Source: Aliivibrio sifiae
GTDB lineage: Bacteria; Pseudomonadota; Gammaproteobacteria; Enterobacterales; Vibrionaceae
Reading direction: 5' to 3'
Length of the DNA stretch: 64,000 nucleotides
Assembly: GCF_002954705.1 (NCBI RefSeq)
Contig: NZ_MSCO01000001.1
Location: 958,939 to 1,022,938 of the forward strand
Below are positions 1 through 64,000 of this stretch, piece by piece. The position numbers and the translations under genes were made by a program. The notes under the pieces were generated by a model that was given only the letters and a program-made list of their open reading frames with translations, was not told where the DNA came from and did not search any database. Each line of letters starts with the position of its first letter. The first letter of the stretch is position 1.

Positions 1-2153
1 TGAAGATCATTTCAGATGCGTTAAGGCAATCACGTTTTAATGATGGTCGTGGTTACTTTTTCATTTATGGAATGGATGGACGTAATTTAATGCATCCTAT
101 TTCCCCTGATTTAGAAGGGAAGAATTTATTACATATGCAAGACGTTCGTGGGGCATATCCAGTAAAAAATCATATCAATCTTATGAAAGAAAAAGGAGAA
201 GGTTTTAGTCGTTGGTGGTACCCAAAGCCAGGTGTTAAAGATCAAGAATTTGAAAAAATTGGTTATGCTAAGTGGTTTGAACCACTAAACTTTTATATCG
301 GTACAGGCGAATATATTGTAAATGTAGAAGAAGATATAAAAGAAAAATTACTGATATGGATCTCTGAAGTTCGATTTGGTGAGAGTGGCTATATATTTTT
401 GCTCGATCAATATGGGAATACATTAGCACATTATAATAAATCCAAGATTGAACCAAATAAATACAGTAAAGACTCACCAAACAAAGGTCCAGTTACTCAA
501 AAAATGCTTGCCTTAGCGCATAATGGCGGAGGTTTTATGCAATACATAAGTGCATTTAAACCTAGAACGGAAAAACAAGCAGAAAAATTGAGTTTTATTA
601 AAGAATACAATGAATGGGGCTGGGTTATTGGGGCCAGCGTTTATATGGATGAAAATAAACGACTTTTAAAAGATAAAGAGACATTGTTATTGCAACAAAA
701 CAAAATTGGTGTAACTAAGATTTTGCTGCTTACATTAATTCTGGCGTTGATACTAACTATCTTATCTTTAAGTGTCAGTAAGTATATTGGTATGCGTTTT
801 AATCGATTTAAAAAACGTATTCATAGTGATTTTAGATTACTAGAAAAAACTAAAAATAAAATGCAGCATATGGCCTTGCATGATGCTTTAACACAGTTAC
901 CTAATCGAGTGTTATTAGAATCAAAAATAGAGAATGGCATCCAACGCGCTAAAGAATTAGGTCAGTGTTTGGCGGTAATGTTTGTAGATTTGGATGACTT
1001 CAAAAAGATAAATGATCATTTTGGTCATGAAGTTGGAGATATATTACTAAAGCAAATTAGTCAGAAATTCGGTACCTTACTTCATGATGACGATATGGTA
1101 TCTCGCTTTGGTGGAGATGAATTTGTATTTTGTTTTCCATTATTGAGTTCAAAAGAAGAGGCAGAAAAGAAAGTTCAGGCGATTCAATCTATATTCAAAA
1201 ACAGCTTTGCTATTAATGGGAAAGCGATCATAACCAGTTGTAGCATTGGTGTGACTATGTATCCAAATGATGCTGATAATTCAGTTGACTTGATTTCTAA
1301 AGCTGACATCGTTTTATATAAGTCTAAAGCGAAGCAAAAGGGGGCAGCTTTATTTTTCGATCATACAATTGATGCACAAGTGAATTATGAATTTAGTTTA
1401 GAAGAAGAACTTCGAACAGCACTTATTAATAATGAAATTTCAGTCATCTATCAACCACAAATTGATATTAAAACTGGTGAGTTATATGGTGTAGAAGCAT
1501 TATCTCGTTGGAACAATAAAACGTTAGGTTTTGTATCTCCTGTAGATTTTATTGCTGTTGCAGAAGAGATTGGGGCTATTGATGAAATAGGGGATTTTGT
1601 ATTACAACGGGCTTGTGAAGATATGCTGAAATTTATGCCTAATGGTATTAATGCTGCGACAATCTCTGTCAACCTTTCTCCTAGACAACTTATTAAAGAC
1701 GATTTTATTCAAAGGATAAAAGCCATTGTTAATGTGACTGGCATTGATGTATCTAGGGTTACACTAGAGATTACAGAAAATATTCTTATTAGTGATTTAG
1801 AAGATGTTTCTCCTATTCTTAAGCAATTACAAGAATTAGGTTTTGGTATTTCTTTGGATGATTTTGGTACAGGATATTCATCATTAAGCTATTTAAATAT
1901 TTTGCCGATCACAGAGATTAAGATAGATCGTAGCTTCATTAATAGCTTATTTATAAACGAACAGAGTGAAACTTTAGTTAAAGCGATTATAGCAATAGGT
2001 GCTTCGTGCCAAATGAAGGTCGTTGCTGAGGGTATCGAAACAAAAGAACAGCTAGATACACTGGTAGAATATAAGTGTGATTTAGCGCAAGGGTATTTCT
2101 TTGATAAGCCGCTTTCTATTGATGAACTTTGTATTAAATATTTTAAAAGCTAA
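1..2153 (+). CDS. Cache-domain GGDEF-EAL protein, 5' end outside window
   Basis: Membrane-bound cyclic-di-GMP enzyme with a periplasmic sensor. The frame is open from base 3 with no stop, so the ATG at 72 is internal and the true start lies upstream. Numbering from that ATG, two Cache-like segments fill residues 1-200 (GYFFIYGMDGRNLMHP just before and after residue 1; a second near 100), a membrane helix lies near 215-235, GGDEF is intact at 347-351 and the EAL domain starts at 475-477 with the expected ITEN, DDFGTGYSS, IKIDRSF and VVAEGIET motifs. The position of the inhibitory RxxD site reads HDDD, so product inhibition at the cyclase domain is unlikely. Both catalytic motifs look intact; which activity dominates cannot be read from sequence. 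It ends against a terminator shared with the convergent chitinase gene. Confidence 0.93.
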   Translation, partial: KIISDALRQSRFNDGRGYFFIYGMDGRNLMHPISPDLEGKNLLHMQDVRGAYPVKNHINLMKEKGEGFSRWWYPKPGVKDQEFEKIGYAKWFEPLNFYIGTGEYIVNVEEDIKEKLLIWISEVRFGESGYIFLLDQYGNTLAHYNKSKIEPNKYSKDSPNKGPVTQKMLALAHNGGGFMQYISAFKPRTEKQAEKLSFIKEYNEWGWVIGASVYMDENKRLLKDKETLLLQQNKIGVTKILLLTLILALILTILSLSVSKYIGMRFNRFKKRIHSDFRLLEKTKNKMQHMALHDALTQLPNRVLLESKIENGIQRAKELGQCLAVMFVDLDDFKKINDHFGHEVGDILLKQISQKFGTLLHDDDMVSRFGGDEFVFCFPLLSSKEEAEKKVQAIQSIFKNSFAINGKAIITSCSIGVTMYPNDADNSVDLISKADIVLYKSKAKQKGAALFFDHTIDAQVNYEFSLEEELRTALINNEISVIYQPQIDIKTGELYGVEALSRWNNKTLGFVSPVDFIAVAEEIGAIDEIGDFVLQRACEDMLKFMPNGINAATISVNLSPRQLIKDDFIQRIKAIVNVTGIDVSRVTLEITENILISDLEDVSPILKQLQELGFGISLDDFGTGYSSLSYLNILPITEIKIDRSFINSLFINEQSETLVKAIIAIGASCQMKVVAEGIETKEQLDTLVEYKCDLAQGYFFDKPLSIDELCIKYFKS

Positions 2154-2180
2154 TGCTTCGTGATTTATAAGTGAGCATAA

Positions 2181-2208
2181 AAAAGAGCAGCGATTATGCT
2201 GCTCTTTT
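2181..2208. terminator. Bidirectional terminator between EAL gene and chitinase gene
   Basis: Perfect 11-bp stem (AAAAGAGCAGC with GCTGCTCTTTT) and a 6-nt loop, A-rich on one side and T-rich on the other, placed between two convergent genes, so it can terminate both transcripts. Confidence 0.85.
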
Positions 2209-2229
2209 GATTTCAATGATTAAACAAAG

Positions 2230-5200
2230 TTAAAGGTTACATACCTTTGTCCAACTTCCATCACTTCCTGGTGCAGCAGCTGTCCACCAATTCGCTTGGT
2301 AGATTACATTGTTGCTGATCACTTTATCACCTGTGTTTGCATGACTTGGATTACCAGCCCAATCTTTTTGTGGAAGATCTGGGTAAGTGACTAGACCCGT
2401 AGCATCACAACCAGCGTCAGGTGTTCCGCCATTATCACCACCTCCGGTATCTCCACCAGAAGATAGGTCAGCTAAAGGTAAATCAGGTTGTTCAAACTTA
2501 AAGGCATAATCAACATTATTGATTGTCACTGTGTAGTTTGCAGGGCCTGAAATAGGTAGATAATAAACCATATCTAATTCATATACACCGCCAGCAGGAA
2601 GTGCTTTCCATACAGGAAGGGTAAAGGCGACTCGGTGCATAGTTCCATCAAAACCGCCGATGTTATTAGCACGAGTATGGCCAGATGCGACTACTTGTAA
2701 ACCACCACCTGATTGATCTTTTGCATTATCAGGTGCGGATACTGGGATATCGAATTGGAACTCTGTTCCTCCTGGAATATCTTGTCCTGTATTATTGGTA
2801 AAGTTGATTTTTGGATTAATTGGGTAGTTTTGGTCACCCACTTTAAATCCACCTACGCTTACCGCAATATCAACAGTTTCAGATGGAATTGCTCCAGTCG
2901 CGACGGTATTACCATATGGCGTTGCAGATTTAAATTTTTCATAAATTGCTTTAGTCATGGTATTACCCATGTGGTACTCACCATTGCCCGTCTGACAAGC
3001 GGCTTCCGTCGCATCTACAGACGTTCGGTTACCATTCGCATCTAGAACATAACAGTTGTAATCACCTGCCAGTTCCCAGAACATGATGCCACCAATTTCT
3101 TGGTCAATAACATAGTCAGCTTTGACATTAATAGAATCTTTATCTTCGGTAGATAAGAAGACTTTTTTCTCAGCATTCCATAACCATGGTGCTACAGCGA
3201 CGCTATCGTAATGACGAGTATAAGTACCGACTAACTGATCGGCAGGATCATTCGCAGGATCTAAACCGTAGATATTTGCGTAAGAACCAAAGATGCCTTC
3301 TTGAAGGTTTTTAGCATGCCACATAGGGTTAGAACCTGCCCCCATTTCTTGGCCGTATGAGTTCTTATCGTGCCACATGTTATCGATACCTAATGCACCG
3401 TAACCACAATTGTTTTTCTCACCTTCGCCTGTTCCTGCATCACATTGAGCTTGATCTGGTAATGGAGCGCGACCCCATAGACCATTCTCACCACCAGTAA
3501 CACCTTGCCAACCACGAGTATAATAAGGAACACCGATATTGATACGACCAGCAGGCATTGAGCCGCGGAAGTAGTGATAAGCCCAGTCAGTATTTAGATA
3601 ACCAATACCACCATAAGCTTCAGTATCATAAACGTTCCACTGAGCTAATTCAGAATCTTTACCTGTATCATATAATGCCGCATTGTGACCTACGTGATCA
3701 TTCCATGCACCGTGTAAGTCATAAGACATGATGTTTACATAATCTAAGTATTGAGTAACATCAAACGTTTCCATACCACGTAGTAAATAACCTGAAGATG
3801 GCGCTGCGATAGTTAGCATATAATGCTGGCCATCTTGTGCAGAGATAACATCCAGTTTTTCACGAAGTGTTTTCATTAATACTTGATATGATGCCCATAA
3901 ATATTGACGACGAGGTTCCATGAATGCTTTATCGTCAGGGTTACCAGCACCGGCCATAGAAGTAGGGTATTCGTAATCAATATCTAAACCATCAAATTTG
4001 TATTTACGCATCATTTCAACAGCAGATGCGGCAAACTTTTCAATACCTGCATGGTTGATGCTGCCATCGGCATTGGTTGTCATAGTATAGAAACCACCAT
4101 CAGCAACACGATTACCATCTGCACCAAAGTGACCGCCAGTTTCAGCCCAACCGCCAATAGAGATTAAGGTTTTAACTCCATGTTTTTCTTTTGCAGTAGC
4201 TAGAGCACCAAAATGACCTTTAAAGCCTAGCGTTGGGTCAATTTCAACCCCTGCCCATTCTTTACCTGTTGCCGCATTATTTGGGTCGGTAACATCACCA
4301 ACATTGACTTTACCATCAGAGCCAATGCTCACAAAAGCGTAATTAATGTGTGTTAATTGCTCCCAAGGGATATCTTTTACTAGATAGCTATTTTGTTCAT
4401 CGCCACCATCTCTCCAGCTTGTAAAGTAACCAATAACACGACGAGGGTGATCAGCTCCCATTAACTCACGGCCCTCTTTATCGTAAGTAGTACAGTAGGG
4501 AACAGTAACACCTTCGGTTTGATATAAACCATCAGGACGACAGTTATCAGCAACAGGAAGTGAGCTAGTGACAGTCAATGTCGATGCTGTTGAATTTGTT
4601 GATGCACCTAGGTTATCCGTTGCTTTTGCATAAACAGACAGTGAACCTGCGGCAGTTGTTTTATATTGTAGAGTGTAAGGCGCGGTAGCGGCTGTTCCGA
4701 CAAGAGCGTTGTTAATATAGAAATCAACTTTATCTATAGTGCCATCAGAGTCTGTCGCGTTAGCGGTTAATGTGACTGTTGCCCCAAGTTCTACACTTGA
4801 TGCAGATAAACTTAAACTTGCTGTTGGTGCAATATTATCAGTTGGAGTGCTTGTTACCGCAATGACAACAGAACTTGTCGTGCTGACAGCGCCTTTATCA
4901 TCATAAGATTGAGCACTGAAGGTATGAGAGCCTTCAACTGCAGTCCAAGCGGCACTATAAGGGGAGGTCGTTGATGATGCTATTACTGAACCATCAACAG
5001 AAAAATCAACGCGAGATACTGAGCCATCACTGTCAGATGCGGATGCGGTTAATGTAACAACCTCACCTGTTGTTATTTTATCCGTAGCACTAGGAGAGGT
5101 TAAATCAACGGTTGGTGCGATATTAACTGCTTCACCAGAACAAACACCTAAGTCCTGCCATGCGCCCCATTCACCAGCGGTCGCGGGATCATTATTCTGA

Positions 5201-5397
5201 GTCCAATACTTTGCTTTATAGGCATTACTGCCTTGTTTTACTTCTTCTCCACCGTTATAAACTTTGCCAGCATCCCATGTTTCAAGAGGGATACAATCTA
5301 CAGCCGCTTGAGCATTAAATGCCATTAAACAAGAAAGAGTGAGTGTAGAGAGGGCAAATTTATAATTATGTTTTCTTTTTAACTTTGAATGTTCCAT
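2230..5397 (-). CDS. Secreted multi-domain GH18 chitinase
   Basis: Endo-acting chitinase that hydrolyses beta-1,4-GlcNAc polymers outside the cell. A Sec signal peptide ends near residue 32 (FNAQA-AV). An N-terminal CBM5/12 chitin-binding module follows (about 33-88, with [13 protein letters not shown] and the WTQNNDP/WGAWQ aromatics), then two Ig-like repeats each opening NIAPT (about 92-275), the GH18 barrel with catalytic DGLDIDYE at 469-476 (acid Glu476), a ChiC-type C-terminal beta domain (about 850-990), a Gly/Asp-rich linker and a second CBM5/12 at the end. At 1055 residues it resembles the large Vibrio chitinases. The start has a good AAGGA site 6 nt upstream. Such enzymes usually leave through type II secretion. 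Which of the several Vibrio chitinases it matches cannot be decided here. Confidence 0.95.
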
Positions 5398-5655
5398 TTC
5401 ATATCCTTAAAGGTAATTCAAAAACATCAACTAACTTTTTAATTGATGTGAATTAAGATTAGAATAGAAATAAATATGTGCTAGGAAGTATTTATAAATT
5501 ACAGGGCAGATCCCAATAAATATAATTTAAATATACGCAATTACATTTATTTTTGTATCAAGGTTGTCTGTTTATTATGTAGCTATGCGATTAACACCCT
5601 GTATTAACAAATTCAAAAATAGGAAGAGTATTTTCGTCTTTAGCTTCGATATATT

Positions 5656-5943
5656 TTACATAGCAATTATCTGAGCTCTTCTTTTTATTTTGTGCATGAA
5701 ACGAATATAAGATAAGTCCGTACTATTATTGTTATTATGAAAATACCAATCTGATGGGGTTTCTGGATGGAACTGAAAATCAACAAAAGTTTGGTTCATT
5801 AAGTGATTCCATGCTTTGGCGGCGTCCGCTTTTGGGTAGTCACACACAGTATTGATACTATCGCCTTCAATAGCGCCACTGGCTTGAGTATCAATTCCGG
5901 CTAGAATTGTTTTAGGGCGAAGTTGATTTGTAGATCCAACCAT
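5656..5943 (-). CDS. Hypothetical protein, 95 residues, possibly a gene fragment
   Basis: No family recognised. The frame opens MVGSTNQLRPK and ends KIKRRAQIIAM, with no signal peptide, membrane helix or obvious repeat. An AAGGAG-like sequence sits only about 2 nt before the ATG, closer than normal. Six bases upstream of the ATG begins a 43-bp half copy of the MITE-like element found complete at 40506-40667, so the natural 5' end of a longer gene may have been replaced by the repeat. It lies between the chitinase gene and ffs with no operon partner. It could be a fragment, a recent small gene or a chance frame. Confidence 0.35.
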   Translation of the reverse strand: MVGSTNQLRPKTILAGIDTQASGAIEGDSINTVCDYPKADAAKAWNHLMNQTFVDFQFHPETPSDWYFHNNNNSTDLSYIRFMHKIKRRAQIIAM

Positions 5944-5949
5944 CTCTCC

Positions 5950-5992
5950 TTTTAACCAGCTAGGATGATCAGTTATTTACTACGATTGGTAT
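5950..5992 (-). repeat. Half copy of a MITE-like element
   Basis: The reverse complement of these 43 bases matches the left end of the element at 40506-40548 with one difference (AGCTGGTT against AGCTAGTT). The terminal ATACCAATC end faces ffs; the rest of the element is missing and the sequence breaks directly before the start of the 95-residue frame. Confidence 0.85.
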
Positions 5993-6045
5993 TACTATAT
6001 GTGACAAGAGGAAGCGTTAAGTTCAAAGCGGAATTTCAGGCAATA

Positions 6046-6072
6046 AAAAACCGCTAATAAAAGCGGTTTTTT
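6046..6072 (-). terminator. Terminator of ffs
   Basis: Perfect 11-bp stem (AAAAAACCGCT with AGCGGTTTTTT) around a 5-nt loop, immediately downstream of the 4.5S RNA gene in its direction of transcription. Confidence 0.85.
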
Positions 6073-6077
6073 AAAAG

Positions 6078-6185
6078 GGTGGAAGCCCCAGCCACATCCC
6101 GGCACACACGTCGCCCGCTGCGGCTGCTCCCTTCCAGGCCTGACCGAGTTCACGAGTTAGTGTTGCGGGAGGACCAGGGCCTCCA
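6078..6185 (-). ncRNA. ffs: 4.5S signal recognition particle RNA
   Basis: RNA core of the bacterial signal recognition particle; it binds Ffh and takes nascent membrane proteins to FtsY. On the minus strand the conserved domain IV is clear: GGTCAGGCCTGGAAGGGAGC in the position of the E. coli GGTCAGGTCCGGAAGGAAGC tetraloop and internal loop region, followed by GTGTGTGCCGGGATG. The 5' GGAGGCC pairs with the 3' GGCTTCC to close the long hairpin. Ends are set from that pairing and may be off by a few bases. A strong terminator follows. Confidence 0.95.
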
Positions 6186-6420
6186 TAGATTCTGTAGTTC
6201 CGTAGAACGAGAGGGATTATTGAACATGCTCATTTAGATTGCAAGGGAAAATAATAAAAAACATGCTAAGTGATTAATAAACAAACGGCTACGTTCAATT
6301 TAGGTAAAATTACGTAATTTTCACGTGTCTTAAATGTAATACGTTAGAGTGGGTTTATCATTCTGTTTATGATACTCCGTTATAATACCGCTTATTTTAC
6401 TTACTCTGTTAAGGAAGCAT

Positions 6421-7173
6421 ATGTTCAAATTACCCGCCGTAGCGTCTTTATTGTTTACATTGATTTTATTGAGTTTTTCAACCATTGCTAAAACTGAAGA
6501 TATTACAGCTTCAGGTGAGTTTAGCGGTGATGCGAAGGTCGGTTTTATTTATACAAAAACAGACGAAACTTCCATGTCGGTTAACTCGGGTATGATTTTA
6601 AAATACGAAGAAGAATTATGGCACCATACCGCAGCATTCTCTACGTATTATACAAAAGGAAATGACAGTGATGACGGTACAAATAAAAATAAAACCACTT
6701 ATGATCTGAAACATGATATGTCAGAAACCTTCTTTATCTTTGGTAATGTAAAATATGAACATGACCAGTTTGCTACTTATCGAGAGCAAGTTTTGCTTGT
6801 AAGTGGCTTTGGTGCCAATCTTGTTGATTCAGAAAAGACATCATTAGATATTGGAGCTGGTCCTGGTTATCGCTATTCGAAACGTCAACGATTTGATAGT
6901 GATCTCCCAAATCATTCAGAAGATGAGGTGATCGCAAACCTTTTTATTGAAGGAGAGAGTAAAATTGCAGATGGCTTAGAAATAGGTGGCGGAATACGTA
7001 TGGATTATGGTGATTCAAATAGTACAACGACAACGCATGGGTATTTAAAAAACAAATTAATGGAAAGCTTATCTTTAATGCTTGATGCTGAATATATTTA
7101 TAATAGCGTTGTTGCTACTGGTAAATCTCATGATGAAATTTACAGTACTATTAGCTTAAATTACGATTTTTAA
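6421..7173 (+). CDS. DUF481-type outer-membrane beta-barrel protein
   Basis: Predicted outer-membrane barrel of the DUF481/YdiY group, often called salt-induced outer-membrane protein; its biochemical role is unknown. A signal peptide (about residues 1-23, LILLSFSTIAK) is followed by the short motif ASGEFSGDAKVGFIYT and alternating amphipathic strands, and the chain ends in phenylalanine (ISLNYDF) as Bam-assembled barrels do. The 250-residue length is normal for the family. AAGGAAG sits 5 nt before the ATG, and a TATAAT hexamer at 6381-6386 could be a -10, without a convincing -35. It is divergent from ffs and appears monocistronic; no clear terminator was seen in the 179 bases after it. Confidence 0.75.
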   Translation: MFKLPAVASLLFTLILLSFSTIAKTEDITASGEFSGDAKVGFIYTKTDETSMSVNSGMILKYEEELWHHTAAFSTYYTKGNDSDDGTNKNKTTYDLKHDMSETFFIFGNVKYEHDQFATYREQVLLVSGFGANLVDSEKTSLDIGAGPGYRYSKRQRFDSDLPNHSEDEVIANLFIEGESKIADGLEIGGGIRMDYGDSNSTTTTHGYLKNKLMESLSLMLDAEYIYNSVVATGKSHDEIYSTISLNYDF

Positions 7174-7352
7174 ATTTCAGAGAAAAACCGAATTTATTTA
7201 TAGAATTAGTGATATTTAGTATTAAATATATATACATTACCATTGATGCTTTATCTTTGTATAGTTGCTGTAAATATTACACCGTAATTAAACAACATAT
7301 TCAGATAAACAATTAGAGCGAGATCACTAATTAATTATATTAATTTGATAGA

Positions 7353-9281
7353 ATGCGACGGGTAAAAATTGGCATTTTGAATGGTTGTATGATTTATAAA
7401 CAAATAAAATATTTTCTTGTTACTATCTTATTGATTGGCATCACACCGGTTTTCTATTTTTGGGGCTTGTACCATACGGAATTAAATGCCATCCAATATC
7501 AGAGACAAAATACAGCTAAGCATCAATTAAATGTTAGCCAAAAAGAGATTTATTCAATTGCTTCTGAGTTAGGGACTTCTTTAAAATTACTGTCCGATAA
7601 CAGAATGCTATTGCAATTTATACAGGATCCCTCTACAAAAAATAGAGCACTGTTAGAGTCTCTTTGGTCATTAACTGCGACAAATTATGCGTACATTTCT
7701 CAGATCCGTTTTATTGGTATTGATGGAAAAGAGATCTCCCGTCTTGATGAGAAAAATTCTCAAATTAATATAACTTCGATACATCAACTTCAAGATAAAT
7801 CTCAACGAGACTATTTTCTCTACGCACAAACTCTCAAAGCTGATGAGTTAGGTTTTTTCGGTATTGATCTAGAAGTCGAGCATGGGCAAGTTATTATGCC
7901 ACCGAGGCCTTCATTACGAATTTTTACTCCCGTTGAAATCGGTGAAGAGCGAAAAGGATACTTATTTTTCAATTTAGATCTTTATGAGATTATCTCAAAG
8001 TTAGAGGATTCTTTAGAGGGAAAAGATCTTGTTGAATTTGTTAATGAGAAGGGCTATTACCTTGCATCAAAAGATGGTTCTAAAACATTGGGCCATCTTA
8101 TACCTGAACGAAGAAGCTATAATTTATCTATTGAAAGCCCTGAACTATGGGAAAAGATAAAATCTCAAAATTCTGGTATTTTTTCAACTAAGGAAAATGC
8201 TTACTCGTATACAAAATTAATATTTGATGGTGATTTTGCGAGTCGTTCATTTTATTTAATATTGAGTAGTCCTAATACATTACAAGTGACAAATTTAGAT
8301 CATAAACTCACGTTTATTATTTATGAATCAATAATGGCAATGATCGTTATCATTTTTATATCGGTATTGATTGCTCGTTATATTGCAAAACATAGAACCA
8401 CTAGTTTGGAAAGTCAATTAGCTTTAGCTGCACTAAATGGGATGTCAGCACTTGTTATTACCGATAAAAATAACCGTATTATTAAGGTTAATGAGGAGTT
8501 CACTCGTTTAAGTGGCTGGGAAGAAGATGAAGTATTAGGGTTATCTCCATCGATATTTAAGTCAGGAGAACACAAGAAAAGTTTTTATTCTTCAATGTGG
8601 GCAGCGATTCAGTCTAATGGTTTATGGGAAGGTGAGATAACAAATAAAAGAAAGGATGGCACTTTATTAACCGAGATTTTACGTATTCAAGCTATTTGTA
8701 ATTATGACGGTAAAATGGAGTATTTTATTGCGTCATTCGTTGATATTACAGCTCGAAAAGAACTAGAAAATCGACTTAGAGATTTAAGTGAGAAAGACGT
8801 ATTAACTCAATGCTGGAATCGTCGTAAATTCGAGAGTGAATTTTTATCTATTGTTGATGAAGAGCAGACGAACAATGAGATTGGCAAGTCTTGTTTAGCG
8901 ATTATTGATATTGACCACTTTAAAAGAATTAATGACCAATATGGGCATGATGTTGGGGATAAAGTGATTACCCAGGTAGGAAGCATTTTAGATTCTGAAG
9001 GTAGAAAATCTGATTTCGTTGCTCGTATTGGGGGAGAAGAGTTTGCCATTATTCTCCCTAATACCACACTGAAAGAGGCGGATATTATTTTAAACCGTTT
9101 ACGAGTAGCTATAAATTTATATGAAGGTGTAAAAATTACGATCAGTGGTGGTCTTACGGACATCTGTATCAGCAGTGAGTCAAGCTATAAGCGTGCTGAT
9201 CTTGCTCTTTATGAATCAAAAACATCAGGCCGTAATCAGATCTCTAGTTTTAGTTCTGCAGAAATGGAGCAAATTGCATAG
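7353..9281 (+). CDS. Membrane PAS-GGDEF diguanylate cyclase
   Basis: Makes cyclic-di-GMP from two GTP. Order of parts: an N-terminal membrane helix (about 17-40), a periplasmic Cache-like sensor with long helices (about 45-315), a second membrane helix (about 325-345), a PAS domain (about 360-470, ALVITDKNNRIIKVNEEF) and a GGDEF domain with active-site GGEEF at 560-564. The RxxD inhibitory site is present as RKSD five residues before it, so product feedback is expected, unlike the Cache-GGDEF-EAL protein at the left edge. The start is uncertain: neither the ATG at 7353 nor the ATG at 7389 has a good ribosome binding site, and the later one gives a more typical membrane N terminus. It is convergent with the T6SS kinase gene, 29 bp apart. 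Confidence 0.93.
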   Translation: MRRVKIGILNGCMIYKQIKYFLVTILLIGITPVFYFWGLYHTELNAIQYQRQNTAKHQLNVSQKEIYSIASELGTSLKLLSDNRMLLQFIQDPSTKNRALLESLWSLTATNYAYISQIRFIGIDGKEISRLDEKNSQINITSIHQLQDKSQRDYFLYAQTLKADELGFFGIDLEVEHGQVIMPPRPSLRIFTPVEIGEERKGYLFFNLDLYEIISKLEDSLEGKDLVEFVNEKGYYLASKDGSKTLGHLIPERRSYNLSIESPELWEKIKSQNSGIFSTKENAYSYTKLIFDGDFASRSFYLILSSPNTLQVTNLDHKLTFIIYESIMAMIVIIFISVLIARYIAKHRTTSLESQLALAALNGMSALVITDKNNRIIKVNEEFTRLSGWEEDEVLGLSPSIFKSGEHKKSFYSSMWAAIQSNGLWEGEITNKRKDGTLLTEILRIQAICNYDGKMEYFIASFVDITARKELENRLRDLSEKDVLTQCWNRRKFESEFLSIVDEEQTNNEIGKSCLAIIDIDHFKRINDQYGHDVGDKVITQVGSILDSEGRKSDFVARIGGEEFAIILPNTTLKEADIILNRLRVAINLYEGVKITISGGLTDICISSESSYKRADLALYESKTSGRNQISSFSSAEMEQIA

Positions 9282-9310
9282 CGTTAAATTTATATCATTT
9301 TTTATCCACT

Positions 9311-10273
9311 TTAATGCCGTGAAAATACGGAAGTTACCTTTTGTAATAATGGTTTTTTCTTTTCTATAGTTTGTTTATTTTTAATCTCTTTAAATACAGA
9401 GATTAAGGCTTTAAAGTTTAAAATTCTTTCTGCAGGTACTGGCCCCATTGCCTGAAGAAGTAATTTATGTATCTTTTGTTGCTCTTTGGTTTTTGTCCCG
9501 ACGGTACTTTCTTTTTGTTGATAGGGGTGAGTTCGAAGTAAGAGTTTATAAAGTAGAATTGAGAGAGAGTAGAGGTCACTTTTTATCGTGGGCGCATTGC
9601 CTTGAAGTACTTCAGGTGCAGCATAATCCCCACTCCATGCATGAACTTGATTAAAGTTGATCGCAAAATTATTTTTATTGGGGTCCATATTTCGACTGAT
9701 ACTAAAATCAAAAAGATGCAGCTCATTATTGTTAGAGATAAGAATATTGCTGGGCTTTAAATCGCCATGGATAACGCCTCGTTTGTGGCAGTGAAGTAAA
9801 CAATTTATTAATATAAATGCGTACTTTAAACGAGCATCATCAGGGATATTCTCAAAAGGGGAATCAAGCAGTAAAGACAGTAATTCTCCTTTTACCATAG
9901 GCATTACTAGAAACCCTCGTAGTGATTCTTCACACAATGCTAAGTGTTGTATTGGGACAATGTTCGGGTGTTGTAATTGATTCGCTTGTAAGTACTCATT
10001 AACTAAAAGTAAATCCGCATCATTAAATTCAGCGGATTCACTATTTAATACTTTAATAGCGAATTCATATTGTTCTAGTCCAATACTTTTCAACAATAAA
10101 TCATCTACTTGATAAACAATTCCCATTCCTCCCACGCCTAAAACGCGCTTTATTTTATAGCGGCCATTGATGACTTTTGGAATCGGCTTTAAAGGTCTTT
10201 TTTTAGAGAGTGAGTTATCATCGTCAAAGTCAGACTCATCAGAAAGAAACTGGTTAATATTCATTTCAGTCAT
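9311..10273 (-). CDS. ppkA: T6SS-associated Ser/Thr protein kinase (PpkA type)
   Basis: Hanks-type kinase expected to phosphorylate the FHA protein or another T6SS regulator. The glycine loop is GVGGMG at 46-51, the ATP-binding lysine K74 lies in FAIK, the catalytic loop is HGDLKPSN at 169-176 (HGD in place of HRD), and the metal-binding motif reads DFS at 189-191 instead of DFG. An APE motif follows. At 320 residues it is essentially the kinase domain, with no membrane helix or extra C-terminal domain of the kind seen in Pseudomonas PpkA. It is last in the T6SS operon and overlaps the phosphatase gene by 4 bp (ATGA), which points to coupled synthesis of the antagonistic pair. Confidence 0.9.
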   Translation of the reverse strand: MTEMNINQFLSDESDFDDDNSLSKKRPLKPIPKVINGRYKIKRVLGVGGMGIVYQVDDLLLKSIGLEQYEFAIKVLNSESAEFNDADLLLVNEYLQANQLQHPNIVPIQHLALCEESLRGFLVMPMVKGELLSLLLDSPFENIPDDARLKYAFILINCLLHCHKRGVIHGDLKPSNILISNNNELHLFDFSISRNMDPNKNNFAINFNQVHAWSGDYAAPEVLQGNAPTIKSDLYSLSILLYKLLLRTHPYQQKESTVGTKTKEQQKIHKLLLQAMGPVPAERILNFKALISVFKEIKNKQTIEKKKPLLQKVTSVFSRH

Positions 10274-10941
10274 CGATTCGCCTTAATCATAATTGCGGAT
10301 AGATTGTCGTTTGCTTCGGTAAGTAACACTTGTTCTTTTAAGTGGTAGCAACCTTTTAATGCGCTAGGGAGTGCCATACAGGCTTCTATCATAGAACTCG
10401 CAAGATATTTATGGACACCATCGCTAGAGAGTAAGAAGGTATCTTGATGCTGCAAGGGAACAATGCAATGATCAATGGTTAAATTACTTCCCATTCCGAT
10501 TGCTTGGGTCAATGCTTCTTTGCCATTTTGCTCACGAGTATGATCTTGTGAAATTTGATAAAGCTTATTATGACGAAAGAGGTAGCAGCGAGAATCTCCG
10601 GCCCAAAGGCAAGCAATGTGCCCATTATGGGCAATAAGCATGCAAACAGTGCTGCCAATGACAGCACTGTGAGAAAGGGTTTTTTCTTGGCTCAAATGAT
10701 GGTTCACTTTACTCAACATTCGTTTTGCTTTTTCAATTTTTTGTTCTATCGTTCCGTACAATAGCTCAGATTGAAAAGCATCAGTGATCATATTGCTGGC
10801 TATCTCGCCATACTCATATCCACCCATACCATCAGCTACAATCCAGATCCCTTGCTCGGTAAAGGACAAAATAGCGTCTTCATTTTTGTCCCTTACCTTT
10901 CCCTCTTCTGAGAAGTGAGCCGTTTGAAATTGCTGGCTCAT
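10270..10941 (-). CDS. pppA: T6SS-associated PP2C-type phosphatase (PppA)
   Basis: Metal-dependent Ser/Thr phosphatase predicted to reverse the neighbouring kinase. PP2C motifs are complete: R17 with NED at 20-22, DGMGG at 37-41, WAGDSRCYLF, LSSDGVHKYL and the closing NDNLSAI. At 223 residues it is a compact bacterial PP2C without membrane segments. It overlaps tssM upstream and the kinase gene downstream by 4 bp each, so the three are translated as a coupled unit. In Pseudomonas, PpkA and PppA set T6SS firing by opposing actions on an FHA protein, and an FHA gene is present in this cluster. Confidence 0.92.
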   Translation of the reverse strand: MSQQFQTAHFSEEGKVRDKNEDAILSFTEQGIWIVADGMGGYEYGEIASNMITDAFQSELLYGTIEQKIEKAKRMLSKVNHHLSQEKTLSHSAVIGSTVCMLIAHNGHIACLWAGDSRCYLFRHNKLYQISQDHTREQNGKEALTQAIGMGSNLTIDHCIVPLQHQDTFLLSSDGVHKYLASSMIEACMALPSALKGCYHLKEQVLLTEANDNLSAIMIKANR

Positions 10942-13900
10942 CCATTAATCCTTTTTGGAAGGTAAAAATTAGTTAATATTTTTCGATTAAATGGATTAGG
11001 AGTGCGATCACTGTAAATTAAGTATTTTGCTTTCATTCCTTTATTTTCTAAATCGAGTTTAATTACATCATTTCCTCGGTATCTATTGACACTAAATTTA
11101 TCAAGTACTCTGAAAAAAGCCCAAGGCCCAGAGTTCTGTTGGTTAACGACTTTTGTTCCGCTTAAGTCTTGAAGGACAAAACTTACGTACTGACGTTGAT
11201 TTGTGATAGGCCAAGTAAAGCGCTTTTTCTGAATTGGACCATGACGATAAGCAAATTTTTTCTTTCCATAATAGAAAGTTGATTGAAGTGCGCTAGCATC
11301 TAATTCAAATGGAGCGATACGGAAAGAGACATTGGCTTCTTTGCCTTTAGACCCATAAAACATTCTTTGGATGGTTAGGCCGTAGTTATATTGATTTAAA
11401 AATGAACGAGATAAACCAAGGGAATGACCATGTAATGTTTTCTGCTCAAACTTTCCTTTTTGCTTATTTACGAATGAAGCTAAATAGGCATCAAAGAAAG
11501 AATCGAGAATTCCCCCATTTTGGAAAAATTCGTCAAAATCAGCAATGTTTACGTCTTGATTACTGTTTTTAAATGGATAGCGGCCGGATAATGCTACATC
11601 ATAATGAGTAACTACTTTATCGTGATAGACCATTTGAATATAGTCTCGCGAGTGATGTAAGGTGATTCCCCAAGCGTTATTTGAGATTTGTTTCCACCAT
11701 TGCTGTAATGGTTGAGGAAGTGTCTCTGCCATGACTCGAATATCGTTTAATTCGTTTGGTATCCCTTGCATACGATCTCTTGCAATCTTAAACGCTGTTT
11801 GATCAGGATTGGGAGAGAACTTCACCATAGATAAACGACCACTGAGTTCATTGATAACCACTAAGGCATCTTCAAGAGGTATGGTTGCTTGTGCTTTATC
11901 TGTTAATAGTAGGTTTAGTGGCTCAAATTGGTTACTTACCGCTTTTCTAGCACTTTGTGAGCGCTCTTCAACACTATGCAACCCAAGAGATGCTACTTTT
12001 TTGAGTTTAGTATTAATCGGTAGTTTCTTTGTCGTTTTTGCGGCATTAGATGCCAGTTGAGCTTGGTCAATAAAAGTAGTGTTTTCACGTACCAAATTTA
12101 ACAATTTTAAAACCGGTTGGCTTGATCCTGTCATATTAGCGATTTGAAGGATTGCTTCGTCTATATTTTTAACGGGTTTTATTTGTAATTGATCAACGGC
12201 TTCTTTCCAATAGCGAATGTAATCATGAAAATAAAGGTCTTCTACTTCGGCATATAATGCGCGGATCTCGTTGGTACTTAAATCGCTAGATAATCCGATG
12301 ACCCAATTTTCATCAATTAATTGTTTGACCTGATCGAGGCCTTTATTTAGAAATACACGTTGATACCCCTCTTGTGTATATAAACCAGGGATTAATGTAT
12401 TGGTATGATTAAATATATTTTGATTTGGACCAAGGTGATCGCTTAGTTTAATGTCTCGTAAATCCATCTCCTTTGCATCTTGTTTTAATTGCTGATAAAC
12501 CAATGCAGATGTATCTGCTTCTCTGAGGTACTTGCGTGATTTAGCGACTAAATTGTCGTTTAAAGAGACTGGAGCGAAACCAATATCGAGTAAATTTGCA
12601 AAATGAGTTTGTAGTGAATTTTGTTCTGTTGCAGATCCACTGTATACATAAGACCAATGGAGCCCCATCCACTGTTTTAAATAACTAGCATCTAAGTGCT
12701 CGTGCAGATTTAACATTAAATAAGCGCGTAAGGAAGGAGTAAGAAACTCACGGTTATCTTGATTATTAGTTACCTGATACTCCAGTTCGCTAGTGATTTT
12801 AGGTAGCAGTAGTTCAATTAACTGCAGATGATAAGCACTATTTGCGGCTGTTCTTAGTGTATTACCTTGCTGTAACCCTGCTATATTTTCTGGAAACTTA
12901 TCCTCTTCTTCTGAGTATATTTGGGTAGCTTTTAGTAAAGCGTCAAGTGTTGGTAATAGCTCAATTGAAGGCGCTAACGGAGAAAGGTGGACAATGTTTT
13001 GATTATAGTCACCGGCTAATTCAAGTAGTTGCTGTTGTTTATTATGGTTATTTAAAAAGCTAGTTGCCCATAATGATCCAAGCCCAATAACCATAGCAAA
13101 TGAACTTGCGTAGATTGCAATATTTTTAAGTTTAACTTTTTTCTCATAACTCTCGTTGAGTGTTGATAATTCACTGTTTGGGAAGATAACATCATCTAAT
13201 AACTTACGAATGAAGAACCCACGTTGGTGTTGGTAAGTTGGCAATACTCGTGAACTTATACCTAGATTTTTTCCTATATTTGAAGTGCTAGAGTCGGTAT
13301 GTATATTGGTCGGTGCAGGCACAGAAGTTAAATATAAGCCACGTAAGTGAGAAGCTTGATGGTAGCGCGTTTTGGTAAAGGCAAGTTCAGCGAATAATGC
13401 CAGACGTTCAGCAAGAAAGCTGAGCTGTCTTGGGAATTGCAATAATTCTGCACGTTTCATTACGTCACGTTCGTCATGTAACCTAGACATAACTTGTGAA
13501 TCAATACGCAGAATTAACTTTTCAAATTCTTGTTTGATTTTATCGGCTTGCTGTCCTTCACCTTCATTAAATGTAATTCCAAATACTTGGTCCATTTCTT
13601 CACGAGAAAGCGAGGAGAAGAAGGGTTCAAACCCTTCGACTTTATCCATTTTGGTCAATAAGAAATAAATTGGCATATCTGAATTAAGTTCATGCCTTAT
13701 TTCTTGTAATCGCTCTCTTACATAACGAGCTTGTACTTCAATGCTGCTTTCATCGGGGGATTGTAAGGTGGTGATATCAATTGTTAAAATTACCCCATTA
13801 AGTGGACGACGACGGCGCTTGCTGTGTAATGCTTTTAAAAAACGGTTCCAAATAGGTTTATTTAATTCATTTTCATGTAGATCAAAAAAACGACCTGCTG

Positions 13901-14459
13901 CATCAAGTAATACTGCATGATTGGCAAAATACCATTCGCAATGTTGGCTGTTTTGAATATCTCTAGTGTAATGGCCATCTGTTTGGTTTAGAGGAAAATC
14001 TAGACCAGAGCATTCTAGTAGCGTTGTTTTTCCGCTGTTTTGAGGACCAATGACCATGTACCAAGGAAGTTGATATTTGACGTTATTGCTTAGTTTTCCA
14101 TACAATCCAGCTCGCTTTATGGTGGCAATAGCAGCATCTAATTTTTCTTTTAATGTAGATGTATGCTCTTGTATATAGGCGAGCTCTGATTGAGCTGCTT
14201 CGTACGCTTCTTTATTTTCTTCTTTTTGTGCTTCGCGTTTAGCTAACCACCAAAGGGTAAGGTTGAATGAGGCCCATAATAATAAGCAGATAAAAACCGT
14301 AAGTACTTTACCTGTAGTAGTTTCGATTAGCGGGGTATTGGCGATAGCAATATGCTTACCAAATAGGCAAAGAACCAAGGCGATAAGTAACGAGCAAAGT
14401 AAGCTCCAACACCATGTCTTTTTTAAAATGGTTATTAATGAGTTAAAAAATGATTTCAT
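10938..14459 (-). CDS. tssM: T6SS membrane complex protein TssM (IcmF/VasK)
   Basis: Inner-membrane part of the T6SS envelope complex; binds TssL and, through its periplasmic domain, the lipoprotein TssJ. Two N-terminal membrane helices (about 12-34 and 44-66), a cytoplasmic NTPase-like domain with Walker A GPQNSGKTT near residue 140, a third helix near 448-468 and a periplasmic remainder of about 700 residues. The 1173-residue length is normal. Walker A is intact here, whereas several TssM lack it. It lies between tssL (11-bp gap) and the phosphatase gene (4-bp overlap). Confidence 0.96.
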   Translation of the reverse strand: MKSFFNSLITILKKTWCWSLLCSLLIALVLCLFGKHIAIANTPLIETTTGKVLTVFICLLLWASFNLTLWWLAKREAQKEENKEAYEAAQSELAYIQEHTSTLKEKLDAAIATIKRAGLYGKLSNNVKYQLPWYMVIGPQNSGKTTLLECSGLDFPLNQTDGHYTRDIQNSQHCEWYFANHAVLLDAAGRFFDLHENELNKPIWNRFLKALHSKRRRRPLNGVILTIDITTLQSPDESSIEVQARYVRERLQEIRHELNSDMPIYFLLTKMDKVEGFEPFFSSLSREEMDQVFGITFNEGEGQQADKIKQEFEKLILRIDSQVMSRLHDERDVMKRAELLQFPRQLSFLAERLALFAELAFTKTRYHQASHLRGLYLTSVPAPTNIHTDSSTSNIGKNLGISSRVLPTYQHQRGFFIRKLLDDVIFPNSELSTLNESYEKKVKLKNIAIYASSFAMVIGLGSLWATSFLNNHNKQQQLLELAGDYNQNIVHLSPLAPSIELLPTLDALLKATQIYSEEEDKFPENIAGLQQGNTLRTAANSAYHLQLIELLLPKITSELEYQVTNNQDNREFLTPSLRAYLMLNLHEHLDASYLKQWMGLHWSYVYSGSATEQNSLQTHFANLLDIGFAPVSLNDNLVAKSRKYLREADTSALVYQQLKQDAKEMDLRDIKLSDHLGPNQNIFNHTNTLIPGLYTQEGYQRVFLNKGLDQVKQLIDENWVIGLSSDLSTNEIRALYAEVEDLYFHDYIRYWKEAVDQLQIKPVKNIDEAILQIANMTGSSQPVLKLLNLVRENTTFIDQAQLASNAAKTTKKLPINTKLKKVASLGLHSVEERSQSARKAVSNQFEPLNLLLTDKAQATIPLEDALVVINELSGRLSMVKFSPNPDQTAFKIARDRMQGIPNELNDIRVMAETLPQPLQQWWKQISNNAWGITLHHSRDYIQMVYHDKVVTHYDVALSGRYPFKNSNQDVNIADFDEFFQNGGILDSFFDAYLASFVNKQKGKFEQKTLHGHSLGLSRSFLNQYNYGLTIQRMFYGSKGKEANVSFRIAPFELDASALQSTFYYGKKKFAYRHGPIQKKRFTWPITNQRQYVSFVLQDLSGTKVVNQQNSGPWAFFRVLDKFSVNRYRGNDVIKLDLENKGMKAKYLIYSDRTPNPFNRKILTNFYLPKRING

Positions 14460-14470
14460 CCGTGAAAATC

Positions 14471-15304
14471 CTATAATTCAATTTGCTGAAAAGCATGAAT
14501 AACGAGTTCTGATTGCTGATTTAAAACGTAGTAAAAGCCACCATAAATAGCGCATAACGAAATAGTTACGACGCAGACAATACCAACCCATGAAGTTTGT
14601 CTTGTGAGCTTATGGCGCTGGACTTGTTTCGGTTCCCAGTTTGGAGATAAGCTTGACTTTTCATCACCTCGGAGTGAACGGATTTGTCGATATAAGGAAT
14701 CTCTAATCGCGTCAAGTTCAACCAACCCTCTTGATAAAACTCGGTATTTTCCTTCAAATCCTAGACTTAAACATAAGTACATTAATTCTAAGAGGTCTAA
14801 GTACTTTGCCGGGTTACGACTAAGCTTTTCTAATAAAAGAAAGAATTTTTCACCACCATAAGTTTCATTATGAAAGCTACTCAACATACTTTGAGAAGCC
14901 CAGTGACTTTCAGAACCCCAAGGAGTAGTAACAATTATTTCATCAACAAATGAACATAATAAATAACGAGACAGTGCAACGTAGTTGTTTTCTACTCCTG
15001 AATTTAAAGCCTGAAATTCAAATGACTTCAGTTCTTCAACTAGTTTTGGTTTTAGAAGTTCAATGTCTTGATAGCTTTCCTTCTTTAAATCACAGGTGAT
15101 GCAAAGCAGGGAAGAAGCGGCACTGATCAGTGGATTATTCCCTGCAAAATTATATTCTTCTGGTTTTATGCGGGCTGCATAAACCATACGGTCTTGTAAC
15201 TGGTCAAACTTGGGTGCACTCGTGTTCTGAGTTAATACAGGATTAATTTGATGCGGTTCTTGCGTGATAAGAACAGTGCGGTCATCCATGTTACTGCTGT
15301 TCAT
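14471..15304 (-). CDS. tssL: T6SS protein TssL (DotU/VasF)
   Basis: Cytoplasmic hook protein anchored in the inner membrane that joins TssM and contacts the TssK baseplate. An N-terminal extension of about 60 residues precedes the DotU fold (NPLISAASSLL, LCSFVDEIIVTTPWG, FFLLLEKL, YLCLSLGFEGKYR), and a single membrane helix lies at about 238-258 near the C terminus. No OmpA-like peptidoglycan-binding domain follows, so cell-wall attachment must come from another protein. Its start is 1 bp beyond the tssK stop. Confidence 0.96.
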   Translation of the reverse strand: MNSSNMDDRTVLITQEPHQINPVLTQNTSAPKFDQLQDRMVYAARIKPEEYNFAGNNPLISAASSLLCITCDLKKESYQDIELLKPKLVEELKSFEFQALNSGVENNYVALSRYLLCSFVDEIIVTTPWGSESHWASQSMLSSFHNETYGGEKFFLLLEKLSRNPAKYLDLLELMYLCLSLGFEGKYRVLSRGLVELDAIRDSLYRQIRSLRGDEKSSLSPNWEPKQVQRHKLTRQTSWVGIVCVVTISLCAIYGGFYYVLNQQSELVIHAFQQIEL

Positions 15305-15305
15305 A

Positions 15306-16628
15306 TTAACGATTCCTTATTGCCCAGAAGAAGAGTGAAAGTTCAGGGAAGTCGCCTGCAATGTGAAAGGCAAACCCACCAGATTGAGTGAGTTGTGAGC
15401 GATCATTCGTGTTTAAATCTAAGGTGAAATAACAATAGTCACCATGGAATGGAACTTGTCTTGGTGCGACAGAGAGAGAGCGACATGTTATTCCTGGCAG
15501 TTGTAGGTTTACTAAGTTGCGAATTTTTTCAACTGGCCCTACTTTTAGTTGTGGTGGTAATTGCTTACGTAGGGTTTCTTCATCGGTGTGAGAGCGTGCA
15601 GCCAGAATAAAGGTCGCTTCTTGTAATAAAGTATCATCTGATATTGGCGCGATCAGTACACCGTGGTTACGTTTTTGAAGTGGGATTTCAAACGCGTTTT
15701 GTTTTAACGATTGGTTTAGTTGTTTACGAAGTTGGAATAATATTTTCTCAAAAGCGTCACCTTGCTCTTTGTGATTGTAAGCGAGTTCAAGGTTCGCTCG
15801 GCGATGAGTTGAGTCATAAGTTGAGAGTTCACCTTGTAATGACGCAAGAAGTAAGAAAAGTTCTTCGGGATGATAGTAAGAGCTTTTGTTTAAATAATTA
15901 AGGTGAGGCTCGTATTTATTTAGTAATTGTAATAATAAAAAATCACCTATTTCTGATGTCGCGTGCCCTGATTGAGTTATACGTTCTGCCAATATGTCTG
16001 CTTTATGGGTTACTAAAGTAAGCACTTCTCGTAATGATCTGTGCACTAATGAAGAGTGTAAACCATTGATAAAGCTAGCTTCAAAATTAGGGTTTAGTTG
16101 AATCGCTCCTTCAGGTGTAACTTGTTTGATTTCACACAGTTTTAGTTTTACCCAATGATTATCTATTTCCTTTTCGGTAATAATATGGAAATCTAATTCG
16201 CCGCAGCTGATTGTTTGTAGGTTTTGGACTTGTGCATTGTTATCAGAAACGGTCAGGTCATAAGAGACGTAGCGTGTGTTTATTTCGGTTTCTTTTTCAG
16301 TACGAGCTTCAGGGCTATTTATTGTAGACAGTGAAATAACCAAATACAGATTTAGATTGGTTGCTGGTGCGTCGGACTCCCAAACAATAGGGTTTGTTTG
16401 ATGTTGAATATCAAATAAAGAGCCATCCGGTAGAATACCGGAGGCTTGATTGATGACAATTTTCCCCACTGATAAATGATGATTATCAAAGCTTAATGAG
16501 TGAAATCCCCAATTGAATCTATGCTGCTGCTGTGTTCTGACTTGCAGTTGATGTTGGTAATAGCGATCATTTTGCTGAAAGTGTTGAGGGCGCAATAGCA
16601 TGCCTTCTTTCCAGATTACTTTTTGCAT
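15306..16628 (-). CDS. tssK: T6SS baseplate protein TssK (VasE)
   Basis: Cytoplasmic trimer linking the TssEFG baseplate to the TssLM membrane complex. The family signature is at the N terminus (VIWKEGMLLRPQHFQQNDRY) and the 440-residue length is usual. The gene sits between tssJ and tssL with gaps of 11 and 1 bp. No membrane segment or unusual feature was seen. Confidence 0.96.
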   Translation of the reverse strand: MQKVIWKEGMLLRPQHFQQNDRYYQHQLQVRTQQQHRFNWGFHSLSFDNHHLSVGKIVINQASGILPDGSLFDIQHQTNPIVWESDAPATNLNLYLVISLSTINSPEARTEKETEINTRYVSYDLTVSDNNAQVQNLQTISCGELDFHIITEKEIDNHWVKLKLCEIKQVTPEGAIQLNPNFEASFINGLHSSLVHRSLREVLTLVTHKADILAERITQSGHATSEIGDFLLLQLLNKYEPHLNYLNKSSYYHPEELFLLLASLQGELSTYDSTHRRANLELAYNHKEQGDAFEKILFQLRKQLNQSLKQNAFEIPLQKRNHGVLIAPISDDTLLQEATFILAARSHTDEETLRKQLPPQLKVGPVEKIRNLVNLQLPGITCRSLSVAPRQVPFHGDYCYFTLDLNTNDRSQLTQSGGFAFHIAGDFPELSLFFWAIRNR

Positions 16629-16639
16629 TTATCAGCCCT

Positions 16640-17128
16640 CTATATACGCGTGCTATTGTTGGATGGTGTTGGTTTCTTTTTTACTCGTTCTAGTTTTACA
16701 ATGGCGCTGTCTGTTGCAATTAATTCTATTTTTTGTGCTTCTTCAGGCTCTACGCTATAAATGTAATACCAATCTGCACTTTCGATATTTTGATAAGCTC
16801 CGATCACTGCAAGATATTGACCTTTGATGTCTAATTTTAGCTTGATGGTTTTTTTATCTCCTGGTCTTAGAATTAGCTCTTCTTGGGCGATAAAATCAGA
16901 GCCAAGTGTTGATTTAGCATTATTATATAAATCAAAGAATTCGGCATTTTCAAAACTGGTTATTGATGAAATTTCAATGATTTTGACGACTAGTGGAGAC
17001 GGGCGTTCGACATGATCTGGGTTTAGATTTGCAGATGCATTAAGTGTTAATGCAACATAGGTTGGATCAGGAGTATTGCTGCACGCACTTATAAAAAGTA
17101 GGGTGATGAGAGAAAACAGTTTTTTCAT
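16640..17128 (-). CDS. tssJ: T6SS outer-membrane lipoprotein TssJ (VasD)
   Basis: Outer-membrane lipoprotein that caps the TssJLM complex. The start is placed at the ATG at 17128 because it opens a proper lipoprotein signal (MKKLFSLITLLFISAC, cysteine at residue 16) with AAAAGGA about 10 nt upstream; the same frame runs on to 17221 but that extension holds no signal and would overlap tagH. The mature part has the TssJ beta-sandwich pattern (VALTLNASANLNPD, RPSPLVVKIIEI, FFDLYNNA, RPGDKKTI, YLAVIGAYQNI). At 162 residues it is of normal size. Confidence 0.93.
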   Translation of the reverse strand: MKKLFSLITLLFISACSNTPDPTYVALTLNASANLNPDHVERPSPLVVKIIEISSITSFENAEFFDLYNNAKSTLGSDFIAQEELILRPGDKKTIKLKLDIKGQYLAVIGAYQNIESADWYYIYSVEPEEAQKIELIATDSAIVKLERVKKKPTPSNNSTRI

Positions 17129-17165
17129 GATAGTTACGTCCTTTTTATCACTCATAATTTGGTTA

Positions 17166-18452
17166 CTAAACGCGAAGCGCTGCGGACAGCATCTGTAATT
17201 GAGACTCATATTGTTTAGCAAAATCTTGCTCTAATAAGGCATTTCGCCAATCTTTATCTTTGCTTATTTTTTCATGTAATTTTGTATAGGATTGCCAGTA
17301 TTGAGCATCTGCTTTGCCGAATCGGTTTTGTACACCATCCTGAACAAAACGATATATCAAGGTTTGCGGTGATAACTTTTCAATCAAAGCATCTAAGGTG
17401 TGCAGGCAAGCGTCATGGATGGCGAGTTGATTGGCTTGGATGTCTTTACAGCTTTGGTTGATGGCTTCGATACCTTGTAAATAGCCAGGTTTATGATTAA
17501 TGATGACATTTAAGGCATCATTGACATCATGACTAAATTTAATAGGATTATTTCCTTGTGCTTGAATTGTGGTTGCATTAGCAGTCAGTTTGTTTTTAAT
17601 TTCAGTTCGGGTGCGAAGTAATTGCTGAATACCATTAACAGAACTTCGTAATGCCGATCCAATATCAAATAGAGTTTGTTCTGGATTTTCTAAATTTGCT
17701 AATTCGATACCAAGCCCTTTTGATAAGGCTGCTAAATAAGCATCATTATGGTTTTCTGTTGGCGTTATCTTAGTTTGCTCAGTTTTTTGTGGTGACTTCT
17801 TAGTCTCTACTTTTTCTGAGTCATATGATTCGATGGGTTGTGCTTCAAGTTCAATGTCTTCATTAATGATGTCGTCTTTTAATACTGGTGAAATAAACTG
17901 TTCTTTGAGTAACGAGTCATCAACGGTTGCTTGAGAGGGAACCGTATCTTTAACCTGTTTGAGAAGGATTTCTTCATCGCTATTTAGTAGTTCCTCGATT
18001 GGAGTATTACTTAAAAAACTGTCATCAGGGATCATGTCAAAAACCGATGGATTTTGATCAGTTCCGTGATTAGCTAATGGATCTAAACTCTTGTTGCTGT
18101 TTGTTTCTGGAGATGAATAATTAGTAGGGTCTTGAAGGATGCGAGCTCTAATTTTAATAAAACCTAGTTCATACACATCACCGTGAGACACTGGGTGTAA
18201 TTCTCCGCTGTTTAAAGACGCTTCTTGTCCATTAAAGTAAGTCCCATTAGTACTGTTATCTGTAATGAAGTATTGTTCGTCGTCATAACTTATAGAGGCG
18301 TGAACATTTGAGAGCTGACGTTTTGAATCAGCAATATACCAATCGGCATTAGGACTACGACCTATGGTGCCTCCCGTTTTTTTGAAGGTGAATGTTGGCA
18401 GGGTGTCGATAGGAAGATCGTGTGATTGAATTATATCAAAGGCCAGTTCCAT
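17166..18452 (-). CDS. tagH: T6SS-associated FHA-domain protein (TagH/Fha type)
   Basis: Phosphothreonine-reading regulator or scaffold of the T6SS. An N-terminal FHA domain (about 1-95) shows GGTIGRSPNADW, SNVHASI and DNSTNGTYFNG, the phosphopeptide-binding loops. A low-complexity acidic linker (about 110-225) precedes a C-terminal helical domain typical of T6SS FHA proteins (about 230-428). With the kinase and phosphatase at the end of the operon it completes a plausible phospho-switch. Its ribosome binding site, GAGGAGG, is formed by the last codons of the lipoprotein gene just upstream, with only 1 bp between stop and start. Confidence 0.92.
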   Translation of the reverse strand: MELAFDIIQSHDLPIDTLPTFTFKKTGGTIGRSPNADWYIADSKRQLSNVHASISYDDEQYFITDNSTNGTYFNGQEASLNSGELHPVSHGDVYELGFIKIRARILQDPTNYSSPETNSNKSLDPLANHGTDQNPSVFDMIPDDSFLSNTPIEELLNSDEEILLKQVKDTVPSQATVDDSLLKEQFISPVLKDDIINEDIELEAQPIESYDSEKVETKKSPQKTEQTKITPTENHNDAYLAALSKGLGIELANLENPEQTLFDIGSALRSSVNGIQQLLRTRTEIKNKLTANATTIQAQGNNPIKFSHDVNDALNVIINHKPGYLQGIEAINQSCKDIQANQLAIHDACLHTLDALIEKLSPQTLIYRFVQDGVQNRFGKADAQYWQSYTKLHEKISKDKDWRNALLEQDFAKQYESQLQMLSAALRV

Positions 18453-18453
18453 G

Positions 18454-18582
18454 TTATTCCTCCTCTGAAACTAGGGTTGTTTGTTCTTGTGGTTCGGGAT
18501 CGCCAACGGGACGATAATCATCGTAATTACTGCATGCAGAAAGCAGCGAGATAGTTATGAGTAGTGAAAAGCGTAACAACAT
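18454..18582 (-). CDS. 42-residue lipoprotein gene inside the T6SS operon
   Basis: A very short gene not recognised as a named Tss or Tag protein. The chain opens MLLRFSLLITISLLSACSNY: a positive residue, a hydrophobic stretch and a clean lipobox (LSAC, cysteine 17) with Ser at +2, which favours outer-membrane sorting. The mature peptide is only about 26 residues, acidic and rich in Glu, Gln and Pro. GGAGAT inside the last codons of vasH is its ribosome binding site, the gaps are 2 bp to vasH and 1 bp to tagH, and its own last codons supply the tagH ribosome binding site. Such tight packing argues that it is really translated. It may assist TssJ or the envelope complex, which is inference only. 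Confidence 0.8.
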   Translation of the reverse strand: MLLRFSLLITISLLSACSNYDDYRPVGDPEPQEQTTLVSEEE

Positions 18583-18584
18583 GC

Positions 18585-20153
18585 TTAATATCTCCATTCC
18601 TTGGCGGATAAGTTAAATTTTCTTAATCGATAATCAAGTGAGCCCTTTGAAAGCTCCAATCTATTTGCAACCGTTTGAAGGTGTCCTTGGTGTTTTTCTA
18701 AATATGCCATTAGAACTGTTTTTTCAAATTGTTCGATTTGAGAAGAAAGACTGCCAGTTTGTTGGTTTTCATTCTGTCTCTGAGGGGTCATCATCATGAG
18801 TTCGTTCAAGACTTGAATAATAACGATTTTGTCTAGTTTCTTACTTTCAGGAGCCTCCATACAACAACGTTCAATGATATTTTTGAGTTCACGGACGTTA
18901 CCGGGAAAAGAATAGGTTGTTAGATATTCAATAAACTCTTTGGTTAATTCGGGAGTTGCTTGATGTTGTTCTTGCGCGTAATTGTTGGCAAAGAAATGGC
19001 TGAGTAATGCCACGTCACCTTCTCTTTCTCTTAGAGCAGGAAGGGCAATAGGGAATTGAGCTAATCGAAAATAGAGATCTTGGCGAAATTCCCCTTGTTC
19101 TATTTTCTTTATTAAAGCTTGATGTGTTGCTGAAATGACTTTTACATCAACATCATAAAGGGTGGTTGAACCAAGAGGCCTCACTTTTTTTTCTTCTAAT
19201 ACACGAAGTAATTTAGCTTGTAATGAACTCGGCATATCACCAATTTCATCCAAGAAAAGAATGCCTTTATCTGCCGAGCGTATTAGTCCTATGTAATCTC
19301 TGTCTGCTCCTGTAAATGCGCCTTTTTGATATCCAAATAATTCACTTTCTAATAAATGTTCTGGAATCGAGGCGCAATTTTGAACGACATAAGGTTCGTT
19401 TCTACGATTACCAAATTGATGAATGGCTTTTGCTATCAGCTCTTTACCACTGCCGGTTTCTCCTGTAACTAAGACATTACGATTAATATGCAGGGCTTTA
19501 GAAATGGTTAAGCGGACTGTTTTTATTGCTTGGCTATTACCAATGATATTGAGATCAGAAGGAATATCTGTATTGTTAGCATACGATGTTAGTTTCGCTT
19601 CTAGTGACTTTTGTTGTTTTTTTAGCGCAGAAGCTAAACGATCGACCGCTAAAGAATTCAGAGTATGGATAGTTTGTCGGTCGCTTTGTTTATAAGAAGA
19701 AAAACTTGGGTAATAGAACATCAGAACTCCAGATACTCTTTGTTGGGAATTCTTTAATGGCATGAATTCGACTTCACCATCAGTTAATGAGTAATGTTCT
19801 GATTGTTCAAAAAGCAAATCCTTAATTTCTTCGCTGCATTGGCTAAAATGAAGATTAAAATTACGTCCTTCTGCCATGCAAAGAGTTAAGGTATTGAATT
19901 CTCGATAATCAGTATTAAGACGTTTATTTTTAACGTGATTATGCTCTAAATAGGTTAATTTAATTGTACGTTGATCATTACGTTGAGTATCACCTTCAGC
20001 CATTTTAAAAAGTTGTGTTCCTGATACTTGAGATAAGAAACAAATGACTTTTTGAGCGCCACTATGTTTAAGAACACCAGATAACCAACATTGGGTAAAC
20101 TCACCCAGCTCGTCGTGTTGGTTATTGACGATACTTTGTCCTTGCTTTTGCAT
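18585..20153 (-). CDS. vasH: Sigma-54-dependent T6SS activator VasH
   Basis: AAA+ enhancer-binding protein that opens sigma-54 promoters, classically those of hcp operons. An N-terminal GAF-like sensor (about 1-190) is followed by the AAA+ domain with Walker A GETGSGKE (near 232), the sigma-54 contact loop GAFTGA (near 277), Walker B ILFLDEIGDMP and arginine-finger region, and a Fis-type helix-turn-helix at the end (LQTVANRLELSKGSLDYRLRKF). It lies 2 bp after clpV and 2 bp before the small lipoprotein gene. No sigma-54 consensus was found in the upstream region of tssA, so its targets are probably unlinked hcp or vgrG genes. Confidence 0.95.
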   Translation of the reverse strand: MQKQGQSIVNNQHDELGEFTQCWLSGVLKHSGAQKVICFLSQVSGTQLFKMAEGDTQRNDQRTIKLTYLEHNHVKNKRLNTDYREFNTLTLCMAEGRNFNLHFSQCSEEIKDLLFEQSEHYSLTDGEVEFMPLKNSQQRVSGVLMFYYPSFSSYKQSDRQTIHTLNSLAVDRLASALKKQQKSLEAKLTSYANNTDIPSDLNIIGNSQAIKTVRLTISKALHINRNVLVTGETGSGKELIAKAIHQFGNRRNEPYVVQNCASIPEHLLESELFGYQKGAFTGADRDYIGLIRSADKGILFLDEIGDMPSSLQAKLLRVLEEKKVRPLGSTTLYDVDVKVISATHQALIKKIEQGEFRQDLYFRLAQFPIALPALREREGDVALLSHFFANNYAQEQHQATPELTKEFIEYLTTYSFPGNVRELKNIIERCCMEAPESKKLDKIVIIQVLNELMMMTPQRQNENQQTGSLSSQIEQFEKTVLMAYLEKHQGHLQTVANRLELSKGSLDYRLRKFNLSAKEWRY

Positions 20154-20155
20154 GA

Positions 20156-22738
20156 TTATTCCCCAAATTCACAAAAGACGTGCCCGTCGCTGTCAATATC
20201 GATAGATATTTGGCTTAGAGGTTCTTGTCGAGCGAGCGCTAGTAATATTTGGGAAGAAAATGCAGGCTTTAATTGAGTGTTGATAATGGCATCTATATTT
20301 CTTGCTCCTGTTTCAGTTAATGTGCAACTTTTAGCAATGTGTTGAATGATGTTTTCATTATAAGTAAGTTCTATGTTCTGTTTGGTCAGTTGTGTTTTTA
20401 GCTGTTCTAAACGAATTGAGACTAAGGCTTCCATGCTTTCTAAATCAAGCGAGAAGAAAGGAACGACATTCATTCGGCCGACTAATGCAGGTTTAAAATA
20501 TTGATTTAAGGTTGGACGAATGGCTTTTGTAAGTGCTTCTGTTGTTGGTTTATCGTCTTGATTACAAAGAGCTTCAATCTGATCTGAAGCGAGATTAGAT
20601 GTCATGATAATTAATGTTTGTTTAAAGTTTATTTCACGACCTTCACCATCATTAGCGGTGCCTTTATCAAAGATTTGGTAAAAGATATTCATTACTTCAG
20701 GATCTGCTTTTTCTACTTCATCTAATAGAATCACTGAGTATGGTCTTTGACGTACCGCTTCAGTTAATACGCCGCCTTCACCATAGCCAACGTAGCCCGG
20801 AGGAGATCCAATTAAACGAGAGACGGTATGTTTTTCTTGAAATTCTGACATATTGATCGTGGTAAGGAATTGTTCTCCGCCATACATTAAATCAGCAATG
20901 GCTTGTGCCGTTTGTGTTTTTCCTACGCCACTTGGACCAACAAACAGGAATACACCAGTAGGCGCATTGGGATTATTAAGTCCGGCAGCGGTTGCTTGGA
21001 TCGCTTTTTCTAAAGCGATGACGGCTTGGTCTTGACCCTTAATTTGCTCTTTAAGTTGTGCTTTTATATTCAATACTTGGGTTGCTTGACCTCGTTGTAA
21101 GGTACTCATTGGAATCCCTGTCCAGTGAGACACTACTTCAGCAATCAGTGATGGGCAAGTTTCATAATTAACTAAAGAACCCGATGATTGAGCTTCAAGG
21201 AGTTGTTGATAAATCTCTTGTTGATTACAGATTAAACGTTCACGATCTTCATCATTAGCGCATTGTGATATATCAATTCTTGATGTTAAAAGTGCTTCCG
21301 CTAATTCTTTTTGTATTGACCATTTCAGTTCTAATTCATTGGCTTGTTCTTGGGTGTGTATAAGTGTGGATTTAAGATTCAGAATAATATTTGTGTCAAT
21401 AGAAAGTCCAGCTTGCTGGTCTCTTACTACATAATTGAGTTCACGTTGAGTAATGGTAATCGTGTGTAAAAGTGCTTCTAATGGTTCAGGCTTGGCTTTT
21501 AGATTGATCTTGACACGAGCACAGGCTGTATCAAGAAGATCGATGGCTTTGTCTGGTAGTTGTCGGCCACTAATGTATCGAGCTGATAGTTCAGCAGCGG
21601 CAATAATGGCATCGTCTCGTACATAGACACCATGGCTTTCTTCATAGCATCCAGCTAAACCGCGTAATATAGTCACGGCTTGTTCTACCGTTGGCTCGTT
21701 CACTTTGACGGGTTGGAAGCGTCGTGCTAATGCGGGATCCTTTTCAATGTATTTTTTATATTCTGACCATGTAGTTGCACCAATAGTCCGAAGCTCTCCA
21801 CGAGCAAGAGCTGGTTTTAATAGGTTTGCTGCGTCGTTACTGCCACCTTGACCACCAGCACCAATAAGCGTATGTGCTTCATCAATAAAAAGAATGATAG
21901 GCATTGGGTTTTCTTGAACTGCGGTAATGACAGAGTTAAGACGACGTTCAAATTCCCCCTTAATGCTTGCTCCTGCTTGTAATAATCCTAGATCGAGCGA
22001 AAGAAGAGAGACATGTTCTAATAATTCAGGAACTTCACCTTGTACTATTTTTATTGCTAAGCCTTCAACCAGTGCGGTTTTCCCTACACCAGCCTCACCA
22101 ACAATCATCGGATTGTTTTTACGGCGACGAGCTAAAATGTCGATCATTTGTCTGATCTCACTGTCTCGACATAGAACAGGGTCTATCTTTTTTTCTTTTG
22201 CTAATTGAGTGTAATTGGTTGTATAGGATTCAAGCGCATTTTGATGCTCATGATTTGTTGATTTTTTTTGTTCTGTGGAATTAATTAAACCTTCGACTTG
22301 CTGTTTTAATGATGTAGCTGGAATAACACTTAGTTCTCGATAATAGGGTGTGTGTCCATATTTATTAGGGTGAGTAAGCAAGGTTAATAATAAATTAGCT
22401 GCAAGTATTTCTGAGAGTTGCATTTCAAGCATGGAATACAAGTAGCTCTCTTGTAGCCATTCAATTAAAGCAGTCGAAAGTACAGGGTGGTTGCTTTCAG
22501 AAGATGTATTTTTTCTACCGTGTTGTAATGCTTCAATTAAATGTTCGGTAGAAACATGATATTGCTGACAGGCTTTATTCCAAAAACTCTGGGGGTCATT
22601 AAGTGCCGCGAGAATAAAGTCTTCACAAAGCACTTCATTCCCTCCACGAGTAACGCAGAGTTGAGCCGCTTGTTCTAATGCTAAGTGAGATTCTTTATCT
22701 AATGTTTTAATTAGTTGAGGTAGTTCTACGTTAATCAT
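20156..22738 (-). CDS. tssH: T6SS sheath-recycling ATPase ClpV (TssH)
   Basis: Hexameric Clp/Hsp100 ATPase that unfolds and recycles contracted TssBC sheath. A ClpV-type N domain (about 1-150) precedes two AAA+ modules, with Walker A GEAGVGKT near 212 and GPSGVGKT near 602, Walker [10 protein letters not shown] and [10 protein letters not shown], and a short coiled middle domain with clear sequence between them. Length 860 is normal. It overlaps tssG by 4 bp, and vasH follows after 2 bp. Confidence 0.97.
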
Positions 22739-23772
22739 AATGTCTTTCCTGAAAGTGTAATACGGCCTTCATTAGCACTTGAACCTAGCCAGCTCGTCCA
22801 ACCTAAGCAGCATTCGTTGCTGTCTGATAGCGTTAATGGACGGGGTTCTCCGTTTTTTAAATGAAGTTGAATATCAAAATCGAGTGGATCTTTGACAGTA
22901 AATTGAACCAGTCTGTTTAAAGTGAACCAGTTTGGTTTATTTATTAAAAATGAATGGAAGTGCTCCCATGTTAATTGCGTAATATGGATACGAAATTTAT
23001 TAGCACGATCGGGAGCATTGTCTCCCAATACTGAGCTATTTGATAGTGATGCGTTACTTTGGCCTAAAGCACAAAGTTGTGTGGTAGGGATTTGGCAGTG
23101 ACGTAAAATACATTCTTCAATGTAAATATCGGGATGCTGAAAGTAATAACGCAGCAGCGCTTCAATCGTATTTGCAGAACGAACTCGTTGACTAAGTAAG
23201 CCCAAATAAGGGAAAAGTCGTGGCCAGTTAATCGATTTATCTTCTCTGAGTTCCTCACTTTTTAGTCCTAATAACGCAAAAATATGTTGAGAAAAAGGGT
23301 CATTAGCTCCTTCTCTAAATGCCGCGTTATATCGGTATTTTTGCCATACGGTTCGAATGAGGCGATGGAGGCGGTGATGGAAAATATCTAAGAATGGCTT
23401 AAGAACATTATTCTCATCTTGTGATAAATAATCATTATAGTAATGGGGTAATGGAGATGATGCCCCGATCAGAGAAAGCATGTTTAGCGTTAGAGTCACT
23501 TTTGGTAATTTATCGCTATGTATTGCGATAGACACCGATTGGATTTCTCGTGGTGCAAAACCCTGTGAAGCATTCGCAATAAATTGAATGCGCTCATACG
23601 CTAGATCATGAGGTAAATCATAATGCAGACTCAACTGGTGGCAAATATGATCCAACGCTTTCATTAGTGATAAATGGCCGATGTGTTTGATCGAAAGATC
23701 AAGGTCTTCCACAAGAGTTGTTATTTGTTTAAGCATTAGATTAGAGGTTGCTGTCCCATTCGTGGTTGCCAT
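22735..23772 (-). CDS. tssG: T6SS baseplate protein TssG (VasB)
   Basis: Baseplate wedge subunit that acts with TssF and TssE. Recognised from FANASQGFAPREI, LSLIGASSPLPHYYNDYL and the family length of 345. The start at 23772 has an excellent GGAGGAG ribosome binding site inside the tssF coding region, giving a 37-bp overlap. A second in-frame ATG at 23736 forms TAATG with the tssF stop but has no ribosome binding site, so the longer form is preferred. Confidence 0.94.
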   Translation of the reverse strand: MATTNGTATSNLMLKQITTLVEDLDLSIKHIGHLSLMKALDHICHQLSLHYDLPHDLAYERIQFIANASQGFAPREIQSVSIAIHSDKLPKVTLTLNMLSLIGASSPLPHYYNDYLSQDENNVLKPFLDIFHHRLHRLIRTVWQKYRYNAAFREGANDPFSQHIFALLGLKSEELREDKSINWPRLFPYLGLLSQRVRSANTIEALLRYYFQHPDIYIEECILRHCQIPTTQLCALGQSNASLSNSSVLGDNAPDRANKFRIHITQLTWEHFHSFLINKPNWFTLNRLVQFTVKDPLDFDIQLHLKNGEPRPLTLSDSNECCLGWTSWLGSSANEGRITLSGKTL

Positions 23773-25487
23773 GAATAGTCTCCTCCATCAGTACTTGTTA
23801 CGTTAAGTTGGTTAAATGAATTTATACTGGTGTAAAGAGAAAGGAATTCATTGATAACACTGGCAAACAAATACAGCTCACCCTCACATAGAAAGTGTTT
23901 ACTATTGAGCTGTAAATGCGTATTCATTGCTCGAACAGGAGCACCTTCATAAAGCATATCGCTTGGTTTTGTGGTTATGTTTTCGATGCCATCAATCAAT
24001 CGTTGGTGTTTTTTCCCTTTAGCATCATCTTGCTGCCCTGCAAAATCATAAGCCAATAAGATACGCTTGAATGCTTCTGGCTTTGTTAGTGATAAATAGT
24101 TGAGAGACATATTTGAGATCAAAGACCAGAGCCCATCTTTTTCAATGGGGGGAGTATAACAAGGAGTAACGGCACGAATGTTGGTAAACTCGACAGAGCC
24201 TGTCGTTTGCGATGTGGTTTGGGTTATCGAATCAATTGCCAAACGCTGTGCTAAAGGACCATTACATGCAGTAACACCAAGGGAAACGGTTATATTTTTG
24301 GTAAAGGTATACTGAGAACGGAATGATAAATAGGTATCAAAATGCCCAGTTACAATGTTCTTTTCTTGTCGAATACTGTAATAGTTTGAATATTTATCAG
24401 AATCGTTATGTTCAAAAGATTCGAAATGATAAAAATCTATACGTCCTTTTTGACCAGGGTTCCAGCCATGGACTTCTTCAATCGATAAAATAGTGCTTTG
24501 GTTGTCATTTAATGATGAGGGCTTGATCTTATATTGATCTTTACGATGTGTTAATAAAAGTGGCTGCGTATCTGTTTTAAATGAATTCACAATCGGAGTA
24601 CAAAACAGTTCTGGTTGTACGCGATTAGCATAAAAAGGTTGGTGAGTAATATTGGCTAAAGTGAATTTGATATCGACGTATTTACAGCCTTCACTAAACG
24701 AAGCTGGCCAAACTGGCAACTCGGTTAAGTCAATGTAGTAATATTTTTCAGGATAACAAAAAAACTCTTGGATGTGGCGATAACCTTCAAATGTGTTTAG
24801 TGGGTAATCAAAGAGATTTTGATCAGTAGAAAAACCAACAGATTGAATGCTTTCTGTTGGGAAGGTACTTCGATTAATCAGTTCTTGGTTATCATTTAAT
24901 GCACAGAATTCAGCTTGGGTTGTGGCAGAACGTAAGGCCATGATTAAAGAAAGACAGCTTGCTTTATCGCCATTAAAATGAATTTTAAGTTTTGACATTC
25001 CTAATGAATGAAGGTTGATACCAGAATCTAGTTTTAGACGAAGTTGATATATTCCTCCATTCCCATTTGCCATAAATGATGAAGAATGGATAGAGATAGG
25101 GTAAATATCAATGTCGTAACACGTTTTGAATTGGCACTGAATACCATCAATAGGTTGACTTAATACTTCTGTACCGCGAGGTATTCGTGTTTTTTGTGTT
25201 AATTCACTAACAGGAGTGAATCTTAATGTACTCATTGCTGGTATAGCTTGAACGTAGTTTGGCCACAATAATCGCATTAGTGAATGAGTTAATTCTGGTA
25301 GTTGATTATCTAAACGTTGGTGTAAACGGCCAACTAAAAAAGCAAAGCCCTCAAACAAGCGTTCAATATCAGGATCGAGTCCTTCTTGACCAAGAAAGGG
25401 TGCCAAAGCTGGATTTTCTTCAGAGAATGATTTCCCAAGTTCTCGTAAGGCAACCAGTTCAGATTGATAATAGTTATTAAAACTCAT
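23736..25487 (-). CDS. tssF: T6SS baseplate protein TssF (VasA)
   Basis: Core baseplate wedge protein. It opens NNYYQSELVALRELGKSFSE and continues PALAPFLGQEGLDPDIERL and EGFAFLVGRLHQRLDNQLPE, the family signature. Length 583 is normal. It overlaps tssE by 4 bp upstream and tssG by 37 bp downstream, so synthesis of the three baseplate proteins is coupled. Confidence 0.96.
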   Translation of the reverse strand: MSFNNYYQSELVALRELGKSFSEENPALAPFLGQEGLDPDIERLFEGFAFLVGRLHQRLDNQLPELTHSLMRLLWPNYVQAIPAMSTLRFTPVSELTQKTRIPRGTEVLSQPIDGIQCQFKTCYDIDIYPISIHSSSFMANGNGGIYQLRLKLDSGINLHSLGMSKLKIHFNGDKASCLSLIMALRSATTQAEFCALNDNQELINRSTFPTESIQSVGFSTDQNLFDYPLNTFEGYRHIQEFFCYPEKYYYIDLTELPVWPASFSEGCKYVDIKFTLANITHQPFYANRVQPELFCTPIVNSFKTDTQPLLLTHRKDQYKIKPSSLNDNQSTILSIEEVHGWNPGQKGRIDFYHFESFEHNDSDKYSNYYSIRQEKNIVTGHFDTYLSFRSQYTFTKNITVSLGVTACNGPLAQRLAIDSITQTTSQTTGSVEFTNIRAVTPCYTPPIEKDGLWSLISNMSLNYLSLTKPEAFKRILLAYDFAGQQDDAKGKKHQRLIDGIENITTKPSDMLYEGAPVRAMNTHLQLNSKHFLCEGELYLFASVINEFLSLYTSINSFNQLNVTSTDGGDYSWQPRMGQQPLI

Positions 25488-25909
25488 GCTGCACCTTGCA
25501 TATTAAGGTGGTTAGTTTTTTGACCGCTTGTTTGAGCATGAGTTGTAAATGAAATAGGGGTGCATTTACCATTGAATATAATGTCACCCTGAACATCAAA
25601 ATACAGGTGAAGTGGGCTATAAATATCGCCTAGATAATGTACTTTAATGTTAGTTATGCGTTTTTCATAATGGTGGATTACCCTTTCAACCTCTCTTTTT
25701 ACATGAATTATGGCGTCATGAGGTGTCATATGAGACATATTAAGGTCGGGTAAACCTAAGTCTGGACATATAAGAGCATCGCCTTGTCGGGTTGATAATA
25801 GTTGAGCGACATGCAAGCGAATAGACTCTGTAATCTCTAACGATGTAGAGACAAGATTATGTTGTGTTGTCCCTGTTAATAATCGCTCAAATAGTCGTTG
25901 TGATGCCAT
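25484..25909 (-). CDS. tssE: T6SS baseplate protein TssE (gp25-like)
   Basis: Homologue of phage T4 gp25 that starts sheath assembly at the baseplate. The frame shows LFERLLTG at the N terminus, IRLHVAQLLSTRQGDALICPDLGLPDLN (EPR-like core region) and ENRI-type strand KRITNIKVHYLG. Length 141 is normal. It is the first gene after the 86-bp tssC-tssE gap that carries a strong hairpin, and it overlaps tssF by 4 bp. Confidence 0.93.
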   Translation of the reverse strand: MASQRLFERLLTGTTQHNLVSTSLEITESIRLHVAQLLSTRQGDALICPDLGLPDLNMSHMTPHDAIIHVKREVERVIHHYEKRITNIKVHYLGDIYSPLHLYFDVQGDIIFNGKCTPISFTTHAQTSGQKTNHLNMQGAA

Positions 25910-25962
25910 GTGTAATTAATCCTTAAAGTGGTAAAGTATCCGACAATTTATGTGCTTGTAAT

Positions 25963-25989
25963 CCCTCAGTGTTTATTAAGCACTGAGGG
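25963..25989 (-). promoter_or_regulatory. Intra-operon hairpin between tssC and tssE
   Basis: Perfect 9-bp stem (CCCTCAGTG with CACTGAGGG) with a 9-nt loop, just after the tssC stop. On the transcribed strand it is followed by ATTACAAGC, not a T run, so it is not a standard terminator. It may protect the upstream tssABC message or mark a processing point, matching the far higher need for sheath proteins than for baseplate proteins. The role is inference. Confidence 0.6.
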
Positions 25990-25995
25990 GACTTA

Positions 25996-27471
25996 TTATT
26001 CTTGGTCTAACTTACCAACCAATGAGAGTGTGAAATCAGATCCCATGTATTTAAAATGAGGGCGAACAGATAGATTTACGCGATACCAGCCTGGGCTTCC
26101 TTCAACATCGCAGACTTCAATATTTGCAGCTCGTAGAGGGCGGCGACTGCGAACCTCTGCTGGTGGGTTTTCTTGATCTGCTATGTATTGACGGATCCAA
26201 GAGTTTAGCTCTTGTTCTAAATCGGTTCTCTCTTTCCAGCTGCCAATTTGTTCGCGCTGTAATACTTTAATGTAATGAGCTAGACGACTAATAATGAACA
26301 GATATGGAAGTTGAGTTCCTAGGCGATAGTTAAGCTCTTTATTTTTACCTTCTTCACTATTACCAAAAAATTTAGCTTTTTGAACTGAGTTTGCAGAGAA
26401 GAAAGCTGCATTATCAGATCCTTTGCGCATAGTTAACGCAATAAAGCCTTCTTCAGCCAGCTCATATTCTCGGCGATCTGAGACTAATACTTCGGTTGGG
26501 ATCTTTGTTTCAATATCGCCCATACTTTCAAAGTGATGAAGGGGAAGATCTTCAACTGCGCCACCAGATTGTGGCCCGATAATGTTTGGGCACCAACGGA
26601 AGTTAGCAAAACTTTCAGTTATACGAGTCGCCATTGTAAAAGCAGTATTGCCCCACAAATAATCTTCATGAGTAGCAGAGACATTTTCATGGTAATTAAA
26701 TGTTTTAACTGGATTGTCTTCAGGGTCATAAGGCTGACGTAGCAAGAATCGAGGCAGGGTTAATCCGACAAATCGGGAATCTTCTTGTTCACGGAATTTT
26801 TGCCACTTTGAGTATTGTGGGCTTTCAAAATGATCACTTAGATCTTTTAAATCAGGTAACCCTTCAAAAGATTCCAAACCAAAGAATTTAGGCCCTGCAG
26901 CTGAAATGAATGGGGCATGAGCCATCGCAGCTACAGAAGCCAAGTTTTGTAGATTTTTAATATCGGGCGCAGAAGGACCAAAGTGATAGTTACCAATAAT
27001 AGCGCCGACAGGTTGGCCACCAAACGTGCCAAACTCGTTAGTGTAGACATGCTTATAGAGACCTGATTGGGTAATATCTGAGGCATCTTCGAAATCCTCT
27101 AATAAATCATTTTTTGATATGCTAATGACTTCAATTTTAATGTTTTCACGGAAGTCGGTACGATCAACAAGTAATTTTAATCCACGCCATGAAGATTCTA
27201 ATTGTTGAAATGATTCATGATGTAGGATTTCATCGACTTGCTGACTTAACTTTTGATCGATTTCTGTAATCATTTTGTCTATAAGTGCTTTTTTGACTGG
27301 TTCTTCTTGGTTTTGTGGTTTTAGTAGCTCTTCAATGAAAGCACTAACACCGCGTTTAGCAATACCATAGGTTTCATCTTCTGGTGTTAAATTGGTTTGA
27401 GCTACGATTTGATCAAGAAGGCCGACGGTAATGTCATTTTGTGCTTCTTGAACTGTACTTACGTCTGTCAT
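25996..27471 (-). CDS. tssC: T6SS large sheath subunit TssC (VipB)
   Basis: Large subunit of the contractile sheath that forms heterodimers with TssB. Typical segments are LLDQIVAQT, FQQLESSWRGLKLLVDRTDF, GAIIGNYHFGPSAPDIKNLQ, FMLRQPYDP-like RFLLRQPYDPEDNPV and the C-terminal LVGKLDQE. Length 491 is normal. The gene follows tssB after 3 bp. Confidence 0.97.
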   Translation of the reverse strand: MTDVSTVQEAQNDITVGLLDQIVAQTNLTPEDETYGIAKRGVSAFIEELLKPQNQEEPVKKALIDKMITEIDQKLSQQVDEILHHESFQQLESSWRGLKLLVDRTDFRENIKIEVISISKNDLLEDFEDASDITQSGLYKHVYTNEFGTFGGQPVGAIIGNYHFGPSAPDIKNLQNLASVAAMAHAPFISAAGPKFFGLESFEGLPDLKDLSDHFESPQYSKWQKFREQEDSRFVGLTLPRFLLRQPYDPEDNPVKTFNYHENVSATHEDYLWGNTAFTMATRITESFANFRWCPNIIGPQSGGAVEDLPLHHFESMGDIETKIPTEVLVSDRREYELAEEGFIALTMRKGSDNAAFFSANSVQKAKFFGNSEEGKNKELNYRLGTQLPYLFIISRLAHYIKVLQREQIGSWKERTDLEQELNSWIRQYIADQENPPAEVRSRRPLRAANIEVCDVEGSPGWYRVNLSVRPHFKYMGSDFTLSLVGKLDQE

Positions 27472-27474
27472 GGA

Positions 27475-27972
27475 TTATTCCTTTTCCTTTGCTAAACCTA
27501 ACTCGTTTAGTAATTTTTCACGTGCACTTTCATCAACTAGAGCATCTTCGATCGCTTTTCTAAATGAAGGTGCATTTCCTAATGGACCTTTTAGAGAAAC
27601 AAGAGCTTCACGTAGATCCATTAAGCCTTTTAATTCAGGCACTTGTTCTACAATGCTGGCAGGATCAAAATCATTGATTTTTTTAAATGAAAGATCGACC
27701 GCTATTTTTTCAGGGCCTTCGCCATCTTGAAGTTGGTTTTTTACACCAAATGAAATATTCAGATTTTGCTTTTCAATGACATCATTAAAATTGCTTTTAT
27801 CGACACTGAATGGTTTTCTGTCTTCGAGTTGTCGTTCATCGTCTTGAAGAGTGAAATCACCCAGTACCATCATTTTTAGTGGCAATTCAAGCTCTTCGGC
27901 TGAATCAGAGGTTGCTGGTTTGAATGTCACATTTACACGCTCTTTTGGCGCGACAGATCCATCTTTTGACAT
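27475..27972 (-). CDS. tssB: T6SS small sheath subunit TssB (VipA)
   Basis: Small sheath subunit. Family features are KERVNVTFKP near the N terminus, LELPLKMMVLGDFT, and the C-terminal helix that ClpV-type unfoldases contact in related sheaths. Length 165 is normal. It is 49 bp after tssA, with a GGAGC ribosome binding site before the ATG. Confidence 0.96.
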   Translation of the reverse strand: MSKDGSVAPKERVNVTFKPATSDSAEELELPLKMMVLGDFTLQDDERQLEDRKPFSVDKSNFNDVIEKQNLNISFGVKNQLQDGEGPEKIAVDLSFKKINDFDPASIVEQVPELKGLMDLREALVSLKGPLGNAPSFRKAIEDALVDESAREKLLNELGLAKEKE

Positions 27973-28021
27973 GGGGGCTCCTAGATTTGTAATTTAAGAA
28001 CAGCTCAAATATATAAACTGT

Positions 28022-29572
28022 TTAGTAATTAAGTACTCGTATTGGATTTAAGCAACAGAGTCGTTCACGTAAGGTTATTATTAATTGGGTATCTTGTTTT
28101 TTCACAGGAAGTTTGCTTTGACAGGTAAGCCAAAGATCTAATAAACGTTCTTCAAGTAAGGGATCCCACAATGTTAATACAGAATGTGAGTATTGATTAT
28201 CTAACCAACGAAGAAGAGGGGCTGCGAGTTCGTATTTGTTTGCATGTAACAACAGTGTTGCTTGTGAAAACTGCCAAAAGAAAGCTTCTCGTGCAGAGCG
28301 AGATTGGTGATGCCCAATAATAAGAGGCTGTAATACATCACTTAAAGGTTCTTGTTTTAATAAAGGTAATGCTTCTTTGAGTACTAAGTCCCACTCACTT
28401 GATGTGTTTCTTTCGGTAAACTGTGGTTTTAGTTGGGTTTGGCTTGTATTTTGAGAGCAATGTTGTTCGATCCATATTTGTGTTTCTGGTTTAGCAAATT
28501 CAGAACCATCATCAAATTTAAGATCTGTAATTTTAGGGGCTTTCTTGATAAGTAAGGAAAGCTGATCTGTTACAGATTGAGCGGCATCGTGATAGTTTAA
28601 TTCAGTTAAGGTTTCCCATGCCATGAAATGGCCATCAAGCCAGAAAGGAGACTTAGATAGACTCTCTTCAAGGTCTATAAGCAAGGCTGCATGATTTGCT
28701 TGATTTTTTAGTTGAATTAAATGCTGTTGTCTTGCTTGTGGAACAGGTTTGAGCGTCGTGATGTTATCGTCGTTACTTGACGGCGTTTGAGTTATAGTGA
28801 CCCAGGTTAATGTACGACTTAATTGATAAGCTTTTTCGTCACCAATGTTCTGATTAAGCCAATATTTTGAAAGATTACGAGTGACCTCTTGCAGATGACG
28901 TAATGCTTTATTTGCATCACGTTCATTAGCGATATCTGCATGTGATAATGAAATGCTTGTTGAGTGAGATATAGTATTAATGGATTGAGTTGAAGGTGTT
29001 TTTATTGGTTCAATTGTTGATGGTGTAGCCTCTGATGTTACTCGTTTTTTATGTTTATTAACGTGGCTGATTAATAAAGAAAGAGTGTCTGTTTTTGACT
29101 CGAAAATAGAAATTATTGATTCATCTAACTTTAATAAAATATCTATTAGATTATCAATAATTTCAATGTCTAGCATATTGCTAGTTATTGATTTAGTTTC
29201 TTCATTAATAACATTAACTATTTTGTTAATAGAGGAATATTGTTGTTTTGCTCTTTTTGGGTAAATGTTATCTCTATATTTAATGATGAATTCATTAATT
29301 AATGTTAAAAGAGAAATATAATCAATAGATGATGAAATATGCTGAAATGAAAGTAACATCCAATAAAGTACACGATAGTCTTTACTGTTTTTTGATATTA
29401 AATTCAATGAATTAACGTGAACCACCTGCCAGTCTGTGTTGCTTGTAGCAAAAAGATCTGTGGCTTTGTTTATTTCATTTTCAATAGATTCAAACTCAGG
29501 CTCATAAGTAAAATCTATGCCTAAGCGATCCTCTTCTGATATGTCAGTGAGGATTTCATTATAAGAAAACAT
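28022..29572 (-). CDS. tssA: T6SS protein TssA (ImpA_N and VasJ-type C domain)
   Basis: Coordinates baseplate docking and tube-sheath growth. The N-terminal half carries an ImpA_N-like region (DWQVVHVNSLNLISKNSKDYRVLYWM, with DNIYPKRAKQQYSSINKIVN), a Ser/Thr-rich linker lies near 180-215, and the C-terminal half resembles the VasJ-type domain (LSRTLTWVTITQTPS, DGHFMAWETL, RERLCCLNP). It is the first gene of the operon and its start is preceded by TAGGG. The 5' third is unusually AT-rich compared with the rest of the cluster. Confidence 0.88.
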   Translation of the reverse strand: MFSYNEILTDISEEDRLGIDFTYEPEFESIENEINKATDLFATSNTDWQVVHVNSLNLISKNSKDYRVLYWMLLSFQHISSSIDYISLLTLINEFIIKYRDNIYPKRAKQQYSSINKIVNVINEETKSITSNMLDIEIIDNLIDILLKLDESIISIFESKTDTLSLLISHVNKHKKRVTSEATPSTIEPIKTPSTQSINTISHSTSISLSHADIANERDANKALRHLQEVTRNLSKYWLNQNIGDEKAYQLSRTLTWVTITQTPSSNDDNITTLKPVPQARQQHLIQLKNQANHAALLIDLEESLSKSPFWLDGHFMAWETLTELNYHDAAQSVTDQLSLLIKKAPKITDLKFDDGSEFAKPETQIWIEQHCSQNTSQTQLKPQFTERNTSSEWDLVLKEALPLLKQEPLSDVLQPLIIGHHQSRSAREAFFWQFSQATLLLHANKYELAAPLLRWLDNQYSHSVLTLWDPLLEERLLDLWLTCQSKLPVKKQDTQLIITLRERLCCLNPIRVLNY

Positions 29573-29849
29573 ATTTACCCTAGCTAATACCGGTCGATGT
29601 AAGCATTAGATTGCTTTTTATCAATACTGATATGATGACGTTTTAATTATTTATTATTGATTTGATTTTTATTACAAATCTATTTATTTATATATAAATA
29701 TTAAATGGCTAAAATAAAATAATAAAGAGGAATAATTTTCGATGAAAATTAATTGGGAAATAGATCTAATTTTTATGAAAACAAATCAAATAGAACTATT
29801 TCATAAAGGTTTGATTAGGTTGCACTTGTCTCAAAAGTGAGTTGGATGT
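29573..29849. other. Upstream region of the T6SS operon
   Basis: 277 bases of strongly AT-rich DNA between ybaM and tssA that should hold the T6SS promoter. A TTGATA followed 17 nt later by TACATC on the minus strand is only a weak sigma-70 candidate. A small symmetrical AT palindrome (AATTTTCGATGAAAATT) lies near 29734-29750. No sigma-54 -24/-12 pair was found. Confidence 0.5.
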
Positions 29850-30047
29850 CTATTTATTTTCGAAATCATTAAGCACTATTTTTAACGCGCTAATTGCTGT
29901 TTTGATTTCAACATTATTATTTTCTAATAAATAAATTAAATCTACGGCGAGTTTTATGTCATCAGGAGCGTTATCAAGAGGACTATTTGTTTTTTCTGCA
30001 CCCACAATAGTCTCTGTGTTTTCTGTTAGTTTAGGTTTATTAGTCAT
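29850..30047 (-). CDS. ybaM: YbaM-family (DUF2496) small protein
   Basis: Small protein of unknown function. The core NAPDDIKLAVDLIYLLE with the following NNNVEIKTAISALKIVLNDFE closely matches E. coli YbaM, and the partner gene is the same: it overlaps the end of priC by 8 bp, as priC-ybaM are adjacent in E. coli. This copy is 65 residues, with about 25 extra polar residues at the N terminus. No membrane segment or signal is present. Confidence 0.85.
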   Translation of the reverse strand: MTNKPKLTENTETIVGAEKTNSPLDNAPDDIKLAVDLIYLLENNNVEIKTAISALKIVLNDFENK

Positions 30048-30591
30048 TCTGCTCTCGATAAGTTATTTGTTGCTCTAGGCGCTTCATTGCTTCTTTACAG
30101 CGTTGTAATCGCTTTTCTGTGGTTAAGAGTGTTTTTTGTAATCCTTGTTGTTGAGCAAATGAATTACATTGATTCACAGTATGTTCTTGCTCGCGTACCA
30201 TTTGAGTTAATCGACGCTCCCATTCTTGATGTTGGGCTAAGTCTTGGTACATATCACTAATTGGTTTTTTATAACTGCCTTTTGGACGAGGCTCATTAGA
30301 GCGAATACGTTGAGTTGCTACTTCGCGCTGAACGGCTTGGATCTGTGAGACAAGCATTTGAGTTAAGTATTCAGCGCGTTGTGCTGTGAGAATGTTTGAT
30401 TGTTCTTCACGCTGTATTGATTTGAGTGTTTCTTTTGTTTCATTGATACATGGAACAAGGTAACGACTTCGGCAGCCAAACAATCGTTCATCAAATAAAG
30501 GTAAACGTTGCTCACCGCGACGACGATCTATTTCAGCAGCCGTTTTACCCAGTTGCTCAAGCATGATTTCAATAGAACTAAAATTTGTCAT
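30040..30591 (-). CDS. priC: Primosomal replication protein PriC
   Basis: Replication restart protein that helps reload DnaB at stalled forks. The chain is strongly helical and basic, with RLPLFDERLFGCRSRYLVPC and repeated Gln/Arg-rich heptads (LTQMLVSQIQAVQREVATQ), and its 183 residues match the family. It sits between the TauE/SafE gene and ybaM on the minus strand, all apparently co-transcribed. Confidence 0.88.
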   Translation of the reverse strand: MTNFSSIEIMLEQLGKTAAEIDRRRGEQRLPLFDERLFGCRSRYLVPCINETKETLKSIQREEQSNILTAQRAEYLTQMLVSQIQAVQREVATQRIRSNEPRPKGSYKKPISDMYQDLAQHQEWERRLTQMVREQEHTVNQCNSFAQQQGLQKTLLTTEKRLQRCKEAMKRLEQQITYREQND

Positions 30592-30618
30592 ATGAACCTC
30601 GGCATAAACAGAGTGGCT

Positions 30619-31389
30619 TTAAAACCAAGCATCTAAAGCTAATTTGACGGCTAGAATACAAACAACTGTTACAAATACAGGACGAATAAACTTAGAACCA
30701 AAACGAATAGCAGAGTGAGCGCCAATAAATGCTCCTGCCATTAAACATACGCCCATAGTAAGGCCTAAGGCCCAGTTGATATGGCCAAGAATAGCAAACG
30801 TAATTAATGAGGTAAAATTACTAGTGAAATTCATCGCTTTTGCTAAACCAGAAGCAAGTAAAATATTAAGGTGATAAATTGCCATGCTACTTACTGTCCA
30901 AAATGCACCTGTACCTGGGCCAGCAACACCATCATAAAACCCTAATATTGAGCCTTGTATGATCTGCTGTTTTTTTAACTTAGGTGTTTTCTCTGGGAGT
31001 ACATTTTGGTCTGATATAACACGAGTTGGCCAAATGGTATAAAGGGCGGCAGCTAAAATAACTAAAGGCAGGCCTTTCTCTAGCCATTCAGTTGAAATGT
31101 AATTTACAAGTAATGTGCCAAAGGTTGCGCCAAAAAGTGTAGCAATAAAAGAGGCTTTCCAAAAATTAGGGTCGAACAGTTTCTTTTTAAAATAAGTCAA
31201 TGCTGCTGTTGATGACGCGAAAGTAGCTGCAAGTTTATTTGTACCTAAAGCGATATGTGGCGGTAAACCAATTGAAAGTAAAGCAGGTACAGTTAGCATT
31301 CCCCCTCCACCAGCAACAGCATCAATAAATCCAGCGATAAAGGCAACTAATCCCAAAACAATCAGGGTACTAGGCTCAAGAAATTCCAT
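30619..31389 (-). CDS. TauE/SafE (YfcA-like) membrane permease
   Basis: Inner-membrane protein of the TSUP family, whose members move sulfonates, sulfite or other organic anions; the substrate here is unknown. It is almost entirely membrane helices, with two-fold internal symmetry and the family motif FIDAVAGGGGMLTVPALLSIG near residue 21 and its counterpart GFYDGVAGPGTGAF in the second half. Length 256 is close to E. coli YfcA. It lies 27 bp before priC in the same direction. Confidence 0.9.
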   Translation of the reverse strand: MEFLEPSTLIVLGLVAFIAGFIDAVAGGGGMLTVPALLSIGLPPHIALGTNKLAATFASSTAALTYFKKKLFDPNFWKASFIATLFGATFGTLLVNYISTEWLEKGLPLVILAAALYTIWPTRVISDQNVLPEKTPKLKKQQIIQGSILGFYDGVAGPGTGAFWTVSSMAIYHLNILLASGLAKAMNFTSNFTSLITFAILGHINWALGLTMGVCLMAGAFIGAHSAIRFGSKFIRPVFVTVVCILAVKLALDAWF

Positions 31390-31424
31390 ACAGGCTCTTA
31401 ATATAATGATATGTATAATGGTAT

Positions 31425-31472
31425 TAATGCCAATAATTGAGCATTATTAAAATAATCTAATTATTGGCATTA
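31425..31472. repeat. Long AT-rich inverted repeat upstream of the permease gene
   Basis: Perfect 14-bp arms (TAATGCCAATAATT and AATTATTGGCATTA) separated by 20 nt, with a further inner ATTATT/AATAAT pairing. A separate small stem AATCGCA/TGCGATT lies at 31480-31496. Neither is followed by a T run, so they do not look like the dinG terminator. It could be a large operator or a stem in the permease leader RNA. Confidence 0.65.
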
Positions 31473-31511
31473 GTAGTAGAATCGCAATGTGCGATTATTT
31501 CGTAATAAAGC

Positions 31512-33596
31512 TTACTCTATCACTCTCTTAAAAGGAGGTAATGCATCTAAAAGCGCTTTGCCATAACGTTTGGTTATAACGCGGCGATCAAACAGCACAA
31601 CTCTACCAGAATCTTCCTCTTTACGCAGTAATCGTCCAACGGATTGAATCAATTTTTTACTCGCTTCTGGAACGCTGATCTGCATAAATGGGTTGCCCCC
31701 TCGGCTTTCAATATATTCAGAATGCGCTTCCTCAACAGGAGAGGTTGGAACACCGAAGGGTATTTTTGTAATAATTAAATTGGTTAATAGATTTCCTGGT
31801 AAATCTAAGCCTTCAGAAAAACTGCCAGTACCAAATAAAATACTGACTTTGTTAGCTTCACATAATTTCTTATGTTTTTTAATTATTTCTTGGCGAGATT
31901 CTTGACCTTGAACCAATAGACTCCATCCTTGTTTTTTTGCTATTTTTTCTATACTTTCAGCAACTTTATTCATTTGCCAATAAGAAGAAAACAAAACCAA
32001 ACTTGATGTTTTATCTGCTAGATATAAAGGCAATTCTTCGATTAGTAGATCAGTGAAACCAGGAGCAGAAGGTTCCATAGGTAATTTGGGGATCACTAGT
32101 TGTGCATTTTCTTGGTAATTAAATGGTGAGGCTAAAGAAAGAAAACGAACACCATCTTCAGGTTTCTCTGAAATACCTGCTTGTCGACAGAAGAAGGAGT
32201 AGCTATTTAAAGCTCGCATGGTTGCAGATACAATAACGGCGCCCGCTGCTCGACTCCATAGGTTTTGATCTAATTGCCAACCGACTTCAAGAGGAGATAC
32301 ATTAATTACAACGTCACTTTCTCTGTCTTTACTTTTTTCTAACCAACGAGCAAGGGGAGCTCCTTTGTCGTTATTAGGTTTTGCCATTAAGAACCAAACT
32401 TGAGCCAAATTTTCCAATCGTTGAAGATAGAACCCCATTTCTGCTAATGCCGGCTCAGCCATTCTTGGTGCAAGCTCTCCATCTTTCATTCGTTCAGAAA
32501 TTAAATCACTAATTTTAGCTAAGGCTTGATTTGCTTTAGTTGAGAGCTCTTTTAAATCTTTAGCTTGTTCCGCAAGCCATGTTGGGATTTCACCATGTTC
32601 AAAGCGATAAATACCATCATCGTTAAATAAGGTGGGATCAAATTGCTTGCTTAGCTGATTCAAAGAGGGAATTAATTCTTGTAAGTTTTCATGGAGCGTA
32701 TTTTGAAAACGATTAACGCGCTTTTGATCGGCAAGATTACAAAACTTACTTACGGATTTGTTTAGCGATTCTAACCAAGATGCGGTTCCTTTTAAATTTG
32801 CTGCGGCTGATGAGTGTTCTCGGGCTACATGAGGTAAATGGTGTGCTTCATCAAAAATATAAATCGTTTGTTCAGGTTCAGAGAGCACGACCCCGCCACC
32901 TAAGTCAATATCTGCCATAACTAAGCTATGATTAGCGATTACTACATCTGCTTTATCTAGATGTTCTCGTGCTTTTTGAAAGGGACAGTCACGATGCATT
33001 GGCAAGCCGTTATGACAGCTATATTTATCTGAAACAATCGATTGCCATATAGAAGAGGGGATGGTTGTTGGCCAACCGTCGCTATCGCCATCCCATTTCC
33101 CTTCAGAAAGCGCCTTATTCATCCTTCTCAAAAGTTCTAAATCTTTCTTTTTAGGTTTTTCTGTGAATAAGGCTGCTTGTTTATCTTCTTCGTGGTTCGT
33201 TTCAACTAATAAAGCCAGTTTATGGCTACAGCAATAACGCTGACGTCCTTTAGCAATAATAAAAGAGAAGGGTAGCGGTGAGATTCTGCGATAAAAAGGT
33301 AAGTCTTTATGTGCCAATTGTTCTTGGAGTGCAACTGTCGCGGTTGAAATTACTACTTTTTTATTATTCAACTTAGCGAAAGGGATTGCACTTAGCAGAT
33401 AAGCTAAGGATTTACCAATTCCTGTTCCTGCTTCTGCCACAATCATGCGATGCGTCTCACTATATTCACCAGCAAGTGATTTAGCGATTTCTGCTACTAA
33501 ATAGTTTTGTGCGCGGCGAGGTATAAAGCCGGGAAGTTGGTCTTGCAGTGTTTTATAGCTTTCGCGAATGCAATCAGTAACAGCTTTGTTCAACAT
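31512..33596 (-). CDS. dinG: ATP-dependent DNA helicase DinG
   Basis: XPD-like 5'-3' helicase that unwinds R-loops, D-loops and G4 structures and helps forks pass transcription. Walker A AEAGTGIGKSLAYLL, the DEAH box in YIFDEAHHLPH, the SATMRAL and helicase C motifs (QSVGRLLRKEEDSGRVV) are present. Fe-S cluster cysteines are seen in RYCCSHK and in KYSCHNGLPMHRDCPF. The frame extends 30 bp further to 33626, but the ATG at 33596 gives the family N terminus (MLNKAVTDCIRESYKTLQDQ). No LexA box of the CTGT-N8-ACAG form was seen upstream. Confidence 0.93.
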   Translation of the reverse strand: MLNKAVTDCIRESYKTLQDQLPGFIPRRAQNYLVAEIAKSLAGEYSETHRMIVAEAGTGIGKSLAYLLSAIPFAKLNNKKVVISTATVALQEQLAHKDLPFYRRISPLPFSFIIAKGRQRYCCSHKLALLVETNHEEDKQAALFTEKPKKKDLELLRRMNKALSEGKWDGDSDGWPTTIPSSIWQSIVSDKYSCHNGLPMHRDCPFQKAREHLDKADVVIANHSLVMADIDLGGGVVLSEPEQTIYIFDEAHHLPHVAREHSSAAANLKGTASWLESLNKSVSKFCNLADQKRVNRFQNTLHENLQELIPSLNQLSKQFDPTLFNDDGIYRFEHGEIPTWLAEQAKDLKELSTKANQALAKISDLISERMKDGELAPRMAEPALAEMGFYLQRLENLAQVWFLMAKPNNDKGAPLARWLEKSKDRESDVVINVSPLEVGWQLDQNLWSRAAGAVIVSATMRALNSYSFFCRQAGISEKPEDGVRFLSLASPFNYQENAQLVIPKLPMEPSAPGFTDLLIEELPLYLADKTSSLVLFSSYWQMNKVAESIEKIAKKQGWSLLVQGQESRQEIIKKHKKLCEANKVSILFGTGSFSEGLDLPGNLLTNLIITKIPFGVPTSPVEEAHSEYIESRGGNPFMQISVPEASKKLIQSVGRLLRKEEDSGRVVLFDRRVITKRYGKALLDALPPFKRVIE

Positions 33597-34124
33597 GAAT
33601 CGACTCAATCGAATAGAAAAAAACATTGTAGCATGCCAGCCTAAATGTGATCTCCTGCAAAAAATAGATTCTTGTGTAATAAATTAGAGACTTTCGTCAC
33701 GAAACCAAGATATGAGAACAAAAAAAATATAAATGTTAAGGTTTGGGACGAGGTAAATAAATTTATTTTGCTCTTTTGAAGTGTTTTATTTTTTGGTGTG
33801 GTTAATCTGTAACTATTTATAGTGTTATATTCTTTTATGGTTGGAAATAAATATTTATAAATTGTGTTTTTTGAAATAGATAAAACCTTGATTGCGCTCC
33901 TTTTTGGGTTTTAAGTTGTTGTTATGTATTGATTTGTGTTTTTTTATTAGTCTTTAGGTTTTAATTTGACATAAGAAGAAAGATTTTGCAAAGTAGCTCT
34001 CGAATTCAAAAGCATTGATTAATCATACGGTTAGATGTGTTGGTCTATGCAGGATAAAATTATATAAAAACAGGGAACCGGAAAGCGGATTTCCAATCTT
34101 TCTAAGAAAAGGCAGTGGATTATT
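33597..34124. other. Intergenic region upstream of the first porin
   Basis: About 500 bases of very AT-rich DNA between divergent dinG and the porin gene. It holds a candidate porin promoter (34040-34068), the conserved porin leader (34072-34124) and the sequence GCAAAGTAGCTCTC at 33988-34001, which recurs at nearly the same distance before the second porin. Nothing else recognisable. Confidence 0.6.
34040..34068 (+). promoter_or_regulatory. Candidate promoter of the first porin gene
   Basis: TTGGTC and TATAAA separated by 17 nt, followed by a 5' leader of about 50 nt that is almost identical to that of the second porin. Confidence 0.45.
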
Positions 34125-35144
34125 ATGAAAAAGACTCTTTTAGCACTTGCAATCGCAAGTATCTCGACTTCAGCTTTTGCTGTTGATACAAGCAGCCAAA
34201 ACAGTAAAAATGATGAAATGCTTGCATTTGATTCAATGCATAAAGATCAGTTTTCTGTTTCTGGTTCTGTAGGTGTTGGTGGTTATTACGATACAAAATC
34301 TAAAGCACTTTATGATGATTGGGCGACTGGTCTAACACTTGCTGTTAACTATCGTAATAACCGTATTGTTGGTTATTTCGAAACTGATTTTATGCTTAAC
34401 TATTCAACTGACCCAAGCGCTAAAGCTGCTTCTTCGTCGGATAAGTATTCAGGTCCTGCTACAGATATTGATAAAGCATGGTTAGGTTTTGATACAGGTT
34501 TTGGTATTGCATCTTTCGGTTGGGAAAATGATACTGCACTTGATGCTGTAGATGGCGCTGGTGATAATACTTATGAGTTTGGTGCTTCTGCTGGTGATGC
34601 ATCTGATGCCTTTAATGTAGTTAAATTCCAAGGTTCAACAAGTGGTTTTGCTTACGGTGTTTCTTACTTTGAAACTGGTGACAATCATGCTGCAGCTGAT
34701 AAAGGTGTGAATGGTTACGTTGGTATTGAACAAGAAATCTTTAATGTATACGCTGGTTATGAAACTCGCGATGAAGCTGAATACGATGTAATGACTGTTA
34801 CTGGTAATGTGAAGCTTGGCGCTGTTAAACTTGGTGCAAACTTTTGGATTGAAGATGGCGATGATAGTGATCTAACTGGTAAGAACCTAGGTAATAAAGA
34901 AAATACTGGTTATTACCTATCTGCTGGTTATGCACTAAGTGAAGATCTAACATTAGCAGCTGGTTATGCCGCTAATACCAAAGAAATTGCGAAAATCGAG
35001 ACTGATTATTCTTACATGAACGTTGCTGCAATGTATACGCTTGCTCAAAACATGGATATGGGTATTGATATTCGTCAAGACCTTGAAGCCGGTGCGGCAG
35101 ATGAAGAGACTTATGTATTCGCAGCAGGTTACTACTACTTCTAA
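34125..35144 (+). CDS. OmpU-like outer-membrane porin, copy 1
   Basis: Trimeric general porin for small hydrophilic solutes. Signal peptide MKKTLLALAIASISTSAFA (cleavage near residue 19), a short acidic N-terminal stretch, then about 16 amphipathic strands (FSVSGSVGVGGYYD, TLAVNYRNNRIVGYFETDF) ending in the terminal FAAGYYYF expected of an outer-membrane barrel. It is a close paralogue of the gene at 35748. Compared with that copy it uses more T-ending codons (TTT, AAT, TAT), suggesting lower or different expression. A terminator follows, so each porin is its own transcription unit. Confidence 0.92.
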   Translation: MKKTLLALAIASISTSAFAVDTSSQNSKNDEMLAFDSMHKDQFSVSGSVGVGGYYDTKSKALYDDWATGLTLAVNYRNNRIVGYFETDFMLNYSTDPSAKAASSSDKYSGPATDIDKAWLGFDTGFGIASFGWENDTALDAVDGAGDNTYEFGASAGDASDAFNVVKFQGSTSGFAYGVSYFETGDNHAAADKGVNGYVGIEQEIFNVYAGYETRDEAEYDVMTVTGNVKLGAVKLGANFWIEDGDDSDLTGKNLGNKENTGYYLSAGYALSEDLTLAAGYAANTKEIAKIETDYSYMNVAAMYTLAQNMDMGIDIRQDLEAGAADEETYVFAAGYYYF

Positions 35145-35163
35145 TGTGAATATATAACAATCA

Positions 35164-35191
35164 AAGCTGGCTTAATCGCTAGCTTTTTTTT
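35164..35191 (+). terminator. Terminator of porin copy 1
   Basis: 8-bp stem AAGCTGGC with GCTAGCTT (one G-T pair), 6-nt loop, then a run of T. Confidence 0.85.
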
Positions 35192-35747
35192 GTTCTTTAT
35201 TTAGGCTCGACATTTATTGGTTCTTTTTATGAAGTGAAAATTGGGAAGTAGGTCACAATTGATTTTTAGTCTTTCTTATGAATTTTGTATTGTTATCCTT
35301 AAAAATAGAAAAAATATAAGTAAAACATCAATTATTTTTAACCTTTTTTGTTCTCAGTTTTTATTTGTAAATAATAAGCTTTAGTATGGCTTTGTTTTTT
35401 TGTGGTTTATGTTTATTTTTATTTAATGTGTTTGTTTATCAAGTGGTTGTGATGTTTGATTCTTGGTTTTCTCTTTTTGTTTTTATGGTTTTTTATGTTT
35501 TTAGTGTTGATCTTCGTCACAAATAACCCCGCCCCTTGTAACTCGCTGTATTGCATCGCTTTATTAATTTTTACTTTTCTTGACTTTACGCGTTGACACC
35601 ATGAGAAATATTTAGCAAAGTACTCTCCAGAAATCGAGATGCTAACAAGTTGCACATTAAGATGCTTCTGTAGCAATCCAGATATATAAAAAAGGGAACC
35701 GGAAAACGGATTTCCAAATCTTTCTAAGAAAAGGCAGTGGACTTATT
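35192..35747. other. Intergenic region between the porin genes
   Basis: About 550 AT-rich bases. Recognised parts are the element GCAAAGTACTCTC (35615-35627, shared with the region before copy 1), a TATAAA at 35685-35690 and a duplicated leader (35694-35747). TGTGA and TCACA half sites occur singly but form no complete CRP site. No gene was seen. Confidence 0.55.
35662..35690 (+). promoter_or_regulatory. Candidate promoter of the second porin gene
   Basis: TATAAA in the same place relative to the leader as in copy 1, but the -35 position reads ATGCTT, a poor match, which would suit an activator-dependent promoter. ToxR activates ompU in Vibrio; a site was not identified here. Confidence 0.35.
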
Positions 35748-36797
35748 ATGAAAAAGACTCTTTTAGCGCTTGCAATCGCAAGTATCTCAGCATCAGCATT
35801 TGCTGTTGATACAAGCAGCCAAAACAGTAAAAACGAAGACATGTTTGCATTTGACTCAATGCACAAAGACCAATTTTCAGTATCTGGTTCTGTTGGCGTT
35901 GGTGGTTACTACGATACTGGTTCTAAAGCATTTTATGATGATTGGGCTACTGGTTTAACTCTTGCTGTTAACTACCGTAACAACCGTATTGTTGGTTATT
36001 TTGAAACTGACTTTATGTTGAACTACACAACAGACAGCAAAGAGAAATCAGCATCTTCTACTGAGAAGAATTCAAGTCCTGCTACTGACGTAGATAAAGC
36101 TTGGTTAGGTTTTGATACTGGTTTTGGTATCGCTTCTTACGGTTGGGAAAATGACACGGCATTAGATGCTGTAGATGGTGCTGGTGACTTTACATACGAG
36201 TTCGGTGCTTCTGCTGGCGATGCGTCTGATGCATTCAACGTAGTTAAATTCCAAGGCGCAACAAATGGCTTCGCTTACGGTGTTTCTTACTTCGAAACTG
36301 ATGATGTTCATGTAGCTGCTGAAAAAGGCGTGAATGGTTACGTTGGTATCGAACAAGAAGCGTTCAATGTATATGCTGGTTACGAATTACGTGATGAAGC
36401 TACTCGTAAAGTAAGAGGTGATGTTAAAGTTGCTGATGCTGATTACCAAGTTATGACTGTAACAGGTAATGTTAAATTAGGTGAAGTAAAACTAGGCGCA
36501 AACTTCTGGATTGAAGATACAAGCGCTAAGAACCTAGATAAAACAAACACTGGTTACTACCTATCAGCAGGCTACGCAGTAACTGAAGACCTAACTCTAG
36601 CAGCTGGTTATGCAGCAAATACTGATGAAGTAACAGGTATGAAAGATCTAGATCAATCTTTCATGAACGTTGCAGCTATGTATACTATTGCTAAAAATAT
36701 GGATATGGGTATTGATATTAAGCAAGAGCTTGATTCTGGCTACAATAATGTAGACGAAGAAACTCACGTATTCGCAGCTGGTTACTACTACTTCTAA
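35748..36797 (+). CDS. OmpU-like outer-membrane porin, copy 2
   Basis: Outer-membrane porin, paralogue of the gene at 34125. The signal peptide MKKTLLALAIASISASAFA is almost the same and most strands are identical; differences concentrate in predicted surface loops (TDSKEKSASSTEKNSS, TRKVRGDVKVADADY). It ends FAAGYYYF. Codon choice favours C-ending codons (TTC, AAC, TAC) typical of highly expressed genes, so this copy is probably the major one. The promoter region and leader have been duplicated along with the gene. Confidence 0.93.
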   Translation: MKKTLLALAIASISASAFAVDTSSQNSKNEDMFAFDSMHKDQFSVSGSVGVGGYYDTGSKAFYDDWATGLTLAVNYRNNRIVGYFETDFMLNYTTDSKEKSASSTEKNSSPATDVDKAWLGFDTGFGIASYGWENDTALDAVDGAGDFTYEFGASAGDASDAFNVVKFQGATNGFAYGVSYFETDDVHVAAEKGVNGYVGIEQEAFNVYAGYELRDEATRKVRGDVKVADADYQVMTVTGNVKLGEVKLGANFWIEDTSAKNLDKTNTGYYLSAGYAVTEDLTLAAGYAANTDEVTGMKDLDQSFMNVAAMYTIAKNMDMGIDIKQELDSGYNNVDEETHVFAAGYYYF

Positions 36798-36826
36798 TCT
36801 CTTGATTTAAAGTAAACCAAATTATT

Positions 36827-36854
36827 AAGCCAGTCATTATGACTGGTTTTTTTT
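36827..36854 (+). terminator. Terminator of porin copy 2
   Basis: 9-bp stem AAGCCAGTC with GACTGGTTT (one G-T pair), 5-nt loop, followed by a T run. Confidence 0.87.
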
Positions 36855-36935
36855 CGTCTGAATAAAAGACAGTTATCAGAGCAAGTTCTTAAACTTTTAG
36901 TGCTCCAAAAATTTTCTTTAAAAAAATGATCTTTT

Positions 36936-36964
36936 TTGTTGAAATAAAACCACAGTTTGATAAT
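36936..36964 (+). promoter_or_regulatory. his operon promoter
   Basis: TTGTTG and GATAAT with a 17-nt spacer, about 50 bases before the hisL start codon, which gives a leader RNA of the usual attenuator size. Confidence 0.65.
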
Positions 36965-37015
36965 GTGTTTACAAGGTTAAAAACAAAATCAATTTGTTAC
37001 TAAAGGTTTATAATT

Positions 37016-37063
37016 ATGCGTATTCAAGGTCTGAACATTCATCATCACCATCATCCTGAGTAG
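37016..37063 (+). CDS. hisL: his operon leader peptide
   Basis: A 15-residue peptide, MRIQGLNIHHHHHPE, with five consecutive His codons (codons 9-13). Ribosome stalling there when charged tRNA-His is scarce favours the antiterminator fold of the RNA that follows. A palindrome GGATATGCATATCC right after the stop probably belongs to the pause hairpin. Confidence 0.95.
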   Translation: MRIQGLNIHHHHHPE

Positions 37064-37127
37064 TCTTTCGGGAGGATATGCATATCCGGGAAGGCAATTA
37101 GAATTTCCTTCCGATGAATACAATTTC

Positions 37128-37164
37128 AAACCCTCGGAAGGTAAAACTTCTGAGGGTTTTTTCG
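37128..37164 (+). promoter_or_regulatory. his attenuator terminator
   Basis: 13-bp stem AAACCCTCGGAAG with CTTCTGAGGGTTT (one G-T pair), 6-nt loop, then T residues. CCTTCCG at 37107-37113 can instead pair with CGGAAGG at 37135-37141, which would be the competing antiterminator. Confidence 0.9.
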
Positions 37165-37234
37165 TTTTATGACCAAAATTAAGTAATAAATAGTTACCAC
37201 AAAATTAGAATTACATTTTTACAAGGAAGAGATT

Positions 37235-38131
37235 ATGTCAGCACAACGTTTACGCATCGCGATTCAAAAGAAAGGCCGTTTATCTAAAGAGTGCCAAGAA
37301 CTATTTAAGCGCTGCGGCATGAAATTTAATATTTCAGGTGAGCGATTAGTGGTTCATTCTGAAAACATGCCAATTGATTTATTATTAGTTCGTGATGACG
37401 ATATTCCAAGTTTAATCATGGATGGTGTGGTTGATTTAGGTGTGATTGGTGAAAATGAATTAGAAGAAGTGCGTTTAGAGCGTAAAGCATTAGGTGAGCC
37501 TTCAGCATTCACTACGCTACGTCGTTTAGATTTTGGTGGTTGTCGTCTATCTATCGCTATCGATAAAGATGAAACGTACAACGGCCCACAAGATCTCGCT
37601 GGTAAGCGTATTGCAACGACTTACCCTCGACTGCTTAAAAGCTATATGGACGAACAAGGCATTCCATTCTCTACCTGTATTCTGAACGGCTCTGTTGAAG
37701 TTGCTCCTCGCGCAGGTCTTTCTGATGCGATTGCTGATTTAGTTTCAACTGGCGCAACGCTAGAAGCCAATGGCTTAAAAGAAGCAGAAGTTATTTTCCG
37801 CTCTAAAGCAACGCTAATTCAACGTCAAGGTGAGTTCGATGCAGATAAAGCTGCGTTAATTGAAAAGCTACTGACACGCATGCAAGGCTGCATTCAGGCT
37901 AAAGAATCTAAATACATCATGCTACACGCACCAACAGATAAATTAGAAGCGATTAAATCACTACTTCCAGGAGCAGAAGATCCAACAGTACTTCCTCTAT
38001 CAAGTGATGGTGCAAAAGTAGCGGTTCACCTAGTAAGTACCGAAAATCTATTCTGGGAAACAATGGAGCAGCTAAAAGCACTGGGTGCGAGTTCTATTCT
38101 TGTATTGCCAATTGAGAAGATGATGGAGTAA
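37235..38131 (+). CDS. hisG: ATP phosphoribosyltransferase
   Basis: First step of histidine synthesis: ATP plus PRPP gives phosphoribosyl-ATP. Long-form HisG of 298 residues with the C-terminal ACT-like domain that binds histidine for feedback. Typical motifs are [41 protein letters not shown]. First structural gene of the operon, with AAGGAAGAG before the ATG and 5 bp before hisD. Confidence 0.98.
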
Positions 38132-38136
38132 CCATT

Positions 38137-39456
38137 ATGAAAACTCTAGTTTGGCAATCACTCAGTGACTCACAACAAGATACCGTATTACAACGTCCTG
38201 CTATTAGCGAAGGCGCAAATATTACCGCAGCGGTAACTAGTGTGATTAATACCGTTAAACAAGACGGTGATGCTGGTGTATTAGCGTTGACTGAAAAGTT
38301 TGATGGTGTGAAACCAGAATCAATTCGTGTATCTAAATCAGAGATTGATGCCGCAAGTGAACGTTTATCTGAAGAGATGAAAGCGGCGCTACAACAAGCG
38401 TACAGTAATATCTCTAAGTTTCACAAAGCACAAAAGCCACAACCAATAAAAGTAGAAACTCAACCGGGCGTGGTGTGTGAACAAATCACCATGCCGATCA
38501 ACAAAGTCGGTTTGTATATTCCAGGGGGCAGTGCGCCATTACCCTCAACGGTATTAATGTTAGGTATTCCGGCACAAATTGCAGGTTGTCAAAAAGTAGT
38601 GTTATGTTCGCCTCCACCTATTGCTGATGAAATTTTGTATGTCGCTAAATTGTGTAAGATTGACGAAGTATACAATATTGGCGGCGCTCAAGCGGTTGCC
38701 GCTATGGCGTATGGTACAAAATCGGTGTCTAAAGTCGATAAGATCTTTGGTCCTGGTAATGCATACGTAACTGAAGCCAAACGTCAGGTATCCAATGATT
38801 TTCGTGGTGCTGCGATAGATATGCCAGCTGGTCCATCTGAGGTTTTGGTTATTGCGGATGAGACAGCAGAGCCTGATTTCATTGCTGCGGATCTTCTAAG
38901 CCAAGCAGAACACGGTCCAGATTCTCAAGTGGTTCTTGTTACGCCATCGCCGATCATTGCAGATCAAGTAGCCGATGCAATCGATAAACAATTAAAAGAG
39001 TTATCTCGTTCTGATATTGCACGTAAAGCGCTAGGCTCCAGCTTGTTGATCATTGCAGAATCTCTTACTCAGTGCGTATCAATTTCAAACTTCTATGGTC
39101 CTGAGCACTTAATTGTTCAAACGAAAAATCCACGAGAGTTGCTGCCGTTATTAGACAATGCAGGCTCTATTTTCTTAGGTAATTACTCGCCAGAGTCTGC
39201 TGGGGATTACGCTTCAGGCACCAATCACGTATTACCAACCTATGGATATACAAAAACCTACTCAAGTTTAGGTTTGGCTGATTTTTCGAAGCGCATGACA
39301 GTGCAAGAATTAACAGCAGATGGTTTGAAAGGTTTAGCTCCGACAGTGGTGACAATGGCAGATGCAGAAGGGCTTGATGCTCACAAACGAGCGGTTACAA
39401 TCAGAATTGAAAAGTTAGCTAAGTTAGAAGCTAATCAGCTAGATACGAATCAATAG
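38137..39456 (+). CDS. hisD: Histidinol dehydrogenase
   Basis: Zinc-dependent NAD oxidation of histidinol to histidine, the last two steps of the pathway. Motifs include [45 protein letters not shown] and [10 protein letters not shown]; the metal-binding QAEHGPDSQ and [10 protein letters not shown] are intact. 439 residues, family length. Six bp separate it from hisC. Confidence 0.98.
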
Positions 39457-40505
<1,049 letters not shown>

Positions 40506-40506
<1 letters not shown>

Positions 40507-40667
40507 TACCAATCGTAGTAAATAACTGATCATCCTAGCTAGTTAAAATACTCGATAACTGCGTTAAAATTTTTGATTGTAGAATAACTACTTATCGAAA
40601 AATTTTGCCTTGTTCTCAAGCATTTTTCCTTCGCTATTACTGCTCATTTACTTACTGTGATTGGTAT
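40506..40667. repeat. Complete MITE-like element between hisC and hisB
   Basis: About 162 bp bounded by ATACCAATC and GATTGGTAT, with imperfect terminal inverted repeats of about 27 bp and inner arms (around TTAAAATTTTTGATT and CGAAAAATTTT) that let nearly the whole element fold back. It contains no gene. It starts at the last base of the hisC stop codon and lies wholly inside the his transcript. A half copy is at 5950-5992. Confidence 0.85.
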
Positions 40668-40742
40668 ATTTTATCCCCAAGCTTAGGAATAAGGGCTTGG
40701 AGATATCAATAATAGAATTAGAAAAATTAAAAGGAAGTTCCT

Positions 40743-41816
40743 GTGAGCAAACAACAAAAGATTTTATTTATTGACCGTGATGGCACCTTAATTATTGAGC
40801 CGCCTGTTGATTTTCAAGTAGACCGTTTAGATAAACTAAAATTTGAACCTCTGGTTATTCCATCTCTGCTTTCTCTTCAAGATGCGGGTTACCGTTTAGT
40901 GATGGTGACAAACCAAGACGGTTTAGGTACAGATAGTTACCCACAAGCTGAGTTTGATGCACCACACAATATGATGATGGAGTTTTTTGAATCTCAAGGC
41001 GTGAAGTTTGATGATGTTCTTATCTGTCCTCACTTTGAAGAAGACAACTGCTCATGCCGCAAACCTAAATTGGGTATGGTAAAAGAGTATCTTCAAGGCG
41101 GAAAAGTCGATTTTCAACACTCAGTAGTGATTGGTGATCGTCAAACGGATCTTCAACTAGCTGAGAACATGGCAATCCGCGGTATTCAATACCATCCAGA
41201 AACAATGAATTGGCCTGCGATCTTAAAAGATCTGACCGTAAATGCCCGTACGGCAGAAGTGATCCGTACAACCAAAGAAACAGATATTAAAGTGTTTGTG
41301 AATTTGGATGAGCAGGGCGGAAATGAGATCACTACGGGTCTTGGTTTCTTTGATCACATGCTTGATCAAATTGCTACGCACGGCGGCTTCCAAATGAAGA
41401 TCAATGTAGAGGGCGACTTACACATTGATGATCACCACACTATTGAAGATACCGCTCTAGCACTAGGTGAAGCGTTAAAAGAAGCCTTGGGTGATAAGCG
41501 TGGTATTGGTCGTTTTGGGTTTACCCTACCAATGGATGAGTGTTTAGCGCAATGTGCTCTGGATTTATCTGGCCGTCCATATCTGAAATTTGATGCTGAA
41601 TTTAGCCGTGATCAAGTGGGTGACTTATCAACAGAGATGGTGGTTCACTTCTTCCGCTCGCTAACAGATACGCTTGCTTGTACCTTACACCTTTCTTCTG
41701 CTGGGCAGAATGATCACCACATTATTGAGAGCCTATTTAAAGCGTTTGGTCGTACTTTACGTCAAGCGATTAAAGTGGAAGGTAATGAACTGCCAAGCTC
41801 AAAAGGCGTATTGTAG
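40743..41816 (+). CDS. hisB: Bifunctional histidinol-phosphatase / imidazoleglycerol-phosphate dehydratase
   Basis: An N-terminal HAD phosphatase ([11 protein letters not shown] at the start, zinc loop [14 protein letters not shown] near 100-113) is fused to the IGPD domain ([48 protein letters not shown]). It catalyses the dehydration and dephosphorylation steps. The start codon is GTG with AAAAGGAAG upstream. The fusion is typical of gammaproteobacteria. Because the MITE-like element lies just before it, hisB must be reached by read-through of that hairpin or from a promoter within it. Confidence 0.98.
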
Positions 41817-41824
41817 GAGTGACT

Positions 41825-42439
41825 ATGACAAATCAAAACGTCGTTATTATTGATACTGGTTGCTCCAACGTATCATCTGTGAGGTTTGCGATTGAGCGTT
41901 TAGGTTATACCGTTACGATAAGTAAAGATCCTCAAGTGGTATTAGCGGCAGATAAGCTGTTTTTACCAGGCGTTGGTACAGCAAGTGAAGCGATGAAAAA
42001 CTTGGCTGAACGTGATCTTATCGAACTGGTTAAACAAGTTGAAAAACCACTACTAGGTATCTGTCTAGGAATGCAGCTACTTGGGAAACTTTCTGAAGAG
42101 AAAGGCCAAAAAGCGGATCAAATTGTGGATTGCTTAGGTTTGTGCAACGGCGAAGTTTGTAAGCTTCAAACCGGTGATTTACCACTGCCTCACATGGGCT
42201 GGAATACGATTAAGCCTGTCGATGGCAACCCGCTGTTTAAAGACATTCCAGAGAACAGTTACTTTTACTTTGTACACAGCTTTGGCATGCAAGTAGGTGA
42301 TTACACCATTGCATCGTGTGACTATGGACAACCGTTTACCGCAGCGTTACAAGCGGGTAATTATTACGGTGTTCAGTTTCATCCAGAGCGCTCAAGTAAA
42401 GTGGGTTCAAAGCTTATTCAGAACTTTTTGGAGCTATAA
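41825..42439 (+). CDS. hisH: Imidazole glycerol phosphate synthase glutaminase subunit
   Basis: Supplies ammonia from glutamine to HisF. Class I amidotransferase with nucleophile Cys in [11 protein letters not shown] and His/Glu in VQFHPERSS. The start is placed at the ATG at 41825 ([10 protein letters not shown]), which has AGGAG 5 nt upstream; an in-frame GTG at 41819 is less likely. 204 residues. It is separated from hisA by an 84-114 bp gap containing an interlocked inverted repeat. Confidence 0.96.
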
Positions 42440-42443
42440 GGGC

Positions 42444-44042
<1,599 letters not shown>

Positions 44043-44046
<4 letters not shown>

Positions 44047-44663
44047 GCCAACAAGAATTAGCAACACGTATTGATTGGGAGAAAGTGGACGGTTTAGTTC
44101 CTGCTATTATTCAAGATTTTGGTTCGAGCCAAGTATTGATGATGGGTTACATGAACCAAGAAGCTCTTGCGAAAACATTAGAAACAGAGAAAGTTACTTT
44201 TTTTTCTCGCACTAAAAATCGTTTATGGACTAAGGGTGAGGAATCAGGCAACAGTTTAAATCTGGTGAATGTTTCTTTAGATTGCGATAACGATACTTTG
44301 CTTATTAAAGTCAATCCTGTTGGACCAACTTGTCACACTGGAACAACCACCTGTTGGGACGGTGATAAAACTGAAGAAACACAATTGGTGTGGCTTCATC
44401 AGTTGGAACAGCTACTTGCCGAGCGTAAGAATGCTGATCCTGACTCATCTTACACAGCAAGTCTCTATGCCCGTGGCACCAAGCGTATTTCGCAAAAAGT
44501 TGGCGAAGAAGGCGTTGAAGTCGCGCTTGCAGCGACGTCGGGTGACAAGGCGGAGCTAGTGTGTGAATCAGCCGATTTGATGTATCACCTATTTGTTCTG
44601 CTTCAAGATCAAGGCCTATCGTTCGATGATGTGATTAATAAACTGAAAGAACGTCATAAATAA
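44043..44663 (+). CDS. hisI: Bifunctional phosphoribosyl-AMP cyclohydrolase / phosphoribosyl-ATP pyrophosphatase
   Basis: Second and third steps of the pathway in one chain (HisIE). The N half has the cyclohydrolase motifs [28 protein letters not shown] and [10 protein letters not shown] with the zinc cysteines ([12 protein letters not shown]); the C half is a helical pyrophosphatase with [20 protein letters not shown] and [10 protein letters not shown]. 206 residues. Last gene of the operon, directly before a terminator. Confidence 0.97.
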
Positions 44664-44689
44664 GCCTCTTTAATTACAAATAAGAACTC

Positions 44690-44717
44690 AACGCCGATCA
44701 TCTGATCGGCGTTTTTA
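44690..44717 (+). terminator. his operon terminator
   Basis: Perfect 10-bp stem AACGCCGATC with GATCGGCGTT, 4-nt loop, then T5. Confidence 0.92.
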
Positions 44718-44771
44718 TTGGAATTGAGATACCATCCTCGCTATACTCTGCGCTCAATTTTAGGAGCGCCA

Positions 44772-45458
44772 ATGTTCGATATCCTTTATAAGAATTCAGA
44801 TTTTCTTGTTATAAATAAGCACCCAAACATCAGTGTTCATAAAGACGATGGTGAAACCTCATTATTGATTGAACTCGCTAAAGTTACTGGTGATAAGCAG
44901 CTTTATTTAATCCATCGTTTAGACAAAATGACATCAGGCTTATTGTTGATTGGCCGAAACCAGTCTGCTGCCAGTGAATTATCACAGTTGTTTGCTAAGC
45001 GTTTAGTTGAGAAATACTACCTCGCTATTGGGGATAAAAAGCCTAAGAAAAAACAAGGTCTGGTTATTGGCGATATGGAACGTTCACGTAGAGCGTCATG
45101 GAAGCTCATTAACAGCAAAGAAAACCCTGCGATTACTCAGTTTTTCTCAACGGCGGCCTATAATGGTAATCGTTTATTTTTATGTAAACCACATACTGGG
45201 AAAACTCATCAAATTCGAGTTGCATTAAAAAGTGTCGGCTCGGGCATTTTAGGCGATTCAATTTACAGCTCATCTAAAGCAGATCGCGGTTACCTCCACG
45301 CTTATGCTTTACGTTTTACCTATCAAGACCAAGCATTTGAATTTGTTGAAGCACCAAAGCATGGTGAAGAGTGGCAAGATGAGACCATTCAAGCAGGATT
45401 ATCGCAGTGGCAAACACCGTGGACATTAACTTGGCCAGAGATTAAGAAGAAATCATGA
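44772..45458 (+). CDS. RluA-family RNA pseudouridine synthase
   Basis: Converts uridine to pseudouridine in an RNA whose identity is not known from sequence. The catalytic motif HRLDKMTSGLLLI carries the active aspartate, and PHTGKTHQIRVAL and GYLHAYALRF complete the family pattern. The start is set at the ATG at 44772, with TAGGAG 6 nt upstream, giving 228 residues and the usual FDILYKNSDFLVINKHP opening; the frame is open 54 bp further upstream. No S4 domain is present. It overlaps the methyltransferase gene by 4 bp, suggesting a joint RNA-modification unit. Confidence 0.92.
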   Translation: MFDILYKNSDFLVINKHPNISVHKDDGETSLLIELAKVTGDKQLYLIHRLDKMTSGLLLIGRNQSAASELSQLFAKRLVEKYYLAIGDKKPKKKQGLVIGDMERSRRASWKLINSKENPAITQFFSTAAYNGNRLFLCKPHTGKTHQIRVALKSVGSGILGDSIYSSSKADRGYLHAYALRFTYQDQAFEFVEAPKHGEEWQDETIQAGLSQWQTPWTLTWPEIKKKS

Positions 45459-46420
45459 AGATAGAAGCATTAGATACCTTATTTACTCATTTAGAAACGC
45501 AATTAACTACCTCACAGAATGAGCTACGCCGTTTATTCCATGGTCGAGGTCAGTGTTTTGAAGGATTAGAACAACTCACTGTTGATTGGCTTCAAGGTCA
45601 AGATTCTCAAGAACAGGGCTCTCAAGGTCAATTGGTTGTAGCGCTATTTAAAGAGCAAGATCCTGCTTTTGTTGAAGCTCTAGAATCAAAGTTGAACGCG
45701 TTTACCGGTTCAGATACATGGAAAAACGCTAAAGGCGAAGCGATTTTATTGCAACATCGTTATCAAGAGCTAGCACCAACTCAAGTGGTGTGGGGCAGTG
45801 AAGAAACCTTCCCTGTTGCTGTAGAGAACGGATTAAAATATCAACTAGAACTGAAAAAGAATCAGAACATGGGGCTATTTTTAGATATGCGCTATGGTCG
45901 AAAATGGGTTCAAGCACACAGTGAAGGTAAATCGGTATTAAACCTATTTGCGTATACGTGTGGTTTTTCAGTTGCCGCTATTGCCGGTGGTGCGACTCAA
46001 GTTGTTAATTTAGATATGGCGAAAGGGCCGCTGAGCCGTGGTCGTGATAATCACCGTTTAAATGAGCATGATCTGTCTAAAGTTAAATTCTTGGGACATG
46101 ATATATTTAAGTCGTGGGGTAAGATTAAGAAATTAGGCTTATACGATTTGATCATTATTGATCCGCCAAGTTTTCAAAAAGGCAGTTTTGCATTGACGAA
46201 AGATTACCAAAAGATCTTGCGTCGTTTACCTGATTTATTAAGTGAGACCGGCGAAGTGTTAGCTTGTGTGAATTCACCTGCAGTATCTACTGATTTCTTA
46301 ATTGATGGTATGGCTGAAGAAGCGCCAGAGCTGAAGTTTGTAGAGCGTTTAGATAACCCGCCAGAGTTTGCTGATATTAATCCAGAAAGCGGCTTAAAAG
46401 TGATGCGCTTTACTCGCTAA
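45455..46420 (+). CDS. Class I SAM-dependent methyltransferase, RlmI/RlmK-like catalytic domain
   Basis: Probable nucleic-acid methyltransferase. The SAM-binding region is clear (GLFLDMRYGRKWV, VLNLFAYTCGFSVAAIAGGA, VNLDMAKG) with the catalytic loop IIIDPPSFQKG. It resembles the catalytic part of the 23S rRNA cytosine methyltransferase RlmI but lacks the N-terminal PUA domain. 321 residues. It overlaps the pseudouridine synthase gene by 4 bp. The substrate is not established. Confidence 0.88.
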   Translation: MKIEALDTLFTHLETQLTTSQNELRRLFHGRGQCFEGLEQLTVDWLQGQDSQEQGSQGQLVVALFKEQDPAFVEALESKLNAFTGSDTWKNAKGEAILLQHRYQELAPTQVVWGSEETFPVAVENGLKYQLELKKNQNMGLFLDMRYGRKWVQAHSEGKSVLNLFAYTCGFSVAAIAGGATQVVNLDMAKGPLSRGRDNHRLNEHDLSKVKFLGHDIFKSWGKIKKLGLYDLIIIDPPSFQKGSFALTKDYQKILRRLPDLLSETGEVLACVNSPAVSTDFLIDGMAEEAPELKFVERLDNPPEFADINPESGLKVMRFTR

Positions 46421-46435
46421 GCTGAAGTTTTATAT

Positions 46436-46466
46436 AAAAAAGCCCCCTTGCGATAAGGGGGTTTTT
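46436..46466. terminator. Bidirectional terminator between methyltransferase and ABC permease genes
   Basis: CCCCCTT pairs with AAGGGGG around a 5-nt loop, flanked by an A run on one side and a T run on the other, between convergent genes. Confidence 0.88.
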
Positions 46467-46467
46467 A

Positions 46468-48204
46468 TTAATCATCAAACAGTAAAGTAATGGCAATTCC
46501 CATAAGAATAAGTCCAAAAATGGGTCCTAAAACACCCAAAGGAGCTCTCTCTATATAAGGGAGGTTTTCTGCTATCATTAATCCCCATTCTGATTCTGGT
46601 GGTTTTGCACCTAATCCAATAAAGCTCAAAGAGGTTAGGCTCAATGTAATTACGGGCAACTTTAATAGAGTATGCCTTAATAACGGAGGCAGGACATAAG
46701 GTAATAAGTAGAAGCGGAAAATCTTGAACTTATTTGTGCCCCAAGTAGGCGCTAAATGAGTATATGGTTGGGCTTTAGCTTCAGAAATTAAGCTTGAGCA
46801 ATGTGCAGCCAGTGGTGCCCATGACACTAAAACAATAGCGATGAGTGCACTGTTCGCATTCATACCTGAAATACCTGCGACTAATAAACCAGCCACGATA
46901 TACGGCACCCCTTTAGTGACTTCAATAAGTCCTTGAGTCCATCGCGTATTAAACCCCATTAAAATGCCAGTTAATAAGCTGAGAAATGTAGCTAAAATTC
47001 CAGCTTGAAACGTTGATATCATGCCCGCGCCTATTCGAGCTAATAAATCGCGACCTATACCATCTGCTCCCAATGGGATGTGTATGTTAGGGGAGGCTAA
47101 ACGAGAAAATTGACTTGAGTAAGAGTCTCTAAATAGTGCCCAAACCGCAATCAGTAATAAAAATGATAAAATACTAAATGCGATCATTCGCTTTGGTGCA
47201 CTTTTAGTCAATTGGAATGATGAATGACTACTAATTAATTTCCCACTTTTAACGCTATGGCCTAATATTAACTGCTGTAATAGAAGCCCAAAACTACTGA
47301 TCATAATAGATAAAAACAGTAGTACTAATAAGCCGCCCTGAAGAATGGGTAGATCTTGTGCCTTTGCTGCACTAAGAATTAGCCGTCCAATTCCCGGAAT
47401 CGAAAAAATTTGTTCTACTGCAACCGCTCCGCCGGTGATCCCTATGATAATCATTGAAATTTGAGGGATTAGACTACTGAGTGCTTTTTTAAGAGCAAAA
47501 CGGGTTATTTGGTTTGTGTGTACATTCGCACTTAACCAAGTTGTTATCCAGGGTTCATTAAACACACGGAGTAGGCTGTCGTGTAATAAGCGGCTGAATA
47601 ACCCACTTGCAGGTAAAGCAAGAGCTAAACTTGGTAACCAAATGTTTTGCCAACTTTGCCAACCATAAGGCGGGAACCAACCAAGCCAAATAGAAAAAAA
47701 TAGAATCAGTAAAGAAGCAATAACATATTCAGGCAATGATATAAAAACAATGCTTAAAGAGTGGTGGTTGCTTTTTAGTGTTCCTTTTTTCCAATGGCTT
47801 AACAGCCTCATTAAAGCCATACTGCAAAGTATAAACGTCAACACTAATGCAGTAGACATTAAAAATAGAGAGGTAGATAGTGCCTGATGAATAGCAGAAG
47901 TTACGGAAGAACCGTCTATCCAAGAGACCCCTAAATCCCCTTTTATTAATCCGGAAAACCAATCAATTAACCGTTCAAATGCACTCCGATGAAGTTGGAG
48001 ATCCGTTCGTACAGCTTGTAAAGATTCAGCCGTTAACAGCTGCTGTTGTCCAGAGCGTGCTCTTAAGATAGATTGACTTGGATCTATACCCGCAATTTCA
48101 GGTATTAAACCAACTAAAATCACTACCGCAGTAAGTGAGATTAGTCGGGATAACCATGGGGTTAATATAGATAATGCTGGACGTATTGTTGAAACAGAAA
48201 ACAT
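46468..48204 (-). CDS. Fused DppB-DppC-type ABC permease
   Basis: Inner-membrane channel of a peptide/nickel-type (Dpp/Nik/Opp) ABC importer. Both permeases are in one 578-residue chain: the N half is DppB-like (about 1-310, GLIKGDLGVSW, GGAVAVEQIFSIPGIGRL), the C half DppC-like (about 330-578, HIPLGADGIGRDLLARI, LTSLSFIGLGAKPPESEWGLMI). Normally these are separate 300-residue subunits, so a single chain should act as the whole membrane dimer. There is no internal stop or restart. It is last in a four-gene operon, 5 bp after the binding-protein gene. The substrate is unknown; the Zur-like upstream site hints at a metal chelate. Confidence 0.92.
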   Translation of the reverse strand: MFSVSTIRPALSILTPWLSRLISLTAVVILVGLIPEIAGIDPSQSILRARSGQQQLLTAESLQAVRTDLQLHRSAFERLIDWFSGLIKGDLGVSWIDGSSVTSAIHQALSTSLFLMSTALVLTFILCSMALMRLLSHWKKGTLKSNHHSLSIVFISLPEYVIASLLILFFSIWLGWFPPYGWQSWQNIWLPSLALALPASGLFSRLLHDSLLRVFNEPWITTWLSANVHTNQITRFALKKALSSLIPQISMIIIGITGGAVAVEQIFSIPGIGRLILSAAKAQDLPILQGGLLVLLFLSIMISSFGLLLQQLILGHSVKSGKLISSHSSFQLTKSAPKRMIAFSILSFLLLIAVWALFRDSYSSQFSRLASPNIHIPLGADGIGRDLLARIGAGMISTFQAGILATFLSLLTGILMGFNTRWTQGLIEVTKGVPYIVAGLLVAGISGMNANSALIAIVLVSWAPLAAHCSSLISEAKAQPYTHLAPTWGTNKFKIFRFYLLPYVLPPLLRHTLLKLPVITLSLTSLSFIGLGAKPPESEWGLMIAENLPYIERAPLGVLGPIFGLILMGIAITLLFDD

Positions 48205-48209
48205 TTACT

Positions 48210-49685
48210 TTAATTAACCTGCGTTTGTTGGTTAATTAAACGACGTTCACTAGGATCTCGGATTACATTCATCACTCTCTTGCTTTCGCCTTGGATTACA
48301 CGTTCATGTAATAAAGGAATAGCAGCAAAGTCGTTTAGTATTTTTTGTTCAGCATCAATAATGGCTTGCTGTCGTTTCGCCCCTAAAGATTGTAAATCGG
48401 CATGATAAAGCGCGCTATCAACGTCTTTTGAGCAGTAATGACCTAAGTTATATGAACCTTTACACCCAAAATCACTCATCATGTAAGCCACAGGGTCACC
48501 CGAATCAAGTACTGTTGCTCGAGAAAGAATAAAGGCATCAAATTTACCCGCTAAAGCATCATTTTCAATCTGAGCATACTCACGGATATCAAGCTTAACG
48601 TTAAAACCGACCGCTTCAAATTGCTGCTTTAAAAGTGCTGCGACTTCTGGAAGCTCGGCACGGTCAGTGAAAGTACCAATGACAATGGTTTCTCCGTTAG
48701 CTTTTAGGTTTTTATCTAAAAACGGTGCTTCTGGTCGAAGTGGTGCGGCCCAAGTCAGTGCTGGTCCAAATAAGCCTTGAGCGATATCTGCATGGTTTTC
48801 ATAAACCATTTCAACTATTTGTTGTTTATTGATAGCTGCTGCTGCGGTTTTACGTAGTGCGATTTGGCTGAAAACTTTTGATTTGTTATTTAAGTAGAGT
48901 GTATTTGTTCTTGGCATCGCTACTTCATAAAGTAATTCAGAATCAATTGTGGCTATTTGTGATACAGGAACGGCTTCAACAATATCTGCGGTACCTGTTC
49001 GCAGAGCGGCAGCACGAGAGAAGCCGTTTGGAACATATTCAACATTAACAGTATCTATTTGCGCTTTCTCACCCCAATAACCATCAAATCGATGGAGTTT
49101 AGCACTTGTACTGCCATTAATGTTTACTAGTTCAAATGGGCCAGTTCCCATCCCAGTAGGAATGACTTGTCCATTTTCTTTATAAGCACCTGAAGCTAGA
49201 ATCGCTAATTGAGGACTAGATAGACGGTTTGGTAAAAGTGGGTCGTTAAAAGTAGTACCAATCTCGACAGTAGAATCGTTTAGTGCTTTTATTTTTAAAT
49301 CAATACCATCAAGAATACGAGGTTTAGGCGCAGCTTCTAATGCTTTTTGTAAAGAGTTAGTGACTGCAAATGCATCTAATGTTGAACCATCATGAAAAGT
49401 AACACCTTGTCGAACAGTAAAACGCCAAGTAAGAGGATCAACTTGTTCCCATGCTGTTGCTAGCATTGGTTCGGCGTTAGATTGCGCATTTAAGTTTACT
49501 AGAGTTTCTGCTGTACTCCATCGAGATAACTTGAACGCATCATCAGATAAAGGGGATAGACCAGTCCTTTGTGGTTGCATCATGGCAATGTTAATTTCTG
49601 ATGTTGTATTTTCTTTATCAGCATCGACTTTAGCATCAAAACAGCCAGTCAAAGGTAGAGTCAATGCAAGCATGCAAGCATGCAA
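48210..49685 (-). CDS. ABC importer solute-binding lipoprotein (SBP family 5), start region frameshifted
   Basis: Periplasmic binding protein of the Dpp/Nik/Opp type (AWEQVDPLTWRFTVRQGVTFHDG, GTGPFELV, AALRTGTADIVEAVPVSQ). The coding frame is open from a TTG at 49685 and has its first ATG at 49673; either gives a very short signal before the lipobox LTGC with no positive charge. A better start is the ATG at 49711, 9 bp after the upstream gene's stop, encoding MRLYTIKLACMLA, a good lipoprotein signal, but it is out of frame because three copies of an 8-bp repeat lie at 49664-49687. Two copies would join it to this frame and give a 497-residue lipoprotein. The gene may therefore be switched off, phase-variable, or poorly translated. 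Confidence 0.82.
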   Translation of the reverse strand: MHACMLALTLPLTGCFDAKVDADKENTTSEINIAMMQPQRTGLSPLSDDAFKLSRWSTAETLVNLNAQSNAEPMLATAWEQVDPLTWRFTVRQGVTFHDGSTLDAFAVTNSLQKALEAAPKPRILDGIDLKIKALNDSTVEIGTTFNDPLLPNRLSSPQLAILASGAYKENGQVIPTGMGTGPFELVNINGSTSAKLHRFDGYWGEKAQIDTVNVEYVPNGFSRAAALRTGTADIVEAVPVSQIATIDSELLYEVAMPRTNTLYLNNKSKVFSQIALRKTAAAAINKQQIVEMVYENHADIAQGLFGPALTWAAPLRPEAPFLDKNLKANGETIVIGTFTDRAELPEVAALLKQQFEAVGFNVKLDIREYAQIENDALAGKFDAFILSRATVLDSGDPVAYMMSDFGCKGSYNLGHYCSKDVDSALYHADLQSLGAKRQQAIIDAEQKILNDFAAIPLLHERVIQGESKRVMNVIRDPSERRLINQQTQVN

Positions 49686-49687
49686 GC
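49664..49687. repeat. Three perfect 8-bp tandem repeats in a signal-peptide region
   Basis: ATGCAAGC three times on the plus strand (GCTTGCAT on the coding strand). The unit is not a multiple of three, so each gain or loss changes frame between the ATG at 49711 and the binding-protein coding region. Two or five copies put them in frame; the three present give a stop after 16 codons. Confidence 0.9.
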
Positions 49688-49720
49688 TAGCTTTATTGTA
49701 TAGAGACGCATAATGATGTT

Positions 49721-50530
49721 TTATTCCAGTAGTTGTGTTGGTTGATTCGGTATGATTAGAGATTGAGCATTAATCAAGGCTTGAGTGGTGGGGTGGTTAG
49801 GCGCCGTCATTATTTGGTTAGATGGACCAAATTCAGCTACTTCTCCATGATCTAGGACTAAAATGTCATCACATAACGTTTGTGCTGCTTGCAGGTCATG
49901 TGTAATTAAAATAAGGCGCATATTTAAGCGTGATTTTAATGACATTAATAAATCAAGTATCTTTTGACGACTAACAGGATCGAGGCTGCTAGTTGGCTCA
50001 TCAGCAATAAGAATTGATGGCTTAACGACTAATGCCCGAGCAATAGCAACTCGTTGTGCTTGACCTGTAGAAAGCTGTTGTGCGGTTAATGACAGCAGTT
50101 TCTTTGATAAGCCGACTTCTTTGAGGGTTTCTTTAATCCTTGCTGTATGATCACTTTCATCCTTAAGGTTTAAAAGAGGCTCATGCAAGATTTGATAAAT
50201 AGTGTAGTAAGGATTTAAGCTTGTATGTGGTTCTTGTGGTATCAATTGCATTCGCTTAGATACACTGATTTGAGCTTTACGTGAGCTTATTGGCAAAGAA
50301 TTCCCAAAGAGTGTGATATGGCCGCTCGTTGTTTTACGCAGTCCAAATAATAATTCAATTAAGGTTGATTTCCCTGCTCCTGAAGGACCAACAATGGCTA
50401 GGTTTTTATCTTTAATACATAAGTTTATATTATTAAGAGCTTTAAAGGGCTTACCTCCTAACCAACGAGGCAAAGAGTAGTGATGAACAGAGACGCTGTC
50501 GAATTGAATCGATGTGATTATTTTATTCAT
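49721..50530 (-). CDS. ABC importer ATPase, DppF/NikE type
   Basis: Second ATPase of the importer. Walker A GPSGAGKST, the signature LSTGQAQRVAIARAL, Walker B ILIADEPTSSLD and the H-loop ILITHDLQ are intact. The start is placed at the ATG at 50530 because it overlaps the previous gene's stop as ATGA; the frame is open to 50557. About 269 residues. The C-terminal Fe-S cysteine cluster of DppF-type ATPases is absent. Confidence 0.92.
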   Translation of the reverse strand: MNKIITSIQFDSVSVHHYSLPRWLGGKPFKALNNINLCIKDKNLAIVGPSGAGKSTLIELLFGLRKTTSGHITLFGNSLPISSRKAQISVSKRMQLIPQEPHTSLNPYYTIYQILHEPLLNLKDESDHTARIKETLKEVGLSKKLLSLTAQQLSTGQAQRVAIARALVVKPSILIADEPTSSLDPVSRQKILDLLMSLKSRLNMRLILITHDLQAAQTLCDDILVLDHGEVAEFGPSNQIMTAPNHPTTQALINAQSLIIPNQPTQLLE

Positions 50531-51285
50531 GTGATGAGCGCTTTTAATGAGCAACAAAAAGAATGAGAACTGGCGTTTAAAGCCTCTTTAGGTGGACCAT
50601 ACGCAACCATTTTTCCTTCATCGATGACAAGTAATTTGTCACAAGCAAGAGCACTTTGAAGATTATGAGTAATTAATATCCCTGCAAGCTGTTTTTCTTT
50701 AATATTCTCTCGAATTAACGTTAGGATCTCTTGTTCTGTTATGGGATCTAGGGCGCTCGTTGGCTCATCTGCGATTAAAACTTCAGCATTGCTTAGAAGG
50801 CCAATTGCGATACATATTCGTTGACGTTGACCTCCGGATAATTGACCTGGGTAGAGAGGGAGAATTGATTCAGGATCTGAAAATTCAAGTCTATTAAGAA
50901 GTTCTATAATCGTTTTTTGTGTGACTTTATTTAACTTCGTTTGAGAACTTGTTAATGCAAGACATAGCTGCCCTTCAACAGAGACTAAAGGATTAAGGGC
51001 TTGAAGAGCGTCTTGAAAGATAAAAGCAGGGCGTTGGGCTGCAGGCCTGTTTAGTAAAGGAATATTAGAAACGTCATAACCAGAAAGAGAAATATGACCT
51101 CTAACTTGAACAGTATCTGAAGTAAAACCGGCAATAGCGCGGGATAACATCGATTTACCTATACCAGAAGGCCCCATGATTGCTAATAATTCACCACGAG
51201 AGACGTCGAAAGTAATATCGTTAAATAATACTCTTGAAGAGGTTGATACACTTAATTGATTAACTGAAACTATAGGTAAATTCAC
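50527..51285 (-). CDS. ABC importer ATPase, DppD/NikD type
   Basis: First gene of the importer operon. Walker A GPSGIGKSM, signature LSGGQRQRICIAIGL, Walker B VLIADEPTSALD and ILITHNLQ are present. The start codon is GTG. 252 residues, shorter than most DppD because the C-terminal extension is missing, as in the NikD branch. A 17-bp gap upstream separates it from a Zur-like palindrome. Confidence 0.92.
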   Translation of the reverse strand: MNLPIVSVNQLSVSTSSRVLFNDITFDVSRGELLAIMGPSGIGKSMLSRAIAGFTSDTVQVRGHISLSGYDVSNIPLLNRPAAQRPAFIFQDALQALNPLVSVEGQLCLALTSSQTKLNKVTQKTIIELLNRLEFSDPESILPLYPGQLSGGQRQRICIAIGLLSNAEVLIADEPTSALDPITEQEILTLIRENIKEKQLAGILITHNLQSALACDKLLVIDEGKMVAYGPPKEALNASSHSFCCSLKALIT

Positions 51286-51302
51286 ACTAACTCATTTAAT
51301 GA

Positions 51303-51319
51303 TATGTTATAACATAACA
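51303..51319 (-). promoter_or_regulatory. Zur-like operator of the ABC importer operon
   Basis: TATGTTATAACATA (51303-51316) is a perfect 14-bp palindrome. TGTTATAACATAACA (51305-51319) differs at one base from the gammaproteobacterial Zur pattern TGTTATA-N-TATAACA as I recall it. It lies 17 bp before the start codon, where a bound repressor would block transcription. Zur control would mean induction by zinc shortage. Assignment to Zur is by pattern only. Confidence 0.6.
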
Positions 51320-51456
51320 ATGGTATCATTTTGAAATAATAATGAAAAGTGTCGAAGAGTAACAATTGATTGATTTAACATTAAATCAACCAAAAGTAGG
51401 CCAGACAGTTCAATCTGGCGGAATTTAGTGATTAGACTCTGTATCGTATTTTTAAA

Positions 51457-52761
51457 TTAAAGCATTTTTTGTTTTATTTGATAAATAAATGGGTATAAAA
51501 ACATGATTCGGCCAAGGTAGAAAATGGTAAATGCTAGCCATAGACCATGATTTCCCCACCAGTTGACGGTGAATGTTTGTGTAATCAAAAATAATAATAG
51601 CGTGGCTAGACTAGAGTCTCTCACTGGGCGGGTTGTTCCTGTTCCAGTAAAAATGCCATAGATAGTTAAGCCAAATCCTGCAACGAGTGGAAAAACGATT
51701 AACCACGGTGTCATATTGTCATAAATAGTGATGAGTTCAACTTGATCGGTAAAGAGTAAAATAAGGCTATTTTTGAATAAGATGACCACCAGTGTAAGAG
51801 TAATTATAAGCCCAGTAGTCCATTGTGCGTTGAGTTTTACTACTTGGTTGAACATTGTTTTATCTTTTTGTCCGATGGATTTACCAGCGAATACACTTGA
51901 GGCATTAGCGATACCGTCAAACATATAGCTAATAATAAAAGTAACCTGCATTAAAATTGCGTTGGCTGCGAGTACGTCAGTACCAAGTTGTGAGCCTATA
52001 CGAGCGATCATATTAAAGAAGACTAATATGCATATAGTACGTATTAATAAATCAGAATTAGATGAAATAATGACGGATAAATCTTGTTTACTGATCTTTG
52101 TGGATTGTAAAAATGCAGATACCGGGATTTTGCTTGTTTTTAGTACGATGGTTATTCCAATAATAAAGGTTGTGATTTGAGCAATTAAACTAGCGTAAGC
52201 GACGCCAGCGACCCCAAGGTCAAAGTAGAAAACAAAGATCACATCAAGAACGATATTTAATATGTTGCCGAAAACCTGCGTATAAAGAGTCTCTTTTGCT
52301 TTTGCCTGCCCCATTAACCATCCGATAATTGAATAGTTCATTAACACAAAAGGGGCGCCATAAATCAGAATACTAAAGTACAAATGAGCTTGTTCTGCAA
52401 CAATAGGGTCTGGTGATATTACCCAAAGAGCCCCTTGCCAAATGAATGATTGGAAAATCATAAAGATAAGGCCGATAGATGCCGAAAGAATGAACGGTCT
52501 CATTAAGCTATTGATTAAACTCGACTGGCATCCTTTTCCTAAAGCTATTGCGCTTTGTCCTGTCGTACTGACACGAAAAAATCCGAATAGCCAATAGATG
52601 GTGTTCATGATAACCGTACCTATGGCTACACCTCCAATTAACTCAGCAATGCCCATTTGCCCAATAACAGCCGTATCAACAGCACCTAATAAAGGTTGAG
52701 TGACGGTTGATATAATGAATGGAAAGGCAATTTTAGAGTAATCTTTGTGTGTTATAGTCAT
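51457..52761 (-). CDS. MATE-family efflux protein, DinF branch
   Basis: Twelve-helix inner-membrane exporter driven by Na+ or H+. The N terminus KIAFPFIISTVTQPLLGAVDTAVIGQMG and later GNILNIVLDVIFVFYFDLGVAG align with E. coli DinF, and the ending YPFIYQIKQKML is short and polar. 434 residues. A strong Fur-box match lies directly upstream. DinF-like MATE proteins elsewhere export drugs or small metabolites, so export of a siderophore-like compound is possible but not shown. The ABC importer operon begins 172 bp downstream on the same strand. Confidence 0.9.
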   Translation of the reverse strand: MTITHKDYSKIAFPFIISTVTQPLLGAVDTAVIGQMGIAELIGGVAIGTVIMNTIYWLFGFFRVSTTGQSAIALGKGCQSSLINSLMRPFILSASIGLIFMIFQSFIWQGALWVISPDPIVAEQAHLYFSILIYGAPFVLMNYSIIGWLMGQAKAKETLYTQVFGNILNIVLDVIFVFYFDLGVAGVAYASLIAQITTFIIGITIVLKTSKIPVSAFLQSTKISKQDLSVIISSNSDLLIRTICILVFFNMIARIGSQLGTDVLAANAILMQVTFIISYMFDGIANASSVFAGKSIGQKDKTMFNQVVKLNAQWTTGLIITLTLVVILFKNSLILLFTDQVELITIYDNMTPWLIVFPLVAGFGLTIYGIFTGTGTTRPVRDSSLATLLLFLITQTFTVNWWGNHGLWLAFTIFYLGRIMFLYPFIYQIKQKML

Positions 52762-52769
52762 GAAGTCTT

Positions 52770-52788
52770 GTTAGTGATAATCATTTTC
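52770..52788 (-). promoter_or_regulatory. Fur box before the MATE gene
   Basis: GTTAGTGATAATCATTTTC matches the 19-bp Fur consensus GATAATGATAATCATTATC at 16 positions. It lies 8 bp before the start codon of the MATE gene, so iron should repress that gene. Confidence 0.75.
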
Positions 52789-52933
52789 ATTAACGGTAAC
52801 TTTTATTGTTAAGCTTGTCATTAAATATTTTAACAATAGGTGTTAGATCTTGTTATTTATGGAAAATATATAGGTAATGTTATTGATATGTACAAAGGGA
52901 GCGGTGGTAGTAAAGAAATTAAAGTCGCAACTT

Positions 52934-52968
52934 AAATGGCCAACATTTGAATAAATGTTAGGCCATTT
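52934..52968. terminator. Strong hairpin downstream of the pilotin gene
   Basis: AAATGGCCAACATTT pairs with AAATGTT and GGCCATTT (one bulged A), a 15-bp stem with a 4-nt loop. It follows the pilotin gene, but on that strand the T run is short (ATTTAAG), so it may be a weak terminator or an RNA-protecting 3' stem. Confidence 0.6.
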
Positions 52969-52978
52969 TGTATTTGTA

Positions 52979-53377
52979 TTACTCTTCTTCGGCTGGTTCA
53001 CGATCTATGCAAGACTGCTCATTAACAAAAATATCATTCTGCTTTTGCCCTCGAGCGTTACGAATAAGGTAGCGATAAGCGACACCTTTCTTTAACACTG
53101 GGCGGATTTCTTTGCTTCCACAATAAGTAGTGATGCTTTTTTCAATGAGTTGGTTTGTGCTAACTTCACCGTTACCACTATCTAAAAATACCATCTCAAC
53201 CACACCTTGTTTTTCTTTCACTTGGATTAAGGTAAGTTGTCCCATTTCAAGAGGGAGTGAACTTGCAAGGATACTCGCACGATAATCGGCAAGCATCTCT
53301 ATTTCTTGTTGTTGTTCGTTAGAAGCACACCCTGAAAGAGCAAGTACGCTTAACGCAGTAATAATAAGTTTTTTCAT
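52979..53377 (-). CDS. T2SS secretin pilotin lipoprotein, GspS/AspS family
   Basis: Small outer-membrane lipoprotein that guides the type II secretin (GspD/EpsD). Lipoprotein signal MKKLIITALSVLALSGC with cysteine at 17. The mature chain follows the AspS pattern: CASNEQQQEIEMLADYRAS, LPLEMGQLTLIQ, YRYLIRNARGQ, and two cysteines (TTYCGSKE and EQSCIDRE) that form the expected disulfide. 132 residues. In V. cholerae the related gene VC1703 has a similar yciI/yciA neighbourhood. It is not near other T2SS genes, as is usual for this family. The chitinase in this window is a likely cargo. Confidence 0.8.
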   Translation of the reverse strand: MKKLIITALSVLALSGCASNEQQQEIEMLADYRASILASSLPLEMGQLTLIQVKEKQGVVEMVFLDSGNGEVSTNQLIEKSITTYCGSKEIRPVLKKGVAYRYLIRNARGQKQNDIFVNEQSCIDREPAEEE

Positions 53378-53432
53378 TATAGTTCTTTATGGTTTTTGAG
53401 CTTATATTTACTATAAATTCATATCATTAATA

Positions 53433-53735
53433 TTAAGCAGGAAGTACTTTTTTGAATGGTTTTACGATTACATTAGCGTAAACCCCTGCATCAATATATG
53501 GGTCATTGTTAGCCCATTTTTTTGCAGCATCCAAAGAATCAAATTCTGCAATAACTGTTGAGCCTGTAAATCCAGCATCTCCTGGGTTTTCAGAGTCAAT
53601 TGCAGGCATTGGTCCTGCTACCAATAAACGACCTTCATTTTGTAGTTGAGTAAGGCGCTCTAGATGCTTTTCTCGAACACTTAAACGACGTTCTAAGCTA
53701 TTTTCAACATCTTGAGAAAAAATTACGTACCACAT
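53433..53735 (-). CDS. yciI: YciI-family protein
   Basis: Small cytoplasmic protein with a ferredoxin-like fold; in vivo role unclear. [29 protein letters not shown] and [22 protein letters not shown] are family hallmarks, including the His/Asp-type active site region. 100 residues, as in E. coli. It lies between the pilotin gene and yciA. Confidence 0.93.
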
Positions 53736-53781
53736 AGTTGAATCCTTTTATTCTTTATCATCATTGATATAGCCATCATAA

Positions 53782-53812
53782 AAAAAGCCCTAGCGATAAA
53801 CCAGAGCTTTTT
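53782..53812 (-). terminator. Terminator of yciA
   Basis: On the minus strand AAAAAGCTCTGG pairs with CTAGGGCTTTTT (two G-T pairs) around a 7-nt loop, followed by T residues. Confidence 0.75.
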
Positions 53813-53839
53813 AATAATTAATAAGAAAAATTGTAATAA

Positions 53840-54250
53840 CTACGCAGTTTTAGGTATTGGTCGAGGTTTTCCTTTCGCATCAATCGCAACATAATTAAAA
53901 GTGGCATCACATACCATGAAGCGATCGCCGATACCGTGTTCTTTTACAGGCTTGATCCATACCTCAAGGTTTATTGTCATTGAAGTGCGACCAATTTTGA
54001 CACATTCGCCATAACAACATACGACGTCGCCAACCTTAACCGGTTTTTTAAAGGTAATACTAGATACTGAAATGGTCACAATACGACCACCAGAAATTTC
54101 TTTGGCTAGAATACCACCAGCTAAATCCAGTTGTGACATGATCCATCCGCCAAAGATATCACCATTGGCGTTGGTGTCTGCTGGCATAGAAAGAGTACGT
54201 AAGAGGAGTTGGCCTTTAGGCGCTTGTCCAAGAGGTGATGGAGTTGTCAA
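53840..54250 (-). CDS. yciA: Acyl-CoA thioesterase YciA
   Basis: Hot-dog fold thioesterase that releases CoA from short to long acyl-CoAs. The catalytic region PADTNANGDIFGGWIMSQLD matches E. coli YciA closely. The frame is open from 54337 but the first 29 residues are unlike the family; a TTG at 54250 with GGAAA 5-6 nt upstream gives TTPSPLGQAPKGQLLLRTLS, the expected N terminus, and 136 residues. The TTG start is inference. It is flanked by terminators and appears monocistronic. Confidence 0.9.
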   Translation of the reverse strand: MTTPSPLGQAPKGQLLLRTLSMPADTNANGDIFGGWIMSQLDLAGGILAKEISGGRIVTISVSSITFKKPVKVGDVVCCYGECVKIGRTSMTINLEVWIKPVKEHGIGDRFMVCDATFNYVAIDAKGKPRPIPKTA

Positions 54251-54310
54251 ATTGATTTCCAATACAACTAAAAATGAAATTATGCCGAGTTTATCACAAA
54301 AAAACAGATA

Positions 54311-54342
54311 TAAAAAAGCCGTGCGATAAAACAGCACGGCTT
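54311..54342 (-). terminator. Terminator of yciB
   Basis: Perfect 9-bp stem AAGCCGTGC with GCACGGCTT, 9-nt loop, ending in six T on the minus strand. It lies between yciB and the start of yciA. Confidence 0.88.
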
Positions 54343-54366
54343 ATGTCTTTTTGTCTGAGCTTTTGA

Positions 54367-54912
54367 CTATTCCTGCTCTTCTTTTTTCTCTTTTGGCATG
54401 TGTTTATAAACGTACATACCAGTAAATAGAGTGTATAAGAAAGTTAAACCAAGTAAGCCAAATACTTTAAAGTTAACCCATACATCAAGAGGCATTTCAA
54501 ATGCTACGTATAAGTTGGCAATTGCACATACGGTGAAAAATAAGATCCAAGCGTAGTTGATCTTGTTCCACTGGGAGTCAGTAAGCGTCACTTCTTTGCC
54601 TAGCATACCTTTGATTACAGGCTTTCCAATGATCTGAGAAACCATTAAACCAGCAGCAAAGACACAGTAAACAATGGTTACTTTCCATTTAATGAAATTA
54701 TCATCGTGTAAAAATATGGTCATCCCACCAAATACAGTAACCATAAGGAAGGTGATTAGCTGCATTTTTTCTACTTTTTTATAAAGTAAATAAGTCACAA
54801 CAAGTTGAATGGCTGTCGCTACGATAAGAGCGCCCGTTGCTGTATAGATATCGTACATTTTGTACAATGTAAAAAAGATAATCAGTGGGATAAAATCTAA
54901 AATCTGTTTCAT
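54367..54912 (-). CDS. yciB: Inner-membrane spanning protein YciB (IspZ)
   Basis: Polytopic membrane protein that affects cell envelope and septation in enteric bacteria. Start set at the ATG at 54912 ([14 protein letters not shown]), which aligns with E. coli YciB; the frame continues six codons upstream. Five membrane helices, the conserved [12 protein letters not shown] and IMLGKEVTL-type loop, and the closing YVYKHMPKE. 181 residues. Confidence 0.94.
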
Positions 54913-55053
54913 GTTTATATATTGAGCCAAATAATTAATTATGCAGCGAGTGTAACTAATATTTGTAGGGGAGGGAATCGCTAAAAATTGCTTGTTACAT
55001 TTTACCTATTCATTTCTTTTTGTAAGAGATAATTGGTTGGAGGTTATTAAATA

Positions 55054-55092
55054 AAAAAGCCTGTTCTTAATAGATAAGAAAGCAGGCTTTTT
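55054..55092. terminator. Terminator after the SDF symporter gene
   Basis: AAAAAGCCTG pairs with CAGGCTTTTT, extended inward by TTCTTA with TAAGAA across a 2-nt bulge. Strong in both directions. Confidence 0.88.
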
Positions 55093-55112
55093 AGTTTTAG
55101 ATAAGCTTAATT

Positions 55113-56372
55113 TTAAGCGTGTTTTTGTTCTGAATCTGGTTTTTCTTTAATAGAGCTTTCTTCAACTATAGCATCGACAATCACAGCACACGCAGCATCG
55201 CCTGTGATGTTAAGAGCGGTACGGGTCATGTCAAAGATTCGGTCTAATGCGAATAGCAGTGGTAGACCTTCAATCGGAATACCTGCAGCAAGTAGAACTG
55301 CAACAACTAAGAAAGATGGACCAGGAACACCTGCTTGGCCAACGGCACCTAGGGTAGAGGTTACGATAATTGCAACATAAGCACCAATAGATAGATCGAT
55401 GTTGAACAGTTGAGCAAAGAAGATAGCAACTAAACCATAGTAAATTGCATTACCAGACATGTTGATTGTTGCACCCAGAGGCAATACAAACGAAGCTGTA
55501 GAGTTACGAACACCTAACTCTTTTTCAATGGTTTCCATTGTAACTGGTAGCGTTGCCATTGAAGAGGCAGTAGATAGAGCAACGGCTTGTGGTTTCTTCA
55601 TTGCAATAAGGAATTTTTTGGCTGAGGTTTTAGTTAATAGGCCTACCATTAACGGGTAAGCGATAAAACCAAATACAAGAATAGCAGCAACGTAAACAAC
55701 GAACAGTTTGAATACAACCATCAGTGCGCCAAAACCAAACGTGCCTACCGCTTCAGCCATTAGGCCAAATACACCGATAGGAGCGATGATCATTACTTTA
55801 TTGATCATCCAAACCATAATATCAACAATGCTATTAACCGCATTGAGCATTGGTTCACGACGCTTCTTCTCTAGCTTAGAAAGACCAATACCAAAAAATA
55901 AGCAGAAAACGAGAATTTGAAGGATGTTTGCTTCATTTAGTGATTGGAAAACGTTGGTTGGGATCATTCCTGTAATGGTAGCCCAAAAGGTTGGAAGTTC
56001 GCCTTTTGCGGCATAAGCAGATGAAAACATTCCTTCAACACCAGAGAGGTCAATGCCTTTACCCGGCTCAAAAACCTCCCCCATAAATAGTGCAAGTGCA
56101 ACAGCAAGTGCTGAAGTGATACCAAAGTAACCTAAAGTAGTTAACCCAACTTTACCTGCGTTACTGCTATTACCTAGCCCTGCAGCACCAGAGATTAGAG
56201 CAACAGCAACCAGTGGGATTACTAGCATTTTGATTAGGTTAATAAATATGGTGCCCAAAGGTGCGAACATCGCGGCAGATTGCCCCATTGTTGCACCAAC
56301 CATCGTACCTACGATCATAGCAATAACGACTTGAATACCGATATTGTTGAGAAGTCCTTTTGCTTGTAACAA
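55113..56372 (-). CDS. Dicarboxylate/amino-acid:cation symporter (SDF/DAACS family)
   Basis: Sodium- or proton-driven uptake of acidic or neutral amino acids or dicarboxylates. Family motifs are all present: the serine-rich loop TASSMATLPVT, NMSGNAIYYG, the re-entrant VGQAGVPGPSF and the substrate-binding helix DRIFDMTRTALNITGDA. 419 residues. The start codon is TTG, supported by AGAGG 8 nt upstream; no in-frame ATG precedes it. The exact substrate is not clear; glutamate, serine/threonine and C4-dicarboxylate carriers all belong here. It interrupts the yciB-trp neighbourhood seen in E. coli. Confidence 0.92.
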   Translation of the reverse strand: MLQAKGLLNNIGIQVVIAMIVGTMVGATMGQSAAMFAPLGTIFINLIKMLVIPLVAVALISGAAGLGNSSNAGKVGLTTLGYFGITSALAVALALFMGEVFEPGKGIDLSGVEGMFSSAYAAKGELPTFWATITGMIPTNVFQSLNEANILQILVFCLFFGIGLSKLEKKRREPMLNAVNSIVDIMVWMINKVMIIAPIGVFGLMAEAVGTFGFGALMVVFKLFVVYVAAILVFGFIAYPLMVGLLTKTSAKKFLIAMKKPQAVALSTASSMATLPVTMETIEKELGVRNSTASFVLPLGATINMSGNAIYYGLVAIFFAQLFNIDLSIGAYVAIIVTSTLGAVGQAGVPGPSFLVVAVLLAAGIPIEGLPLLFALDRIFDMTRTALNITGDAACAVIVDAIVEESSIKEKPDSEQKHA

Positions 56373-56689
56373 TTTAATTACCTCTGCATTGTTTTTATAA
56401 TAAGTTGTAGTTTTTATATCTTGTTAAGTATGCATTTATTAGTTAAATATATTGGTGGTCTTTTTACACGTAATATTTACATCTATCAACGTTTTTATTA
56501 AATAGATCTCAACTTATGTGGTTTTGTGTAGGAAGTTTGTTTCTTTTTTGTGCGTCATAATGCTTTGTTATTACTTATGCGATAAATAAACTCTAATTAA
56601 CATTTAACGTAATAAAGCGAACAGAGAAAGGGAGGGATAAAAAAAGAGCTCGTGATGAGCTCTTTTGGAGTGGGGTAATATGTTAAATG
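56373..56689. other. Intergenic region between the symporter and trpA
   Basis: 317 bases, mostly AT-rich. The right end holds the trp operon terminator; the left end must hold the symporter promoter, but no convincing -35/-10 pair could be chosen. No small gene or repeat was seen. Confidence 0.5.
56638..56666 (-). terminator. trp operon terminator
   Basis: Perfect 10-bp stem AAAAGAGCTC with GAGCTCTTTT, 5-nt loop, then a run of T on the minus strand. Confidence 0.92.
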
Positions 56690-57496
56690 TTATTTTTGTG
56701 TTGCAGATTTCATCTGAGAAGTAAACGATGAAAGAGCCTTAAGTAAAGCGGCTGGATTATTTTGATGTTGTTCAATGAGCTTTACGGTCGCAGAGCCAGA
56801 AATAGCCCCTGCTGCGCCGGCTTTAATCGCTTCTTCAACTTGTGCTGGCTCTGAAATTCCAAAACCTAAGATAGCAGGTGGTGCATCAAATTGGTTTAAG
56901 CGTTCTAATAGTTGAGCAACAGGCATACCTGCTTTAGTTTCTGCGCCAGTAACACCAGCACGAGAAAGAAGGTAAGTGTAGCCGCCACCTAGTTTCGCCA
57001 CCGTTTCTAATGTTTCATCTGATGCCGATGGTGGAGCAATGAAGATAGGGTGAACATTATGCTTAATTGCACTTGCTCTGAATTCTGCTGATTCATTGGT
57101 TGGTACATCAGCAATTAACACTGAATCTACACCGGCCTGTTGGCATTTAGTATAAAAAGTGTCGATGCCATTAGCGAACACTAGGTTAGCGTAAACTAAT
57201 AGACCAATTGGTGTTTCAGGGTATTTAGCACGGATTTTAGCGATTAATTCAAAACAAACTGTTGGTGTTGTTTTACTGTCTAATGCACGAATGTTTGCGC
57301 CTTGAATTGTCGGGCCATCCGCTAGAGGATCTGAAAATGGAATGCCTAATTCAAGTGCATCTGCTCCTGATTCAACTAACGTGTCCATGATCTGATAAGA
57401 AAGCTCTGGGTTTGGATCGCCAATGGTTACAAAAGGAACAAAGGCACCTTGGTTTTTGTTTGCTAATTTAGCAAATAGGTCTTGATAGCGATCCAT
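56690..57496 (-). CDS. trpA: Tryptophan synthase alpha chain
   Basis: Cleaves indole-3-glycerol phosphate to indole, passed to TrpB. Barrel with catalytic Glu in [16 protein letters not shown], and the loop [14 protein letters not shown]. 268 residues. Its ATG overlaps the trpB stop as TAATG. Last gene of the operon. Confidence 0.98.
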
Positions 57497-58686
57497 TAGA
57501 TTTCTCCCTTTTCTTTTAGAATGTCATGAACGGTGAAAATATCTTTATCACCGCGGCCTGATAGGTTAACAACCAATAGCTGCTCTTTTTCTGGCTCAGC
57601 GTGTGCTAGCTGAAGAGCATAAGCCAGAGCGTGAGACGATTCTAATGCAGGAATAATACCTTCGCCTTTTGCTAAGGTTTGGAATGCTTCTAGCGCTTCA
57701 TCATCGGTAACTGATCCATATTCTGCACGGCCAATAGCGTTTAAATGTGCGTGTTGTGGACCAACTGATGGGAAATCAAGCCCAGCAGATACAGAGTAAG
57801 ATTCTTCAATTTGACCATGTTCATCTTGCATCAATGGCGCTTTCATACCAAAGAAGATACCCGTTTTACCATGCTTAAGTGGCGCGCCATGTTGGTCGGT
57901 ATCAATACCTTTACCTGCAGGCTCAACACCAATCAATTTCACATCTTCTTCTTCGATAAAATCAGCAAACATACCAATCGCGTTTGAACCGCCACCAACA
58001 CAAGCAATCACCGCGTCAGGTAGGCGACCTTCACGTGCAAGGATCTGCATTTTTGTTTCTTCGCCAATCATTCGTTGGAAATCACGAACAATCGTTGGGA
58101 ATGGGTGAGGGCCCGCGGCTGTACCTAATAGGTAATGCGCAGTTTCATAAGTTGCAGACCAGTCACGTAGTGCTTCATTACACGCATCTTTTAGCGTTGA
58201 TGAACCTGAATGAACAGGGATCACTGTTGCACCCATTAACTCCATACGGAATACATTCGGGCTTTGACGTTCAATATCTTTAGCGCCCATGTAAACACGA
58301 CATTTTAAGCCAAGTAGAGCACAAGCAAGAGCAGTCGCAACGCCATGTTGGCCTGCACCAGTCTCTGCGATAATTTCGTTTTTACCCATGCGTTTTGCAA
58401 GTAGCGCCTGACCTAATACTTGGTTAGTTTTGTGAGCGCCACCGTGCAGTAAGTCTTCACGCTTTAGATACAGTTTCGTTTTAGTGCCCTTGGTTAGGTT
58501 ACGACAAAGGGTAAGGGCAGTAGGACGACCTGCGTATTCTTGTAGTAACGTCATAAACTCAGCGCGGAAATCGTCATCTGCTTGTGCATCAATGAATGCT
58601 TGTTCTAATTGATCAAGAGCAGGAACTAAGATTTGTGGAACGTATTGACCACCATATTCGCCGAAGTAGGCATCTAATTTTGCCAT
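57496..58686 (-). CDS. trpB: Tryptophan synthase beta chain
   Basis: PLP enzyme joining indole and serine. The PLP lysine lies in [16 protein letters not shown], with [14 protein letters not shown] as the phosphate loop and [16 protein letters not shown]. 396 residues. Starts 10 bp after trpCF. Confidence 0.98.
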
Positions 58687-58696
58687 GATATTTTCC

Positions 58697-60109
58697 TTAA
58701 TAATCTCGTAATGCGCTAAATACGGCGCGTAATTTTGTATGATCTTTTTTTCCTGGTGCCGATTCGACCCCAGAGTTGAAATCTAATCCGTAGCAGCCAA
58801 GTTGCGCGGCTTGTTTGGTATTGTCGAGTGATAAGCCACCAGCTAGCATAATGTCGTTATGTGGTAGTTTACTCCAATCGAAACTTACGCCAGTGCCACC
58901 TTCTTGTGAGCCAACTTTGCAATCTACCAATACCTTATCAGCAAGGCTTTGAGGAAGGGAAATACTTTGTGCGTCATCTGACACAGAAATAACATTCCAC
59001 ACTTGGCAATGATTTGGTAATTGCTGTTTTAGCTCCGCAATGTATTCTTCGCTTTCAGAACCATGTAGCTGAACCACTGTAAGAGATAGCTCATTTGCTC
59101 GTTGTGCAACCGTAGACACTGTCTCGTTTTGAAAAACGCCTACATAATTTAATGTGGTTGCTTGAGTTATGGTTTTTGCTGTCTCTAATGAAACAGAACG
59201 AGGTGATTTTTCTACAAAGATTAATCCACCATACACAGCACCAGACTCATAGACTGCTTTTGCATCATCAATAGAAGTCAAGCCACAGACTTTGTTTTCA
59301 CCTAGGATCACTTTTCGTGCTGCTAGCTCTAGATTTTCTTCTGCCATTAATGAGCTACCAATTAAAAAACCTGTTGCGTGTTTTGCCAGATCTTTTACTT
59401 GTTGGTGGTTATAAATACCAGACTCAGAAATAATGGTAGTGCCTTTTGGCAGCAGTGGGGCAAGTTCTTTAGTGCGGTTCAAGTCGGTTGATAAATCACG
59501 TAGATTACGGTTGTTAATACCAATTACTTGCGCTTCTAATGCAACTGCTCTGTGTAATTCTTCTTCATTACTGACTTCAGTGAGTACACCCATGCCAAAT
59601 GAATGAGCGACTTCTGCAAGTTCTCTGTATTCATCATCATTAAGCACAGAAAGCATTAATAGAATAGCATCGGCACCGTAATGGCGAGCTAAATACACTT
59701 GGTATGCATCAATCATAAAATCTTTGCATAGAATAGGCTGATTAACTTGGTCACGAATAATTGGCAAGAAATCAAAACTGCCTTGGAAATATTTTTCGTC
59801 AGTTAACACAGAAATTGCACTGGCGTGTTTGTTGTAGACTGAAGCAATGTAGTTAAGATCAAAATCTTGTCGGATTAATCCTTTCGATGGCGATGCTTTT
59901 TTACACTCAAGAATAAACTCAGTTTTTCCCGTTTTTAATGCTTGGTAAAAACTGCGGTCAGAGTTCGTTAGGCCATGTTGAAAGGTCTCAAGAGGCTGCG
60001 CTTCTTTACGTTCATTTATCCAAATTGCTTTGTCTTTGACAATTTTAACTAGCACTTCAGCCATTTGGGTGTTTTCTACTGAGATGTGCTCAGACAATTG
60101 TTGTGTCAT
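58697..60109 (-). CDS. trpCF: Bifunctional indole-3-glycerol phosphate synthase / phosphoribosylanthranilate isomerase
   Basis: Two barrels in one chain: the N-terminal TrpC domain (about 1-260, [47 protein letters not shown]) and the C-terminal TrpF domain (about 265-470, [40 protein letters not shown]). The fusion is typical of enteric bacteria and vibrios. 470 residues, 4 bp after trpD. Confidence 0.97.
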
Positions 60110-60113
60110 CTTT

Positions 60114-61121
60114 CTATCCTCGTGCAGCCAGTTGTTGGACTAGCTCAAATGCTTTACCTGAGTTCATCGCATCGATTGCTTTTTGTGCATTGGCTTTTAA
60201 ATCTTCATGACCAAACAGACGCATTAATAGTGACACGTTAACCGCAATAGCGCCCAGTTGAGCGTCAGTACCTTTACCTGTCAGAATATCAGTAATAATC
60301 GCTCTGTTTTCTTCTGGCTCTCCGCCTTTAATTGCTTCAAGCGGATGAGTGTCTAAACCAAAATCTTCGGGCGTTAATGTGTATTCTTTGATTTCACCAT
60401 CAATAATTTCAGCGACGGTTGTTGGGCCATGAATAGCAACTTCATCTAAACCTGAGCCAAAGACAACCGCTGCGCGTTTCATTCCCATGTTCACCATGGT
60501 TTCTGCGATAGGGCGAACCAGAGACTCATCATATACACCCATTAATTCAATGTTTGGACGAGCAGGGTTGATTAAAGGACCAAGAATATTAAAGATAGTG
60601 CGTGTTTTCATGGTTTGACGAATTGGCATCGCGTGACGAACACCACCGTGATAGTGAGGCGCAAATAAGAAAGCAACACCTAAATCATCAACCGCTTTTC
60701 GTGTGTCTTCTGCTGACATGGCTAAATTAATACCAAATGAATCTAATAAGTCAGAAGAGCCTGATTTACTTGATACTCCGCGATTGCCGTGTTTTGCGAT
60801 TTTAAGACCACAAGCAGCAGCAACAAACGCCGCAGTGGTGGAGATATTTATCGTATTTGAACCATCACCACCAGTGCCTACGATGTCGGCAAAATCATAA
60901 TCTGGACGAGGGAATTCATTGGCATTATCAAGCAATGCTTTTGCTGCACCTGCAATTTCGTTTGGCGTTTCACCTTTGATTTTCAAACAGGTCAGAGCGG
61001 CGGTAAGTAGAATAGGTTCTAACTCGCCTTTAATTATGGCATCAAAAAGAACTTGGCTTTCTGTTTCTGAAAGCGAAGTTTGGTCATACAGTTTGGTAAA
61101 AATGGCTTCAATTTGAGTCAT
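60114..61121 (-). CDS. trpD: Anthranilate phosphoribosyltransferase
   Basis: Adds PRPP-derived phosphoribose to anthranilate. Conserved DIVGTGGDGSNTINIST, KHGNRGVSSKSGSSD and NILGPLINPARP. 335 residues. Here it is separate from the glutaminase TrpG, whereas E. coli has a TrpGD fusion; the separate form is usual in Vibrionaceae. Confidence 0.98.
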   Translation of the reverse strand: MTQIEAIFTKLYDQTSLSETESQVLFDAIIKGELEPILLTAALTCLKIKGETPNEIAGAAKALLDNANEFPRPDYDFADIVGTGGDGSNTINISTTAAFVAAACGLKIAKHGNRGVSSKSGSSDLLDSFGINLAMSAEDTRKAVDDLGVAFLFAPHYHGGVRHAMPIRQTMKTRTIFNILGPLINPARPNIELMGVYDESLVRPIAETMVNMGMKRAAVVFGSGLDEVAIHGPTTVAEIIDGEIKEYTLTPEDFGLDTHPLEAIKGGEPEENRAIITDILTGKGTDAQLGAIAVNVSLLMRLFGHEDLKANAQKAIDAMNSGKAFELVQQLAARG

Positions 61122-61131
61122 GCAAATATCC

Positions 61132-61740
61132 TTATTCTTTATTATCTGAACGGCTTGAATCTAAATTTAAAGCCCAGTTTAATGTATTAATTAGTAGCTC
61201 AGCGCCTTGCGTCGTAAGAATGGACTCAGGGTGAAATTGGAATCCACACACTTTATCTTCTTCTTGGATCACCGCCATGACTAAATCATCAACGGTAGCT
61301 GTAATGGTTAATTTCTCGGTTACTTTTGTTGCTACCAAAGAGTGGTAACGTGCAATAGAAAGTGGGTTTGGTAAACCATCAAAAATAGCATGCTGGTTAT
61401 GATTCATCATTGCAGATTTACCATGAACGATTTCACCCGCACCTGCAACTATCCCATCATACGCTTCTACAATCGCTTGATGACCAAGACAAATCCCAAT
61501 CATAGGTACTTTACCTTTTAAGCGTTGAATGACTTCAGGCATACAGCCGGCTTCTGATGGCGCGCCTGGTCCTGGAGATAGTACGACTACCGGGTTATCT
61601 AACTTGTTTACCGCTTCTTCAAAAGCACTTGCCGATAAGCTATTACGGTAAATAGTAACTGGATAGCCAAGAGAGCGAAATTGATCAACCAAGTTATAAG
61701 TAAAGGAGTCGAAATTATCGAGTAATACAATATGAGCCAT
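61132..61740 (-). CDS. trpG: Anthranilate synthase glutaminase component
   Basis: Class I amidotransferase feeding ammonia to TrpE. Cys nucleophile in MIGICLGHQAI, oxyanion region VLSPGPGAPSEAG, and His/Glu in FQFHPESILT. 202 residues. Its ATG overlaps the trpE stop as TAATG. Confidence 0.97.
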   Translation of the reverse strand: MAHIVLLDNFDSFTYNLVDQFRSLGYPVTIYRNSLSASAFEEAVNKLDNPVVVLSPGPGAPSEAGCMPEVIQRLKGKVPMIGICLGHQAIVEAYDGIVAGAGEIVHGKSAMMNHNQHAIFDGLPNPLSIARYHSLVATKVTEKLTITATVDDLVMAVIQEEDKVCGFQFHPESILTTQGAELLINTLNWALNLDSSRSDNKE

Positions 61741-63326
61741 TAGTTTTTCTCCTTAGTGCTTGCTGGTTGAGCTAAGTGCGCTTTTTGAATTGCAGAGATC
61801 ACCGCTTGGGCTTTACCACGAGTTTCATCCGCTTCAGCTTGTGGGTTAGAGTCATACACCACACCAGCTCCGGCTTGAACTTGAGCAATACCGTCTTCAA
61901 CATAGGCTGAACGAATAACAATACACGTATCCATGTTGCCATCGCCTGTTAAATATCCAACAGCACCGCCATAAGTGCCGCGGCGTGTTTTTTCTACGTC
62001 ACGAATAAGTTGCATCGCACGAATTTTTGGTGCGCCAGTTAATGTCCCCATATTCATACAAGCTTGATAAGCATGAAGGGCATCAAGATCCCCTCGAAGC
62101 TGCCCTACAACACGAGAAACTAGATGCATAACATGACTGTAGCGATCGACTTTTAATAAATCAGCCACATAGCGAGTGCCTGCTTCTGAAATACGAGCTA
62201 CATCATTACGCGCTAAGTCAACGAGCATCATGTGTTCTGCGTTTTCTTTGGTATCACAACGCAGTTCTAATTCAATGCGGCTGTCTAAATCATTATTGAT
62301 AGACCCATCGCTATTTTTACCACGTTGACGTGTGCCTGCTATTGGGTAAATCTCGACTTGATTTGTGTCTTTTCCGTATTTCAATGCTGATTCAGGTGAG
62401 GCACCAAACAGGGTGAAATCACGATCTTGCAGATAAAACATGTATGGACTTGGGTTACCGATTTTAAGTTCACGATAAGCCGCCAATGGAGCAGGGCAAG
62501 GAAGAGTGAAGCGACGAGAAGGAACTACTTGGAAAATATCGCCTTTAATCACAAATTCTTTTAAATCTAATACGGTCTGACAGAACTCTTCATCTGACAC
62601 ACTTGGAATTGCTTCGCAGCTATCTAATGCTGGAACGCTTGGTATGGTATGAGGCTCTGAGCAAAAATCTTTAATTTCTATGAGTCGTTTGGATATTAAG
62701 TCTTTTAACTTATCATCAGCATTGAATAGAGTACCTTGTAACGTTGAACTTTCAGTCTGATGATCGATGACCAATAAGGATTCAGCAACATAAAAGACAT
62801 AATCAGGGCATTTATTGATTGCCTCTGCATTACCTAAGTTCTCAAAATTAGCCACTAAATCATAAGCAAATAGGCCACCAAGAAAAAGAGAATTTGATGG
62901 TAATCCTGTTAAATCAAATTGGTGCTGGATAATACGTAGAGCATCGAAAGAAGAAAGTTCACGTAGACGGCTGTCTTCATCTAATTCCTGATTTATTTCA
63001 GGGAAGTGTAGCGTTAGTTTTGTGTGAGATGATTGAGAAATCAGAGAAATAGGAAAAGAGAGTGATAACGAGTTTAATAAATTCTCTCCATTCGGGGTTA
63101 ATGCTTCTAAAACAACCTCTTTATCAAGGCAGTGAATTCGTACTGCAGCATCAATAAGCATCAGGCTTTTTAGGTTTTGTTTTGAATCGACTTCGGCGGA
63201 TTCAAGCAATAAACTCATTGCCTGATGTGCGCATAATGTTGAATACAATTCCGTAGGATCGGAAACATATGGCACATCAAGACATAATAACTCTAGCTGA
63301 CCATCTTTTGAGTATGATGACTGCAT
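61740..63326 (-). CDS. trpE: Anthranilate synthase component I
   Basis: Converts chorismate to anthranilate; feedback-inhibited by tryptophan through the LLESAE motif, which is intact. The chorismate-binding domain shows IFQVVPSRRFTLP, GASPESALKY, IAGTRQRGKN and GAPKIRAMQLI. The start is set at the ATG at 63326, which has GGGAGG 5 nt upstream and gives 528 residues, the usual length; the frame is open to 63407 with weaker starts. First structural gene after the trpL attenuator. Confidence 0.95.
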   Translation of the reverse strand: MQSSYSKDGQLELLCLDVPYVSDPTELYSTLCAHQAMSLLLESAEVDSKQNLKSLMLIDAAVRIHCLDKEVVLEALTPNGENLLNSLSLSFPISLISQSSHTKLTLHFPEINQELDEDSRLRELSSFDALRIIQHQFDLTGLPSNSLFLGGLFAYDLVANFENLGNAEAINKCPDYVFYVAESLLVIDHQTESSTLQGTLFNADDKLKDLISKRLIEIKDFCSEPHTIPSVPALDSCEAIPSVSDEEFCQTVLDLKEFVIKGDIFQVVPSRRFTLPCPAPLAAYRELKIGNPSPYMFYLQDRDFTLFGASPESALKYGKDTNQVEIYPIAGTRQRGKNSDGSINNDLDSRIELELRCDTKENAEHMMLVDLARNDVARISEAGTRYVADLLKVDRYSHVMHLVSRVVGQLRGDLDALHAYQACMNMGTLTGAPKIRAMQLIRDVEKTRRGTYGGAVGYLTGDGNMDTCIVIRSAYVEDGIAQVQAGAGVVYDSNPQAEADETRGKAQAVISAIQKAHLAQPASTKEKN

Positions 63327-63493
63327 TTCAGCCTCCCTGCTAATACGTTGAATTGATGTTATATTTTTATTGGTTTTCATAGTCGCATATTTCACTTTTG
63401 TTGCCACTCTTTTCTTAAAACTTGTGAGGGCTGAATGACTGACTGTTTAGATTTTCATCTATTATTCATTTTATTGATTGGTTGTGCTTAAGG

Positions 63494-63520
63494 CATAAAA
63501 AAACCCGCTAGATGGCGGGC
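63494..63520 (-). promoter_or_regulatory. trp attenuator terminator
   Basis: On the minus strand CCCGC pairs with GCGGG around a 6-nt loop and is followed by seven T. It lies between trpL and trpE. An upstream stem CACTAC/GTAGTG at the end of trpL is the likely pause hairpin. Confidence 0.88.
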
Positions 63521-63556
63521 AAGGTTTTTATGTCAAATTAACTAAGCACAAAAACA

Positions 63557-63634
63557 CTACCCGAAGTAGTGCCACCAACGCTTAGTCATTACGCTAGTTT
63601 TTAAGAATGCTTGTTGTTTGCTTAGCTGTGACAT
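63557..63634 (-). CDS. trpL: trp operon leader peptide
   Basis: A 25-residue peptide with tandem tryptophans at positions 20-21 (TKRWWHYFG at its end). Stalling at the Trp codons prevents the terminator stem at 63494-63520. Found by reading the leader; position and content match known Vibrio trp leaders. Confidence 0.95.
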   Translation of the reverse strand: MSQLSKQQAFLKTSVMTKRWWHYFG

Positions 63635-63693
63635 AAAGTACCTACTATTAAAACAAAGATAATATCAATTATTTATTGAGAAAGTGTTTAACT

Positions 63694-63729
63694 GCGTACC
63701 AGTAAACTAGTACGCGAGGTGAAAGTCAA
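63694..63729 (-). promoter_or_regulatory. trp promoter with TrpR operator
   Basis: On the minus strand TTGACT (63724-63729), a 17-nt spacer and TTTACT (63701-63706) form the promoter. The near-palindrome GCGTAC...GTACGC at 63694-63715 contains ACTAGT and covers the -10, closely resembling the E. coli trp operator, so TrpR with tryptophan should block initiation. The -35 is within 10 bp of the divergent rnm start codon. Confidence 0.88.
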
Positions 63730-63737
63730 GAGTTATT

Positions 63738-64000
63738 ATGAAAATAGACCTACATAGTCACACAACGGCGTCAGATGGACGTATGTCTCCTGCTGAATTA
63801 GTAGAAAGGGCGGTTACTTTTAATGTGAAGGTGCTTGCTATCACCGATCACGATACTGTTGCAGGCTTAGCAGAAGCTCACCAAACGATTAAAGATAAAG
63901 AATTACCAGTGCATTTAATTGATGGTATTGAAATATCCACACTGTGGAGCAACAAGGATATTCATGTTGTAGGCCTTAATGTTGATATTAATCATCCTGA
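63738..64000 (+). CDS. rnm: PHP-domain 5'-3' exoribonuclease RNase AM (YciV), 3' end outside window
   Basis: Nuclease of the PHP family that in E. coli matures 5' ends of rRNAs and degrades short RNAs. The visible 87 codons start [18 protein letters not shown], with the metal-binding HSH and the second-site AITDHDT, and GIEIST. The frame is open to the last base. It is divergent from the trp operon as yciV is in E. coli. AAGAG lies 6 nt before the ATG. Confidence 0.93.

What the first reader, a model, noticed from the sequence alone, without database searches (positions are those of the whole stretch)
18454..18582. Unannotated 42-residue lipoprotein locked into the T6SS operon
The gene has a perfect lipobox, a ribosome binding site inside the vasH end, gaps of 2 and 1 bp to its neighbours, and its own last codons form the tagH ribosome binding site. 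The mature peptide is only about 26 acidic residues. It is too short for most gene callers and does not match TssJ, which is also present. It could be a TssJ helper, a secretin-like or peptidoglycan adaptor, or a translational coupling device.
Basis: partly seen in the sequence, partly recalled or inferred. Interest (0 to 1): 0.65.

Follow-up and report, generated by a model that had tools for sequence, protein, structure and literature searches.

The report
Tiny conserved lipoprotein of a T6SS
A 42-codon gene squeezed between two genes of a bacterial contact-killing machine encodes a real, well conserved miniature lipoprotein, the counterpart of a Pseudomonas gene called orfX whose removal was reported to impair secretion but whose job is unknown.

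Summary
Minus strand 18582-18454 encodes a 42-residue lipoprotein precursor (mature part 26 residues from Cys17), 2 bp after vasH and 1 bp before tagH. It is a gene under purifying selection: mature pN/pS is 0.14 in the genus. It sits beside 11 of 11 close tagH genes in 247 genomes of the window's family, and beside 80 of 80 TagH loci kept from a genome scan (79 Pseudomonas/Stutzerimonas, one MAG; the best 80 of 545). All 80 share a lipobox and YRPLG. On a TagH tree carriers form one clade (100/100); 34 TagH sequences of other clusters lack the gene. In Pseudomonas it has the place of 'orfX' (PSPTO_5423, PA1664). A published in-frame deletion of PSPTO_5423 impaired Hcp2 secretion; I found no assigned function. 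So it is a new member of a named but uncharacterised family, here recognised as a predicted outer-membrane lipopeptide. Translational coupling fails as the main function: in Pseudomonas tagH has its own ribosome site after the stop, yet the peptide is conserved. Best mechanism, inferred only: an outer-membrane-anchored clamp or assembly factor for the TssJ-TssM envelope complex, working like VirB7/TraN in type IV secretion.

The parts
18454..18582 (-). small lipoprotein gene (OrfX-type), 42 codons plus stop
   Evidence: ORF, conservation, purifying selection
18535..18582 (-). signal peptide, residues 1-16 (MLLRFSLLITISLLSA)
   Evidence: AlphaFold2 model shows helix 2-15
18532..18534 (-). lipobox cysteine C17 (LSAC); residue +2 is Ser, predicted outer membrane
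   Evidence: +2 never Asp in 50 distinct mature peptides; sorting rule is general knowledge
18496..18516 (-). YRPVGDP, the family motif YRP(L/V/I)G-x-P
   Evidence: YR in 50 of 50, motif in 49 of 50 distinct mature peptides
18592..18595 (-). GGAG ribosome binding site of the small gene, inside the 3' end of vasH
   Evidence: sequence
18459..18464 (-). AGGAGG ribosome binding site of tagH, inside the last codons of the small gene
   Evidence: sequence
18585..20153 (-). vasH, sigma-54 activator
   Evidence: PF00158, PF02954
17166..18452 (-). tagH, FHA protein
   Evidence: PF00498, PF20232, TIGR03354
16640..17131 (-). tssJ, outer-membrane lipoprotein (start codon not settled)
   Evidence: PF12790, TIGR03352
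15306..16628 (-). tssK
   Evidence: PF05936, TIGR03353
10938..14459 (-). tssM
   Evidence: ORF; no family model was run; name by place and size and by matches of this protein in Pseudomonas T6SS loci

Best explanation
It is the orthologue, in the window's (Vibrionaceae-like) T6SS, of Pseudomonas OrfX: a translated, lipid-anchored, mostly unstructured peptide of about 25 residues facing the periplasm from the outer membrane. It is an obligate accessory part of one T6SS subtype (the P. aeruginosa H2 / P. syringae HSI-II kind). Most likely it acts at the trans-envelope complex encoded just downstream (TssJ-TssL-TssM): its lipid holds it in the outer membrane and its YRPxGxP segment grips TssJ or the periplasmic end of TssM, helping the complex assemble or stay stable, as VirB7/TraN does for VirB9 in type IV secretion. 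Shown here: the gene, its conservation, the selection on it, its linkage to one TagH clade, and the position identical to orfX. Published in another organism: deletion impairs Hcp secretion. Inferred: translation, outer-membrane location (Ser +2), the partner, and the clamp or assembly role. Rough odds: orthologue of OrfX and translated lipoprotein 0.93; TssJ/TssM assembly factor 0.45.
For: Lipobox with +2 never Asp and YR in 50 of 50 distinct mature peptides. Mature pN/pS 0.14 (7 distinct genus sequences) and 0.21 (37 distinct Pseudomonas-type DNA sequences from 80 loci). Present in 11 of 11 family genomes with the close TagH, which are also the only strong hits among 247, and in 80 of 80 TagH loci kept from the named scan, where the order orf-tagH-tssJ-tssK-tssL holds in 80 and tssM follows in 79, the 80th contig ending first. 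A profile without any Pseudomonadaceae-type row still picks out the motif frames: with only the mature part of window-family rows, 109 of 115 hits at E 10 or better carry YRPxG (109 loci searched; best motif hit 0.001, best other 0.54). The gene stays with tagH-tssJKL(M) in 11 of 80 loci where no vasH lies upstream, so it goes with the envelope module, not with the activator. One TagH clade, 100/100. PSPTO_5423 (orfX), between sfa2 and fha, is needed for Hcp2 secretion; cellular Hcp2 was missing or low only in the hcp2, sfa2 and tssF2 mutants (PMC7283901). The place and syntax match in Pseudomonas syringae PA-6-8C (L207) and P. viridiflava (L209, L225). PA1664 likewise lies between sfa2 (PA1663) and fha2 (PA1665), and its transcript moves with the cluster.
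Against: No peptide has been detected. The sequences of PSPTO_5423 and PA1664 were not retrieved; the link rests on position in named P. syringae-group records. The text of the deletion paper has no occurrence of 'complement' or 'polar', so an effect on downstream fha is not excluded, and it does not single out this mutant in competition; it also says secretion mutants did not always lose inhibition. One paper's table labels OrfX 'secreted by Type VI' (PMC3946381) and another calls fha2 and orfX 'effectors' (PMC11200925), labels that do not fit a fixed envelope part. No direct evidence names TssJ or TssM as partner. AlphaFold2 gives no fold for the mature part. Similarity to VirB7/TraN is not significant (E 0.098, signal-peptide region only). 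With the full window-type profile only 33 of 109 Pseudomonas-type loci reach E 1e-3 and the weakest true frame (2.6) scores below some TssJ signal peptides (0.05).
Confidence: 0.5

Rival explanations
1. Envelope-side accessory of the threonine-phosphorylation pathway: a periplasmic sensor or tether, in the way outer-membrane TagQ serves the P. aeruginosa H1 system (TagQ recalled, no call), working upstream of PpkA/TagH.
For: Directly 5' of tagH in the loci opened; phosphatase- and kinase-like genes close the cluster in the window and in L281.
Against: TagH and the short 320-aa kinase of the window look cytoplasmic (inference, not tested), so a periplasmic lipopeptide has no obvious contact with them; TagH of other clusters lack the gene, and 14 of the 19 such loci have a kinase gene next to tagH.
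Confidence: 0.2
2. Adaptor between the outer membrane or peptidoglycan and the machine, replacing a TagL-type anchor rather than clamping TssJ/TssM.
For: No separate peptidoglycan-binding gene is listed in the OrfX-bearing cluster L281, though that gene table is incomplete (it omits tagH itself).
Against: No peptidoglycan-binding family matches, and the mature peptide is modelled as coil.
Confidence: 0.15
3. Lysis-type or envelope-stress lipoprotein (colicin-lysis-like or entericidin-like) that loosens the envelope for the machine.
For: Similar size; one of 22 members touches PF02402 Lysis_col at E 0.0018 and one touches entericidin B at E 0.01.
Against: These weak hits are to short lipoprotein families and are shared by few members; the YRPxGxP motif and the T6SS linkage are not explained.
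Confidence: 0.05
4. Substrate or effector exported by the T6SS.
For: Labels only: 'OrfX (secreted by Type VI)' in PMC3946381, 'effectors (fha2 and orfX)' in PMC11200925.
Against: No experiment for it in the passages seen; fha2, labelled alike, is a regulator; the lipobox predicts membrane anchoring; Hcp2 secretion itself is impaired without PSPTO_5423.
Confidence: 0.04
5. Only a translational coupling device that carries the tagH ribosome site; the peptide itself is irrelevant.
For: In the window and its genus the tagH Shine-Dalgarno lies inside the last codons.
Against: Amino acids, not bases, are conserved (pN/pS 0.14-0.21); in 80 of 80 scan loci the stop is 16-20 bp before tagH, with AAGGAG after the stop in the 12 commonest spacers, 75 of 80 loci.
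Confidence: 0.03
6. Spurious ORF.
For: Short; no Pfam or NCBIfam family matches the window copy.
Against: Purifying selection and conservation across two families and a third (L012).
Confidence: 0.01

Closest known systems
OrfX of Pseudomonas H2-T6SS / HSI-II (PA1664, PSPTO_5423)
   Same: Same place between the sigma-54 activator (sfa2/vasH) and fha/tagH, followed by tssJ-tssK-tssL-tssM; Pseudomonas loci at this place encode a lipoprotein with the YRPLG-x-P motif.
   Different: Window copy lacks about five residues (GNYKF) after the cysteine region, has Val for Leu in the motif, an acidic tail, and a frame that ends 1 bp from tagH.
VirB7 / TraN / LvhB7 (type IV secretion)
   Same: Tiny lipoprotein of a trans-envelope secretion machine; analogue in manner of working only, by inference.
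   Different: No significant sequence match (TraN E 0.098, LvhB7 best E 0.071); no second cysteine, whereas VirB7 is disulfide-linked to VirB9 (PMC3213119 passage).
LptM, LPS translocon maturation chaperone
   Same: Small lipoprotein; weak profile matches for 6 of 22 members, best E 0.0011.
   Different: No match for the window copy and 15 other members; genomic context differs.
TssJ (SciN/VasD), T6SS lipoprotein
   Same: Lipoprotein of the same operon.
   Different: TssJ is a separate protein encoded two genes downstream and matches its own models.
TasL of Vibrio fischeri T6SS2
   Same: Lipoprotein linked to a Vibrio T6SS.
   Different: About 380 kDa, promotes cell-cell contact, other cluster (PMC9972734 passages).

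Membership tests
OrfX of Pseudomonas HSI-II / H2-T6SS | Lies between the sigma-54 activator and fha/tagH | tested here: met
   for the window; published order sfa2-orfX-fha (PMC7283901)
OrfX of Pseudomonas HSI-II / H2-T6SS | Sequence homology with the Pseudomonas protein at that place | tested here: met
   profile with no Pseudomonadaceae-type row; full-length 33 of 109 loci at E 1e-3 or better, all 109 motif frames at E 10 or better; mature part alone 109 of 115 hits carry YRPxG, best motif 0.001, best other 0.54. Short, so moderate statistics; place and motif add to it
OrfX of Pseudomonas HSI-II / H2-T6SS | Identity of the family with the very sequences PSPTO_5423 and PA1664 | not tested
   those records were not among the loci obtained; P. 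syringae PA-6-8C and P. viridiflava stand in
OrfX of Pseudomonas HSI-II / H2-T6SS | Needed for Hcp secretion | not testable with these tools
   reported for Pst DC3000 only
TssJ (PF12790 / TIGR03352) | Match to the TssJ models | tested here: not met
   0 families for the small protein at E 0.1, while its neighbour matches
VirB7 / TraN type IV lipoprotein | Significant sequence similarity | tested here: not met
   best E 0.098 (TraN, profile positions 8-25 only) and 0.071 (LvhB7, 2 of 22 members)
VirB7 / TraN type IV lipoprotein | Binds and stabilises an outer-membrane core subunit | not testable with these tools
   no complex prediction available
LptM | Match of the window copy to the NCBIfam model | tested here: not met
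   0 families for member 1; 6 of 22 members weakly, best E 0.0011
Outer-membrane lipoprotein (general) | Lipobox with a non-Asp residue at +2 | tested here: met
   LSAC-S; +2 never Asp in 50 of 50 distinct mature peptides

The most novel reading that the evidence does not exclude
One whole subtype of T6SS has an overlooked obligate envelope part: a 25-residue lipopeptide whose YRPxGxP segment clamps or matures the outer-membrane end of the TssJ-TssM complex. It would be among the smallest machine parts of any secretion system and a convergent T6SS answer to VirB7 and LptM.
Probability: 0.4. Interest if true: 0.7.

Novelty: new member of a known kind. Interest (0 to 1): 0.5.

Why it matters
The T6SS membrane complex is usually told as TssJ-TssL-TssM. 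A lipopeptide of about 25 residues that is found beside every close tagH examined (11 of 11 and 80 of 80), and whose Pseudomonas counterpart is reported to be needed for secretion, points to a missing part of the envelope complex in this T6SS subtype. The conserved motif makes the question directly testable by point changes and crosslinking, and the gene is short enough to be missed by callers with a length limit.

Tried and rejected
Translational coupling as the main role: rejected, because the stop-to-tagH distance and the site of the Shine-Dalgarno change between families while the peptide is kept.

Accessory of VasH: rejected, because in 11 of 80 scan loci no vasH match lies in the upstream flank and the gene stays with tagH-tssJ. 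One of these, L176, has clpV directly upstream; the other ten show neither clpV nor vasH. The upstream flank was 3.5 kb except in L201 and L237, where it was 2.85 and 0.85 kb.

Weak profile hits: L092 (MltD-like, name recalled) and L280 (a larger unrelated lipoprotein) were noise. The other hits at E 1e-4 to 0.05 were taken as generic lipoprotein signals from score and length and were not opened.

Natural fusions with TssJ: none seen among the hits opened, but no dedicated search was made.

Partner hints in TssJ: in 68 distinct TssJ of OrfX-bearing loci plus the window's, a few columns and a longer C-terminal tail differ from 11 TssJ of OrfX-lacking loci of the window's family. The 11 are too few and too related, so I give this no weight.

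Structure: AlphaFold2 on the 22-row alignment gives only the signal helix, mean pLDDT 78.3. Complexes cannot be folded with these tools. The PDB sequence search gave nothing significant.

An unrelated 'orfX' (PA4469, sodM operon, PMC3224232) was set aside.

Papers. Full sections read: PMC7283901 sections 15 and 16, PMC9972734 section 5. Passages only: other parts of those two, PMC8855297, PMC9846239, PMC3224232, PMC3213119, PMC7146990, PMC11200925, PMC10413270, PMC6532553, PMC3946381, PMC9602442, PMC3842833. The rest were seen as search listings. In what I saw, no paper calls OrfX a lipoprotein or shows a function beyond the secretion defect; searches, an open-licence library only. All six papers that one search lists for PA1664 were opened at the passage.

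One search was a submission with a format error of mine.

Full report
WHAT IS THERE. The minus strand of the window carries a T6SS cluster in the order tssB, tssC, tssE, tssF, tssG, clpV, vasH, small gene, tagH, tssJ, tssK, tssL, tssM, pppA, ppkA. I ran family models on vasH, tagH, tssJ and tssK and on the kinase- and phosphatase-like genes (below curated cut-offs but E about 1e-39); the other names rest on place, size and, for some, matches in Pseudomonas T6SS loci. The small gene runs from ATG 18582 to TAA 18454 and reads MLLRFSLLITISLLSACSNYDDYRPVGDPEPQEQTTLVSEEE. The gaps are 2 bp to vasH and 1 bp to tagH. GGAG inside vasH precedes it, and AGGAGG in its own last codons serves tagH. An in-frame ATG five codons upstream has AAGGA abutting it without spacing.

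IT IS A GENE. Within the window's genus, 14 genomes are held (own plus 13). The profile finds the small gene in 9, and the same 9 have the close TagH; the other 5 have neither. Over 7 distinct DNA sequences from the genus, pN/pS is 0.187 for the whole frame and 0.139 for the mature part. In the family sample (247 genomes) 11 genomes hit at E 1.9e-21 or better and the next hit is 2.9e-4. The close TagH (E 2.3e-75 or better; next genome 2.0e-36) is found in exactly the same 11.

HOW FAR IT GOES. A class sample searched with the first 10-row profile gave strong hits only in the own genome and in G204, which was already in the profile, out of 369; the other hits up to E 0.05 were taken as noise. 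In the family of G204, 31 of 99 genomes match at E 1e-4 or better. That family is Pseudomonadaceae by inference: the small peptides of two of its genomes equal those of named Pseudomonas jinjuensis and P. citronellolis records. I opened 30 loci, and in 30 of 30 a tagH follows directly; a vasH-like gene lies in the 1.5 kb before it in 17 of 30. In one genus of that family 7 of 25 genomes match at E 0.001 or better. All rows of that alignment were carriers, so the 80 lean to this subtype and the other 465 were not seen. All 80 have the small gene with lipobox and YRPxG; vasH is upstream in 69. The order small gene-tagH-tssJ-tssK-tssL holds in 80, and tssM follows in 79. A third family is represented by L012. 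In a phylum sample, 13 of 398 genomes hit at 1e-5: the window's own, 11 in the G204 family, and one false match, G917.

ARE THE TWO KINDS ONE FAMILY? The first profile held one Pseudomonadaceae-type row, so I repeated the test without any. Against 15,257 frames from 109 Pseudomonas-type loci, the full-length profile puts 33 loci at E 1e-3 or better; all 109 YRPxG frames score E 10 or better, but the weakest (2.6) lies below some TssJ signal peptides (best 0.05). With the mature part of window-family rows only, 109 of the 115 hits carry the motif; best motif hit 0.001, best other 0.54. For so short a peptide this, with the identical place, is good but not overwhelming evidence.

WHERE IT IS ABSENT. 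Among 29 TagH-like loci opened from a class sample of 276 genomes (one of them, L060, under the curated cut-off), only the window's own and L031 have it. Nineteen further TagH loci of the window's family lack the YRPxG motif; tagH is preceded by a divergent kinase gene in 14 and by tssG in 2. A tree of 55 TagH proteins (21 with, 34 without) puts all carriers on one side of one branch with support 100/100; the tool warns of some long branches and uneven make-up. Some of the 21 were found through the small gene itself, so the cleaner counts are the 11 of 11 and 80 of 80 found through TagH.

WHAT THE PEPTIDE LOOKS LIKE. Fifty distinct mature peptides are 20-29 residues long, 48 of them 24-27. YR occurs in 50, YRP(V/I/L)G-x-P in 49, residue +2 is never Asp (so outer membrane by the general sorting rule), and there is no second cysteine. 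AlphaFold2 gives the signal helix and a coil. No Pfam or NCBIfam family matches the window copy.

WHAT IS KNOWN. In Pseudomonas syringae pv. tomato DC3000 the gene between sfa2 and fha is orfX, PSPTO_5423, 'unknown function' (PMC7283901). Its in-frame deletion impaired Hcp2 secretion. [quoted passage not shown] it does not single this one out. The text has no occurrence of 'complement' or 'polar'. In P. aeruginosa orfX is PA1664, between sfa2 and fha2, with no definitive function assigned (PMC9846239; PMC6532553). Its transcript, and that of PSPTO_5423, appears with the rest of the cluster in expression tables. Two papers label it as secreted or effector without evidence in the passages seen. 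A Pseudomonas frederiksbergensis plasmid annotates its copy as 'type VI secretion protein'. For Vibrio fischeri FQ-A001, Table 1 of PMC9972734 lists T6SS1 with ClpV 05470 and Fha 05455; two tags between them, 05465 and 05460, are not listed. By the order here they would be vasH and this gene. That is my inference.

MECHANISM. The gene follows the tagH-tssJKLM module even where no vasH is next to it, is periplasm-facing by its signals, and its Pseudomonas counterpart is needed for secretion. The most economical reading is a lipid-anchored assembly factor or clamp on TssJ/TssM. This works like VirB7/TraN, but the sequence test for membership is not met. The partner and the action are inferred. 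Coupling of tagH translation may be a side role in the window's family only.

VERDICT. Real, conserved, tied to one T6SS subtype, and a new member of an already named but uncharacterised gene family. Its description as a conserved outer-membrane lipopeptide was not found in the papers searched or in the passages opened.

Noticed in passing
L001 (G013) against L002 (own genome), locus position about 3600, inside tagH: The first 3,600 bp (vasH side) differ from another species of the genus at 9 positions, while about 100 of the 110 mismatches counted by BLAST fall in the last 960 bp: a sharp recombination breakpoint inside the T6SS cluster.
   Followed up: partly
L276 (G725): Apparent T6SS remnant: a short tssF match, then the small lipoprotein gene, a partial tagH match, pppA and ppkA; the small gene is still open.
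   Followed up: partly
G000:C2:408387-409739 and G000:C2:372372-373298: The same genome holds a second, distant TagH and a second VasH-like activator on another contig; the only strong profile hit for the small gene in this genome is the one in the window.
   Followed up: no
L176 (Pseudomonas fluorescens PS662): clpV is followed by the small gene with no vasH match between them, unlike the 69 other scan loci that have clpV upstream.
   Followed up: no
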